42,349 bases of DNA, taken from the NCBI RefSeq assembly GCF_014697475.1, contig NZ_JACJRV010000062.1, positions 1 through 42,349 of the forward strand, written 5' to 3'. Each line of letters begins with the position of its first letter. Position 1 is the first letter of the stretch. The translations under genes were made by a program, and so were the position numbers. Positions 1 to 42,349 of the stretch are shown in pieces. The notes beneath the pieces are model-generated. The model had not been told where the DNA came from. It saw nothing but the letters and a program-made list of their open reading frames with translations, and did not search any database. This stretch comes from Nostoc sp. FACHB-152. Its GTDB lineage: Bacteria; Cyanobacteriota; Cyanobacteriia; Cyanobacteriales; Nostocaceae.

Positions 1-100
1 CGAACTCTAGCTAGTGCCACTGCCAAACTCAACCTCTGCTTCATCAGGCTCATGATTAAGAGGCTTGCAGGTTCTTCCTAAGATGTCAAATGGGTTCTAT

Positions 101-946
101 ATGTCCGATAATTTAATAATTAGAGAGCGTTGTTTCAATTGGGGACAACGTACTTATTTGATGGGTGTTTTAAATGTAACGCCTGATAGTTTTAGCGACG
201 GTGGCGATTTTAATAATACTTCTGCTGCATTAGCTCAAGCATGGGCAATGGTAGCTGCTGGTGCTGACATTATTGATGTTGGTGGGCAATCGACCCGACC
301 AGGGGCAGAGCAAATTACCCTTGAGGAAGAACTGGAGCGAGTAATTCCTGTTATAGAGATTCTTCGCTCTGAAATGACAGTACCCATATCTGTAGATACA
401 ACTAGATCTGCTGTAGCAAAAGCAGCAATAGAAGCTGGGGCAGATATCGTTAATGATATTTCTGGTGGTACATTTGACCCTGATATGTTGCCAACAGTTG
501 CCAGCCTGGATGTGCCAATAGTGTTGATGCATATCAAGGGAACGCCACAGACAATGCAACAGATGACTAACTATCAGGATTTGTTGGGTGAGATTTCTAA
601 TTTTTTGACAAAGCAAATTACTGTAGCAATTAACGCAGGCGTTGAACACCAGAAAATTATTCTTGATCCTGGGATTGGCTTTGCTAAGAACTATGAGCAG
701 AATTTAGAGATTTTGCGCGAGTTGCGATCGCTCTCAGCACTTAATTGCCCTATCTTAGTAGGAGCATCTCGCAAAAGTTTTATTGGTCGCATCTTAAATC
801 AACCAGAACCGAAAGCACGAGTTTGGGGAACAGCAGCGGCTTGTTGTGCTGCTATTGCTAACGGTGCTGATATCCTGCGAGTTCACGATGTTAAAGAAAT
901 GCGTGAAGTATCGCTAGTGGCTGATGTTTTGTTTCGGCATAGTTAA
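101..946 (+). CDS. folP: Dihydropteroate synthase
   Basis: This enzyme condenses p-aminobenzoate with hydroxymethyl-dihydropterin diphosphate to make dihydropteroate in cytoplasmic folate synthesis. The TIM-barrel family motifs are visible: MGVLNVTPDSFSDGG near the N-terminus, GADIIDVGGQSTRPGA, the VNDISGG strand, LMHIKGTP and near the C-terminus GASRKSFIGR, which carries the pterin and sulfonamide-contacting residues. The frame is open from 65, but I chose the ATG at 101 (281 aa) because the conserved region starts about 20 residues later, as is usual for the family; the ATG at 83 is possible and none of the starts has a strong ribosome binding site. The gene converges with the band 7 gene, with two bases between their stop codons, so there is no room for separate terminators. 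Function is secure; the start is moderately sure. Confidence 0.95.
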   Translation: MSDNLIIRERCFNWGQRTYLMGVLNVTPDSFSDGGDFNNTSAALAQAWAMVAAGADIIDVGGQSTRPGAEQITLEEELERVIPVIEILRSEMTVPISVDTTRSAVAKAAIEAGADIVNDISGGTFDPDMLPTVASLDVPIVLMHIKGTPQTMQQMTNYQDLLGEISNFLTKQITVAINAGVEHQKIILDPGIGFAKNYEQNLEILRELRSLSALNCPILVGASRKSFIGRILNQPEPKARVWGTAAACCAAIANGADILRVHDVKEMREVSLVADVLFRHS

Positions 947-948
947 AA

Positions 949-1791
949 CTACACAGTGCCATTATCAGATTTACTACTTTCAGTTTCTATACCTACGGTG
1001 TCACCAAGCATTTGATCTAACGCTCCTTCCGATAGTCCTTGGTTAAGAAAGACTACTTTGGCATTGGTACTAGCACTAAGTTTATGGCTTGCTTCTAATT
1101 GTTCTTGCGCTACCAAATACCTGAGAATTTCTCTAGTTTCGGGTTTAGCAGTGACAGCTTCCGAAAGTATCCGAATTGACTCTTTCGTTGCTTCGGCTCT
1201 CTTAATTGCAGCTTGTCGTTCTCCTTCGGCTTCGGAAATAGCTGCTTGCTTTCTAATTTCAGCCGCTTGTTGTTCAGCCATTGACCTTTGCACACTTTCT
1301 GGGGGTGTGATGCTTTGAATATCTACCCGGATAATCTTCACTCCCCATTTTTGACTGGTGTCATTAACAATCTGCAACAGCGATTGATTCATTTGATTCC
1401 TAGCAGAAACAGTTTCCGACAAGGTTCTCTCGGCAATGTGAGCACGGAGTTCAACGGTGACAAGGTTGGCTAAAGCCACTTGCATATCCTCAACTTTATA
1501 AAAGCTGTCCTCCATGTTGGTAATTTGCCAGGTGACAACACCATCAACTTCTAAGTAAACGTTATCTTTAGTGATTACTTTCTGAGGCTTGATGTCTAAA
1601 ATCTGCTCTCTTGTGGTATCTTCCATCACAACTTGATCCACAAAAGGCACAATAAAGTTCAACCCTGGCTTCAGAGTACGATGTTTCTGACCCAAGCGTT
1701 CAACTAGGGCTTCATTTCCTTCATTAATAATCTTGGCAGATCCTAATGCATAGCCGACAAGTGCTAAGACTATAGCAATAATTGGCTCCAT
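949..1791 (-). CDS. SPFH/band 7 (stomatin/prohibitin-like) membrane protein
   Basis: This is a 280-residue SPFH protein with one N-terminal membrane segment (about residues 3-18), then a band 7 domain (about 22-190) containing RLGQKHRTLKPGLNFIVPF and the REQILDIKPQ strand, then an Ala/Glu-rich helix (about 185-225: EAEGERQAAIKRAEATKES) expected to form a coiled coil. Family members assemble into large membrane-bound rings and often modulate membrane proteases or microdomains; the partner here is unknown. The start is well supported: AGGAG lies six bases before the ATG. No NfeD-like or FtsH gene is adjacent, so the operon partner often seen for this family is absent. It resembles the stomatin/paraslipin branch more than HflK/HflC, but subfamily placement is inference. 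Confidence 0.9.
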   Translation of the reverse strand: MEPIIAIVLALVGYALGSAKIINEGNEALVERLGQKHRTLKPGLNFIVPFVDQVVMEDTTREQILDIKPQKVITKDNVYLEVDGVVTWQITNMEDSFYKVEDMQVALANLVTVELRAHIAERTLSETVSARNQMNQSLLQIVNDTSQKWGVKIIRVDIQSITPPESVQRSMAEQQAAEIRKQAAISEAEGERQAAIKRAEATKESIRILSEAVTAKPETREILRYLVAQEQLEASHKLSASTNAKVVFLNQGLSEGALDQMLGDTVGIETESSKSDNGTV

Positions 1792-2264
1792 AGATGCTCC
1801 TATTTAAGTTTTGAGAGAATTTAGTGTTAAGGATATGGTATTTTGTCCTACCTTTTAGTCTAATGTCTCTAGTTTTTGCTTTTCTCAACACTCACTAACA
1901 GAATCTACATCTATGTTACATTTGCAACGTTTTGTGCAAACGAACAGATTGACAGAATGCGATCGCTATTAAACCACCTTGATAACATACTGGCAAGGAA
2001 TTTATGGTAGGTGACAGAGGATAGGTGATTGGTGAGCTACTGCTGTGAAAGGGTTCACCGATATAAAGCAAGTGGCTTTAAGAGCGTCACCCGAAGGGTG
2101 ACAGGGTTAAAAAGTTTTTTGATATTTAAGTTTCATCCTCGTTTGCGGTAATAATCACCTTAGCTATTAGCAGATTTACTTCAAGGCTAAATTCAACCAA
2201 GGTTTGATATTCATTAGTAGCAGGTATATACCCCAACCCAAAACAAGGCACAAACTAAACAATA
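1792..2264. other. Intergenic region without a gene
   Basis: No credible open reading frame is present between the band 7 gene and the hairpins that follow the polysaccharide export gene. The spacer holds one HIP1 octamer near 1960, a heptanucleotide repeat (2010-2037), and two adjacent perfect hairpins: TAAAGC/GCTTTA (2064-2080) and GTCACCC/GGGTGAC with a GAA loop (2086-2102). A T-run follows at 2115-2120, too far from the stem for a standard terminator. Confidence 0.6.
2010..2037. repeat. Heptanucleotide tandem repeat (STRR-like)
   Basis: Four imperfect 7-bp units lie in tandem: GGTGACA, GAGGATA, GGTGATT, GGTGAGC. This matches the style of short tandemly repeated repetitive sequences known from Anabaena and Nostoc. 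It is noncoding here. Confidence 0.6.
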
Positions 2265-2294
2265 ATCCTTGCAGGCGGGAGAGCTTGCAAGGAT
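2265..2294 (-). terminator. Strong hairpin downstream of the export gene (candidate terminator)
   Basis: A perfect 9-bp inverted repeat ATCCTTGCA/TGCAAGGAT extends inward by three more pairs, one of them G-U, and leaves a 6-base loop. In minus-strand sense it lies about 115 bases after the export gene's stop and is followed by a T-rich stretch. It could terminate that transcript or be an RNA structure of its own; the U-tract is not canonical. Confidence 0.4.
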
Positions 2295-2350
2295 CTTGGC
2301 GAAATTGAGACTGCAAAGAAACTGCCATTTTCTGGGAACCAAAAGATTAC

Positions 2351-2399
2351 CAGCTATGGGGACGAATAAACATTGCTTATTGTCCCCAAGATTTAGCTG
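2351..2399 (-). terminator. Long stem-loop just after the export gene stop
   Basis: Three nested arms pair: CAGCTA with TAGCTG, TGGGGAC with GTCCCCA, and AATAA with TTATT, with one bulged G, a 5-base bulge on one side and a 7-base loop. In minus-strand sense the structure starts about ten bases after the export gene stop. The downstream sequence has only a weak T-run, so it may act as a terminator or as a 3' end stabiliser. Confidence 0.5.
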
Positions 2400-2408
2400 T
2401 ATCTTAAA

Positions 2409-3929
2409 TTAAAGTCCGAAGATGCTGAGGAAACCCCTGAGAAGCCCGAAAGGCGCGAAGATGGTACCCAGAGAATCCCCAGTCTTGGCCGCACCATTGC
2501 GGCTAACTACTACAACGTCATTATTCCGCAGAATGGGATTAGTCTCTTCGTTAATTCCATCAGCCAAATTTATTTTGACGACACGTTTAGTAACAGAGCC
2601 ATCGGGGTTCAGCCGAATTAAATCTACAGCACCTCTACTAGCTCTAGCATCATTAAACCCACCAGCAGCCAGCAACGCTTGGTTTAAAGAACTATTGGGC
2701 TTAAGTTCGGTCGCGCCTGGTCTTTTCACTTCACCGACCACACCTATTTGAATTGTGTTCGGAGATAAAGTTGTATTAGCTAATTGGGTAGATTCTGCGG
2801 CGGTGAGATCTGTAGCTGTGGGAATAATCAGCGTATCTCCGTCCTGCACAATGATATCTTGATCAATATCACCACTTTGGAGTAGCTGCCAGAGATTCAC
2901 ATCAATAGTTTGTTCACCACCAGTTCTAGTGGGTCGGCGGAGTTTTAGGTTGCGAATGTCAGCTTGTCCTGTGATTCCACCTGCTAATTGAATCGCTCTG
3001 GTGACTGTAGGTAAACCACCTCCAGGAGCAGCAGCTGCGGCTCCTTCTCCACCACCGGCTGCTGAAACAACATACGAACCAGGACGATTTACTTCACCGA
3101 TAATAGCAACAGTTCGCGGTGCGGTAGGATTAGCTGCAAAGTTAGCTGCTGCTAAATTTCGTGCTTCAGCTTTGTTAAAGTTAGTTGCTGTAGGTACAAA
3201 GATGGTATCTCCATCCCGTAATGTAATATCTTGCCCTACCTGACCTGTTTGTACAGCATCTTTCAAGTTGAGGTTAACTATTTGCTCTCCACCTCGCCCG
3301 ATTTTACGCCGTACTTGTACTTGAGAAACATCGGCTGCTAAAGTCACACCCTGAGCCGTAGTTAATGCTGCTAATACAGTTGGGTATTGTACGCCGGGGT
3401 TATCTCCTGCACCGCCACTCAAGTTAAGAGTGTAAGATCCCGGTCGTGTAACTTCTCCAGCAACAAAGACATTAATGGGGCGTGGTGATAATAAGTTGAC
3501 AGATATTAAAGGACGTTTTAAATAGCGGGCGTATCTTCTAGCAATTTCATCAGCAGCTTGTTCAGTTGTTAAGCCTAAAACTGGGACGCTGCCTATTAGA
3601 GGTAAATTAATTGCGCCACCAGGAGGAATTTGATATTCGCCGGTGTATTCGGGTACTTCAAATACGTTAACACGTATGCGATCGCCGCCTCCTAAGGTGT
3701 AATTGGTATCTAATTGTTGTGCTGTTGGTGATACCTGTAGTGGCGGTTGTATTACTCTTTGCCTAGTTGGTGATACTGGTTTTGACGTTGGTATAACTGG
3801 TTGTAATTTTGGTAATACTGGTTGTCCCTGAGCTAGGCTGACGGGCGACACAGCTAAATTAATAGCCGAACAAAAAGCCACACCCATCATTGGCTGGGTG
3901 AGGGATTTCCATAAACCTGTGTTAAGCAT
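2409..3929 (-). CDS. Wza-like polysaccharide export protein with SLBB domains
   Basis: This is an outer-membrane/periplasmic polysaccharide export protein of the Wza/OtsB-secretin-like family, expected to form the exit channel for capsule, sheath or exopolysaccharide. The frame is open to a TTG at 3962, but the ATG at 3929 is preceded by AAGGGA at good spacing and gives a clean signal peptide (basic start, hydrophobic stretch to about residue 30, SLAQG cleavage region). After a proline-rich linker comes the Poly_export domain (about 77-170, beginning YTLGGGDRIRVNVFEVPEY). Three SLBB-type units follow, each opening with a V-x-GEV-x-RPG motif (FVAGEVTRPG, AIIGEVNRPG, GVVGEVKRPG). A Gly/Ala-rich loop interrupts the second unit. 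No Wzc-like or glycosyltransferase genes are adjacent, so the polysaccharide cannot be named. Confidence 0.88.
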   Translation of the reverse strand: MLNTGLWKSLTQPMMGVAFCSAINLAVSPVSLAQGQPVLPKLQPVIPTSKPVSPTRQRVIQPPLQVSPTAQQLDTNYTLGGGDRIRVNVFEVPEYTGEYQIPPGGAINLPLIGSVPVLGLTTEQAADEIARRYARYLKRPLISVNLLSPRPINVFVAGEVTRPGSYTLNLSGGAGDNPGVQYPTVLAALTTAQGVTLAADVSQVQVRRKIGRGGEQIVNLNLKDAVQTGQVGQDITLRDGDTIFVPTATNFNKAEARNLAAANFAANPTAPRTVAIIGEVNRPGSYVVSAAGGGEGAAAAAPGGGLPTVTRAIQLAGGITGQADIRNLKLRRPTRTGGEQTIDVNLWQLLQSGDIDQDIIVQDGDTLIIPTATDLTAAESTQLANTTLSPNTIQIGVVGEVKRPGATELKPNSSLNQALLAAGGFNDARASRGAVDLIRLNPDGSVTKRVVKINLADGINEETNPILRNNDVVVVSRNGAAKTGDSLGTIFAPFGLLRGFLSIFGL

Positions 3930-4158
3930 ATTTCCCTTAGACTCTGAGACTACGATCGGCAAAGTACTGTCTAAACATTTTAATCTTGACTATACTTAAG
4001 TATCTCGGTTCCCGACATATTTTATTTTCCCAGAAGGATACTATTTTCCGGAAGCATAATTGTTTATTGCATTTGAATTTTTAATAAAGTTAAGTTAAAG
4101 TTATCTGCACTTAGATCTAAAATTTACAGTTAATTAAGCTGAGATTGAAAGTATGGCA

Positions 4159-4188
4159 GGCAACAGGCAACAGACAACAAGCAACAGG
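4159..4188. repeat. Heptanucleotide tandem repeat (STRR-like)
   Basis: Four 7-bp units GGCAACA, GGCAACA, GACAACA, AGCAACA lie in the AT-rich spacer (3930-4361) upstream of the export gene. The other strand reads TTGCC-type units, the same class as the arrays at 23739 and 25653. Apart from this array and the hairpin at 4310 I see nothing else in the spacer. Confidence 0.7.
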
Positions 4189-4309
4189 CTTAAAATTCTT
4201 TTTTTGTAAGTGTTTTGTCATTAGATAATATCTTAATTTAACTGTAAAATGTTAATTTTTTATCTGGCTTAAAGCTAGTAAAAATTCTGACAGTCTAACA
4301 AATAACAAT

Positions 4310-4337
4310 AACACCAACTTCTTAAAAAGTCGGAGTT
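4310..4337 (-). terminator. Terminator-like hairpin after the ABC ATPase gene
   Basis: AACACCAACTT and AAGTCGGAGTT form an 11-bp stem with two mismatches and a 6-base loop. In minus-strand sense the hairpin starts about 24 bases after the ABC gene's stop and is followed by a T-rich run (ATTGTTATTTG), as expected for intrinsic termination. Confidence 0.6.
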
Positions 4338-4361
4338 ATAAAAATTTCAATTTTCACCAAT

Positions 4362-5345
4362 TTAGTTCACTGAGAGTTTTTGTTTTTCTAGCTGTTCAAT
4401 AAAAAAGTCTTCTAAGGAATGACGAGATAAATCTAGAGAAATAATATGACCTTCCATTAAGCGAAGACTATCAAGAAAATCATAGTAATCTTCTTGTAGC
4501 GTTCCTTGCCAAGAACCATCATGGCTAAATACAAGGTTAGGTATCCATTTGTGGAGAATTTCTTGATCACCACCTTTACCCTTGATATGGTAAGCGTTAC
4601 TCCTACCTAATAATTCATTGAGAGAACCAGAACAAATTAATTCACCTTTAGAGAGGATAGCAATGCGATCGCAAATTTGCTCTACCTCACTGAGAATATG
4701 GCTGTTGAAAAAAATAGTCTTACCTGCGGCTTTCAACCCTAAAATGATTTCTCGCATTTGGTAGCGTCCCAGAGGGTCGAGTCCCGACATCGGTTCATCG
4801 AGAAATATCAGTGCGGGGTCATTAATTAACGCTTGCGCCATACCGACACGCTGTAGCATTCCCTTAGAGTAACGACGCATTTGTTTTTTACGTGCGTCAG
4901 CAACAGGTAAACCCACTAATTCCAAAAGTTGCGGAATGCGATCGCGCTGTATATTTCTGGGAATCTGGAAGAGTCCAGCCGCTAACTCTAAAAATTCCCA
5001 ACCAGTCAAATAATCGTACAAATAAGGGTTTTCTGGCAGATAGCCGATGCTTTGTTTAATTTGGCGATCGCCTAATGGCTTACCAAACAATAACCCCCGT
5101 CCCCCAGTTGGACGGATAATTCCTAGCAACAGCTTTAATAAAGTAGTCTTACCAGCACCATTCGGCCCCAGTAGCCCAAAAGTTTCCCCCTGGTAAACTG
5201 TCAAAGAACAGCCTTTGAGAGATACGACTTTTTGATTCAGCCAAAAGCCACTGCGGTATACTTTTCGCAAATCAAAGGTTGAAACAACTGGCGGAACATT
5301 AATAGGTTGTGATTGAGATTCAGGAGTATCTACAACAGATTTCAT
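4362..5345 (-). CDS. ABC transporter ATP-binding protein (ABC-2 type)
   Basis: This is a 327-residue ATPase subunit of an ABC transporter. The order of motifs is complete: Walker A GPNGAGKT (60-67), a Q-loop region in IGYLPENPYLYDYL, signature YSKGM followed by LQRVG, Walker B LIFLDEP with a SGLDP D-loop, and the switch histidine in NSHIL. A ~90-residue C-terminal extension after the H-loop is typical of CcmA/NatA-like ATPases that pair with ABC-2 membrane proteins, used for drugs, lipids or polysaccharides. No permease gene is next to it; the upstream gene on the same strand is hisB. It must therefore work with a permease encoded elsewhere. The substrate is unknown. Confidence 0.92.
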   Translation of the reverse strand: MKSVVDTPESQSQPINVPPVVSTFDLRKVYRSGFWLNQKVVSLKGCSLTVYQGETFGLLGPNGAGKTTLLKLLLGIIRPTGGRGLLFGKPLGDRQIKQSIGYLPENPYLYDYLTGWEFLELAAGLFQIPRNIQRDRIPQLLELVGLPVADARKKQMRRYSKGMLQRVGMAQALINDPALIFLDEPMSGLDPLGRYQMREIILGLKAAGKTIFFNSHILSEVEQICDRIAILSKGELICSGSLNELLGRSNAYHIKGKGGDQEILHKWIPNLVFSHDGSWQGTLQEDYYDFLDSLRLMEGHIISLDLSRHSLEDFFIEQLEKQKLSVN

Positions 5346-5388
5346 ATTAGTTTCAGTTAATACCTAGCAATGTTATAGCCGCCAGTCG

Positions 5389-5416
5389 GGTATGTTGTCG
5401 CGTAGCGCAACGTACC
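5389..5416. repeat. Palindromic repeat in the hisB-ABC spacer
   Basis: A 12-bp stem (GGTAT, GTTG and CGC pairing with GCG, CAAC and GTACC, including one G-T pair) has a bulged T and a GTA loop. The core GTTGCGCTACGCGAC looks like a dispersed cyanobacterial palindrome. There is no T-run, so I do not call it a terminator. Confidence 0.45.
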
Positions 5417-5455
5417 AAATTTTATATAAGCTGCTACTCAAAGCCAGACTCAGCT

Positions 5456-6103
5456 TTATAAAACACCTTTAGAACTAGGAATTGTCCCAGCACGACGAGG
5501 ATCAACTTCAATCGCTATCCGCATAGCTCTGGCAAAAGCTTTGAATGTTGCTTCAATAATGTGATGGGAATTAATGCCATCTAGTTGGCGAATATGCAGT
5601 GTGATTTGGCTATGATTCACTAATGCCACAAAAAATTCCCTTACTAGCTGAGTATCATATGTGCCGACTCGTTGTGTGGGAATTTCCAAGCCGTAGCTAA
5701 GGTGGGGTCTTCCAGAAAAATCTAACGCCACCTGAATTAAAGCTTCATCTAAAGGTGCTAAAAAATTCCCAAAACGGACAATACCTTTTCTATCACCTAA
5801 CGCTTTATGCAAAGCTTGACCTAAAGTAATGCCGACATCTTCGTTAGTGTGATGGTCATCAATTTCCCAGTCGCCCTTAGCTTTGATATCTAAATCAATC
5901 AAACCGTGGGATGAAATTTGATGCAACATATGATCTAAAAAAGGCACACCAGTTGCAGCAGTACATTTTCCTGTGCCATCCAAGTTGATAGTTACTTGCA
6001 CATCAGTTTCACCAGTAACGCGGTGAACAGAGGCAATACGAGCCGTGGTAAGAGAAACTTGGTGCAGAATAGAATCTTTGCTAGAAGTATCGCTGATTTG
6101 CAT
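5456..6103 (-). CDS. hisB: Imidazoleglycerol-phosphate dehydratase
   Basis: HisB removes water from imidazole glycerol phosphate to give imidazole acetol phosphate, step six of histidine synthesis in the cytoplasm. At 215 residues it is the monofunctional form, without the phosphatase domain fused in enterobacteria. The metal-binding histidine signatures are present in both halves: FLDHMLHQ with DDHHTNEDV in the first, and [16 protein letters not shown] in the second. The C-terminus [13 protein letters not shown] is typical. It lies downstream of fabI on the same strand, separated by a 96-base spacer filled with inverted heptanucleotide repeats. No other his genes are nearby, which is normal for dispersed cyanobacterial his genes. 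Confidence 0.96.
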
Positions 6104-6110
6104 AGTTAAC

Positions 6111-6191
6111 TAGGGAGTAGGGAATAGGGAGTAGGGAGTAGAAGATAAAACAGTGGAGCCACCACTCCCTACTCACCACTCACTACTCCCC
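6111..6191. repeat. Inverted pair of heptanucleotide arrays forming a long hairpin
   Basis: Four TAGGGAG-type units (6111-6138) face four ACTCCCT/ACTCACC-type units (6164-6191) on the other strand. Bases 6113-6139 can pair with 6190-6164 at 23 of 27 positions, leaving a ~24-base loop. The structure nearly fills the fabI-hisB spacer, so a through-transcript would carry it just before hisB. Confidence 0.75.
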
Positions 6192-6199
6192 AAATCTTA

Positions 6200-6976
6200 T
6201 TACATTCCCATAATTTCATATCCTGCATCCACGTACAGAACTTGCCCGGTAATACCACTGGCTAAATCACTGCACAAGAAAGCCGCAGTATTACCCACTT
6301 CTTGTTGCGTTACTGTACGCCGCAGGGGTGCTACTTGTTCAACATGATGAATCATGTCTAAAATTCCGCCGACTGCTGAAGATGCCAAAGTCCGAATTGG
6401 CCCAGCTGAGATGGCATTGACGCGAATATTTTGAGGGCCTAGTTCTGCGGCTAAATAACGCACACTCGCTTCTAAGCCTGCCTTGGCTACTCCCATAACG
6501 TTGTAATTAGGAACAGCTCTAACACCACCAAGATACGTCAAGGTGACAATGCTACCGCCTTCTGTCATTAAAGATTTAGCCGCGCCACTTAACTGTACTA
6601 AAGAATAAGTACTAATCTCTAAAGCTGTATTGAAACCAGAACGGGAAGTTTGGCTAAATCCTCCAGTTAAATCATCTTTATTAGCAAACGCCAGACAGTG
6701 GATGAGGATATCTAACTTGCCCCACTTGTCACGCACCGCTTCAAAGGTAGAGTTAATTTGTTCGTCGTTCTGGACATTACAGGGAACAAATAAGCTGGGG
6801 TTGAGAGGTTCTACCAATTCTGCGACTTTTTTTTCCATCTTGCCGCGTTCGTCAGGTAGGTAAGTAATACCTAAATTCGCTCCGGCTGCGTGCAGTTGTT
6901 GAGCAATACCCCATGCGATAGAGCGATTATTGGCAATACCTGTAACAAGGGCGTTCTTTCCAGTCAGATTCAGCAT
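6200..6976 (-). CDS. fabI: Enoyl-[acyl-carrier-protein] reductase (NADH)
   Basis: FabI reduces the enoyl-ACP double bond with NADH, the last step of each cycle of type II fatty acid synthesis. The fold is a short-chain dehydrogenase: the nucleotide-binding stretch GIANNRSIAWG near the N-terminus, and the catalytic pair in YNVMGVAK, with the spacing Tyr-x6-Lys of FabI-type reductases. The frame is open to an ATG at 6997, but I chose the ATG at 6976. That gives MLNLTGKNALVTG as the N-terminus and 258 residues, the usual cyanobacterial length. It is transcribed divergently from ntcA across a ~530-base spacer and is followed by hisB on the same strand. FabI is the triclosan target in other bacteria. 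Confidence 0.95.
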   Translation of the reverse strand: MLNLTGKNALVTGIANNRSIAWGIAQQLHAAGANLGITYLPDERGKMEKKVAELVEPLNPSLFVPCNVQNDEQINSTFEAVRDKWGKLDILIHCLAFANKDDLTGGFSQTSRSGFNTALEISTYSLVQLSGAAKSLMTEGGSIVTLTYLGGVRAVPNYNVMGVAKAGLEASVRYLAAELGPQNIRVNAISAGPIRTLASSAVGGILDMIHHVEQVAPLRRTVTQQEVGNTAAFLCSDLASGITGQVLYVDAGYEIMGM

Positions 6977-7405
6977 ACAAATTGTTAACGAAATCAATCA
7001 TGATCAGGATGCCTGAGCAGTATCCAATATTTTTGTTGATCCTTTAGGTTCCCTTTTACAGGAGAGTATTGCAGACGGAAGTCTAAATTTTTTCAGGGAA
7101 TTTAGAATACTTCAACTGCTTAGTGTATCATCAGGGACTTTTCAGACATCCTCTTAGGAGGATACTAGAATCTGAGGCCTGTTTTTCTTTGTTTGGCACA
7201 GGATTTGTAAAAATAATATTTAGGAGATATGTTTCCTGTTTAAAAAAATTGTCTGCAATTCCTGAAGATATTCTCAAGATCTCGTAAATTTTTTTGCAAA
7301 AAACCTGATAGATAGGAGTTTGTAAGTACTTATAACAACTACTAGCTAAAACAGTGAAAAATTATGTATCATTATGAACAAATCAGCCTCAAGTTGAGTA
7401 TTTGA
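6977..7405. other. Divergent fabI/ntcA promoter region
   Basis: This AT-rich spacer holds no gene. It contains a perfect 8-bp inverted repeat TCTAAATT/AATTTAGA (7082-7089 with 7099-7106). A sequence starting GTAAGTAC at 7322 only partly resembles an NtcA box (GTA-N8-TAA). The fabI promoter must lie in the low-coordinate part, but I cannot place its -10 with confidence. Confidence 0.5.
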
Positions 7406-7419
7406 GTATAGGAAAGTAC
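7406..7419 (+). promoter_or_regulatory. NtcA-binding site upstream of ntcA
   Basis: GTATAGGAAAGTAC matches the NtcA consensus GTA-N8-TAC exactly. Its centre lies about 98 bases before the ntcA ATG. If it acts as a class II activator site centred at -41.5, transcription would start near 7454; the AT-rich stretch TTTATTCATTT around 7437-7447 would be the -10 region, although it is not a good match to the consensus. Autoactivation of ntcA is established in Anabaena; its operation at this site is inference from the motif. Confidence 0.7.
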
Positions 7420-7509
7420 AGAAAGGTTGACGGTGATTTATTCATTTTTCAGGTGTATTCTTAGGTAATTAGTTTCTTAGTTTTTCCGGCATTGGGTAGG
7501 GGAAGGGAG

Positions 7510-8181
7510 ATGATCGTGACACAAGATAAAGCCCTAGCAAATGTTTTTCGTCAGATGGCAACTGGCGCGTTTCCGCCTGTTGTGGAAACGTTTGAACGAA
7601 ATAAAACGATCTTTTTTCCGGGCGATCCTGCTGAACGAGTTTATTTTCTTCTTAAGGGTGCTGTAAAACTTTCCAGGGTATACGAAGCAGGAGAAGAAAT
7701 AACGGTAGCACTGTTGCGGGAAAATAGTGTTTTTGGTGTGTTGTCTTTGCTGACGGGAAATAAGTCGGATAGGTTTTACCACGCTGTTGCATTTACTCCT
7801 GTAGAATTGCTGTCAGCACCAATTGAACAAGTAGAGCAAGCACTCAAGGAAAATCCAGAATTGTCAATGCTAATGCTGCGGGGTCTGTCTTCGCGGATTT
7901 TGCAGACAGAGATGATGATTGAAACTCTAGCTCACCGAGATATGGGTTCCAGATTGGTGAGTTTTTTATTAATTCTTTGTCGTGATTTTGGTGTTCCTTG
8001 TGCAGATGGCATCACAATTGATCTCAAGCTATCTCATCAAGCGATCGCAGAGGCAATTGGTTCGACTCGCGTTACCGTCACTAGATTACTTGGTGATTTA
8101 CGTGAAAAGAAAATGATTTCTATTCACAAAAAGAAGATTACTGTGCATAAACCTGTTAGCTTAAGTAGGCAGTTCACTTAA
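7510..8181 (+). CDS. ntcA: Global nitrogen regulator NtcA (CRP family)
   Basis: NtcA is the 2-oxoglutarate-responsive activator of nitrogen assimilation genes in cyanobacteria and is required for heterocyst development in filamentous forms. From the ATG at 7510, preceded by GGAAGGGAG, it is 223 residues, the standard length. It begins [16 protein letters not shown] and contains a cyclic-nucleotide-type effector domain (about 30-120), a long dimer helix and a C-terminal helix-turn-helix (about 165-200; [20 protein letters not shown]). From memory it is almost identical to the Anabaena protein, a strong lineage marker. A perfect NtcA box lies upstream, indicating autoregulation. An in-frame start 18 bases further upstream is less likely because it lacks the ribosome binding site. 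Confidence 0.98.
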
Positions 8182-8353
8182 AACCAATTGGAGGTAGAGG
8201 AGTTGGCAAGTATTACGTTTGTTTTTGCAGTTAATACTCATAGCTAGAGGTAAATCTAAAATTGATTAAGATCAGCTATTGCCAATCATCTATCCTCCAC
8301 AGACAATGGTCGAAAGTAGTAGGCTGTATCTGGAACCATTTCGGTAGTTGAAG

Positions 8354-9844
8354 ATGACCACCGGGTACATCCTCATTGCAGCAATTTTAATTCTGGGAGG
8401 CGTAATTGCCACCGTGGGCGATCGCATTGGCACACGCGTTGGCAAAGCGCGCCTCTCATTATTTAAGCTACGCCCAAAAAATACGGCTGTAGTGGTAACT
8501 ATTTTTACAGGTGGTTTAATTTCAGCATCGACCTTAGGAATTTTATTTGCGGCTGATGAAGGTTTGCGTAAGGGTGTTTTTGAGTTAGAAGATATTCAAA
8601 AAGACCTAAGAAACAAACGCGAACAACTGAAAACCGCAGAAGCGCAAAAAAGTCAGGTAGAGAATGAGCTAAACCAAGCGAGAAAAGAGCAAACCAAGGC
8701 ACAGCAAGACTTACAGGTAATAAATAAATCATTACAAGCGGCTAACGCCAAACAAAGGGAAACCCAAGCAAAACTTAACCAGACCATTAGCCGCCAAGCC
8801 CAAACTCAAGCGCAACTACAACGCACTCAAGGGCGGTTAAATCAAGTAGCAACGCAGTATCAACAAGCCAGATCAGAACTGCAAAACGTTTATAACCAAA
8901 GACAGGCATTACAGGCAGCTGTCAGCCAATTAGAGGCAGAAAGACGCAGGCTATATGCTGAAGCCAAAAAAGCAATTGATGAAGCCAAAACAGCAATTAT
9001 AAAAAGAGATAGAGAACTTGCCAATCGCCAAGAAATTATTGAACAACGCGATCGCAAAATTGCCCAACTAGATAACCTCATTCAAAATCGCAATCTAGAC
9101 ATTGCTGCACGAGAGAAAGTAATTGCCACAAGAGAATCTCGCCTCAGAGAATTAGAAAAACAACAGGATGATTTAGAACAGGAAGTAGCAAGACTAGAAA
9201 AATACTATCAGTCTTATCAAGACCTGCGTTTGGGCAAGCTGGCTGTGGTTCGTGGTCAAGTTTTGGCAGGTGCTGTTATTCAAGTTAACCAAGCTGTCGC
9301 GGCGCGTCAGGCAATCTTGCAACTTTTAGGAGACGCTAACCAAAATGCCCTTTTCCAATTAACTGAACCTGGCGCAACCCCACAAAATACCCAAATACTG
9401 CGCGTTCCTCCAGAAAGAGTTGAGCAGTTGATTAAACAGGTAAGTGATGGTCGAGAATACGTGGTGCGAATTTTCTCGGCTGGCAATTATGTTAGAGGGG
9501 AAAAACAGATAGAATTTTTTGCAGATGCTGCGCGTAATGTATTAGTCTTTGCAGGCGGCGAAGTCCTAGCTACCACTACCGCAGACCCTCGAACCATGAC
9601 ATCTTATCAGCTGCGGCAAAGACTAGATTTGCTGATATCTGCTTCGCAATTTCGGGCGCGGAATGCTGGAATTGTCGAAAGTGTACAAATAGATGGGACT
9701 TTTCTGAGATTTGTTAATCAGCTAAGACAATCAGACCAGCCTTTAGATATTAAAGCAGTAGCCGCAGAAGACACTTACACAGCAGGGCCTTTACGAGTCA
9801 GGTTAATAGCTATTCAAAACGGCACAGTTATTTTCAGTACGTAA
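8354..9844 (+). CDS. DUF3084 coiled-coil membrane protein
   Basis: This is a 496-residue protein of the cyanobacterial DUF3084 family; its molecular function is not established. Two membrane segments lie at the N-terminus (about 4-22 and 46-68), separated by a short basic loop (RIGTRVGKARLSLFKLRPK). A long Gln/Ala/Lys-rich coiled coil follows (about 80-290), then a conserved globular C-terminal domain (about 295-496). The topology suggests a membrane anchor with a large soluble coiled-coil body, reminiscent of tethers or scaffolds. The start is the ATG at 8354; the frame also has a TTG two codons earlier. A YqgF-like gene follows after 44 bases, probably in the same transcript. Confidence 0.85.
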   Translation: MTTGYILIAAILILGGVIATVGDRIGTRVGKARLSLFKLRPKNTAVVVTIFTGGLISASTLGILFAADEGLRKGVFELEDIQKDLRNKREQLKTAEAQKSQVENELNQARKEQTKAQQDLQVINKSLQAANAKQRETQAKLNQTISRQAQTQAQLQRTQGRLNQVATQYQQARSELQNVYNQRQALQAAVSQLEAERRRLYAEAKKAIDEAKTAIIKRDRELANRQEIIEQRDRKIAQLDNLIQNRNLDIAAREKVIATRESRLRELEKQQDDLEQEVARLEKYYQSYQDLRLGKLAVVRGQVLAGAVIQVNQAVAARQAILQLLGDANQNALFQLTEPGATPQNTQILRVPPERVEQLIKQVSDGREYVVRIFSAGNYVRGEKQIEFFADAARNVLVFAGGEVLATTTADPRTMTSYQLRQRLDLLISASQFRARNAGIVESVQIDGTFLRFVNQLRQSDQPLDIKAVAAEDTYTAGPLRVRLIAIQNGTVIFST

Positions 9845-9860
9845 AATTTTCCAAAAAACA

Positions 9861-9881
9861 GGGAACGGGAAACGGGCAAAA
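9861..9881. repeat. Short heptanucleotide repeat before the YqgF-like gene
   Basis: Three units GGGAACG, GGAAACG, GGCAAAA occupy most of the 44-base gap between the DUF3084 and YqgF-like genes. The array sits where the ribosome binding site of the latter would be, and no better site is visible. Confidence 0.5.
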
Positions 9882-9888
9882 GTTTAAT

Positions 9889-10335
9889 ATGACCTTAAAT
9901 GAATTCTCGCCAACTCAACCAGTCATTCTCGGCTTCGATCCTGGTAAAGATAAGTGTGGTTTAGCTGTGATGGGATTAGATCGCAAACTACATTATCATC
10001 AGGTTGTGCCTGCACAAGATGCGATCGCCATTATAGAAACATTAAGGCAGAAGTTTCCCATTTCCTTACTCGTGATGGGTAATCAAACCACAGCAAAGCG
10101 ATGGAAACAGCAGCTACAAGCAGAATTAGTGCAACCATTAAATATTATGCTAGTAGATGAGCGTTATTCTACTTTAGAAGCGCGCGATCGCTATTGGCAG
10201 ATGTATCCACCTCAAGGGCTAACAAAACTATTACCAAAAGGGATGCGGCAACCACCAAGACCAATCGATGATATTGTGGCAATTCTGTTAATTGAAAGAT
10301 ATTTAAATCGCTTGACAGAATCAATTAATAGTTAA
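9889..10335 (+). CDS. YqgF/RuvX-like nuclease (RNase H fold)
   Basis: This 148-residue protein has the RNase H-like fold of the YqgF/RuvX family, whose members process the 5' end of pre-16S rRNA and were earlier called Holliday junction resolvases. The first strand carries the catalytic aspartate in LGFDPGKDKCGLAV (Asp17), the middle acidic site is in VDERYSTLEA, and the C-terminal acidic pair is in PIDDIVAILLIERY. It starts with an ATG 44 bases after the DUF3084 stop, suggesting co-transcription. Cyanobacterial genomes usually encode a second, more canonical YqgF, so this could be a lineage-specific paralogue with another substrate. It converges with the DUF3146 gene. Confidence 0.82.
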   Translation: MTLNEFSPTQPVILGFDPGKDKCGLAVMGLDRKLHYHQVVPAQDAIAIIETLRQKFPISLLVMGNQTTAKRWKQQLQAELVQPLNIMLVDERYSTLEARDRYWQMYPPQGLTKLLPKGMRQPPRPIDDIVAILLIERYLNRLTESINS

Positions 10336-10373
10336 CGCTAGAGAAAAATACTTACAAAGAATTATTTAATTGA

Positions 10374-10637
10374 TTATAGTTCTGCCCGAATAGTAAAAGC
10401 ATAGTCTCCTCCTGGTTCCAGCTGATAATCTTGTTTTTCCAAGAAGCGACCAAGCGGTTCTTTGATTAAAGCCCGACCTTGGGAAGGCTTCACAGAAAGC
10501 TCTCCACGGCGGAAATGCCACTGGAAATGCCATTCAAAGTCACCTGCGCTGACTTCGCCTTCAAGAAAGCCGTGTTGCCAGGATTGGCGGGTAATTCTGA
10601 CATGGGCAGTAGTTTCTGGCAAACGTTTTGTACTCAC
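10374..10637 (-). CDS. DUF3146 family protein
   Basis: This is a small soluble protein, 87 residues from a GTG start at 10637, with no membrane segment or signal peptide. The conserved core includes RITRQSWQHGFLEGEV, the aromatic FEWHFQWHFR segment and LGRFLEKQDYQLEPGGDYAF. I recognise these as the DUF3146 family, found in cyanobacteria and of unknown function. The frame extends 12 codons further to an ATG at 10673, but those residues (MFAFIPHLIYSI) look unrelated to the family core, so the GTG is preferred. It converges with the YqgF-like gene across 38 bases. Confidence 0.72.
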   Translation of the reverse strand: MSTKRLPETTAHVRITRQSWQHGFLEGEVSAGDFEWHFQWHFRRGELSVKPSQGRALIKEPLGRFLEKQDYQLEPGGDYAFTIRAEL

Positions 10638-10849
10638 AATGCTGTATATCAAGTGTGGGATAAACGCAAACAATGCAGTCTATTTCTTTTATTTACCAAA
10701 CTTAGCGTAAATCGACAAACTGACAAAAGGGGGCTTTAATAATTTGTTGAAGAGCCAAACGGCTGAAATTACAAATTAACGCTATCAAAACTTTGCTGTA
10801 ATCATCTGAAAAAATCGGACAATTTAGCTCATTATGATTACTTGTATAG

Positions 10850-10899
10850 GAATTCGGTTAGATTACTGAACATACTGGTGTAGTCAGTCAATAGGCAAT
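10850..10899. repeat. Dispersed repeat, copy 1 of 2 in this window
   Basis: This 50-base segment matches 28261-28310 at 43 of 50 positions, sharing the core GATTACTGAACATACT and ending in a TAGGCAA-type heptamer. It lies in the gene-free stretch between the DUF3146 gene and the Uma2 remnant, in which I see nothing else. Confidence 0.75.
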
Positions 10900-11013
10900 A
10901 GATTTGTTTGAATCTCCTACAATGATTGCCATAGCACATCAGTAACGATAGTCATGACAAATGTTATAGATAAAACTAGAAGACTAAAAATTATAAATTA
11001 AAAAGTGCTAGCT

Positions 11014-11217
11014 ATGTTAACAACAGCTTCACTCGCAGAAACAAGAACCCTGCTGAACAATATTAGCTGGCAGACATTCAAAGCTATGCTGGCAGATATG
11101 GGCAATCACAGAAATTATCGACTTGCCTATGACAATGGAAAAGTAGAAATTATGACTCCACTAATGCCCCATGAGAACTCTCATTTATTCAAGAAAGCCA
11201 AAAAATTGGGCAATTAG
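11014..11217 (+). pseudogene. Truncated Uma2 family (DUF820) nuclease
   Basis: Translation from the ATG at 11014 gives a typical cyanobacterial Uma2 N-terminus: LLNNISWQTFKAMLADMG followed by RLAYDNGKVEIMTPLMPHE. Uma2 proteins are PD-(D/E)xK-fold putative endonucleases of about 180-230 residues. Here the family match stops after about 58 residues, at PHENSHL. Ten unrelated codons follow, then a stop, so the catalytic core is missing. The frame shifts by one relative to the transposase fragment that follows. The remnant was evidently cut by a rearrangement or insertion. A start GTG at 11005 is also in frame. Confidence 0.75.
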
Positions 11218-11410
11218 CAGCAAAAAAGGCTTTTTGCACTTGGGGAAAAAAGCAAATATAGCTTTCCGTAGTTATGAGATTATTGATGCAGCGATCGCTA
11301 AACAATGTTCAGATTTAGGATGCAAAGTAATTGCTATTGGTGGCACAGTTAATCACGTTCACTTACTAACTGATTATCCACCCAACTTAAATCTATTTTT
11401 ATCTATTTAA
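11171..11410 (+). pseudogene. tnpA: Fragment of an IS200/IS605-type Y1 transposase
   Basis: In a frame overlapping the Uma2 remnant, residues from about FLHLGKKANIAFRS onward resemble the N-terminal half of IS200-type TnpA: a helix region DAAIAKQCSDLGCKV, then AIGGTVNHVHLL, whose His-x-His is the HUH metal motif, then TDYPPNL. Translation stops soon after, before the helix that would carry the catalytic tyrosine. No start codon of its own is apparent and the N-terminal strand is also missing. It is an inactive relic, and its abutment with the Uma2 stump suggests that an IS insertion or deletion truncated both. Confidence 0.65.
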
Positions 11411-11467
11411 CCGCCAATGTCTTCATGCGGTTTCTATGACTTGCACAAAACTTTTAGAGAAGCTACG

Positions 11468-11517
11468 GCGATGCCTATAACAAAGGCATCGCGGATTTTA
11501 GAAAATATCTAAAATCC
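11468..11517 (-). terminator. Tandem hairpins downstream of pnp
   Basis: Two perfect stems follow the pnp stop in minus-strand sense: GGATTTTAG/CTAAAATCC (9 bp, 7-base loop, 11493-11517) and GCGATGCC/GGCATCGC (8 bp, 9-base loop, 11468-11492). The stop codon region itself is a palindrome, ATCGAT-TTTT-ATCGAT (11521-11536). Together they probably end or stabilise the pnp transcript; U-tracts are short. Confidence 0.55.
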
Positions 11518-11528
11518 CAAATCGATTT

Positions 11529-13685
11529 TTATCGATTCACTGCCGCAGCTTCGCGCGCCGCAGCTGCCTGATCTGGATGGATACCTAAGCGTGTGAGATT
11601 AATCCGTCCTTTACCGTCAATCTCACGCACTTTGACAATCACTTCATCACCGACGGCTACTTCATCTTCAACTTTGCCAACGCGATAGTCAGCTAGTTGA
11701 GAAATGTGGATCATACCTTCTTTACCGGGTAGGAATTCCACAAATGCACCAATTGGAATAATTCGAGTTACGCGTCCGGCGTAGACATCCCCTTCATGCA
11801 GCTTACGTGTCATTCCTTGGACGATGTTCCGCGCTTTCTTGGCTTTGCTTTCATCAACAGCAGATATGGTAACTGTACCATCATCTTCAATGTCGATTTT
11901 AGCGCCAGTTTCTTCGGTAATACCTTTAATTGTCTTACCGCCAGGGCCGATGACTAAACCAATCATGTCTGGATCAATCTTAATCGTCAGCAAACGTGGA
12001 GCGTAAGGCGATGTTTCTGTGCGTGGTTGGTCGATAGTTTGCAGCATTTTCTCCAAAATGTGCAACCGCGCTTCTTTGGCTTGGTGAACAGCTTGGGCAA
12101 TAGTTTCTAAAGGCAGACCAGAGATTTTCATATCCATTTGTAAGGCAGTAATCCCGGTATCTGTCCCAGCAACTTTAAAGTCCATGTCGCCGAGGAAGTC
12201 TTCAATGCCTTGAATATCAGTTAAGACACGGACTTCATTACCTTCTTTAATCAGACCCATAGCCGCACCACTCACAGGTTTGATGATTGGTACACCAGCA
12301 TCCATGAGGGCGAGGGTGGAACCGCAGACTGAACCCATTGAGGTGGAACCATTTGAAGAAAGTACTTCCGATACGACCCGAATCACGTAAGGAAATTGTT
12401 CTTTGGGTGGCAGGATGGGCAATATTGCTCGTTCTGCTAAAGCCCCGTGACCAATTTCGCGTCTACCAGGCGCACGCATGGGCTTGGTTTCGCCAACGGA
12501 GAAGGGTGGGAAGTTGTAATGGTGTAGGTAGCGTTTGGATTGGTCTGTTTGCAGGTCATCATTGAGGTTTTGGGCATCTCCAGGAGTACCAAGGGTACAG
12601 TTGGATAAAACCTGAGTTAACCCACGGTTGAATAAACCACTACCGTGAACGCGCTTTGGTAAAACACCAACTTGACAAGAAACAGGGCGTACTTCATCTA
12701 GCTTGCGACCATCAACGCGCACGTTGTCTTCAACGATTTGACGGCGCATGAAGTATTTGGTGATCTCTTTAAAAGTTTTGCCTAGTGCTTTAGGGTCAGC
12801 AGTGGCAGCAACGCGAATTGGATCTTCTTCTGGTAGTTCAGCGATCGCGGCTCCGATTGTATCTTTAACTACATCTAAAGCTGCATCACGTTCTGGTTTA
12901 GTTAATTCAAATTGAGCCAGAATTTTCTTAATCTCGCTGCTGGCGCGATCGCGAATATAATTTTCTAGCGTCTGGTCTACCTCTGGAGGTGCTTGTTTAA
13001 TTATTTCCAGACCCAGTTCTGCTATTAAATCTAGTTGTGCTTTGATTAAATCGCGTACTGCTTCGTAGCCAAAATCAATCGCTTCGATAATATCTCGCTC
13101 TGGCAGCTGATTAGCTCCTGCCTCCACCATGATTACGCCATCTGGTGAACCAGCCACAATCAAATCTAAGTCGCCAGCTTCAATTTCTGCATAGGTAGGA
13201 TTAATAATAAAATCATCTCCTACTAAGCCCACCCGCACGGCTGCCATTGGCCCGTTAAAGGGAATTTGGGCAATCAGGGTAGCTATTGAAGCACCAGTGA
13301 CTGCTAAGACATCAGGTGGCACTAACTCATCCATTGATAGAGTTAAGGCGATAACTTGCAGGTCATCCCGCAACCATGAAGGGAACAGAGGACGTAAAGG
13401 ACGGTCTATAAGACGACTAGTGAGAATCGCTTTTTCTGGTGGACGACCTTCCCGACGCATAATCCCACCAGGAATTCTACCTGCTGCATAAAGTCTTTCT
13501 TCGTAATCTACGGTCAGGGGAAGAAAATCAATGCCTTCTCTGGCTTCTGATCGCGTAGCTGTGACCAAAACAGCTGTGTCCCCTGATTCTATCAAAACCG
13601 ACCCACCAGCCTGGGGAGCTAGTAGGCCCAACTTCAGTCGAATATCCCGTCCATCAAAGGATATTGACTTTTCAACTTCTGCCAT
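11529..13685 (-). CDS. pnp: Polyribonucleotide nucleotidyltransferase (PNPase)
   Basis: PNPase degrades RNA 3' to 5' using phosphate and can add heteropolymeric tails in cyanobacteria. The 718-residue protein has the expected order: first RNase PH domain (about 10-145), an all-alpha linker, second RNase PH domain (about 325-540) with active-site stretch [14 protein letters not shown], a KH domain carrying the GxxG loop in [10 protein letters not shown], and an S1 domain ([15 protein letters not shown] to SQLA). It begins [15 protein letters not shown]. An AAGGA lies before the ATG, separated by an A-rich run. Length and domains are standard; nothing looks broken. It is followed by tandem hairpins and stands alone, not linked to rpsO as in E. 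coli. Confidence 0.97.
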
Positions 13686-14243
13686 TCAGTTTTTTTTCCT
13701 TCTATGCACGCTATTCTCTCTCTGTGGCAATCCTAACATTTATGCACTCTGGCTGGCTTCTGTTACATACAAAGAGCAACAAGTCTTTGAAAGCTAAATG
13801 TAATACAAGTTTGCGTCTCAAGCAGCAGTAGATCTGACTGCTCGATTCTCTGTTAGGCTCACCACATCCGAAAATATGTCTAAATGTAACCCTGGTTGTA
13901 CAATAGTACCAACGTTGCAAATATTAGCTGTATTAGTCTTGTAAAATTAAATTTTCTAATCTTGAGGCTGGCTAATGGATAATATTCTCAGTAAGTATTC
14001 TCATGGCCAAGCCATACACTATTTTAATAAGTAAGTTGACGTGAATATTTAGCGTGGGTATCAGGCAGGAGCGAGGAGAGCTTTAGCCTAAGTTATTTTT
14101 ATTTACAATAGTTCATTTTTGCTTATTGATTGTAATTAAAATATTTTATTTTTGATATATAGTTTTGACTGTTAATATTGCTGAAATCCAAAAAATCAGA
14201 GTTTGAAATAGTTGAATTTAACGACAATTTTAGTAGTTAGCAA
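13686..14243. other. Divergent pnp/helicase spacer without a gene
   Basis: About 560 AT-rich bases separate pnp from the divergent helicase gene. Short open frames here overlap the start of pnp or have no recognisable protein character. I could not assign promoters. Confidence 0.5.
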
Positions 14244-17200
14244 ATGGCAATCTTACACGGAAGTTGGTTAACAAATAATAAAAATGGTGGTTTATTTATT
14301 TGGGGAGAAACTTGGAGATCGCAGCAAGTAAGTTGGGATTTAACTCAATCTACAGATATACCAGTAAATCCATTGGCAATGACATCACTGGAGTTAAACC
14401 AGTGGTTGGCTTCGCGGAATATTAGCATTGGGAGTGCCACACAGCCGGAACTACAGCCTCAAGGGATGCGATCGCGTAAAGTCACAAAACCTAGTGAACC
14501 AAGTTTAAATACACATCATCAAATCATCGCTTTACCAACTCATATTTTAGAAAATAGTAAAGATGGAACATTAACTTTATCGCCTTTGCATTCTGCTAGC
14601 CAAGATTTAGATAATGCTTCAGCACTTCTACAACCTTGGCAAGTTGAAGGTTTTTGCCTCAATATCAACGAAGCAATTCAATTTCTGAGATCTCTTCCCT
14701 TAAACATTACTCATGGTGAAGATGCTTTTTTAGCTGGAGATTTAAGATTTTGGTCACAGGTGGCACGTTGGAGTTTAGATTTAATTTCACGTTCTAAATA
14801 TTTACCAAATATCCAACACCAAACAGATGGTACTACCCTGGCTGGGTGGCGAGTGCTGTTAGACAGTGCTGTCGATGCCACTCGGTTAGAAAAATTCGCC
14901 GCAAAAATGCCTCTGGCTGGCCGTACTTATCAAGAAGCAGGGAATAGAGAGTCGGGAGTTGGGATTGGGTTTGTTTCTGTAGAATTACCGAAGACTCCGC
15001 AGGAATTAATTTTAGAATTTCTTAACGCTACAATCGATGCCCAAGTACGGCAGATGCTAAGTGGTCAAGCCATCCTGGAACCCAGGGTCATGGCGACTTT
15101 GCCATCAGCAGTGCGGCAGTGGTTGCAAGGTTTAACTAGTGCATCTAACACAGTAGTTGCAGATGCAATTGGTGTTGAACGGTTAGATGCGGCACTAAAA
15201 GCTTGGACTATGCCGTTACAGTATCAATTGGCAGGAAAAGCCCTATTTCGCACCTGTTTTCAACTACATCCTCCATCGGGAGATACAACCTGGACGTTAG
15301 AATATTTTCTCCAAGCGGCTGATGATCCTGAATTTTTGTTAGATGCAGCAACGATTTGGCAAAATCCAGTTGAAAAATTAACATATCAAAACCGGATAAT
15401 TGACCAACCGCAAGAAACATTTTTACATGGATTGGGGTTAGCTTCTCGATTGTATGGGGCGATCGCACCCAGTTTAGAAACAGAATATCCCCAATCTTGT
15501 CAGCTAAATCCGATCCAAGCTTATGAATTTATTAAGTCTGTAACTTGGAGGTTTGAAGATAGCGGTTTAGGCGTAATTTTGCCGCCCACTTTATCTAACC
15601 GTGAAGGTTTTGCGAACCGTTTAGGGTTGAAGATTACTGCCGAAACTTCTAAGAAAAGAGAAGGAAGCTTGGGGTTGCAAAGTCTATTAAATTTTCAATG
15701 GCAATTAGCAATTGGCGGACAAACAATTTCTAAAGCTGAGTTTGATCGATTAGTAGCGTTGAATAGTCCCCTAGTAGAAATTAACGGCGAATGGGTAGAG
15801 TTACGTCCTCAAGACATCAAAACAGCCCAGACATTTTTCGCTTCGCGTAAAGAACAAATGGCACTGTCATTAGAAGATGCTTTGCGCTTGAGTACAGGAG
15901 ATACCCAGGTGATTGAAAAATTACCAGTGGTGAGTTTTGAAGCATCTGGGGCTTTACAAGAATTGATTGGGGCGTTAACGAATAATCAGGAAATTAAACC
16001 CTTACCCACACCAGCTAGTTTCCAAGGAAAGTTGCGTCCTTATCAAGAAAGGGGTGCAGCTTGGCTGGCTTTTTTAGAACGTTGGGGTTTAGGCGCGTGT
16101 CTCGCCGACGATATGGGACTGGGAAAAACCATACAGTTTATTGCTTTTCTTTTACATCTCAAAGAACAGGATGTATTAGAAAAACCCACCTTGCTAGTTT
16201 GTCCAACCTCTGTTTTAGGTAATTGGGAACGGGAAGTTAGAAAGTTCGCGCCCAGCTTGAAAGTAATGCAATATCACGGTGACAAACGCCCTAAAGGAAA
16301 GGCATTTGTTGAAGCTGTGAAAAAGCATGATTTAGTTATTACTAGTTATTCGTTAATTTATAGAGATGTTAAATCATTGCAAACTATTTCTTGGCAGGCA
16401 ATTGTATTAGACGAAGCCCAGAATGTGAAAAATCATGACGCGAAACAATCACAGGCAGTTAGACAGTTAGAGACAACATTCCGCATCGCCTTGACAGGTA
16501 CACCAGTAGAAAATAGATTACAAGAATTATGGTCAATTCTAGATTTTCTCAATCCTGGTTATTTAGGCAATAAACAATTCTTTCAACGGCGGTTTGCCAT
16601 GCCGATTGAAAAGTATGGTGATGCAGCTTCTTTGAATCAATTGCGTTCATTGGTTCAACCTTTTATTTTAAGAAGATTAAAAACAGACCGCGACATTATT
16701 CAAGACTTGCCAGAGAAGCAAGAAATGACGATATTTTGTGGTTTAACTACAGAACAAGCCGCACTGTATCAACAAACAGTAGATACATCTTTGGTTGAAA
16801 TAGAATCGGCTGAAGGATTGCAACGAAGAGGCATGATTTTAGCTTTATTAACTAAACTCAAACAGATTTGTAATCACCCAGCCCAGTATTTAAAAGAAAG
16901 TACATTAGCACAACATAATTCTGGTAAATTACAACGTCTAGAAGAGATGTTAGATGTGGCAATTGCAGAAGGCGATCGCGCTTTAATCTTCACTCAATTT
17001 GCAGAATGGGGTAAATTACTCAAACCACATTTAGAAAAGCAATTAGGTAGAGAAGTTTTCTTTTTATATGGCAGCACCAGTAAAAAACAACGCGAGGAAA
17101 TGGTAGACCGTTTCCAACAAGATCCGCAAGGGCCACCTATTATGATTCTTTCTTTAAAAGCAGGTGGTGTGGGATTGAATTTAACCCGTGCTAATCATGT

Positions 17201-17474
17201 ATTTCACTTTGATAGATGGTGGAACCCGGCGATTGAAAATCAAGCTACAGACCGAGTATTTCGGATTGGTCAAACGAGGAATGTGCAAGTACACAAGTTT
17301 GTCTGCACTGGCACTTTAGAAGAAAAGATTCACGACATGATTGAAAGTAAGAAACAACTAGCTGAACAAGTCGTGAGTGCTGGTGAAGAATGGTTAACTG
17401 AATTAGATACAGACCAACTTCGTAATTTACTCATACTTGATCGCAATGCTTTGATTGATGAAGATGGGGAGTAA
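14244..17474 (+). CDS. SWI2/SNF2 family DEAD/DEAH-box helicase
   Basis: This is a 1076-residue bacterial SNF2-type DNA translocase. The N-terminal ~570 residues correspond to the SNF2-associated region of bacterial members. The ATPase core begins near 595 (LRPYQERGAAWLAFLERWG). It shows motif I in DDMGLGKT (about 622), motif II DEAQ (about 723), motif III LTGTPVENR, and in the second RecA lobe GGVGLNLT and QATDRVFRIGQ (about 1000-1010). All catalytic motifs are intact. Homologues move along duplex DNA and remodel protein-DNA complexes; the specific role here is unknown. Residues 232-243 (EAGNRESGVGIG) are encoded by an in-frame heptanucleotide array. It stands alone, with no methyltransferase, PglZ or other defence genes around it. 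Confidence 0.93.
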   Translation: MAILHGSWLTNNKNGGLFIWGETWRSQQVSWDLTQSTDIPVNPLAMTSLELNQWLASRNISIGSATQPELQPQGMRSRKVTKPSEPSLNTHHQIIALPTHILENSKDGTLTLSPLHSASQDLDNASALLQPWQVEGFCLNINEAIQFLRSLPLNITHGEDAFLAGDLRFWSQVARWSLDLISRSKYLPNIQHQTDGTTLAGWRVLLDSAVDATRLEKFAAKMPLAGRTYQEAGNRESGVGIGFVSVELPKTPQELILEFLNATIDAQVRQMLSGQAILEPRVMATLPSAVRQWLQGLTSASNTVVADAIGVERLDAALKAWTMPLQYQLAGKALFRTCFQLHPPSGDTTWTLEYFLQAADDPEFLLDAATIWQNPVEKLTYQNRIIDQPQETFLHGLGLASRLYGAIAPSLETEYPQSCQLNPIQAYEFIKSVTWRFEDSGLGVILPPTLSNREGFANRLGLKITAETSKKREGSLGLQSLLNFQWQLAIGGQTISKAEFDRLVALNSPLVEINGEWVELRPQDIKTAQTFFASRKEQMALSLEDALRLSTGDTQVIEKLPVVSFEASGALQELIGALTNNQEIKPLPTPASFQGKLRPYQERGAAWLAFLERWGLGACLADDMGLGKTIQFIAFLLHLKEQDVLEKPTLLVCPTSVLGNWEREVRKFAPSLKVMQYHGDKRPKGKAFVEAVKKHDLVITSYSLIYRDVKSLQTISWQAIVLDEAQNVKNHDAKQSQAVRQLETTFRIALTGTPVENRLQELWSILDFLNPGYLGNKQFFQRRFAMPIEKYGDAASLNQLRSLVQPFILRRLKTDRDIIQDLPEKQEMTIFCGLTTEQAALYQQTVDTSLVEIESAEGLQRRGMILALLTKLKQICNHPAQYLKESTLAQHNSGKLQRLEEMLDVAIAEGDRALIFTQFAEWGKLLKPHLEKQLGREVFFLYGSTSKKQREEMVDRFQQDPQGPPIMILSLKAGGVGLNLTRANHVFHFDRWWNPAIENQATDRVFRIGQTRNVQVHKFVCTGTLEEKIHDMIESKKQLAEQVVSAGEEWLTELDTDQLRNLLILDRNALIDEDGE
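14940..14967. repeat. In-frame heptanucleotide array inside the helicase gene
   Basis: Four units GGGAATA, GAGAGTC, GGGAGTT, GGGATTG lie in the region upstream of the ATPase core and encode a low-complexity peptide. They match the noncoding arrays elsewhere in this window in unit length and sequence style. The reading frame is kept. Confidence 0.7.
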
Positions 17475-18456
17475 AAGAGTTTAAGAATTTAAACGCGGAG
17501 TAACGCAGAGTATTTTTAAAGTGAATTTGTGGTTAATTCGCTGTATATCTCTGTGCTTACTTTTTTTAAGATGTAAGGTTGGGTTGCGTTGTTCAAAACA
17601 TCAACGTCCGAGTTCCGAACACAATTGTTCAGGTTTTAAACATGAAACTCCGAAAATTGTATGTATGAATTAGTTGAGATTGCCAAAAAAATCAGCGATT
17701 AGAAAAATCGACTTTAAATATTTGCTGCATTGCCAGCCCGCGATCGCTATATTTGTAAATTTTAGAAAATCAATATAAACCTAATATAAAACTAATAAAA
17801 AACATATGAGAATTTATTATTGATTAATCATGTGACTCGTGCAATTATTAATAATAAGTTAGCCGGAAATAGAAGTGAAAAACAAAAAAGTTTTTCATTG
17901 AATTTTTGACTCCTAGATAGCTTGCTATATACGCTTAAAAAGCAGTCTTCATGATGAATGCCATATTATATGCGCCCCATAGCCATTACTATTCCGTCTG
18001 TGGTAAGTATTTGATTCCTATAGCTGATCATCATTTGTTGTTTCTTCCGAATTTCTATATGTAATTACAGCAGATTGCAGGCAAATGAATTACAGATTTT
18101 AAGAACAAAGCCATATAATAAACATTTTCAACCCGATTGCCTGTTTACCGTCGTTGCTAGATTTATACAAGAGTTTTATTTTTAAAATGAAAATTCAGAT
18201 TATTGTACTAACTTTCAGCACTTTTAAGTAAACTATCAGGATAAAAAATTATGGCTCTATTTTTAAATATCAAAAAAGTAAAATATACATTATTGTAAAT
18301 AACAATTTCTTACTAACGAAAGAGAAATTAATTATATATATGTTCTATATTGAACTGTCAGTGTTGTCAGCAATAATTGTTACTTTGTCAGGGCATTTTT
18401 ATATTCCTGTGGATGGATAGGTTTGTGAATGCATAGTTAGAAAGGTAGAGGTGTTT
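17475..18456. other. Long AT-rich spacer upstream of the efflux module
   Basis: Nearly 1 kb without a credible gene. It contains a CGCGGAG/CGCAGAG direct repeat typical of Nostocales dispersed sequences (17491-17511), a GAACA/TGTTC palindrome (17617-17630), a HIP1 octamer near 17740, a dispersed repeat (18072-18142) and a small palindrome ATTGT/ACAAT (18292-18306). The promoter of the DoxX gene must be here; no regulator gene is encoded. Confidence 0.55.
18072..18142. repeat. Dispersed repeat, left copy flanking the efflux module
   Basis: The segment starting AGATTGCAGG and ending TTTCAACCC plus TTGCCT recurs at 23672-23745 in the same orientation, with roughly 75-80% identity by eye and one small indel. 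The two copies bracket the DoxX-adaptor-pump genes. Confidence 0.7.
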
Positions 18457-18870
18457 ATGGACGCGTTTATCGGAAAATATTCCCCATACATTTATGCAAT
18501 TTTACGAATCGTTACAGGTTTAATGTTTGCTATGTATGGTAGTCAGAAACTGTTTGGCATACAAGGCAACAAGCCTCCAATATCATTGGCTTCATTGATG
18601 GGATTTGGTGGACTGATTGAATTTGCTGGCGGATTAATGATTGCCTTGGGACTACTAGCAAGCTATGCAGCTTTTATTACAAGCGGTGAGATGGCAGTTG
18701 CCTACTTCATGCTACACGCTTCGCCAGGTTTTCTGCCGCTTGTCAATCATGGCGAGTTAGCAGTCCTTTACTGTTTCCTCTTCTTTTATATTGCTGCACA
18801 AGGATCAGGAATCTGGAGCGTTGATGTACTTCTAGACAGAACAAAAGTGAGATCTGCAATCCACACTTAA
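18457..18870 (+). CDS. DoxX family membrane protein
   Basis: This 137-residue protein is almost entirely hydrophobic, with four predicted membrane segments (about 13-30, 45-70, 72-95, 103-122), as in the DoxX family. Typical family patterns are RIVTGLMFAMYGSQKLFG in the first helix and FGGLIEFAGGLMIALGL in the second. DoxX proteins are linked to redox and thiol stress in several bacteria, but biochemical function is mostly undefined. The ATG at 18457 is preferred over the GTG at 18451 because the purine-rich AGGTAGAGG lies just before it. It is the first of three same-strand genes with an RND adaptor and pump; the 107-base gap to the next gene leaves co-transcription likely but unproven. Confidence 0.88.
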   Translation: MDAFIGKYSPYIYAILRIVTGLMFAMYGSQKLFGIQGNKPPISLASLMGFGGLIEFAGGLMIALGLLASYAAFITSGEMAVAYFMLHASPGFLPLVNHGELAVLYCFLFFYIAAQGSGIWSVDVLLDRTKVRSAIHT

Positions 18871-18963
18871 GGAGAAGAATTTCTCACTGAAATTATGAGA
18901 TTATTGTTCGTTCCTAGTTAATGAGTAGTCTTTCTTAACATTTAGTTGTTTTGCCTAGATAGT

Positions 18964-18970
18964 AGGAGGG
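18964..18970 (+). promoter_or_regulatory. Strong ribosome binding site that sets a TTG start
   Basis: AGGAGGG lies seven bases before the TTG at 18978. No ATG is available in frame near the conserved N-terminus, so this near-perfect Shine-Dalgarno sequence supports TTG as the true start of the adaptor gene. Confidence 0.75.
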
Positions 18971-18977
18971 TGAGCCA

Positions 18978-20285
18978 TTGGAGACTTCTAAAATTAGTAA
19001 TTCTGTTCTGGGAAAACTTTCAGGACAGCAGGGATTGTTGGTAGGGGTGGGGCTGGGTTTAGTCTTAGCTATTGGTGGAATGGCTATATTTTCGAGTTTT
19101 GGCACTGGGCGTTCAAATGCTCCTACTCAAAATTCTCCCGCAGCCAATGCGAAAAACTCCGCATTGCCAGTGAAAGTTCAGCAAGTTGGGACTAGCACAA
19201 CTGAAGAAAGTTCTAACTTTGTCGGAGCCTTAGAAGCACAGCAAAAAGTCACACTACAGCCGCAAATCCAGGGACGAATTGAAACAATTTTCGTGTCTAG
19301 CGGTCAACGGGTGCAGAAAGGAACACCGATCGCATCTTTGAGTTTAGATCAGACTCAGGCAAATGTTGCCAGTTCCATCGCCGCCGCTAGTGCAACCCAA
19401 GCTGGCTTAAAAACAGCCCAAGCACAACTACAACAAGCCCAAGCACAACGTACTAAGGCCGCTGCTGATGTTCAACTTCAGCGCACACAATTTAATCGCA
19501 CCCAGCAATTGGTAAAAGAAGGAGCGCAAGCCCAACAAGAGTTAGATGTAGCCAGAAATAATTTACAAACTGCGATCGCTGATTTACAAGCAGCAGATAA
19601 ACAAGTTGCAGCAGCTAGTGCCGCAGTTAGACAAGCCCAAGCCAATGTCCGCGCAGCTCAAGCAGGTACGGCGGCGGCTCAAGTTAATGTCAATCTCAAA
19701 CGAGTAGTAGCACCCATCACTGGTATAGTGGGTGAATTTCCAGTGAAAGTTGGAGATTATCTCAACACTGGACAAACTATCACCTCAATTATCCAGAACG
19801 ATGCCCTAGATTTGAATCTTTCTGTGCCTTCTAATCGATTGAAACAACTGCGGATTGGCTTACCTGTGCAGTTGATTGATCCTAACACGCAGCAAATCAT
19901 CGGCAAGGGTCAGATTAACTACATTTCGCCAACAGTAAGTTCAGATCAACAATCGATTTTAAGCAAAGCACGCTTTCTCAATTCCCAAGGCCGATTACGC
20001 GATGGGCAATATGTGCAAGCACGGGTAATTTGGAATCGACAACCAGGGTTACTTATTCCCACAGTTGCCATTTCTCGAATTGGTGGACAGAGTTTTGTCT
20101 TTGTCACAGAAAACACAACTGTCAACGGCAAACAACAGCAAGTTGTGCATCAACGTTTAGTACGTCTCGGTGATATCCAGGGAACCAATTATCAAGTTCT
20201 TGATGGACTAAAACCCGGCGAAACCATCGTTACATCTGGCATTCTCAAACTGCGAGAAGGCACACCCATTCAACCGCAATCCTAA
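18978..20285 (+). CDS. RND efflux periplasmic adaptor (HlyD/AcrA family)
   Basis: This 435-residue protein is the membrane fusion subunit that links an inner-membrane RND pump to an outer-membrane TolC-type channel. It has an N-terminal membrane anchor (about 19-40) rather than a lipobox. Next come the first half of a lipoyl domain with GRIETIFVSSGQRVQKGTPI, an Ala/Gln-rich helical hairpin (about 130-240), the second lipoyl half with VVAPITGIVGEFPVKVGDY, then beta-barrel and membrane-proximal domains. Translation starts at TTG, set by AGGAGGG upstream. The pump gene begins 16 bases after its stop, so the two are almost surely co-translated. The TolC partner is not encoded here; Anabaena uses the shared channel HgdD for such systems. 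Confidence 0.93.
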   Translation: METSKISNSVLGKLSGQQGLLVGVGLGLVLAIGGMAIFSSFGTGRSNAPTQNSPAANAKNSALPVKVQQVGTSTTEESSNFVGALEAQQKVTLQPQIQGRIETIFVSSGQRVQKGTPIASLSLDQTQANVASSIAAASATQAGLKTAQAQLQQAQAQRTKAAADVQLQRTQFNRTQQLVKEGAQAQQELDVARNNLQTAIADLQAADKQVAAASAAVRQAQANVRAAQAGTAAAQVNVNLKRVVAPITGIVGEFPVKVGDYLNTGQTITSIIQNDALDLNLSVPSNRLKQLRIGLPVQLIDPNTQQIIGKGQINYISPTVSSDQQSILSKARFLNSQGRLRDGQYVQARVIWNRQPGLLIPTVAISRIGGQSFVFVTENTTVNGKQQQVVHQRLVRLGDIQGTNYQVLDGLKPGETIVTSGILKLREGTPIQPQS

Positions 20286-20301
20286 ACCAGGACACTCGCT
20301 A

Positions 20302-23300
20302 ATGTCGATCGCGAACAACTTTATCAAACGTCCGGTACTAACTACCGTTTGTACCCTAGTGATTCTGATTGTGGGATTCGTGTGTATTCCACTATTACCA
20401 CTCAATTATTTGCCAGACATTGCACCGATTCGGGTTCAGATATCAGCGAACTATACTGGGGCAGATGTGGCAACCGTCGAAAGTGCAGTCACAACAACGC
20501 TAGAGCGTCAGATTAACGGTGTCGAGGGTATGCAGTACATGACCTCGAACAGTTCCGCAGGCAGTAGCCAAATTTCAGTATATTTCGGGTCGAACACTGA
20601 TAAAAATATTGACCAAGTAAACGTACAGAATCGGATTGCACGCGCAACACCTCGCTTACCTACAACTGTCCAACAACTTGGTGTGACAGCGCAAACTGCT
20701 TCGACAAGCATTTTGTTGGTGTATACGTTTTATGCAGAAAATAATGAGTACGATCCGTTATTTATAAGTAACTATATTGACCTAAATTTACGCGATCAAC
20801 TCTTGCGAACGCCAGGGGTCGGCGATTTAACGATATTTGGAGAAAAGCGTTATGCCATGCGGTTGTGGCTCGATCCCAATGCTTTAGCGAGTCGGCAATT
20901 AACTGTGGCAGATGTGGCGACAGCATTGCGATCGCAAAACATTCTCGCCGGAGCCGGAACCTTGGGTCAAGCACCAATACCCCCAGGTCAAAGCTATGAA
21001 ATTCCCTTGCGGGTGAATGGTCAATTTAAAGATGCTTCGGAGTTTGGGAACCTCGTCATTAAAGTAGGAACTAATGGAGATTTAGTCAAACTCAGTGATG
21101 TCGGTCGTGCGGAACTCGGCTCAGAAACTTACGCCAGCAACGCGAAAAATAATGGTAAGCCAGCGATTGGTATGGCAATATATCAATCACCTGGAAGTAA
21201 TGCGCTGGATGTGGCGAGAAGCATTGAAGCGCAAATGAACGAATTGATCAAAGAGTTTCCGCCGGGATTAAAAACCAAGATTGTTTACGATACCGTTGGA
21301 TTTGTGCAAGCTTCACTGGAAGAAGTTGTCAAAACTCTAGTTGAAGCGATCGCTCTGGTTGTATTAGTAATTTTTCTATTTCTACAAGACTGGCGAGCCA
21401 CAATTATTCCGATTGTGGCAATTCCTGTGTCGCTGATTGGCGCGTTAGCATTTGCTTACGTATTCAGATTTTCGCTGAACAATTTAACTTTATTTGGATT
21501 AATCTTAGCGACAGGCTTAGTAGTTGATGATGCCATTATCGTTGTAGAAGCGATCGCCCGCAAAATTGAACAAGGAGTCAGACCTTTACAAGCTTCCTTT
21601 GAAGCAATGGAAGAACTGACGGGAGCAGTGGTTTCAACTTCGTTGGTGTTGATGGCGGTGTTTATTCCGGTAGCATTTTTTCCCGGCTCAACCGGAAAAA
21701 TGTATCAGCAGTTCGCCTTAGTGATTGCATTCTCAATTGCCATCTCGACGTTTAACGCGCTTTCGTTCAGTCCGAGTATGTCTGCGATTTTACTGCGTCC
21801 GCCAAAACCGAGACGCGGCCCGTTGGGCTGGTTTTTTAACAAATTTAATCAGATTTTGGCATGGATTATTGACCGATTTCTGGCGATCGTTAATTTTTTG
21901 ATTCGCCTGCGTTACGCTGTTGTGGGATTGTTTGTCGTGGGTTTAGCAGCAACTTACTTTATGTTTACCCATGTACCAACAGGATTTGTCCCCTCAGAAG
22001 ACCAGGGGATTGTGTTAGGGATTATTCAAGCTCCCGATGGAGTTTCCCTAGCTTATACCGACCAAGTGATTACAAAACTGGAACAAATTCTGGAAAAAGA
22101 GCCGGAAATTGAGAACGTTTTTGCGACTTCGGGATTTGGTTTTGCAGGTAGTGGCTCAAATCGCGGTGTATTTTTTGCCAAGCTCAAACCTTGGGAAGAA
22201 CGCAAACAACCTAATCAAAGCGCGTCAGCAATCTTAAAGCGCATCAATGGCGAATTTCAAACGATTCCCGAAGCGATTATTACCGCAGTCAGTCCCCCAC
22301 CAATTCAAGGTTTCAGTACCTTAGGGGGATTTGAGTTACAACTGGAAGACAGAACTAACGGCAGGTTGACAATAGATGACTTTAATGCAAATGCCCAAGC
22401 GATAATTGCTCAAGCAAACCAACAACCAGCCCTCGCTGGTGGAGTGTTTACCCAGTTTACCGCCAGTACACCCCAGTTCCAAATCGACTTTGATCGCAAT
22501 CGTCTAGAAGCCCTCAACGTTGATTTTCAGCAGGCTGTAAATACCTTGTCATCTGCTGTTGGCTCGCAGTATGTCAACGATTTTACTCTCGGACAGCAGA
22601 GCTATCGTGTATATGTGCAAGCAGAAGGTAATTATAGGCGATCGCCAGATGATATTAATCAGCTTTATGTGCGATCGACAAACAACCAAATGGTGCGATT
22701 GAGCGAAGTAGCAAAACTCACGCCAATTACAGGGCCATCTGTCATCAGTCACTATAACGGCTTCCGTTCCATCAGTTTACAAGGCAGAGAAGCACAGGGT
22801 TACAGTAGCGGACAAGCGATTCAAGCAATGCAGCAAGTTGTGAACGCAACAGCAATACCTGGCGTTGGCAGCGATTGGACAGGAACCGCCCGCGAAGAAT
22901 TATCCGCAGGTAACTTAGGAATTCTGATTTTTGGCTTCGGGATCATTATGGTGTTTCTCACCCTGGCGGCTCAGTATGAAAGTTATGTTGACCCCGCAAT
23001 TATTCTGTTAACTGTACCGTTAGCTTTGTTAGGTGCGTTAAGTGCATTGGCCTGGCGCGGTTTGGTAAACGATGTCTACGCCAATGTAGCGTTAGTAATG
23101 CTGATTGGACTCGCCTCAAAAAACGCGATTTTAATCGTTGAGTTTGCTAACCAAGCCTTTGAACAAGGAATGAGCATTCAAAAAGCAGCTTTGACAGCCG
23201 CTCAAGAGCGATTTCGACCAATCGTGATGACCTCCAGTGCGTCATTGCTGGGATTTTTCCCACTCGTTGTTGCTTCAGGTGCAGGTTCTGCTTCGCGCTG

Positions 23301-23553
23301 GTCGTTAGGAACGGCGTTGTTTGGAGGGTTATTAGTAGCAACCGTTTTGAGTTTGCTAATTGTTCCAGTGTTGTACGTAATTATCAAAAACTTAGAGGAA
23401 CGGTTCTTAAAGCGCAAACCTTCTACTCATGCAGGTCAGTCTACTTCAAATAAACAGGAGGATGAACAAGCCACAGCAGTTGCTCAACAAAAATCGGCAG
23501 GGGTAGGAATGCAAGCCGGTGATGAGCGTACTAAATCTAACGATGCAAAATAG
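20302..23553 (+). CDS. RND efflux pump permease (HAE1/AcrB type)
   Basis: This 1083-residue inner-membrane pump uses proton flow to export hydrophobic or amphiphilic compounds. It begins MSIANNFIKRPVLTTV, typical of the HAE1 family. The proton-relay residues are in place: the aspartate pair in GLVVDDAI (409-410) and the lysine in GLASKNAILIVEFA (940), matching AcrB positions 407/408 and 940. Two sets of membrane helices and two large periplasmic loops give the usual duplicated architecture. A hydrophilic Gln/Ala-rich tail of about 45 residues follows the last helix. It is coupled to the adaptor gene 16 bases upstream and ends in two strong hairpins. The substrate cannot be read from sequence; the lack of a local regulator gives no hint. 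Confidence 0.95.
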   Translation: MSIANNFIKRPVLTTVCTLVILIVGFVCIPLLPLNYLPDIAPIRVQISANYTGADVATVESAVTTTLERQINGVEGMQYMTSNSSAGSSQISVYFGSNTDKNIDQVNVQNRIARATPRLPTTVQQLGVTAQTASTSILLVYTFYAENNEYDPLFISNYIDLNLRDQLLRTPGVGDLTIFGEKRYAMRLWLDPNALASRQLTVADVATALRSQNILAGAGTLGQAPIPPGQSYEIPLRVNGQFKDASEFGNLVIKVGTNGDLVKLSDVGRAELGSETYASNAKNNGKPAIGMAIYQSPGSNALDVARSIEAQMNELIKEFPPGLKTKIVYDTVGFVQASLEEVVKTLVEAIALVVLVIFLFLQDWRATIIPIVAIPVSLIGALAFAYVFRFSLNNLTLFGLILATGLVVDDAIIVVEAIARKIEQGVRPLQASFEAMEELTGAVVSTSLVLMAVFIPVAFFPGSTGKMYQQFALVIAFSIAISTFNALSFSPSMSAILLRPPKPRRGPLGWFFNKFNQILAWIIDRFLAIVNFLIRLRYAVVGLFVVGLAATYFMFTHVPTGFVPSEDQGIVLGIIQAPDGVSLAYTDQVITKLEQILEKEPEIENVFATSGFGFAGSGSNRGVFFAKLKPWEERKQPNQSASAILKRINGEFQTIPEAIITAVSPPPIQGFSTLGGFELQLEDRTNGRLTIDDFNANAQAIIAQANQQPALAGGVFTQFTASTPQFQIDFDRNRLEALNVDFQQAVNTLSSAVGSQYVNDFTLGQQSYRVYVQAEGNYRRSPDDINQLYVRSTNNQMVRLSEVAKLTPITGPSVISHYNGFRSISLQGREAQGYSSGQAIQAMQQVVNATAIPGVGSDWTGTAREELSAGNLGILIFGFGIIMVFLTLAAQYESYVDPAIILLTVPLALLGALSALAWRGLVNDVYANVALVMLIGLASKNAILIVEFANQAFEQGMSIQKAALTAAQERFRPIVMTSSASLLGFFPLVVASGAGSASRWSLGTALFGGLLVATVLSLLIVPVLYVIIKNLEERFLKRKPSTHAGQSTSNKQEDEQATAVAQQKSAGVGMQAGDERTKSNDAK

Positions 23554-23638
23554 CGAAATTTTGGCAAAATTTCGCCTAAAAATCCAAAATTTCTTCTAGA
23601 AATTACCATAGTAAACACCGATAAATATCGGTGTTTAC
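23553..23638 (+). terminator. Two tandem perfect hairpins ending the efflux operon
   Basis: The first stem, GCGAAATTTT/AAAATTTCGC with a 3-base loop (23553-23575), starts at the stop codon of the pump gene. The second, GTAAACACCGATA/TATCGGTGTTTAC (23611-23638), is a perfect 12-13 bp stem with a tiny loop and is followed by TTGTATTT. The second is the better terminator candidate. Confidence 0.75.
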
Positions 23639-23671
23639 TTGTATTTGGGTATTACAAAAATTACTTCCAGT

Positions 23672-23766
23672 AGATTGCAGGTGAATGAAGTAGAAATTTT
23701 CAGAAAAAAGTCATATAGTAGAATACTTTCAACCCTCTTGCCTATTGCCTGTTGCCTTTTCCCTGC
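23672..23766. repeat. Dispersed repeat (right copy) fused to a heptanucleotide array
   Basis: Bases 23672-23745 match the left copy at 18072-18142 in the same orientation. The repeat runs directly into four heptamers: TTGCCTA, TTGCCTG, TTGCCTT, TTCCCTG (23739-23766). It sits after the operon terminators. Confidence 0.7.
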
Positions 23767-23909
23767 TGTATCTGAAAGCTATCATAACCGAACGTAAGAT
23801 TTTGATATTAAAAGATTTAAAGATAAAACTCCCACTTGAAAATCCGTTGAGACAATTAAAATATCCCCTGATCAGCTATTAGGGATATTTAAAAATCCAG
23901 GCAAAACAA

Positions 23910-24188
23910 ATGAACGCCAAACTTATCGGTTTCTCAGGCATTGTGACTGCATTCTTAGGTGCTGGTATTGGTTTTATTATTGCTTATTTACTTCCTTCAC
24001 CTTACACAAGTCCAATGTATAAAGACTTAGCCCAAAAATACGCGATTATTGGTGGGGTTGCTGGCTTGCTGATTGGTTCCAGTCAGGAAATGGTTCGAGA
24101 ACTCAAGCAAGAACGTGATTTAGAGGAAGAATTATTACGGGATTTGAATCAAGCAATTCGCTCAACTACCAATAAAGAAAATTTGTGA
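23910..24188 (+). CDS. Small two-helix membrane protein, function unknown
   Basis: This 92-residue protein is not one I can name. It has a hydrophobic N-terminal helix (about 5-28, Gly-rich with a GxGxGF pattern), a short loop with a Pro-Ser-Pro motif, a second helix (about 44-58, GGVAGLLIG) and a charged C-terminal tail (QEMVRELKQERDLEEELLRD) likely to be helical or a coiled coil on the cytoplasmic side. It starts with ATG; the upstream sequence has no strong ribosome binding site. It converges with the amine oxidase gene, with 11 bases between. Codon use and the conserved-looking helices suggest a real gene rather than a chance frame. Confidence 0.7.
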   Translation: MNAKLIGFSGIVTAFLGAGIGFIIAYLLPSPYTSPMYKDLAQKYAIIGGVAGLLIGSSQEMVRELKQERDLEEELLRDLNQAIRSTTNKENL

Positions 24189-24199
24189 TTCTGTTACAT

Positions 24200-25468
24200 T
24201 TAGTTAGTTGAGTTATTAGTAAAAGCTAAAATTTGCTCTGCGGCTCTTTGTCCACTGCGAATGGCCCCTTCCATATAGCCACAATATTCAAGCGGCGCAG
24301 TATGTTCTCCTGCAAAAATGACCTGCCCAGCGCAGTAAGATAGCTCAGAACGCCAAGTTTTTAAGTCACCAGGAGCAAAATAGCAGTAACTACCACCTGC
24401 CCAGGGATCAGTACTCCAATCATGCGTTGCAGTAGCGATCGCTTGGGGCGCATTGGGGTAAAGTGCAGATACTGTTTGTTGTGCTAATTCCACGCATCCC
24501 ACCACATTTCGGCTTGGCGTACCACTACTGGTACAAGCAAGAATTCCTGCTTCACCTAGCCCAGTTGAGCTAGATTCCCAGACGGTTTGATAAGGTTTGT
24601 CTGTCACCACCAGCCCGAAACTGGATGGCTGCCAGAAACGGTGGGAATACTGAAGTAAGGTCTTAACTGATACCCCATAAGGTAAGTGAGAAATCGCTTC
24701 TCGTTGTGCCTGTGTCAGCCCAACCTCAATAGATATATGGCGCAAGACACTCCACGGAACCGTGACCACAATCCAATCGCTCAATACTTCAATCTGCCCC
24801 TGAGGTGTTTTTACACTCGCAGCAACAGCTTGTTCTTGTTCCCCAATTCGCACAACTGGCGTGTTTGTCTGGATACGATCACCTAAAAAACGAGCAAATG
24901 CGCTTGTCAACTGAGTATTACCACCGCGAATTCTTAAAGAGCGGTTGCCAGAAGTACCACTGTAGGCAAAGAAACCAACTCCAATCGCCTCTGGATCTGC
25001 TGCATACAACCCATAAGATTGCTGACGGATAAGTTTGCAGGCAAAAGGATCAATCGAATGTGCAGCCAGCCACTGGGCTAATGTTTGGTCAGGGTCGGCA
25101 CGTTGCTCTAATAGTTGGTCTAACTGCTGATACGCATTATTTAAGGCAGTTTTCTGTTGAGAACTAAGCGTTTTTTGACTAGAGAAATGACCATCAATGT
25201 AAGAGCGAAGGTCATCTGGAAATTTAAAGGCAGGCTCAAGCGAGAGGTTGAATTGAGCAGCATAAGATAACAGTGCCGTATGATCATCATCGACAAACTC
25301 TGCACCCAATTCACCATACTGCCCCGCATCCAAAAAGGCAGTATGGACTCGCCCTCCTACTCGCTCACGGGCTTCAAATACTTGCACATCAAAACCGGCG
25401 CGAGTCAGTTCATAAGCAGCAGCCAGACCTGCTAAACCAGCCCCAACTACAATTACTCGTTTAGTCAT
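24200..25468 (-). CDS. FAD-dependent amine oxidase family protein
   Basis: This 422-residue flavoprotein belongs to the amine oxidase superfamily. The FAD-binding motif is at the N-terminus (VVGAGLAGLAAAYEL, then VFEARERVGGRVHT), the central substrate region includes the GGNTQLTSAF stretch, and the C-terminal FAD-contacting motif is IFAGEHTAPLEYCGYMEGAIRSG in outline. There is no Tat or Sec signal, so it is probably cytoplasmic. Related enzymes oxidise amines, L-amino acids or polyamines, or desaturate carotenoid-like compounds; the sequence favours the monoamine/polyamine oxidase branch, but the substrate cannot be fixed. Neighbours give no pathway clue. Confidence 0.88.
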   Translation of the reverse strand: MTKRVIVVGAGLAGLAAAYELTRAGFDVQVFEARERVGGRVHTAFLDAGQYGELGAEFVDDDHTALLSYAAQFNLSLEPAFKFPDDLRSYIDGHFSSQKTLSSQQKTALNNAYQQLDQLLEQRADPDQTLAQWLAAHSIDPFACKLIRQQSYGLYAADPEAIGVGFFAYSGTSGNRSLRIRGGNTQLTSAFARFLGDRIQTNTPVVRIGEQEQAVAASVKTPQGQIEVLSDWIVVTVPWSVLRHISIEVGLTQAQREAISHLPYGVSVKTLLQYSHRFWQPSSFGLVVTDKPYQTVWESSSTGLGEAGILACTSSGTPSRNVVGCVELAQQTVSALYPNAPQAIATATHDWSTDPWAGGSYCYFAPGDLKTWRSELSYCAGQVIFAGEHTAPLEYCGYMEGAIRSGQRAAEQILAFTNNSTN

Positions 25469-25652
25469 TGGTGATTATGATCCTGCTACATAACTTGTCG
25501 CATACTCCATGAACTGTCTCTTCTATCCACAGAGTGTAATTCTGAAAATTATTAGCTATCGACTCTGATAGTGTTTGTGCTGCAAGATTTTAGTCTCCCA
25601 CTAGCGGCTCACGCAAAGTGCAAAATATAGAAGAAACACAATTTCTTTTCTT

Positions 25653-25674
25653 ATTGCCCTATTGCCTATTGCCT
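25653..25674. repeat. Heptanucleotide repeat ATTGCCT
   Basis: ATTGCCC (plus one extra T) and two ATTGCCT units lie in tandem in the 304-base spacer between the amine oxidase and UBP zinc finger genes. Nothing else is evident there apart from a HIP1 octamer near 25755. Confidence 0.6.
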
Positions 25675-25772
25675 GTGTTTCTTAAGAGGATGATTATGTT
25701 GCACTGAAACTATCAGTTATGCCTGTGTATAAGCTACTGTTGTTTTAATGAGAGCGATCGCAGCAAAATTAT

Positions 25773-26048
25773 ATGTCTTGCCAACATCTTAATGAACTGA
25801 CTCTAGAAAACTTAATTTACAAATCCAACTATCCTGTATTTCAATGTCAGGAGTGCATTCGACTCAATGAGCGTTGGGTACATCTTCGTATTTGCCAAAC
25901 CTGCGGTAAGATGCTGTGCTGTGACTCTTCCAAAAATCAACACGCACGTCGTCATTATGAAGAGACTGGGCATCCTGTTATTAGTTCAGCAGAATTAGGG
26001 GAAGAATGGCTGTGGTGTTTTGTAGATAAGCAACAAAAGAATTATTGA
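25773..26048 (+). CDS. UBP-type zinc finger protein
   Basis: This 91-residue protein consists of a single ZnF-UBP domain. The metal ligands are all visible: Cys3 and His5, Cys25/Cys28, Cys41/Cys44, Cys49, His57, His61 and His67, with the family pattern WVHLRICQTCG followed by CCDSS and GHPVI. In eukaryotic deubiquitinases and HDAC6 this domain binds the free C-terminus of ubiquitin. Cyanobacteria lack canonical ubiquitin, and the bacterial role is unknown; binding of another C-terminal Gly-Gly-like tail is a speculation. Starting at the ATG at 25773 puts Cys3 in place. It is a lone gene with no evident operon partner. Confidence 0.85.
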   Translation: MSCQHLNELTLENLIYKSNYPVFQCQECIRLNERWVHLRICQTCGKMLCCDSSKNQHARRHYEETGHPVISSAELGEEWLWCFVDKQQKNY

Positions 26049-26264
26049 TAAACTGAGCCTAATTAAGTTATTGCAGTGAACAGGCGATAGGCTTAAAAGT
26101 CTTTTGCTGTCTAGATTGTAACCTTATCCCAGTTTCTTCTCTACCTTGGCTATTGCTATAACTATGTGAAGTTTGTCAAATCCACTACATTTGATGTTTT
26201 TTTAGGTTGAGCTACTTATAACCCAATACAATTCAGATAACATAATTAATCTACCCATAAACCT

Positions 26265-26295
26265 TGTAGAGACGTTGCATTGCAACGTCTCTACA
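26265..26295. repeat. 31-base palindromic dispersed element
   Basis: TGTAGAGACGTTGCA and TGCAACGTCTCTACA are perfect 15-bp inverted repeats around a single T. I recognise this sequence type as a common dispersed palindrome in filamentous cyanobacterial genomes. It lies 3' of mrdA (minus strand) and could fold in that transcript; the rest of the 26049-26379 spacer shows nothing. Confidence 0.75.
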
Positions 26296-26379
26296 GATTG
26301 TTAAACCTAACTAATCATCTTAACTGAACCGTATTGTTGTATGAGTACGACTTCTAGTAGTGAAAACTTCTAATTGTCT

Positions 26380-28218
26380 CTAATTCCTACGTTGATTATC
26401 TGGCTTTTCCGCCTCTGGTTTTTGATACTTGCCTGGATACTTACGCTGGAAGTAATCTTCCATAATTTGTAAAATCATCGGCGCTGCTACACTACCACCA
26501 CCACCACCAGAGTGTTCAGCAAAGGCAATAATTAAAACTTCTGGGTTATCTGCTGGGGCATAAGCACCAAACCAAGCATGATTTTGTTTGACACCACGTT
26601 GCCAAGCTTCGGCTGTGCCACTCTTGCCAGCTACAGGCGGAATTGTTGGTTTGTTCAAAACCTTACCTGTCCCCTCAGCGACAACCTTTCGCAACCCATC
26701 GCGCAAAATTTTCACTGTTGTTGGCTTCATATTTAAAGATTCGCGCCAGCTTTTAGCATCTTCGTTATCTTTAAGCAAATGCGGCTGGACTCGGTAGCCA
26801 CCATTAGCTGGTACACCAAACATCACAGCGACCTGTAAAGGTGTAGTTTGTAAAGCACCTTGACCAATTGACATATTAATTGTGTCGCCTACAGTCCAAG
26901 GCATTTTCCAGGCTTTCTGCTTCCAACTTTCATCAGGTACTAAACCTTTCGTTTCTTCTGATGCGAACTCAAAGCCAGTTTTTTGTCCAAACCCGTACTT
27001 GCGAGTCCATGCAATTAAAGCTGGGCCACCCACACCCCTACCTATTTGATAAAAGAAAGTATCACTACTCCACTGTAATGCGCCAACAAAACCCAAAGGC
27101 CCGAACCCAGCATGATTCCACTCACCAAATCTAGTTCCACCAATATTTAAGGAACCGTATGTCTGTAGTACTGTGCTAGGTGAAAATTTCCCTGATTCCA
27201 ACCCAGCAGTTGTGGTGACAATTTTAAAAGTGCTAGCAGGTGGAAAAGCACTGAGGGCGCGATTAACTAGAGGATGATCCTCACCTTGTACAGTTTCCCA
27301 ATCTTTTTGCGAGAGTTTTTGCTTAGAAAATATATTCGGGTCAAAGGTGGGGTGAGATACTAAGGCTAAAACTGCACCGTTTTTTGGGTTGAGGGCAACA
27401 ATAGCCCCATCTCTATCACTTAAAGCTTTTTCGGCTGACTTTTGCATATCTAAATCTAAGGTGAGGTGAAGGTCATTCCCAGCTTTGGCTTGTTTTTCTC
27501 CTAAAACCCGCAGTGGTCTTCCAGCACCATCTACTTCTACCTGCTGACCTCCCCATTCACCCCGCAATGCTTTCTCGTAGGCTTTTTCGACTCCCATCTG
27601 TCCGATGACATCACCCAAACGGTAGCCTTCTGCCTTTCTTTCTTTTAACTGTTCAGCCGTTAATTCTCGTGTATATCCTAATACGTGGGCTAGTTGTTTA
27701 CCGTGAGGATAATAACGAACGGCTTCTGTATGAACTTCGACATCTGGCAAGTCGTTTTCATACTCTTTGATAGCTGTAATCTGGGCTTCATTTAAATCAC
27801 GCGCAATTCTAATAAGAGAAGATGAATTTACTCCCGCTTCGTCTAATTTTTTTTCGATTTCTGCTTGAGGAATGTCTAAAATTTTCTCTAAACGCGGCCC
27901 TACTATTGGCCAAGAGGGCTTAGTATGTGCCATCGGCCAAAGATACACAGACCGAGGGTAGCGTGTACTAGCTAAAAGTTTGCCATTCCGGTCAAAAATA
28001 TTACCTCTTTCTGGTTGTTTAGGAATCATCCGAATACGGTTTGACTCGGCTCTTTTGCGGTGAATCGACCCCTCAACAATTTGCAGATACGCTAAACGCA
28101 TCGCTATTCCAGTGGTCATTAATAGAGTAAATATAATTAAGAATACAGGCTGGAAATTTCGTCCAACTGTACGAGTGTTTCTTTTTTCACTTAAAGGTGA
28201 AGGTTGTAGTACTGCCAT
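26380..28218 (-). CDS. mrdA: Penicillin-binding protein 2 (peptidoglycan transpeptidase)
   Basis: PBP2 crosslinks peptidoglycan for side-wall elongation with RodA in the cytoplasmic membrane. The 612-residue class B protein has one N-terminal membrane segment (about 24-46), a dimerisation region starting RGNIFDRNGKLLAS, and the transpeptidase domain. The active-site triads are present: Ser-Thr-Phe-Lys with the acyl-serine at 329, Ser-Ser-Asp at 384-386 in place of SxN, as is usual for PBP2, and Lys-Ser-Gly-Thr at 532-535. The proline/charge-rich tail is short. No rodA or mreBCD genes adjoin in this window. It is divergent from the TPR gene across a ~430-base spacer. Confidence 0.94.
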   Translation of the reverse strand: MAVLQPSPLSEKRNTRTVGRNFQPVFLIIFTLLMTTGIAMRLAYLQIVEGSIHRKRAESNRIRMIPKQPERGNIFDRNGKLLASTRYPRSVYLWPMAHTKPSWPIVGPRLEKILDIPQAEIEKKLDEAGVNSSSLIRIARDLNEAQITAIKEYENDLPDVEVHTEAVRYYPHGKQLAHVLGYTRELTAEQLKERKAEGYRLGDVIGQMGVEKAYEKALRGEWGGQQVEVDGAGRPLRVLGEKQAKAGNDLHLTLDLDMQKSAEKALSDRDGAIVALNPKNGAVLALVSHPTFDPNIFSKQKLSQKDWETVQGEDHPLVNRALSAFPPASTFKIVTTTAGLESGKFSPSTVLQTYGSLNIGGTRFGEWNHAGFGPLGFVGALQWSSDTFFYQIGRGVGGPALIAWTRKYGFGQKTGFEFASEETKGLVPDESWKQKAWKMPWTVGDTINMSIGQGALQTTPLQVAVMFGVPANGGYRVQPHLLKDNEDAKSWRESLNMKPTTVKILRDGLRKVVAEGTGKVLNKPTIPPVAGKSGTAEAWQRGVKQNHAWFGAYAPADNPEVLIIAFAEHSGGGGGSVAAPMILQIMEDYFQRKYPGKYQKPEAEKPDNQRRN

Positions 28219-28260
28219 AGAAGAAAGTGTTATTTATAAATAAGTAATTTCTAGATATCG

Positions 28261-28310
28261 GAATGCGATTTGATTACTGAACATACTTGTGTAATCAGGC
28301 AATAGGCAAC
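28261..28310. repeat. Dispersed repeat, copy 2
   Basis: This segment matches 10850-10899 at 43 of 50 positions (core GATTACTGAACATACT, then a TCAG and TAGGCAA heptamer). It lies 43 bases upstream of the mrdA start. Confidence 0.75.
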
Positions 28311-28379
28311 CCAAAAGAAGCTAATTAACAATGTACTGATTTTTTCAAAAATCAAATACCAGTGCTATACAATATTGCT

Positions 28380-28429
28380 GTGTTTATACTGAATAATTTT
28401 TAGTATTCAGTATAAACACTTACTTTTTT
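28380..28429 (+). terminator. Perfect 16-bp hairpin with T-run in a divergent spacer
   Basis: GTGTTTATACTGAATA (28380-28395) is perfectly complementary to TATTCAGTATAAACAC (28404-28419) with an 8-base loop, followed by TTACTTTTTTG. In plus-strand sense this has the shape of an intrinsic terminator, yet no plus-strand gene lies before it; it sits between divergent genes. Confidence 0.55.
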
Positions 28430-28645
28430 GTATATTCATAGTTCATTTTTGTTGGAATTGAAAGATAATTTTTGGGATCTGCTAAACCATAATATCCACT
28501 AGTGATGCTTTGCACAACTACCAATATTTTCTCAGTATATTTATGTATAAATATACTTTGAAGATGAGTCTAGTTAATTTATAATGTTTACGCCGTTAGG
28601 ATATTTTAATAAAATAATCGAATCAAAAGATTCGCAGATATATAA

Positions 28646-30247
28646 ATGGACTGGATTACGCTGCTGCGATCGCTACAGTCTGATTTTATTAAAAGATTGG
28701 CATCTGGGTGTCTGCTTCATTGCGAAACAGAAGGTCAACATAGTGAGTTAACTATAATCTCTGGAGAAAGATTAAAAATACTACGTGATTTTTGCTGGCA
28801 AATGGCAGAAAAATATAAGCGTGTTTCGCCAGTGCGTGATGTTTTTATCAGCTATCTCAAAGGGAAATTAGGAGAAGAAGTTGTTAAAGAACGCTTGGCT
28901 GATTGTATTACCGAAGTTGATTATGAAAAACGCTTTGGTGGCGATGGTAAAATTGATTTTACGTTAACTACTGACCCGACCATTGGTATTGAGGTGAAAT
29001 CTCGTCACGGTAGTATTGATAGAGTTAGATGGTCTGTCAGTTCTGAAGAAGTTGAAAAAAATGCCGTGATAGTTTGCATTTTTATCCAAGAAGAAGTGCA
29101 TGAGGCGCAATCGGAATACCATCTGTTTTTAGCAGGTTTTCTACCAACCCGCATGATTAAACTGAAAACAGGTAGAATCGCCTTTGGGATAGATCAGCTT
29201 TTATATGCTGGGGGTTTGCGTTGTTATTTAGAACAATATCAATCTGCCATTAATTATAATATTTCTAAGGAAGAAAAATATAAGCCGTCACCTACTAATA
29301 ATGTTCAGATTATTAAAGCACCTGTTGAAGCAAATAATAATATTTACACATATATTCAAGAAGTAAATTTTCTAAATCAAGGGCATGAATGCTTTCAAAA
29401 ATGTGAATATCAAGCTGCTATTACTAACTATAGCCAAGCGTTGAAATCGCAATCAAATGATGCTGAAATTTATTATAAACGAGGTTTAAGTTATTATCAT
29501 CTGGGAGATTATGAAGAGGCGATCGCAGATTATTCTCAAGCAATACAAATTAATATCAATGATGCCAAATTATATCTCAATAGAGGTTTAGCACGTTATC
29601 AAATAGGAAATTATGAACTATCTATTGAAGATTATACTCAAGCGATTAGATTAAATCCTAACTTTGCTGTCGCTTATAAAAACCGTGCTGATGCTCGTTC
29701 TCATCTGGGAGATAATCAAGGTGCAATCGAGGATTATACTCAAGCAATCAAAATTAATCCTAATTATGTTGCAACTTACAAAAACCGTGGAATGGCACGT
29801 TATTTTTTAGGATATCAGCCAGGATTTACTCAAGCTATCAAGATAAATCCTCGTGATGCGGTGGCTTACAAAAATCGAGGGAATGCGCGTGCTGATATTG
29901 GAGATCATGAAGGTGCAATAGAAGATTACACACAGTCAATCGAAATTAATCCTCATTATGCCGACGCATATTATAATCGGGGAAATGCTTTTTATGATTT
30001 AGGTAATTTGGAGCGATCGCTAACAGATTACACACAGGCTTTACAGATTAATTCTAACTTCGCTGATGCTTATTACAACCGTGCTAATATTCTGGCAGAG
30101 ATAGGAGATAAGCCAGGAGCAATTGAAGACTTTCAAAAAGCAGCAAATATTTATCTTAAAGAAGGTAAATTAGAAGCCCTGAAAGACGCACGGCAACGAA
30201 TTTTAGATTTACAAATAGAAGAATCTTTGGATATTTTAAATTTTTAG
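28646..30247 (+). CDS. Nuclease-like (PD-(D/E)xK-type) domain fused to TPR repeats
   Basis: This 533-residue protein has two parts. Residues about 60-175 look like a restriction-endonuclease fold: a helix with Gly76-Glu77-Glu78 (KLGEEVV), then GKIDFTL with Asp104, then IEVKSR with Glu116 and Lys118, the D-x(n)-E-x-K arrangement of PD-(D/E)xK nucleases. A helix and strand (NAVIVCIFI) follow. From about 240 onward there are seven TPR-type repeats (YxxAIxDYxQAIxINPxxAxAYxNRG); the repeat near 29820 is shortened by about four residues. A TPR part usually binds proteins, so this may be a nuclease with a sensor or adaptor. Catalytic activity is a prediction from motif spacing. A membrane protein gene follows after 19 bases. 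Confidence 0.7.
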   Translation: MDWITLLRSLQSDFIKRLASGCLLHCETEGQHSELTIISGERLKILRDFCWQMAEKYKRVSPVRDVFISYLKGKLGEEVVKERLADCITEVDYEKRFGGDGKIDFTLTTDPTIGIEVKSRHGSIDRVRWSVSSEEVEKNAVIVCIFIQEEVHEAQSEYHLFLAGFLPTRMIKLKTGRIAFGIDQLLYAGGLRCYLEQYQSAINYNISKEEKYKPSPTNNVQIIKAPVEANNNIYTYIQEVNFLNQGHECFQKCEYQAAITNYSQALKSQSNDAEIYYKRGLSYYHLGDYEEAIADYSQAIQININDAKLYLNRGLARYQIGNYELSIEDYTQAIRLNPNFAVAYKNRADARSHLGDNQGAIEDYTQAIKINPNYVATYKNRGMARYFLGYQPGFTQAIKINPRDAVAYKNRGNARADIGDHEGAIEDYTQSIEINPHYADAYYNRGNAFYDLGNLERSLTDYTQALQINSNFADAYYNRANILAEIGDKPGAIEDFQKAANIYLKEGKLEALKDARQRILDLQIEESLDILNF

Positions 30248-30266
30248 TAAAGGCTTTGTAAGATAA

Positions 30267-31817
30267 ATGTTAGTGAAAAAAGCAATTAATCGGATTTCAA
30301 TATTATTTGCCCATTCTCCTTGGTTGATTGTAATTCTTTTTTCACTTCTCGGTTTTATAGGTATTCTTAACCATTCCATGTGGCGAGATGAGCTAAACCC
30401 TTGGCTGATTGCTAGAGATAGCGAATCTCTTAGTAATTTAGTTGCAAATATTAAATATGAAGGGCATCCGGTTTTGTGGTATTTTTCTCTAGCATTTTTG
30501 ATAAAAATTGCTGACACTCCCTTGGTTATGCAACTTTTTCATTTAGCTATTATAATTGCTGGGGTTACAATTTTCTACGTATATAGTCCTTTTAATTATA
30601 AACAGAAATTACTGTTTACATTTGGATATTTTCCCTTATATGAATATTTGATTGTTTCTAGAAACTATGCTTTTAGTCTGCTGTTTGTTTTTGCTTTCTG
30701 TGCAGCATTTCCATCTAGAAAAACAACTTATTTATATTTAGCTGTTTTATTAGGTTTATTAGCAAATAGTAGTGCTTATGCTTTATTAATTTCATTTGCT
30801 TTGTCATTGACTTTGTTAGCTGAATTTTGTTTTGATAATGAGCATAGAAAACAGTATTTTAAACAAAGTTCTAAATATGATTTATTGATAAGTATTGGCA
30901 TTATTACAATTTCTTGTTTATTATCAGCTTATATTATTATTCCTCCTGAAGATAGCTACTTACATGGAGGGTTGAATAATGGATGGACAACTCAATTTGA
31001 TATCCGCAATTTGTTGAAATGTATAAATAGATTGTTTGCTAGTTATTTCTTGATTATTCCTCATAGAAAATGGCTAGATTCAATTGTTTGTGCCTCCATA
31101 GCTTTATTTATCTTTGCACTAACTTCAGTTAAACTTTCTAAAAAGCCATTTCCTCTATTTTTCTATATTATAGGGAATGGTGTAATCCTCACGTTTATAT
31201 ATTTAAGGCAGTTACAATTTCCCGGAAGTCCTCGTCATTTAGGACATCTCTATTTAGTTCTTATAGCAGCTTTATGGTTAGAGATTTATTATCAAAACTC
31301 TAACTATTTATTTAATAAGTTTTCTATTCAGCCAAAATTATTTGAATTAGCTCAAAAATGGCATTACATTGCCTTTACATTTATTCTCTATGCTCAGTTG
31401 CTCGGAGGGATATATGGCTTTTCAAAAGATTTAATTATCCCATTTTCTGCCAGTCGTGAAACGGCTCATTACATCCAAAAAAATCAGCTAAATAATGAAT
31501 TTATTGTAGCCAGCAGAGATGCGAATATGGCTGCCTTATCAGGTTATCTCAACCGTAAATTTTACTATCCTGAACTACAGAAAATGGGAAGCTTTACCCT
31601 ATATAAAAAAGGTCGGCAAGGGGTTGACCAAGCTGAGGTATTAAGACAAATTCATTTTTTATTTGAAAGCCAAGAAGTCAAAAACAAAATTTTATTGATT
31701 TTAAATAAAAAACTGGGTTCCACCAGAAATGATTTAAATATCGTTCCTATCAAGGATTTTAATAGGGCTTGGGTGGATAGTGAACGATATCATCTTTATT
31801 GGGTAAATAAAACATAG
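30267..31817 (+). CDS. Polytopic membrane protein, GT-C glycosyltransferase-like
   Basis: This 516-residue protein has roughly ten to twelve membrane segments and a short soluble tail. In the first loop after helix one it carries MWRDELNPW (Asp41-Glu42) and soon after GHPVLWY. An acidic pair in the first extracytoplasmic loop followed by GHP is the pattern of GT-C fold glycosyltransferases such as the dolichyl-phosphate-mannose and ArnT/PMT-like families. It may therefore transfer a sugar from a lipid carrier on the outer face of the membrane; the acceptor is unknown. It follows the nuclease-like/TPR gene by 19 bases on the same strand, suggesting one transcript. I do not recognise a named family. 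It is AT-rich, like its upstream neighbour. Confidence 0.65.
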   Translation: MLVKKAINRISILFAHSPWLIVILFSLLGFIGILNHSMWRDELNPWLIARDSESLSNLVANIKYEGHPVLWYFSLAFLIKIADTPLVMQLFHLAIIIAGVTIFYVYSPFNYKQKLLFTFGYFPLYEYLIVSRNYAFSLLFVFAFCAAFPSRKTTYLYLAVLLGLLANSSAYALLISFALSLTLLAEFCFDNEHRKQYFKQSSKYDLLISIGIITISCLLSAYIIIPPEDSYLHGGLNNGWTTQFDIRNLLKCINRLFASYFLIIPHRKWLDSIVCASIALFIFALTSVKLSKKPFPLFFYIIGNGVILTFIYLRQLQFPGSPRHLGHLYLVLIAALWLEIYYQNSNYLFNKFSIQPKLFELAQKWHYIAFTFILYAQLLGGIYGFSKDLIIPFSASRETAHYIQKNQLNNEFIVASRDANMAALSGYLNRKFYYPELQKMGSFTLYKKGRQGVDQAEVLRQIHFLFESQEVKNKILLILNKKLGSTRNDLNIVPIKDFNRAWVDSERYHLYWVNKT

Positions 31818-31838
31818 AAATTAACTGACTAAAGTTAA

Positions 31839-31862
31839 CCCCTCCTCGTGACTGAGGAGGGG
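31839..31862. terminator. Bidirectional terminator between convergent genes
   Basis: CCCCTCCTC/GAGGAGGGG forms a perfect 9-bp GC-rich stem with a 6-base loop, flanked by TTAACTTTA in one direction and AAAACTCAAAC in the other. It fills the 58-base gap between the GT-C-like gene and the PRC-barrel gene and can serve both. Confidence 0.8.
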
Positions 31863-31875
31863 TCAAAACTCAAAC

Positions 31876-32856
31876 TTAATATCCGCCTTCTTCTTCGTAT
31901 TCTGGCTGTCTTTCTTTGACTTTTTTGGGAATATTCACTGGTTTTGGCGCATCTTCCCAAGCATCGCTTTCTACATCATCGTCATAATCATCGTAATCGT
32001 CGGTGTAGGCTTTGGCTTCGTACTTGGGCGGTTGTTGATATCTATCTCGCCCTGTGGCTTCACTCCAGTTATCTTCTTCTTCGTCTTCTTCGTAGCGGAT
32101 AGACTCATACTGTTGCGCTCTCATGACTTCGCGCCGTGGTCTTTCTTCTTCTACGTAGTCTTCATTCCATTCTTCTTCCCGCGCTACGGGTTCGGGGGTG
32201 CGAACTTTTGGCTTAGGTGGCTGTAATGGTACGCCACTAGGTAGCTGATTTGAAGGTGCAACTGTACGCGGTGCAGAATAACCATATTCTTCTTCTGCAT
32301 CTCGTTCCCAAGGTGCTTTCCCGATACCTAAACGCTCTAGAACGCCTACAGTTAATTGTGTTGTGCGTTCTTCTGCTCCTTCAAATACAATTAATCTGCT
32401 GGGGCCAGTGCTAACAATTTCCTCTATTGAAATCTCATAAGTGCTAAGAAATTGATCGGGAATTTGTGGTACTCCCAAGGAAGCAATAATTATAGAGTGC
32501 AGCTTACCTGAGATGGCATCAAACTTAAAGCCCCGGACTCTGCCTAAGACTTCACCTGTTTCTGTAATTACTTCCCAGTTAATGAGATTACTGAAAGCTT
32601 CAATTTCAATATCTTCTATGACATCTTCGTTATCAACCAGGATGGCATCACCAATTTGGTTGATACTGCTGAGGTACATATAGCGTGGCAGTCCAGAGAT
32701 AGAGATCAGGCTGTCTCGTAAACCAAGAGCCACAACCTCTCTTTGATCGATATCAACCCAGATTTGATTCACAATCCCTAGCCGCTTGGCGTTATCGCGG
32801 GTAATCACCTGAGTATTTAATAAGTCGGAACGCCTAATTATCTGTTCAGAGGTCAT
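31876..32856 (-). CDS. PRC-barrel domain protein with acidic disordered tail
   Basis: This 326-residue soluble protein has two PRC-barrel-like domains. The first (about 7-80) begins RRSDLLNTQVITRDNAKRLG and contains VNQIWVDIDQREVVAL; the second (about 88-165) contains INWEVITETGEVLGRVRGFKFD. PRC barrels occur in photosynthetic reaction centre subunit H and in RimM, and mediate protein contacts. The last ~130 residues are low in complexity, rich in Asp, Glu, Tyr, Arg and Pro, and probably disordered (DDYDDYDDDVESDAWED). The gene is downstream of smc on the same strand, with the smc relic and a MITE between. The family is conserved in cyanobacteria; the role is not established. Confidence 0.85.
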   Translation of the reverse strand: MTSEQIIRRSDLLNTQVITRDNAKRLGIVNQIWVDIDQREVVALGLRDSLISISGLPRYMYLSSINQIGDAILVDNEDVIEDIEIEAFSNLINWEVITETGEVLGRVRGFKFDAISGKLHSIIIASLGVPQIPDQFLSTYEISIEEIVSTGPSRLIVFEGAEERTTQLTVGVLERLGIGKAPWERDAEEEYGYSAPRTVAPSNQLPSGVPLQPPKPKVRTPEPVAREEEWNEDYVEEERPRREVMRAQQYESIRYEEDEEEDNWSEATGRDRYQQPPKYEAKAYTDDYDDYDDDVESDAWEDAPKPVNIPKKVKERQPEYEEEGGY

Positions 32857-32942
32857 TCTATACCGAGTCCTGATCTCGAATCCGGTTTATCTATACACTA
32901 TTATTAACAAAGTTTCAAGCAGATGTATTCGAGGTGGGCCAC

Positions 32943-33173
32943 TTAATTCCCAAAACTTGGGTATAAGTGCCTCGTGCTTGAGTAACGCCAATGGTGCGTT
33001 CGGCTGATTTTATCATCGGATGACGCAAACTCACAACTATAAGTTGTGCTTGTTGTTTGATCATTCTAGCTAATCGTTCTAAGTTTGCCCCGTCTGAAAA
33101 CATATCTATTCTATATTCTTTAAAAATATAAAAAGATGGCGGGCAGTAGCGTTGCAGAGCAAAAATAAAATTT
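32943..33173 (-). pseudogene. Eroded duplicate of the smc 3' end
   Basis: These 231 bases match the 3' end of the intact smc gene (33452-33684) at high identity. Translated in the matching frame they read [32 protein letters not shown], then [13 protein letters not shown] and YTQVLGIK. Differences include a 9-base deletion (loss of three residues after QQAQL) and a 6-base gain at the Walker B site, where FDEVDMF has become FKEYRIDMF. The ABC signature, the rest of the head and any start codon are absent. Length changes are multiples of three, so the frame is still open, but it cannot make a functional ATPase. It is a gene fragment left by duplication. Confidence 0.88.
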
Positions 33174-33337
33174 ATCAAGCAAGACTTTGTAAAGTTTTTG
33201 CTGCGTGATGTATTTAATATCCTGCTATGACTTTCATTAGGAACAAATATCAAAATTAGCTAATGTAAATCAATGGCTAATGGCGTTGAGAGGTGGTTAA
33301 CTCTCTCCTTAATCTGTCGCCTGTCACCTTTAACCTT

Positions 33338-33428
33338 AGGACTTATGCAAGAACCCTCTGAAACTCTTATAACTTCGTGAACTTTGCGTCCTTTGTGGTT
33401 CGTTTTTTCATGATTTTGCGTAAGCCCT
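33338..33428. mobile_element. MITE-like element (91 bp) next to the smc stop codon
   Basis: The ends AGGACTTATGCAA and TTGCGTAAGCCCT are inverted repeats matching at 11 of 13 positions. The interior contains TTCGTGAACTTTGCG and TTTGTGGTTCG, phrases I associate with dispersed Nostocales repeats. It has no coding capacity. The right end lies four bases beyond the smc stop codon in transcript sense. I could not see a clear target-site duplication. Two TGTCRCC heptamers (33315-33328) lie just outside the other end. Confidence 0.65.
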
Positions 33429-33432
33429 GAAT

Positions 33433-36400
33433 CTAACTAGATGATTTTAATTTAATTCCCAAAACTTGGGTATAAGCACCTCGTGCTTGAGTAACGCCAA
33501 TGGTGCGTTCGGCTGATTCTATCATCGGACGACGCAAACTCACAACTATAAACTGTGCTAGTTGTGCTTGTTGTTTGATCATTCTAGATAATCGTTCTAC
33601 GTTTGCTCCGTCTAAAAACATATCTACTTCGTCAAAGGCATAAAAAGGTGATGGACGGTAGCGTTGTAGGGCGAAAATAAAACTTAAGGCGGTGAGGGAT
33701 TTTTCTCCCCCAGACATGGAAGCTAGTCGCTGTACTGGTTTACCTTTGGGGTGAGCAACTAAGTTTAAACCACTGTTAAAGGGATCTTCGGGATTATCAA
33801 GTTGTAGGTAGCCGTCGCCTTCTGAGAGGGTTGCGAAAATCGATTGGAAGTTTTCGTTAACAGCATCGAAGGCTTCTTTAAAGGCGCGTTGCCGCAATGT
33901 GGTAAAGTTTTCAATTCTTAATAATAATTCGGTACGTTCTGCTTCTAACGTCTGTAACTTGTCTGTAAGTTCTTGCAGGCGGTTTTGGGTGCGTTCGTAT
34001 TCTTCTAACGCCAGCATATTTACAGGTTCCATTGCCTGTAGGCGTTTGGCAAGCGATCGCAATTCTTTCTGCAATTCTTCTAAATCTACTTGATCGGGTA
34101 CTTCTGGTAAAGGACTGGGCAATTCTGGGAGTAGTTCTTGCAATTGGCTTTGTAGGGTTAGTAATTCCTCCCGCCGCTTTTGCTGGGTTTCTTGCAACTT
34201 TTCGAGTTCCCATTCCAATTGTTGCTGACGCAGAAGATGCGATCGCACTTCTTGTTCAATTGCGTCACGTTTTTGTTTTTCTTCACCCAAGCTTTTTTCC
34301 ATTTCGCCCAGCTTGGCGCGAGTTTCGGTGATTTGGGTGCTGAGTGCTGCGTGCTGGGTGCTGAGTGCTTGGATTTTATGCTGAGAAGTTGCTTGTTCTT
34401 GATGATACTGAGCAATTTTTTGTTCAGCTTCTTGAATACGTTCTTGCAACCTTTGTTGCTGATTTTCTAAGTTTTTCAGCCGTTGTTCTGCTTCCCGTAA
34501 TGAAGATTCTCGTTGTTGTAATTGTTGCTCTTGCGTTTTAATTACCGCTTGGATTTGCTGCCATTCGCTGGGTGTTTGAGATGCTTCTAACTCAGCTAAA
34601 GCATGACGTAATTGTTGTAGTTGCGCTTCTTGCCCTGGTAAATCTTTATCTAAAATTTCTAGGCGAGATTGGGCGGTGGAGAATTTTTCCGTATTTTGGG
34701 CAAGTTGCGATCGCGTCCCTTCTAATTGCGCTGTTAAAGCCTTAATATCTTTTTGCAACTGTTCTAATTGCAATTGCTGTTCGCGCCTTGCTTGACGTGC
34801 TTCCGTGAGTTCTTGGGATAGCTGTTTAGTTTTGGTTGATAAGGATGCGATCGCATCGATACAACGATCTAAAATCCGTTCAATATCTGCCAAGCGATTT
34901 TTCAACGCAATAACTTCATCTGATTCTGCCGCTTCTCCTGTGCCAAAGCGCAACGCTGAACGCTGATTTGTGCTACCACCAGTCATTGCGCCACTGGTTT
35001 CTAATAATTCTCCGTCTAAGGTGACGATGCGATATAAACCGAGGTTTTTCCGCGCCTGTTCTAAGTTAGCGAATACGACAGTGTTACCGAAAACATAGTT
35101 AAATACATCTTTATAACGGCGATCGCACTCAACCAAGTTCACAGCATAATTGACATAGCCGTTAGCTAATCGCAGGGTTGCATCTTGGGTAATTCTCGGA
35201 GCTTGAATCTTATTTAATGGTAAAAAGGTGGCTCTCCCCGCGCGTTTTTGCTTGAGAAGTTCAATTCCGGCGGCGGCGATACCATCATCATCGACTACGA
35301 TATGTCCCAACCTAGCACCAGCAGCAATTTCCAACGCTAATTGATAACGGGGTTCCACTCGTCCTAAATGTACCACCAAACCACAAACCCCAGGCATTCC
35401 CGATTGAATAATTACCTTACTCGCTTGAGTACCTTGGACTTCTTGCTGTGCTTGTGTTTGTGCCTCAATTTTATCTAACTGGCGTTGTTTTTCCCGTTGC
35501 TCTTGGGAAAGCCGCTTTTGCGTATCTTGCTGGATTTGTAATTCCTGTTCTGTAGCGGCGAGATTTTGCGCTAAGTTTTGGATGGGTTCGTTAGAGACGT
35601 TAAATTCTGCCTCAACTCGCGTACACTCAGCTTGTTTTTCTGCTAACTGCGGTTCTAAATTGGCAATTAACTGAGTTTGTTCGTGAATTAATTCTTGTAG
35701 CTGACTATTACGTTCTTTTAACTGTGCTTGCTCTGTGCGTTGCGGTTCCAGAGTTTGCAGTACAGTTTCGATTTGACGGTTCAGTGCAGTTTGTTGCTGC
35801 ACCCATACTTCCGAAGCTGAAGCGATTTCGGCGGCGGCTTCACGGGATTTTTGCAGTGCTTGTTCTGCCTCATCCCGTTGCTGTTGACAATAAACTATAG
35901 ATTGTCGTTCGACATTCTGGGTTTGAGCAATTTCTCCTAAAGCCTGTTGATGCTGTTGAATTTCTTGCTGCGTTTGCACCAAGCGTTTGGCTGTTTCTTG
36001 GGAAGTTGTTTCTAATTCTGTTTGCTGACGCTGGAGTTGCTTGCGTTCTGCTTCTTGAGTAGCGAGGCTAGACTGTACCGCTAATAATTCCTCCTCACCC
36101 AAAGCTTTCACATGAGCATTGAGTTGTTCTAGTTCAGCAGTTTTTTGGGTAATGCCGACATTCAGAGTTTCTAATTGGAGTGTAAGGTCATTATGAGAGC
36201 GATCGCCATTTTGAATTTCTGTCGCTAACTTTTCTTGCTGTGCTTGCAGCGAACGCCACGATAAAACTGCTTCCCAAGATTGCTTATGCAAGTATTCCGT
36301 TCGCAGCTTTTGATATTTTTCTGCTTTCGCTCTATCTTGAGAAAGGCGATCGCGCTGTGCAGTTAACTCCGTCTCAATAATCCGACAGCTATCTTCCTTT

Positions 36401-37110
36401 TCCTTCACCTCATCTAAAGTACCCTTGGCTTGATGAATCTTGCGATCAAACGCCGCCACCCCAGCCAACTCATCAATAATTTCTCGCCTTTCCTTAGCAT
36501 TCATCGAGATAATGCTAGTAACGTCCCCTTGCAACACGACGTTATAGCCTTCAGGATAAATCCGCAGACTCTCCAACTCCTCATGCAACTCCGTCAGCGT
36601 ACAAGCAACACCATTGATATAGTAATTTGACGTGTAAGTTCCTTGATGAGTCACCCGCAACCGTCTGGTGACACTCCATTCCGTTGGGGAGTCGGGAGTA
36701 GCGAGTGGGGAGTGGGAATTCTCTTCATCTTCCTCCAATTCCTCCGCGCCATCCTCACTCCCCGCGACGGACACTTTGCTCAAGTCGGGAGACCCGCCCA
36801 CGCAAGTGTCCTCCTCTGCGCCTTTGCGTGAGATATCCTCCCCCGATAAATCAAACGTCACCGTCACACTAGCTTCCACGGATGCGCGTCCTTTAGCCGT
36901 TTGAGTATTATTTACCAGATCCGGCAGGCGATCAGCCCGCATTCCCTTAGAACTGGCGAGTCCCAAACAAAATAACAGCGCATCCAAAATATTAGACTTA
37001 CCGGAACCATTTGGCCCAGAGATGACAGTGAACCCCGGTAGCAAAGGGACTGAGGTAGTACCGCCGAAGGATTTGAAGTTGGTAAGTTCCACGCGCTTGA
37101 CGTATACCAT
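33433..37110 (-). CDS. smc: Chromosome segregation protein SMC
   Basis: SMC is the ATP-dependent condensin that compacts and separates chromosomes together with ScpA and ScpB. The 1225-residue protein has an N-terminal head half with Walker A GPNGSGKS (32-39), a first coiled-coil arm, a hinge (about 555-690; PGVCGLVVHLGRVEPRYQLA in part), a second arm, and a C-terminal head half with signature SGGEKS (about 1132) and Walker B FDEVDMF (about 1158). It is complete, but longer than the usual 1170-1200 residues. The excess is mostly an insertion at residues 91-143, between strands of the N-terminal head, coded by repeats (36682-36840). A second heptanucleotide array lies in the distal coiled coil. 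scpA and scpB are not in this window. Confidence 0.96.
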   Translation of the reverse strand: MVYVKRVELTNFKSFGGTTSVPLLPGFTVISGPNGSGKSNILDALLFCLGLASSKGMRADRLPDLVNNTQTAKGRASVEASVTVTFDLSGEDISRKGAEEDTCVGGSPDLSKVSVAGSEDGAEELEEDEENSHSPLATPDSPTEWSVTRRLRVTHQGTYTSNYYINGVACTLTELHEELESLRIYPEGYNVVLQGDVTSIISMNAKERREIIDELAGVAAFDRKIHQAKGTLDEVKEKEDSCRIIETELTAQRDRLSQDRAKAEKYQKLRTEYLHKQSWEAVLSWRSLQAQQEKLATEIQNGDRSHNDLTLQLETLNVGITQKTAELEQLNAHVKALGEEELLAVQSSLATQEAERKQLQRQQTELETTSQETAKRLVQTQQEIQQHQQALGEIAQTQNVERQSIVYCQQQRDEAEQALQKSREAAAEIASASEVWVQQQTALNRQIETVLQTLEPQRTEQAQLKERNSQLQELIHEQTQLIANLEPQLAEKQAECTRVEAEFNVSNEPIQNLAQNLAATEQELQIQQDTQKRLSQEQREKQRQLDKIEAQTQAQQEVQGTQASKVIIQSGMPGVCGLVVHLGRVEPRYQLALEIAAGARLGHIVVDDDGIAAAGIELLKQKRAGRATFLPLNKIQAPRITQDATLRLANGYVNYAVNLVECDRRYKDVFNYVFGNTVVFANLEQARKNLGLYRIVTLDGELLETSGAMTGGSTNQRSALRFGTGEAAESDEVIALKNRLADIERILDRCIDAIASLSTKTKQLSQELTEARQARREQQLQLEQLQKDIKALTAQLEGTRSQLAQNTEKFSTAQSRLEILDKDLPGQEAQLQQLRHALAELEASQTPSEWQQIQAVIKTQEQQLQQRESSLREAEQRLKNLENQQQRLQERIQEAEQKIAQYHQEQATSQHKIQALSTQHAALSTQITETRAKLGEMEKSLGEEKQKRDAIEQEVRSHLLRQQQLEWELEKLQETQQKRREELLTLQSQLQELLPELPSPLPEVPDQVDLEELQKELRSLAKRLQAMEPVNMLALEEYERTQNRLQELTDKLQTLEAERTELLLRIENFTTLRQRAFKEAFDAVNENFQSIFATLSEGDGYLQLDNPEDPFNSGLNLVAHPKGKPVQRLASMSGGEKSLTALSFIFALQRYRPSPFYAFDEVDMFLDGANVERLSRMIKQQAQLAQFIVVSLRRPMIESAERTIGVTQARGAYTQVLGIKLKSSS
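34335..34369. repeat. In-frame heptanucleotide array in the smc coiled coil
   Basis: Five units GGGTGCT, GAGTGCT, GCGTGCT, GGGTGCT, GAGTGCT encode, on the minus strand, part of LSTQHAALSTQ in the second arm (about residues 914-926). Because seven bases times three make seven codons, the peptide itself becomes a heptad pattern compatible with a coiled coil. Confidence 0.8.
36682..36840. repeat. Repeat mosaic encoding an insertion in the SMC head
   Basis: This segment codes for about 53 residues (91-143) not expected in SMC. It contains five heptamers GGGGAGT, CGGGAGT, AGCGAGT, GGGGAGT, GGGAATT (36686-36720); an inverted repeat GGACACTT/AAGTGTCC (36769-36776, 36804-36811) enclosing CGGGAGACCCG; and CTCTGCGCCTTTGCGTGAG, a phrase typical of dispersed Nostocales repeats. 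The encoded peptide is rich in Glu, Asp, Ser and Pro and is probably a disordered loop. Confidence 0.8.
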
Positions 37111-37207
37111 ATGCGCTGGTTCACTGGGCTAATGGTTAATGAAGAACAAGTGTATCAACTAATAAAAATTTCGCAATAGTTTCGTATAGAGAATTTAAGG
37201 ATTATCG

Positions 37208-37257
37208 TAGACGCGCAAGCGGCTTGCCGCAGGCTACCGCAGAGGCGCAGAGGAGAG
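37208..37257. repeat. Dispersed GC-rich repeat upstream of smc
   Basis: AGACGCGCAAGCGGCTTGCC and the following CGCAGAGGCGCAGAG resemble common Nostocales dispersed repeats and include the palindrome GCGGCTTGCCGC (37219-37230). It is in the 220-base spacer between smc and the pseudokinase gene, 5' of smc. Confidence 0.6.
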
Positions 37258-37330
37258 GAATTATTGGAATATAAAAGATAATTTTCTTTTCTAGCATTTT
37301 TGACTAGATGATTTTGCAAGTAGCCAATAG

Positions 37331-38824
37331 TTATTTTTGCAAGATTTTAATTTCTTGCAGTATATCTCTGTAAGTATCATTATCTCCCTGTTCTTGGAAC
37401 AGTTTTGCTGCTTTTTTTAGATCAGCGATCGCTACTTTTTTATTACTTAATTGGGCGTATAATAAACCCCGACGATAATAAGCTAAACCATATGTAGAAT
37501 TTATAGTGATCGCTTGGCTAAAATCCCCTATCGCCGCTTGATAATCTTTAATTTTCACCCGTGCTAAACCCCTTCCATAGTAAGCGTAGGAGTTTTGAGA
37601 GTTAATTTTAATCGCTTGTGTGTAGTCGGTGATCGCTTGTTGATATTTCCCTAGTCCAAACCTAGCAAATCCTCGGTCATAATAAGCATTAGCATCTTGA
37701 GGATTCAGTGCAATTGCTCGACTAGAATCTGCTTGTGCTTTTTCATAATCACCTAAGCGATAAAAAGCATCACCTCGATGATTATAAGCTAAAGAATTTT
37801 GTGGGTTAATTTCAATAGTTTGAGTAAAGTTACTTACTGCTTCTTGATAATTGCCTTTTTCATATTGACTTATTCCTTCTTGATAACTAAATTGCTCATT
37901 ACTTCCTAGTTTTAGTCCTTGTAAGAACCATCCTGTAATCATAACAATCATCAAACTAGCTACTCCTATAAGCATGAGTCCCAATTTTCTAGCCTGACGT
38001 TTTGGTGGCTCATAATGAGCATATTTTAGCTGTTGGAGATCATGTAAAACTGCTGCTACAGATTGGTAACGTTGACGATAATCAAACCTGACCATTTTAT
38101 CGATAATTTGGATCAGATTTTGACTCACTCTTGTGATTCCGTCATACCAAATTAGTTCACCCGTGAATAAATGTTTCTGACTTTGTAATATTGATACCTC
38201 TTCGGTGGTTAAACCCATAATTGCAGCGATCGCCACTATTCCTAACGCGTAGATATCGCTGTTATATTGAGGTTGACCCTGTAATTGTTCTATAGGTATA
38301 TATTCCAAATTGCCTACTGTAGTTGTCACCAGTTCTTGAACAGAACCAAAATCAACTAAAACAAGTTTATTGTCTGAATATCGGCGGATAATACTTAATG
38401 GTTGAATATTTTGGTGAATTACATCACGACTATGTATGTATAATAAAATTTCTAATAATTCTAATAATAAATCAATTACTTGTTCTTCATTTATAGGTAC
38501 ACCTGACAAAACTTCTTCCGTTAATTGATGACCAACAATCAATTCTTGAACTAAATAAAATTCATTGCTTTCTTCAAAAGAGTCATAAATGTTCTGAATT
38601 CTGTCGTGTTCCTGCCCAAGTTGCTTTAAAAGTTTATATTCTTTAAAAAAAGATTTTCGTAATTGTTTTAAATGTTGAATATTTTGAGTTTCTGGATGCA
38701 GTCGCTTGACAATAAATTGCTGATCAGCTAAAGCAGTATCTTCAACCAAATATTTTTGTACTGCTTCCTCCATACACAAGACTTGTAAAATGCGGTAACG
38801 TACCTCAAGAATTTGACCATCCAT
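37331..38824 (-). CDS. Predicted Ser/Thr pseudokinase with membrane anchor and TPR repeats
   Basis: Residues about 8-270 have the protein kinase fold, a membrane segment follows at 281-301, and about five TPR repeats (310-490) lie beyond it. The VAIK-type lysine is present (Lys40 in FIVKRL), and the metal-binding DFG is intact (158-160). The catalytic loop, however, reads HQNIQPLS (137-144) where active kinases have HRDxKPxN: the catalytic Asp is Asn139, the Lys is Gln141 and the Asn is Ser144. The glycine loop near residue 14 also lacks its glycines. It is therefore predicted to be inactive and to act as a scaffold or sensor. Kinase-TPR fusions are common in filamentous cyanobacteria. Its topology puts the kinase-like part in the cytoplasm and the TPRs outside, or the reverse. 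Confidence 0.85.
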   Translation of the reverse strand: MDGQILEVRYRILQVLCMEEAVQKYLVEDTALADQQFIVKRLHPETQNIQHLKQLRKSFFKEYKLLKQLGQEHDRIQNIYDSFEESNEFYLVQELIVGHQLTEEVLSGVPINEEQVIDLLLELLEILLYIHSRDVIHQNIQPLSIIRRYSDNKLVLVDFGSVQELVTTTVGNLEYIPIEQLQGQPQYNSDIYALGIVAIAAIMGLTTEEVSILQSQKHLFTGELIWYDGITRVSQNLIQIIDKMVRFDYRQRYQSVAAVLHDLQQLKYAHYEPPKRQARKLGLMLIGVASLMIVMITGWFLQGLKLGSNEQFSYQEGISQYEKGNYQEAVSNFTQTIEINPQNSLAYNHRGDAFYRLGDYEKAQADSSRAIALNPQDANAYYDRGFARFGLGKYQQAITDYTQAIKINSQNSYAYYGRGLARVKIKDYQAAIGDFSQAITINSTYGLAYYRRGLLYAQLSNKKVAIADLKKAAKLFQEQGDNDTYRDILQEIKILQK

Positions 38825-38862
38825 AGTATAGATAAATTTTTTATACGTAGTTACATGATTAT

Positions 38863-38951
38863 ATATAGCAATCCTATTTGATTTATAAAGTACTGGTTGA
38901 GGTAGGGAGTAGGGAGTAGATTTGTTTGTAATTCATTTAGGATTGCTATAT
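38863..38951. mobile_element. MITE-like element (89 bp) carrying a heptanucleotide array
   Basis: ATATAGCAATCCTA at the left end is a perfect 14-bp inverted repeat of TAGGATTGCTATAT at the right end, and similarity continues with mismatches for a further dozen bases. The interior contains TAGGGAG TAGGGAG TAG (38903-38919). It lies 39 bases upstream of the pseudokinase start and may carry or disturb its promoter. The rest of the 38825-39302 spacer is AT-rich with nothing recognised. Confidence 0.75.
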
Positions 38952-39302
38952 TAGAGTTATTAGTACTATAAATTTTTTGTATACCAGTATTTGTTAGACA
39001 AAGTATACAACTTTAAAATAATTGTCAATTGATACAAGTAACTATAATAAACACCATATAGCAGTGTAGACTAAAAAACAATAAAGCTCAGAGAAAATAC
39101 GTCATCTTACTACGTAGCTAATAAGCTAAGAAAATATTTTTGTCTGATTTTGAGATTAATAATCCTCTATTTTTGTAAAATTATTACTGAGTAACTACTA
39201 AACAATTACTTGGTAGAGTTTTCGCCGTGATTTTACTCATGACAGGCTATTGCTAAGTACGCTAAAAGAGTTGTAATCAAACTGCCATAAACGCAAAATA
39301 GC

Positions 39303-40169
39303 GTGAAAATCAATATATTTCAACGCCACAAAAACAAACAACTAACAAAAGCCAAGCGTCAATTGACTCAGGCACTGCATCAGCGCGACATGGCTGCCCT
39401 TCAGAATTTGATTACTCGATGGCAAAAGATTATCAAAGAAGAAAAGTTAACTAATTTAATAGTCAATGAAGTGCTGTTAGAATGCGATGCTGAAAGTCAC
39501 AGTTGGTTTTTTGAAAATTGTTTAGGGAAATTTAGATATCAACAAATGCAGCAACAAGCTCAAAATAATGTCTTTCACATCTTAGTTAACGCAGGTTTGG
39601 AACCAGGAAAAGACTTTAGTTTTGGGCTAGATGCTGAAATAATTATTAGCGATCGCACCAAACAAGTCTTAATTGATCACTTACCACAACAGCAGCAAAA
39701 ATTTTTTGAAGCTCAATTGCAATTCGCTAAAGTTGCAGATCCAATTGCGGCGATTGAGCAAAATTTAGGATGCCCCTTTTATCAAAACTTAACCATAATT
39801 GCGGCTCGTCAGGTGCAATCATTAAGTAATACCCAAGCAGCAGCTTATTTAGGAGTCTTACTGGCTGGTTTAGTCAAACGGCATCCAGCCCTGCAAGATG
39901 TAGACTTTCCGACAAAATTTATTTTTAATAGCTTGCAAGAGTTACCTCAACAGCGAGTCACAGCAATATTAAATGATCAAGAAACAAATCCTCAGTTTGA
40001 TCAAGTAATCATCTTTCAAGATTTGCTAGCGGCAATGGAAGAACCTGAAGTTGTTTGGATGAATGAAGCAGAACGTTGTCTGAGTCTAGAACAACTCAAA
40101 AAACTAGATTTAGTTTGGTGTGGTGAAGATATGTCAGCAGAGATCATGGCTACCCCGAAAGACTTATGA
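39303..40169 (+). CDS. Hypothetical protein, soluble, helix-rich
   Basis: I do not recognise this 288-residue protein. It starts at a GTG and has no membrane segment or signal peptide. The N-terminus is strongly basic (KINIFQRHKNKQLTKAKRQL), followed by a Gln- and Leu-rich, mainly helical body with repeated glutamine pairs (QQMQQQAQ, LPQQQQKFF). Near the C-terminus it has an acidic WCGEDMSAE segment. There are few cysteines and no obvious catalytic motif. A HIP1 octamer lies within the gene and codon use matches the neighbours, so it looks like a native cyanobacterial gene. It converges with lysC across 43 bases. Confidence 0.7.
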   Translation: MKINIFQRHKNKQLTKAKRQLTQALHQRDMAALQNLITRWQKIIKEEKLTNLIVNEVLLECDAESHSWFFENCLGKFRYQQMQQQAQNNVFHILVNAGLEPGKDFSFGLDAEIIISDRTKQVLIDHLPQQQQKFFEAQLQFAKVADPIAAIEQNLGCPFYQNLTIIAARQVQSLSNTQAAAYLGVLLAGLVKRHPALQDVDFPTKFIFNSLQELPQQRVTAILNDQETNPQFDQVIIFQDLLAAMEEPEVVWMNEAERCLSLEQLKKLDLVWCGEDMSAEIMATPKDL

Positions 40170-40212
40170 TTAGGAAGCCAATACAGGCTTCCTGTCAATT
40201 TGTAGTTGGCTT

Positions 40213-42066
40213 CTATGCGGGAACTACAAATTTCTCACTACCAGCTAATTCAAAGGCAGCATGAATTACTTGTAAGGCTTTTACACCTTGTTCTTGGGCG
40301 ACAACACAGCTAATTTTGATTTCTGAGGTGGCAATCATTTGAATATTGATTTGGTGTTGTGCCAACGCCCCAAACATTTTAGCCGCAACACCTGGTTGTC
40401 CCACCATACCTGCACCAACGATACTAACTTTAGCGATCGCACTATCTAAAACCACTTCACCCCAGCCTAATTCTGCTGCCACCTGAGTGAGTAGTTTCTG
40501 GGCAGTTTCTCCATCCATACGCGGAACTGTAAAAGCAATATCCCGTTTGGGAACACCATCAATGATGCGACAGCGTTGAGATTGAATAATCATATCAACG
40601 CTGATGTTGTGCTGTGCCAAGATGCCAAACAACTTCGCCGCCATCCCGGCTTTATCTGGAACTTGGCGAATCGCCAGCCGTGCTTGGTTCAAGTCTAAGG
40701 CGACACCGCGCACAGGGGAAGAGGAAACGGGGCAGGGTGCAGGGGGCGGGGGGCATGGGACTACCTCTTGTTCCCTGCTTATTGTCTCTTCTGACTCTCC
40801 CTTAGCTGCGATTTCAAAGGCGGTACTAAGTGCGGCAACAGCGCGATCGCAGTCTGTGGCATTCACTAAGCAGCTGACTTTGACTTCACTCGTAGAAATC
40901 ATTTGAATGTTCACGCTTGCTTCCGCGAGGGTGGTAAACATTTTCGCCGCCACCCCAGGACGACCAATCATCCCTGCACCAGAAATACTAACTTTGGCAA
41001 CGTCTTGCTCGATAATTACCTCGGCTTCGTCTGATTTGGGATTAGATGGATTTCTCAGGGCTGGTGCGATCGCTGCTGCTACTGCTTCTGCCCGTTTTAA
41101 TATGGGTGTGGTGACGGTAAAGGCGATATCGTTGGTATTACCTTCGTGAATTGATTGAATAATTAAATCTACATCGACATTTTGACGAGCGATTTCCCCA
41201 AATAACTTAGCTGCTACCCCTGGCTTATCGGGTACGCGCAACAACGCGACCCTGGCTTGGTTCATGTCAAACTCTACTGCATCTACAGCCTTAGCAATTT
41301 CTAAATTTACCAGCGATCGCTCTTGCGGTTTGAGCGATGTTACCCAAGTACCAGGGTCATCTGTCCAGCTAGAACGCACTACTAAAGGTACACCATAGTT
41401 ACGGGCAATTTCCACTGAACGGGGATGTAATACTTTTGCACCCAAACTTGCTAGTTCCAGCATTTCATTACAAGTAATGGCATCCATCAGCTGGGCTTCA
41501 GGGACTAAGCGCGGGTCTGTAGTTAAAATTCCTGGGACATCTGTATAAATTTCACAAAAATCTGCTCCGATTGCTGCTGCTAGGGCGACGGCTGAAGTAT
41601 CGGAACCACCACGTCCTAAGGTCGTAATTTCTAACTCTCCGGTGCTGGATATCCCTTGGAAACCAGCTACTACAACTACTTTACCTTGGTTAATATGACG
41701 CAGTAGACGGTCAGTTTCTATGTGCAAAATTCGGGCGCGGGTGTGTTCTGCTTCAGTCACAATTCCTACTTGTGCGCCAGTCATTGAAATAGCAGGCTGT
41801 CCAATTTCTTGCAATGCCATACTTAGGAGAGCAATTGTGACCTGCTCACCAGTAGAAAGCAACATATCCATTTCCCGGCGGTTAGGATTCTTTGAGATTT
41901 CACTAGCTAGTTTGACGAGTCCATCAGTGGTTTTACCCATTGCGGAAACTACTACAATCAACGAGTTTCCTGCTTTAACTGTTTTATATACACGCTGGGC
42001 AACAGCTTGGATACGTTCGACTGAACCGACAGATGAACCACCGTATTTCTGAACTATAAGCGCCAT
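40213..42066 (-). CDS. lysC: Aspartate kinase with four ACT domains
   Basis: Aspartate kinase phosphorylates aspartate, the entry step to lysine, threonine, methionine and diaminopimelate. The 617-residue protein has the kinase domain (about 1-245) with KYGGSSVG at the N-terminus, GFQG, TTLGRGGSDTSA and the YTDVPGI and DPR substrate motifs. Two tandem ACT pairs follow (about 262-420 and 455-610), each beginning with a VAL/LAI-x-x-VPDKxGxAAKLF unit. Four ACT domains are the known cyanobacterial arrangement and bind lysine and threonine for feedback control. Between the pairs lies a Pro/Cys-rich linker (PCPPPPAPCPVSSS, 437-450) encoded by a heptanucleotide array. The start ATG gives the standard MALIVQKYGG. 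Confidence 0.96.
   Translation of the reverse strand: MALIVQKYGGSSVGSVERIQAVAQRVYKTVKAGNSLIVVVSAMGKTTDGLVKLASEISKNPNRREMDMLLSTGEQVTIALLSMALQEIGQPAISMTGAQVGIVTEAEHTRARILHIETDRLLRHINQGKVVVVAGFQGISSTGELEITTLGRGGSDTSAVALAAAIGADFCEIYTDVPGILTTDPRLVPEAQLMDAITCNEMLELASLGAKVLHPRSVEIARNYGVPLVVRSSWTDDPGTWVTSLKPQERSLVNLEIAKAVDAVEFDMNQARVALLRVPDKPGVAAKLFGEIARQNVDVDLIIQSIHEGNTNDIAFTVTTPILKRAEAVAAAIAPALRNPSNPKSDEAEVIIEQDVAKVSISGAGMIGRPGVAAKMFTTLAEASVNIQMISTSEVKVSCLVNATDCDRAVAALSTAFEIAAKGESEETISREQEVVPCPPPPAPCPVSSSPVRGVALDLNQARLAIRQVPDKAGMAAKLFGILAQHNISVDMIIQSQRCRIIDGVPKRDIAFTVPRMDGETAQKLLTQVAAELGWGEVVLDSAIAKVSIVGAGMVGQPGVAAKMFGALAQHQINIQMIATSEIKISCVVAQEQGVKALQVIHAAFELAGSEKFVVPA
40729..40761. repeat. In-frame heptanucleotide array between the ACT pairs of lysC
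   Basis: Units GGGGCAG, GGTGCAG, GGGGCGG, GGGGCAT and a partial GGGAC encode, on the minus strand, the proline-rich linker at residues 436-446. The array is strikingly G-rich compared with its surroundings. Confidence 0.8.
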
Positions 42067-42264
42067 AACTTTGTGTTAAATGAGGTGTGCCTACTTTCAT
42101 CAATATTCCCACCGGGCTAGGAAGCATTGAAGGCATTAGCAGTAGTTATTTAATTTACTAAATTATCAGAATCAGTTGGCACAAAAAACTTGTCATGTAA
42201 ATTTTGTGGCTAATTTTGCCTATTGTGTTGAAAAAACCTCATAAAAGTCAATACCTTAGCCAAT

Positions 42265-42349
42265 TTACGAGGGTTTAATGCCTGTAGAAACGGGATGAAT
42301 ACGTCCTAAAGAAGTAAGCTTGGCAAAAATCTGGGTTAATAAAATAGGC
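42265..42349 (-). CDS. Possible C-terminal end of a gene entering from the right edge
   Basis: In minus-strand sense a frame is open from the window edge for 27 codons, ending ...TSLGRIHPVSTGIKPS and a TAA at 42267-42265. The peptide looks plausible as a C-terminus but is too short to assign, and another minus-strand frame is also open for 24 codons. The 198 bases between it and lysC contain nothing I recognise. Confidence 0.25.
   Translation of the reverse strand, partial: PILLTQIFAKLTSLGRIHPVSTGIKPS

Follow-up and report, generated by a model that had tools for sequence, protein, structure and literature searches.

How do small dispersed repeats come to be encoded in frame within the head of a chromosome segregation protein, and what, if anything, do they do there? 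The question is raised by a window of 42,349 nucleotides, the whole stretch of DNA analyzed here, from the draft 8.6-Mb genome (190 contigs) of Nostoc sp. FACHB-152, whose named close relatives include Nostoc sp. CHAB 5844, Nostoc sp. TH1S01, Nostoc sp. FACHB-110, and Nostoc spongiaeforme FACHB-130. The minus strand of the window carries an open reading frame (ORF) of 1225 residues (33433..37110) that matches the NCBIfam model TIGR02169 with 1180.5 bits (cut-off 729.4) over residues 3-1221 and contains the Pfam domains SMC_N and SMC_hinge, the latter at residues 573-688. Its translation includes both GPNGSGKS and SGGEK, which we take to be the Walker A motif and the C-terminal signature of SMC, respectively. 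These matches identify the ORF as smc, the gene for chromosome segregation protein SMC.

The survey of relatives yielded three side observations on smc. In one single-contig genome (G001), the frame is interrupted, with a first stop after 889 residues and two overlapping matches (L019 and L020); SMC may be non-essential there, or the interruption may be a sequence error. In a 3.8-Mb single-contig genome of the same family (G023), no SMC match was found at E <= 1e-150 or 1e-100, with 3 of 26 candidates scored. An intein or other large insertion in smc was considered for two loci (L088 and L111), where the joined tblastn matches are 1.2-1.8 kb longer than the gene, yet the parsed proteins are of normal length and the candidate was rejected.

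Residues 89-144 of the window SMC (36679..36846, minus strand), as delimited by conserved alignment columns, constitute a hypervariable acidic loop with a net charge of -14. An earlier note on this DNA, made from the sequence alone, had described a mosaic of three repeat classes at 36682-36840; these positions do correspond to residues 91-143 of the minus-strand SMC frame, and the five heptads, the palindrome, and the CTCTGCGCC repeat were all located in the loop, each class being dispersed in the genome. The heptanucleotide array, of the GGGGAGT type, occupies 36686..36720 on the plus strand and consists of the units GGGGAGT, CGGGAGT, AGCGAGT, GGGGAGT, and GGGAATT, which appear in the protein, read from the CCCCACT strand, as HSPLATPDSPT. 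It is followed by a spacer (36721..36765, minus strand) that translates into an acidic segment, the GSEDGAEELEEDEEN region, and that has similar counterparts in congeners. Next to the spacer lies a 48-bp palindromic element (36766..36813, plus strand), with the core CAAGTCGGGAGACCCGCCCACGCA at 36781-36804 and the arms GGACACTT at 36769-36776 and AAGTGTCC at 36804-36811, which contributes 16 residues to SMC. Directly abutting the palindromic element is the dispersed CTCTGCGCC-type repeat (36814..36833, plus strand), which here reads CTCTGCGCCTTTGCGTGAGA and yields SRKGAE in the protein. Such repeats also occur elsewhere in the window: a palindrome followed by another CGCAGAGGCGCAGAG repeat is found at 37210-37259, approximately 100 bp upstream of the smc start codon, and further heptad-type arrays are located at 6164-6191 (minus strand) and 38900-38919.

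In the genome of Nostoc sp. FACHB-152, the palindrome core occurs 23 times (up to 3 mismatches), the CTCTGCGCC repeat 41 times (up to 2 mismatches), and the heptad array 48 times (up to 2 mismatches, some occurrences overlapping), with reversed-pattern controls giving 0 in every case. The loop segment as a whole has at least 31 matches in its own genome (40 of 131 candidates scored) and, by a hand count of rows, is matched in 33 of 60 relatives (30 of the 36 that belong to the family and 3 of the 24 others). The repeat classes differ in how often they fall within ORFs of at least 150 residues: 22 of the 23 palindrome copies lie outside such ORFs, the copy in SMC being the only one inside, and, in samples that consist of the best matches and thus are not random, an ORF of this size encloses the CTCTGCGCC repeat at 5 of 30 loci (the best 30 of 41 matches) and the heptads at 12 of 20 loci (the best 20 of 48), the latter amounting to 10 distinct frames once two overlapping pairs are merged. 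When treated as single-stranded DNA, the palindrome in the loop forms only a modest fold (z = -1.88; 11 of 200 shuffles equally good or better). Many of the 33 folded copies share an inverted-repeat structure, that is, a core hairpin with arms that differ between copies but are mostly complementary, as judged from the folds rather than from a formal covariation test; several copies fold otherwise (L269, L275, L353, and L358), and two are incomplete (L274 and L277).

The same repeats were found in frame in other proteins of this genome. When ten repeat-carrying proteins other than SMC were scanned against NCBIfam, six scored above the curated cut-offs, namely, a radical SAM protein (TIGR03960), anthranilate synthase component I, RecJ, ThiO, TrpD, and isoleucine--tRNA ligase; of the other four, three stayed under the cut-offs (two kinase- or peptidase-like proteins and a regulator), and the fourth had no family. 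Individual in-frame repeats were recorded in anthranilate synthase I (L323), IleS (L289), ThiO (L330), the radical SAM protein (L322), a histidine kinase-like protein (L320), and RecJ (L325). As a control, RecJ was compared across the same 11 genomes of the genus that were used for SMC (L338-L349), and the linker between two conserved motifs was found to span 9-55 residues and to contain the same kinds of repeats, so that SMC is not the only protein with a repeat-grown loop. In TrpD, repeats of different classes occupy one shared site: heptads in the window genome (L332:1244-2347) and a palindromic element in the related genome G008 (L357), the two proteins being 65% identical over 197 residues, with the repeat in the same place. 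Of ten copies of the G008 element that were examined, six lie in open frames and represent three different reading frames, including those of RecJ (L358) and TrpD (L357). Repeat insertion is not specific to SMC, given that RecJ, TrpD, TrpE, IleS, and other proteins have in-frame repeats, and it looks like a recurring route of protein-loop growth in these bacteria rather than a one-off event.

The position of the loop within the SMC head was addressed by modeling. An AlphaFold model of residues 1-337, built from 28 sequences and missing the C-terminal lobe, is of fair quality (mean pLDDT 68.6, pTM 0.39), with pLDDT below 50 at residues 94-107 and 109-138. The secondary structure of this model and the conserved alignment columns place one conserved strand before the loop (residues 77-87; 36850..36882, minus strand) and another after it (residues 144-154; 36649..36681, minus strand). 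The alignment with the SMC protein of Bacillus subtilis (5h66) breaks off after residue 85 of the B. subtilis protein and picks up again at 97, compared with 87 and 144 here, which corresponds to a loop of about 11 residues in B. subtilis versus 56 in the window SMC. By topology, the loop is predicted to form the tip of a beta hairpin that belongs to the N-terminal half of the head. The same alignment places it one strand pair ahead of the INNQPCRLKD turn, in which residues R120 and K122 of B. subtilis presumably bind DNA; a search for DNA-binding residues of the B. subtilis head in the portions of the literature that were accessible gave no support for this assignment, the K60 matches being other residues, such as K601.

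Comparison with relatives revealed both features anticipated in the earlier note, that is, variation of the loop in length and sequence between close relatives and conservation of the flanking strands. Across 11 genomes of the genus, the loop spans 34-69 residues and differs in content. When the loops of two of these relatives (G010 and G001) are aligned to that of the window, each has a gap of 48 nt that coincides exactly with the palindromic element, whereas the alignment with the loops of G008 and of the G017 type is ambiguous. An addition relative to congeners is observed for the 48-bp palindromic element only. We measured internal intervals in 97 distinct full-length SMC proteins of Nostocaceae, obtained from 111 loci after removal of one that was too short, one without the N-terminus, and 12 duplicates. 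In this set, the positions of residues 90 and 143 are separated by 14 to 91 residues (35 different lengths, standard deviation 12.1), whereas the range of the other internal intervals is at most 3, a value that two of them reach. The loop is the single large length-variable internal site in SMC.

A larger set was assembled with a pattern parser, which extracted 241 loops from 251 loci, 196 of them distinct, with 154 from Nostocaceae and 42 from other families (the named loci were assigned to families by similarity). The 154 Nostocaceae loops are 18-95 residues long, with a median of 48, and contain, according to crude and overlapping peptide patterns, peptides of the CTCTGCGCC type (63 loops), the CCAAAAT-type heptad (48), a nine-base repeat (27), the CCCCACT-type heptad (21), and the GGFPDL/GGSPDL palindrome (2). 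Because 62 of the 154 fit none of these five classes, not every loop is visibly built from repeats. In relatives, the loop is occupied by different elements, which are dispersed in the respective genomes: positions 89-171 of the G008 loop have 99% identical copies elsewhere in G008 over 83, 79, and 73 bases (among the 42 matches listed, with 40 of 358 candidates scored), the G116 loop contains another element with a 94% identical copy elsewhere in that genome, and pieces of the G071 loop match other parts of G071 at up to 96-100%. The claim that the residues of the loop are extra requires qualification. It stands in comparison with B. subtilis (about 11 residues) and with the short loops of 5-10 residues that make up 8 of the 42 parsed from other families; given the family median of 48, however, most of the loop length is normal for Nostocaceae. 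The loop is repeat-derived and in frame, as the earlier note proposed, but it is not one recent insert into a compact head. It represents the present stage of a hairpin tip that most of the Nostocaceae sampled have in a long form and that measures 5-10 residues in some other cyanobacteria.

The identity of the three repeats, the empty site in congeners, the confinement of length change to the loop, and the parallel cases of RecJ and TrpD are the observations from which our interpretation starts. It is very probable, in our estimate, that the loop results from repeat capture, resembling that of the Rickettsia palindromic elements (RPE), at a hairpin tip that tolerates nearly any sequence as long as it is in frame and acidic. 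Under this scenario, dispersed repeats would enter or expand at sites across the genome, and most of the copies falling into genes would be expected to disappear, whereas those landing at a flexible hairpin tip would survive if they leave the total length divisible by three and introduce no stop codon. Survival in frame would be eased by the composition of the repeats, as stop codons are absent from the GGGGAGT and CCAAAAT heptads in all six frames and from the palindrome region in five of the six. The lineage of the window genome would have acquired the 48-bp palindromic element beside a CTCTGCGCC repeat of older date and a heptad array. We infer that the loop is disordered and exposed and, for this reason, accepts almost any sequence. 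Purifying selection would purge frameshifts and stops and, to judge from loop composition, keep the loop net acidic, the probable reason being that, on a head that handles DNA, a basic tail would bind the DNA or clash with it. The repeats themselves would add no specific function.

The acidity of the loop is the feature on which the strongest alternative is built. The earlier note had called the loop acidic, and this character proved to be general: all 196 parsed distinct loops are net acidic, with an excess of 2 to 18 acidic residues, 195 of the 196 remain so when the end residues are trimmed, and eight further loops, which the parser failed to read, also have an excess of acidic residues (2 to 29). 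Among dinucleotide shuffles of the family loops, 1268 of 6160 are open, and 9.5% of the open ones are net acidic. The other five frames of the Nostocaceae loop DNA are acidic in 0, 4, 23, 98, and 40 of 154 cases, so that acidity is also frequent in one of the antisense frames. Across the 11 genomes of the genus, the net charge ranges from -8 to -14 in the SMC loops and from -1 to -5 in the RecJ loops, although, counted per residue, the shortest RecJ loops (9 residues, -3) match those of SMC in acidity. Charge is what stands out in SMC among the repeat-bearing proteins; part of the loop acidity could, however, stem from shared ancestry, given that loops within the genus are related and the counts ignore kinship.

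These observations might be taken to mean that the loop has a selected role, with an acidic, DNA-mimicking tether that vies with DNA for a place on top of the SMC head or gates DNA entry, its sequence drifting freely provided that charge and length are sufficient. The finding that even unalignable loops from other families are acidic, the conservation of the flanking strands but not of the loop, and the location of the loop one strand pair before the INNQPCRLKD turn (with its presumed DNA-binding residues R120 and K122) are all compatible with such a role. We nonetheless consider it unlikely, because acidity is equally expected if selection simply removes basic loops, and because the 5-10-residue loops found outside the family indicate that a long loop is dispensable. 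A more specific form of this idea, to which we give rather little weight, is that of an acidic disordered head loop in which charge is selected while the sequence is disposable and is rebuilt from repeats, making it a DNA-mimicking regulator of the chromosome motor; if this were true, such a regulator loop could tune DNA entry differently in each species.

Repeat capture also accounts better for the data than the view that the loop is an old functional domain of cyanobacterial SMC that is repetitive in appearance only. Stigonematalean and Scytonema/Calothrix-type relatives do share a non-repeat acidic loop (SDHEPDE...RKEKIRAKPG), and the loop is of this different kind, at approximately 50 residues, in the Fischerella, Scytonema, and Calothrix lineages. 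However, the window loop lacks such a sequence and its pieces are dispersed in its own genome, close congeners vary in loop content and length, and the same 53 residues that the earlier note had singled out were looked for in distant cyanobacteria and were not found, all of which makes an old domain very improbable. We find barely plausible the proposal that the loop is a contingency switch, in which changes by one heptad unit alter the frame and thereby switch SMC between off and on. A unit of seven is not divisible by three, and in one locus (L263 of G155), the frame does change within the loop, between the repeats and the next strand, but the parser read through the loop in frame in 241 of 251 loci and visual inspection did so in 8 of the remaining 10, the last two being one shifted locus and one without the N-terminus, and the single shift may be a sequencing error. 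An assembly or sequencing artefact is hardly credible, for although the genome is a draft in 190 contigs and repeats are prone to misassembly, the frame is open over all 1225 residues, and congeners from separate assemblies have the same kind of loop in the same place.

The preferred reading, repeat capture at a tolerant hairpin tip, has precedents in bacteria. In Rickettsia, palindromic elements of 105-146 bp are described, in the part of the report available to us, as inserted in 19 reading frames, many of them encoding conserved proteins, with one of the affected enzymes (Gmk) being active (PMC2229807). As far as the available portions of the respective papers go, the RPE and their Wolbachia equivalents have in common with the Nostoc element that small dispersed palindromes lie in frame within housekeeping proteins, in unstructured segments (PMC2229807, PMC3733652, PMC2996958). 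The Nostoc element differs in being only 48 bp long and in being accompanied by heptads and CTCTGCGCC repeats, and all of its own-genome copies but one (22 of 23) lie outside ORFs of at least 150 residues. By analogy, the Nostoc palindrome would qualify as RPE-like, having dispersed copies, inverted-repeat structure, and an in-frame position with empty sites in relatives. The heptads, in turn, resemble the STRR sequences known from heterocystous cyanobacteria, such as the GGGGA(C/T)T repeats of Nostoc PCC 7120, which, in the accessible portion of the source, are likewise G-rich tandem repeats of a 7-nt unit with many arrays per genome, 89 in all, of which 68% are intergenic and the rest intragenic (PMC4692102); the unit in the SMC loop is GGGGAGT instead. 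The STRR literature, in the parts that were examined, contained no link of heptanucleotide repeats to SMC. Vioque reportedly described in 1997 an STRR inside the RNase P RNA gene, and Elhai et al. are said to have found in 2008 small dispersed repeats, short and mobile, in Nostoc genomes. Searches for the repeat sequence strings retrieved one unrelated match from rapeseed, and no report of a repeat-built loop in SMC was found in the literature searched, which is weak evidence of absence given the thin coverage of subscription papers. Protein-coding palindromic repeats and heptad arrays are thus a known phenomenon, of which cyanobacterial SMC represents a further variant.

What this variant adds is its setting. 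In-frame palindromic insertions have been reported, as far as the accessible sources indicate, mostly from intracellular bacteria with reduced genomes, whereas here they occur in free-living cyanobacteria with large genomes, with several repeat classes together and at recurrent sites in core proteins. Intermediates that look datable, that is, an empty site and near-identical donor copies, are present in many sequenced relatives, and this natural series lends itself to the questions of how far a conserved protein may change and whether repeat capture ever becomes function. Within the SMC head, the loop would mark one place where length and sequence appear to be free while charge is constrained, a proposition that is directly testable.
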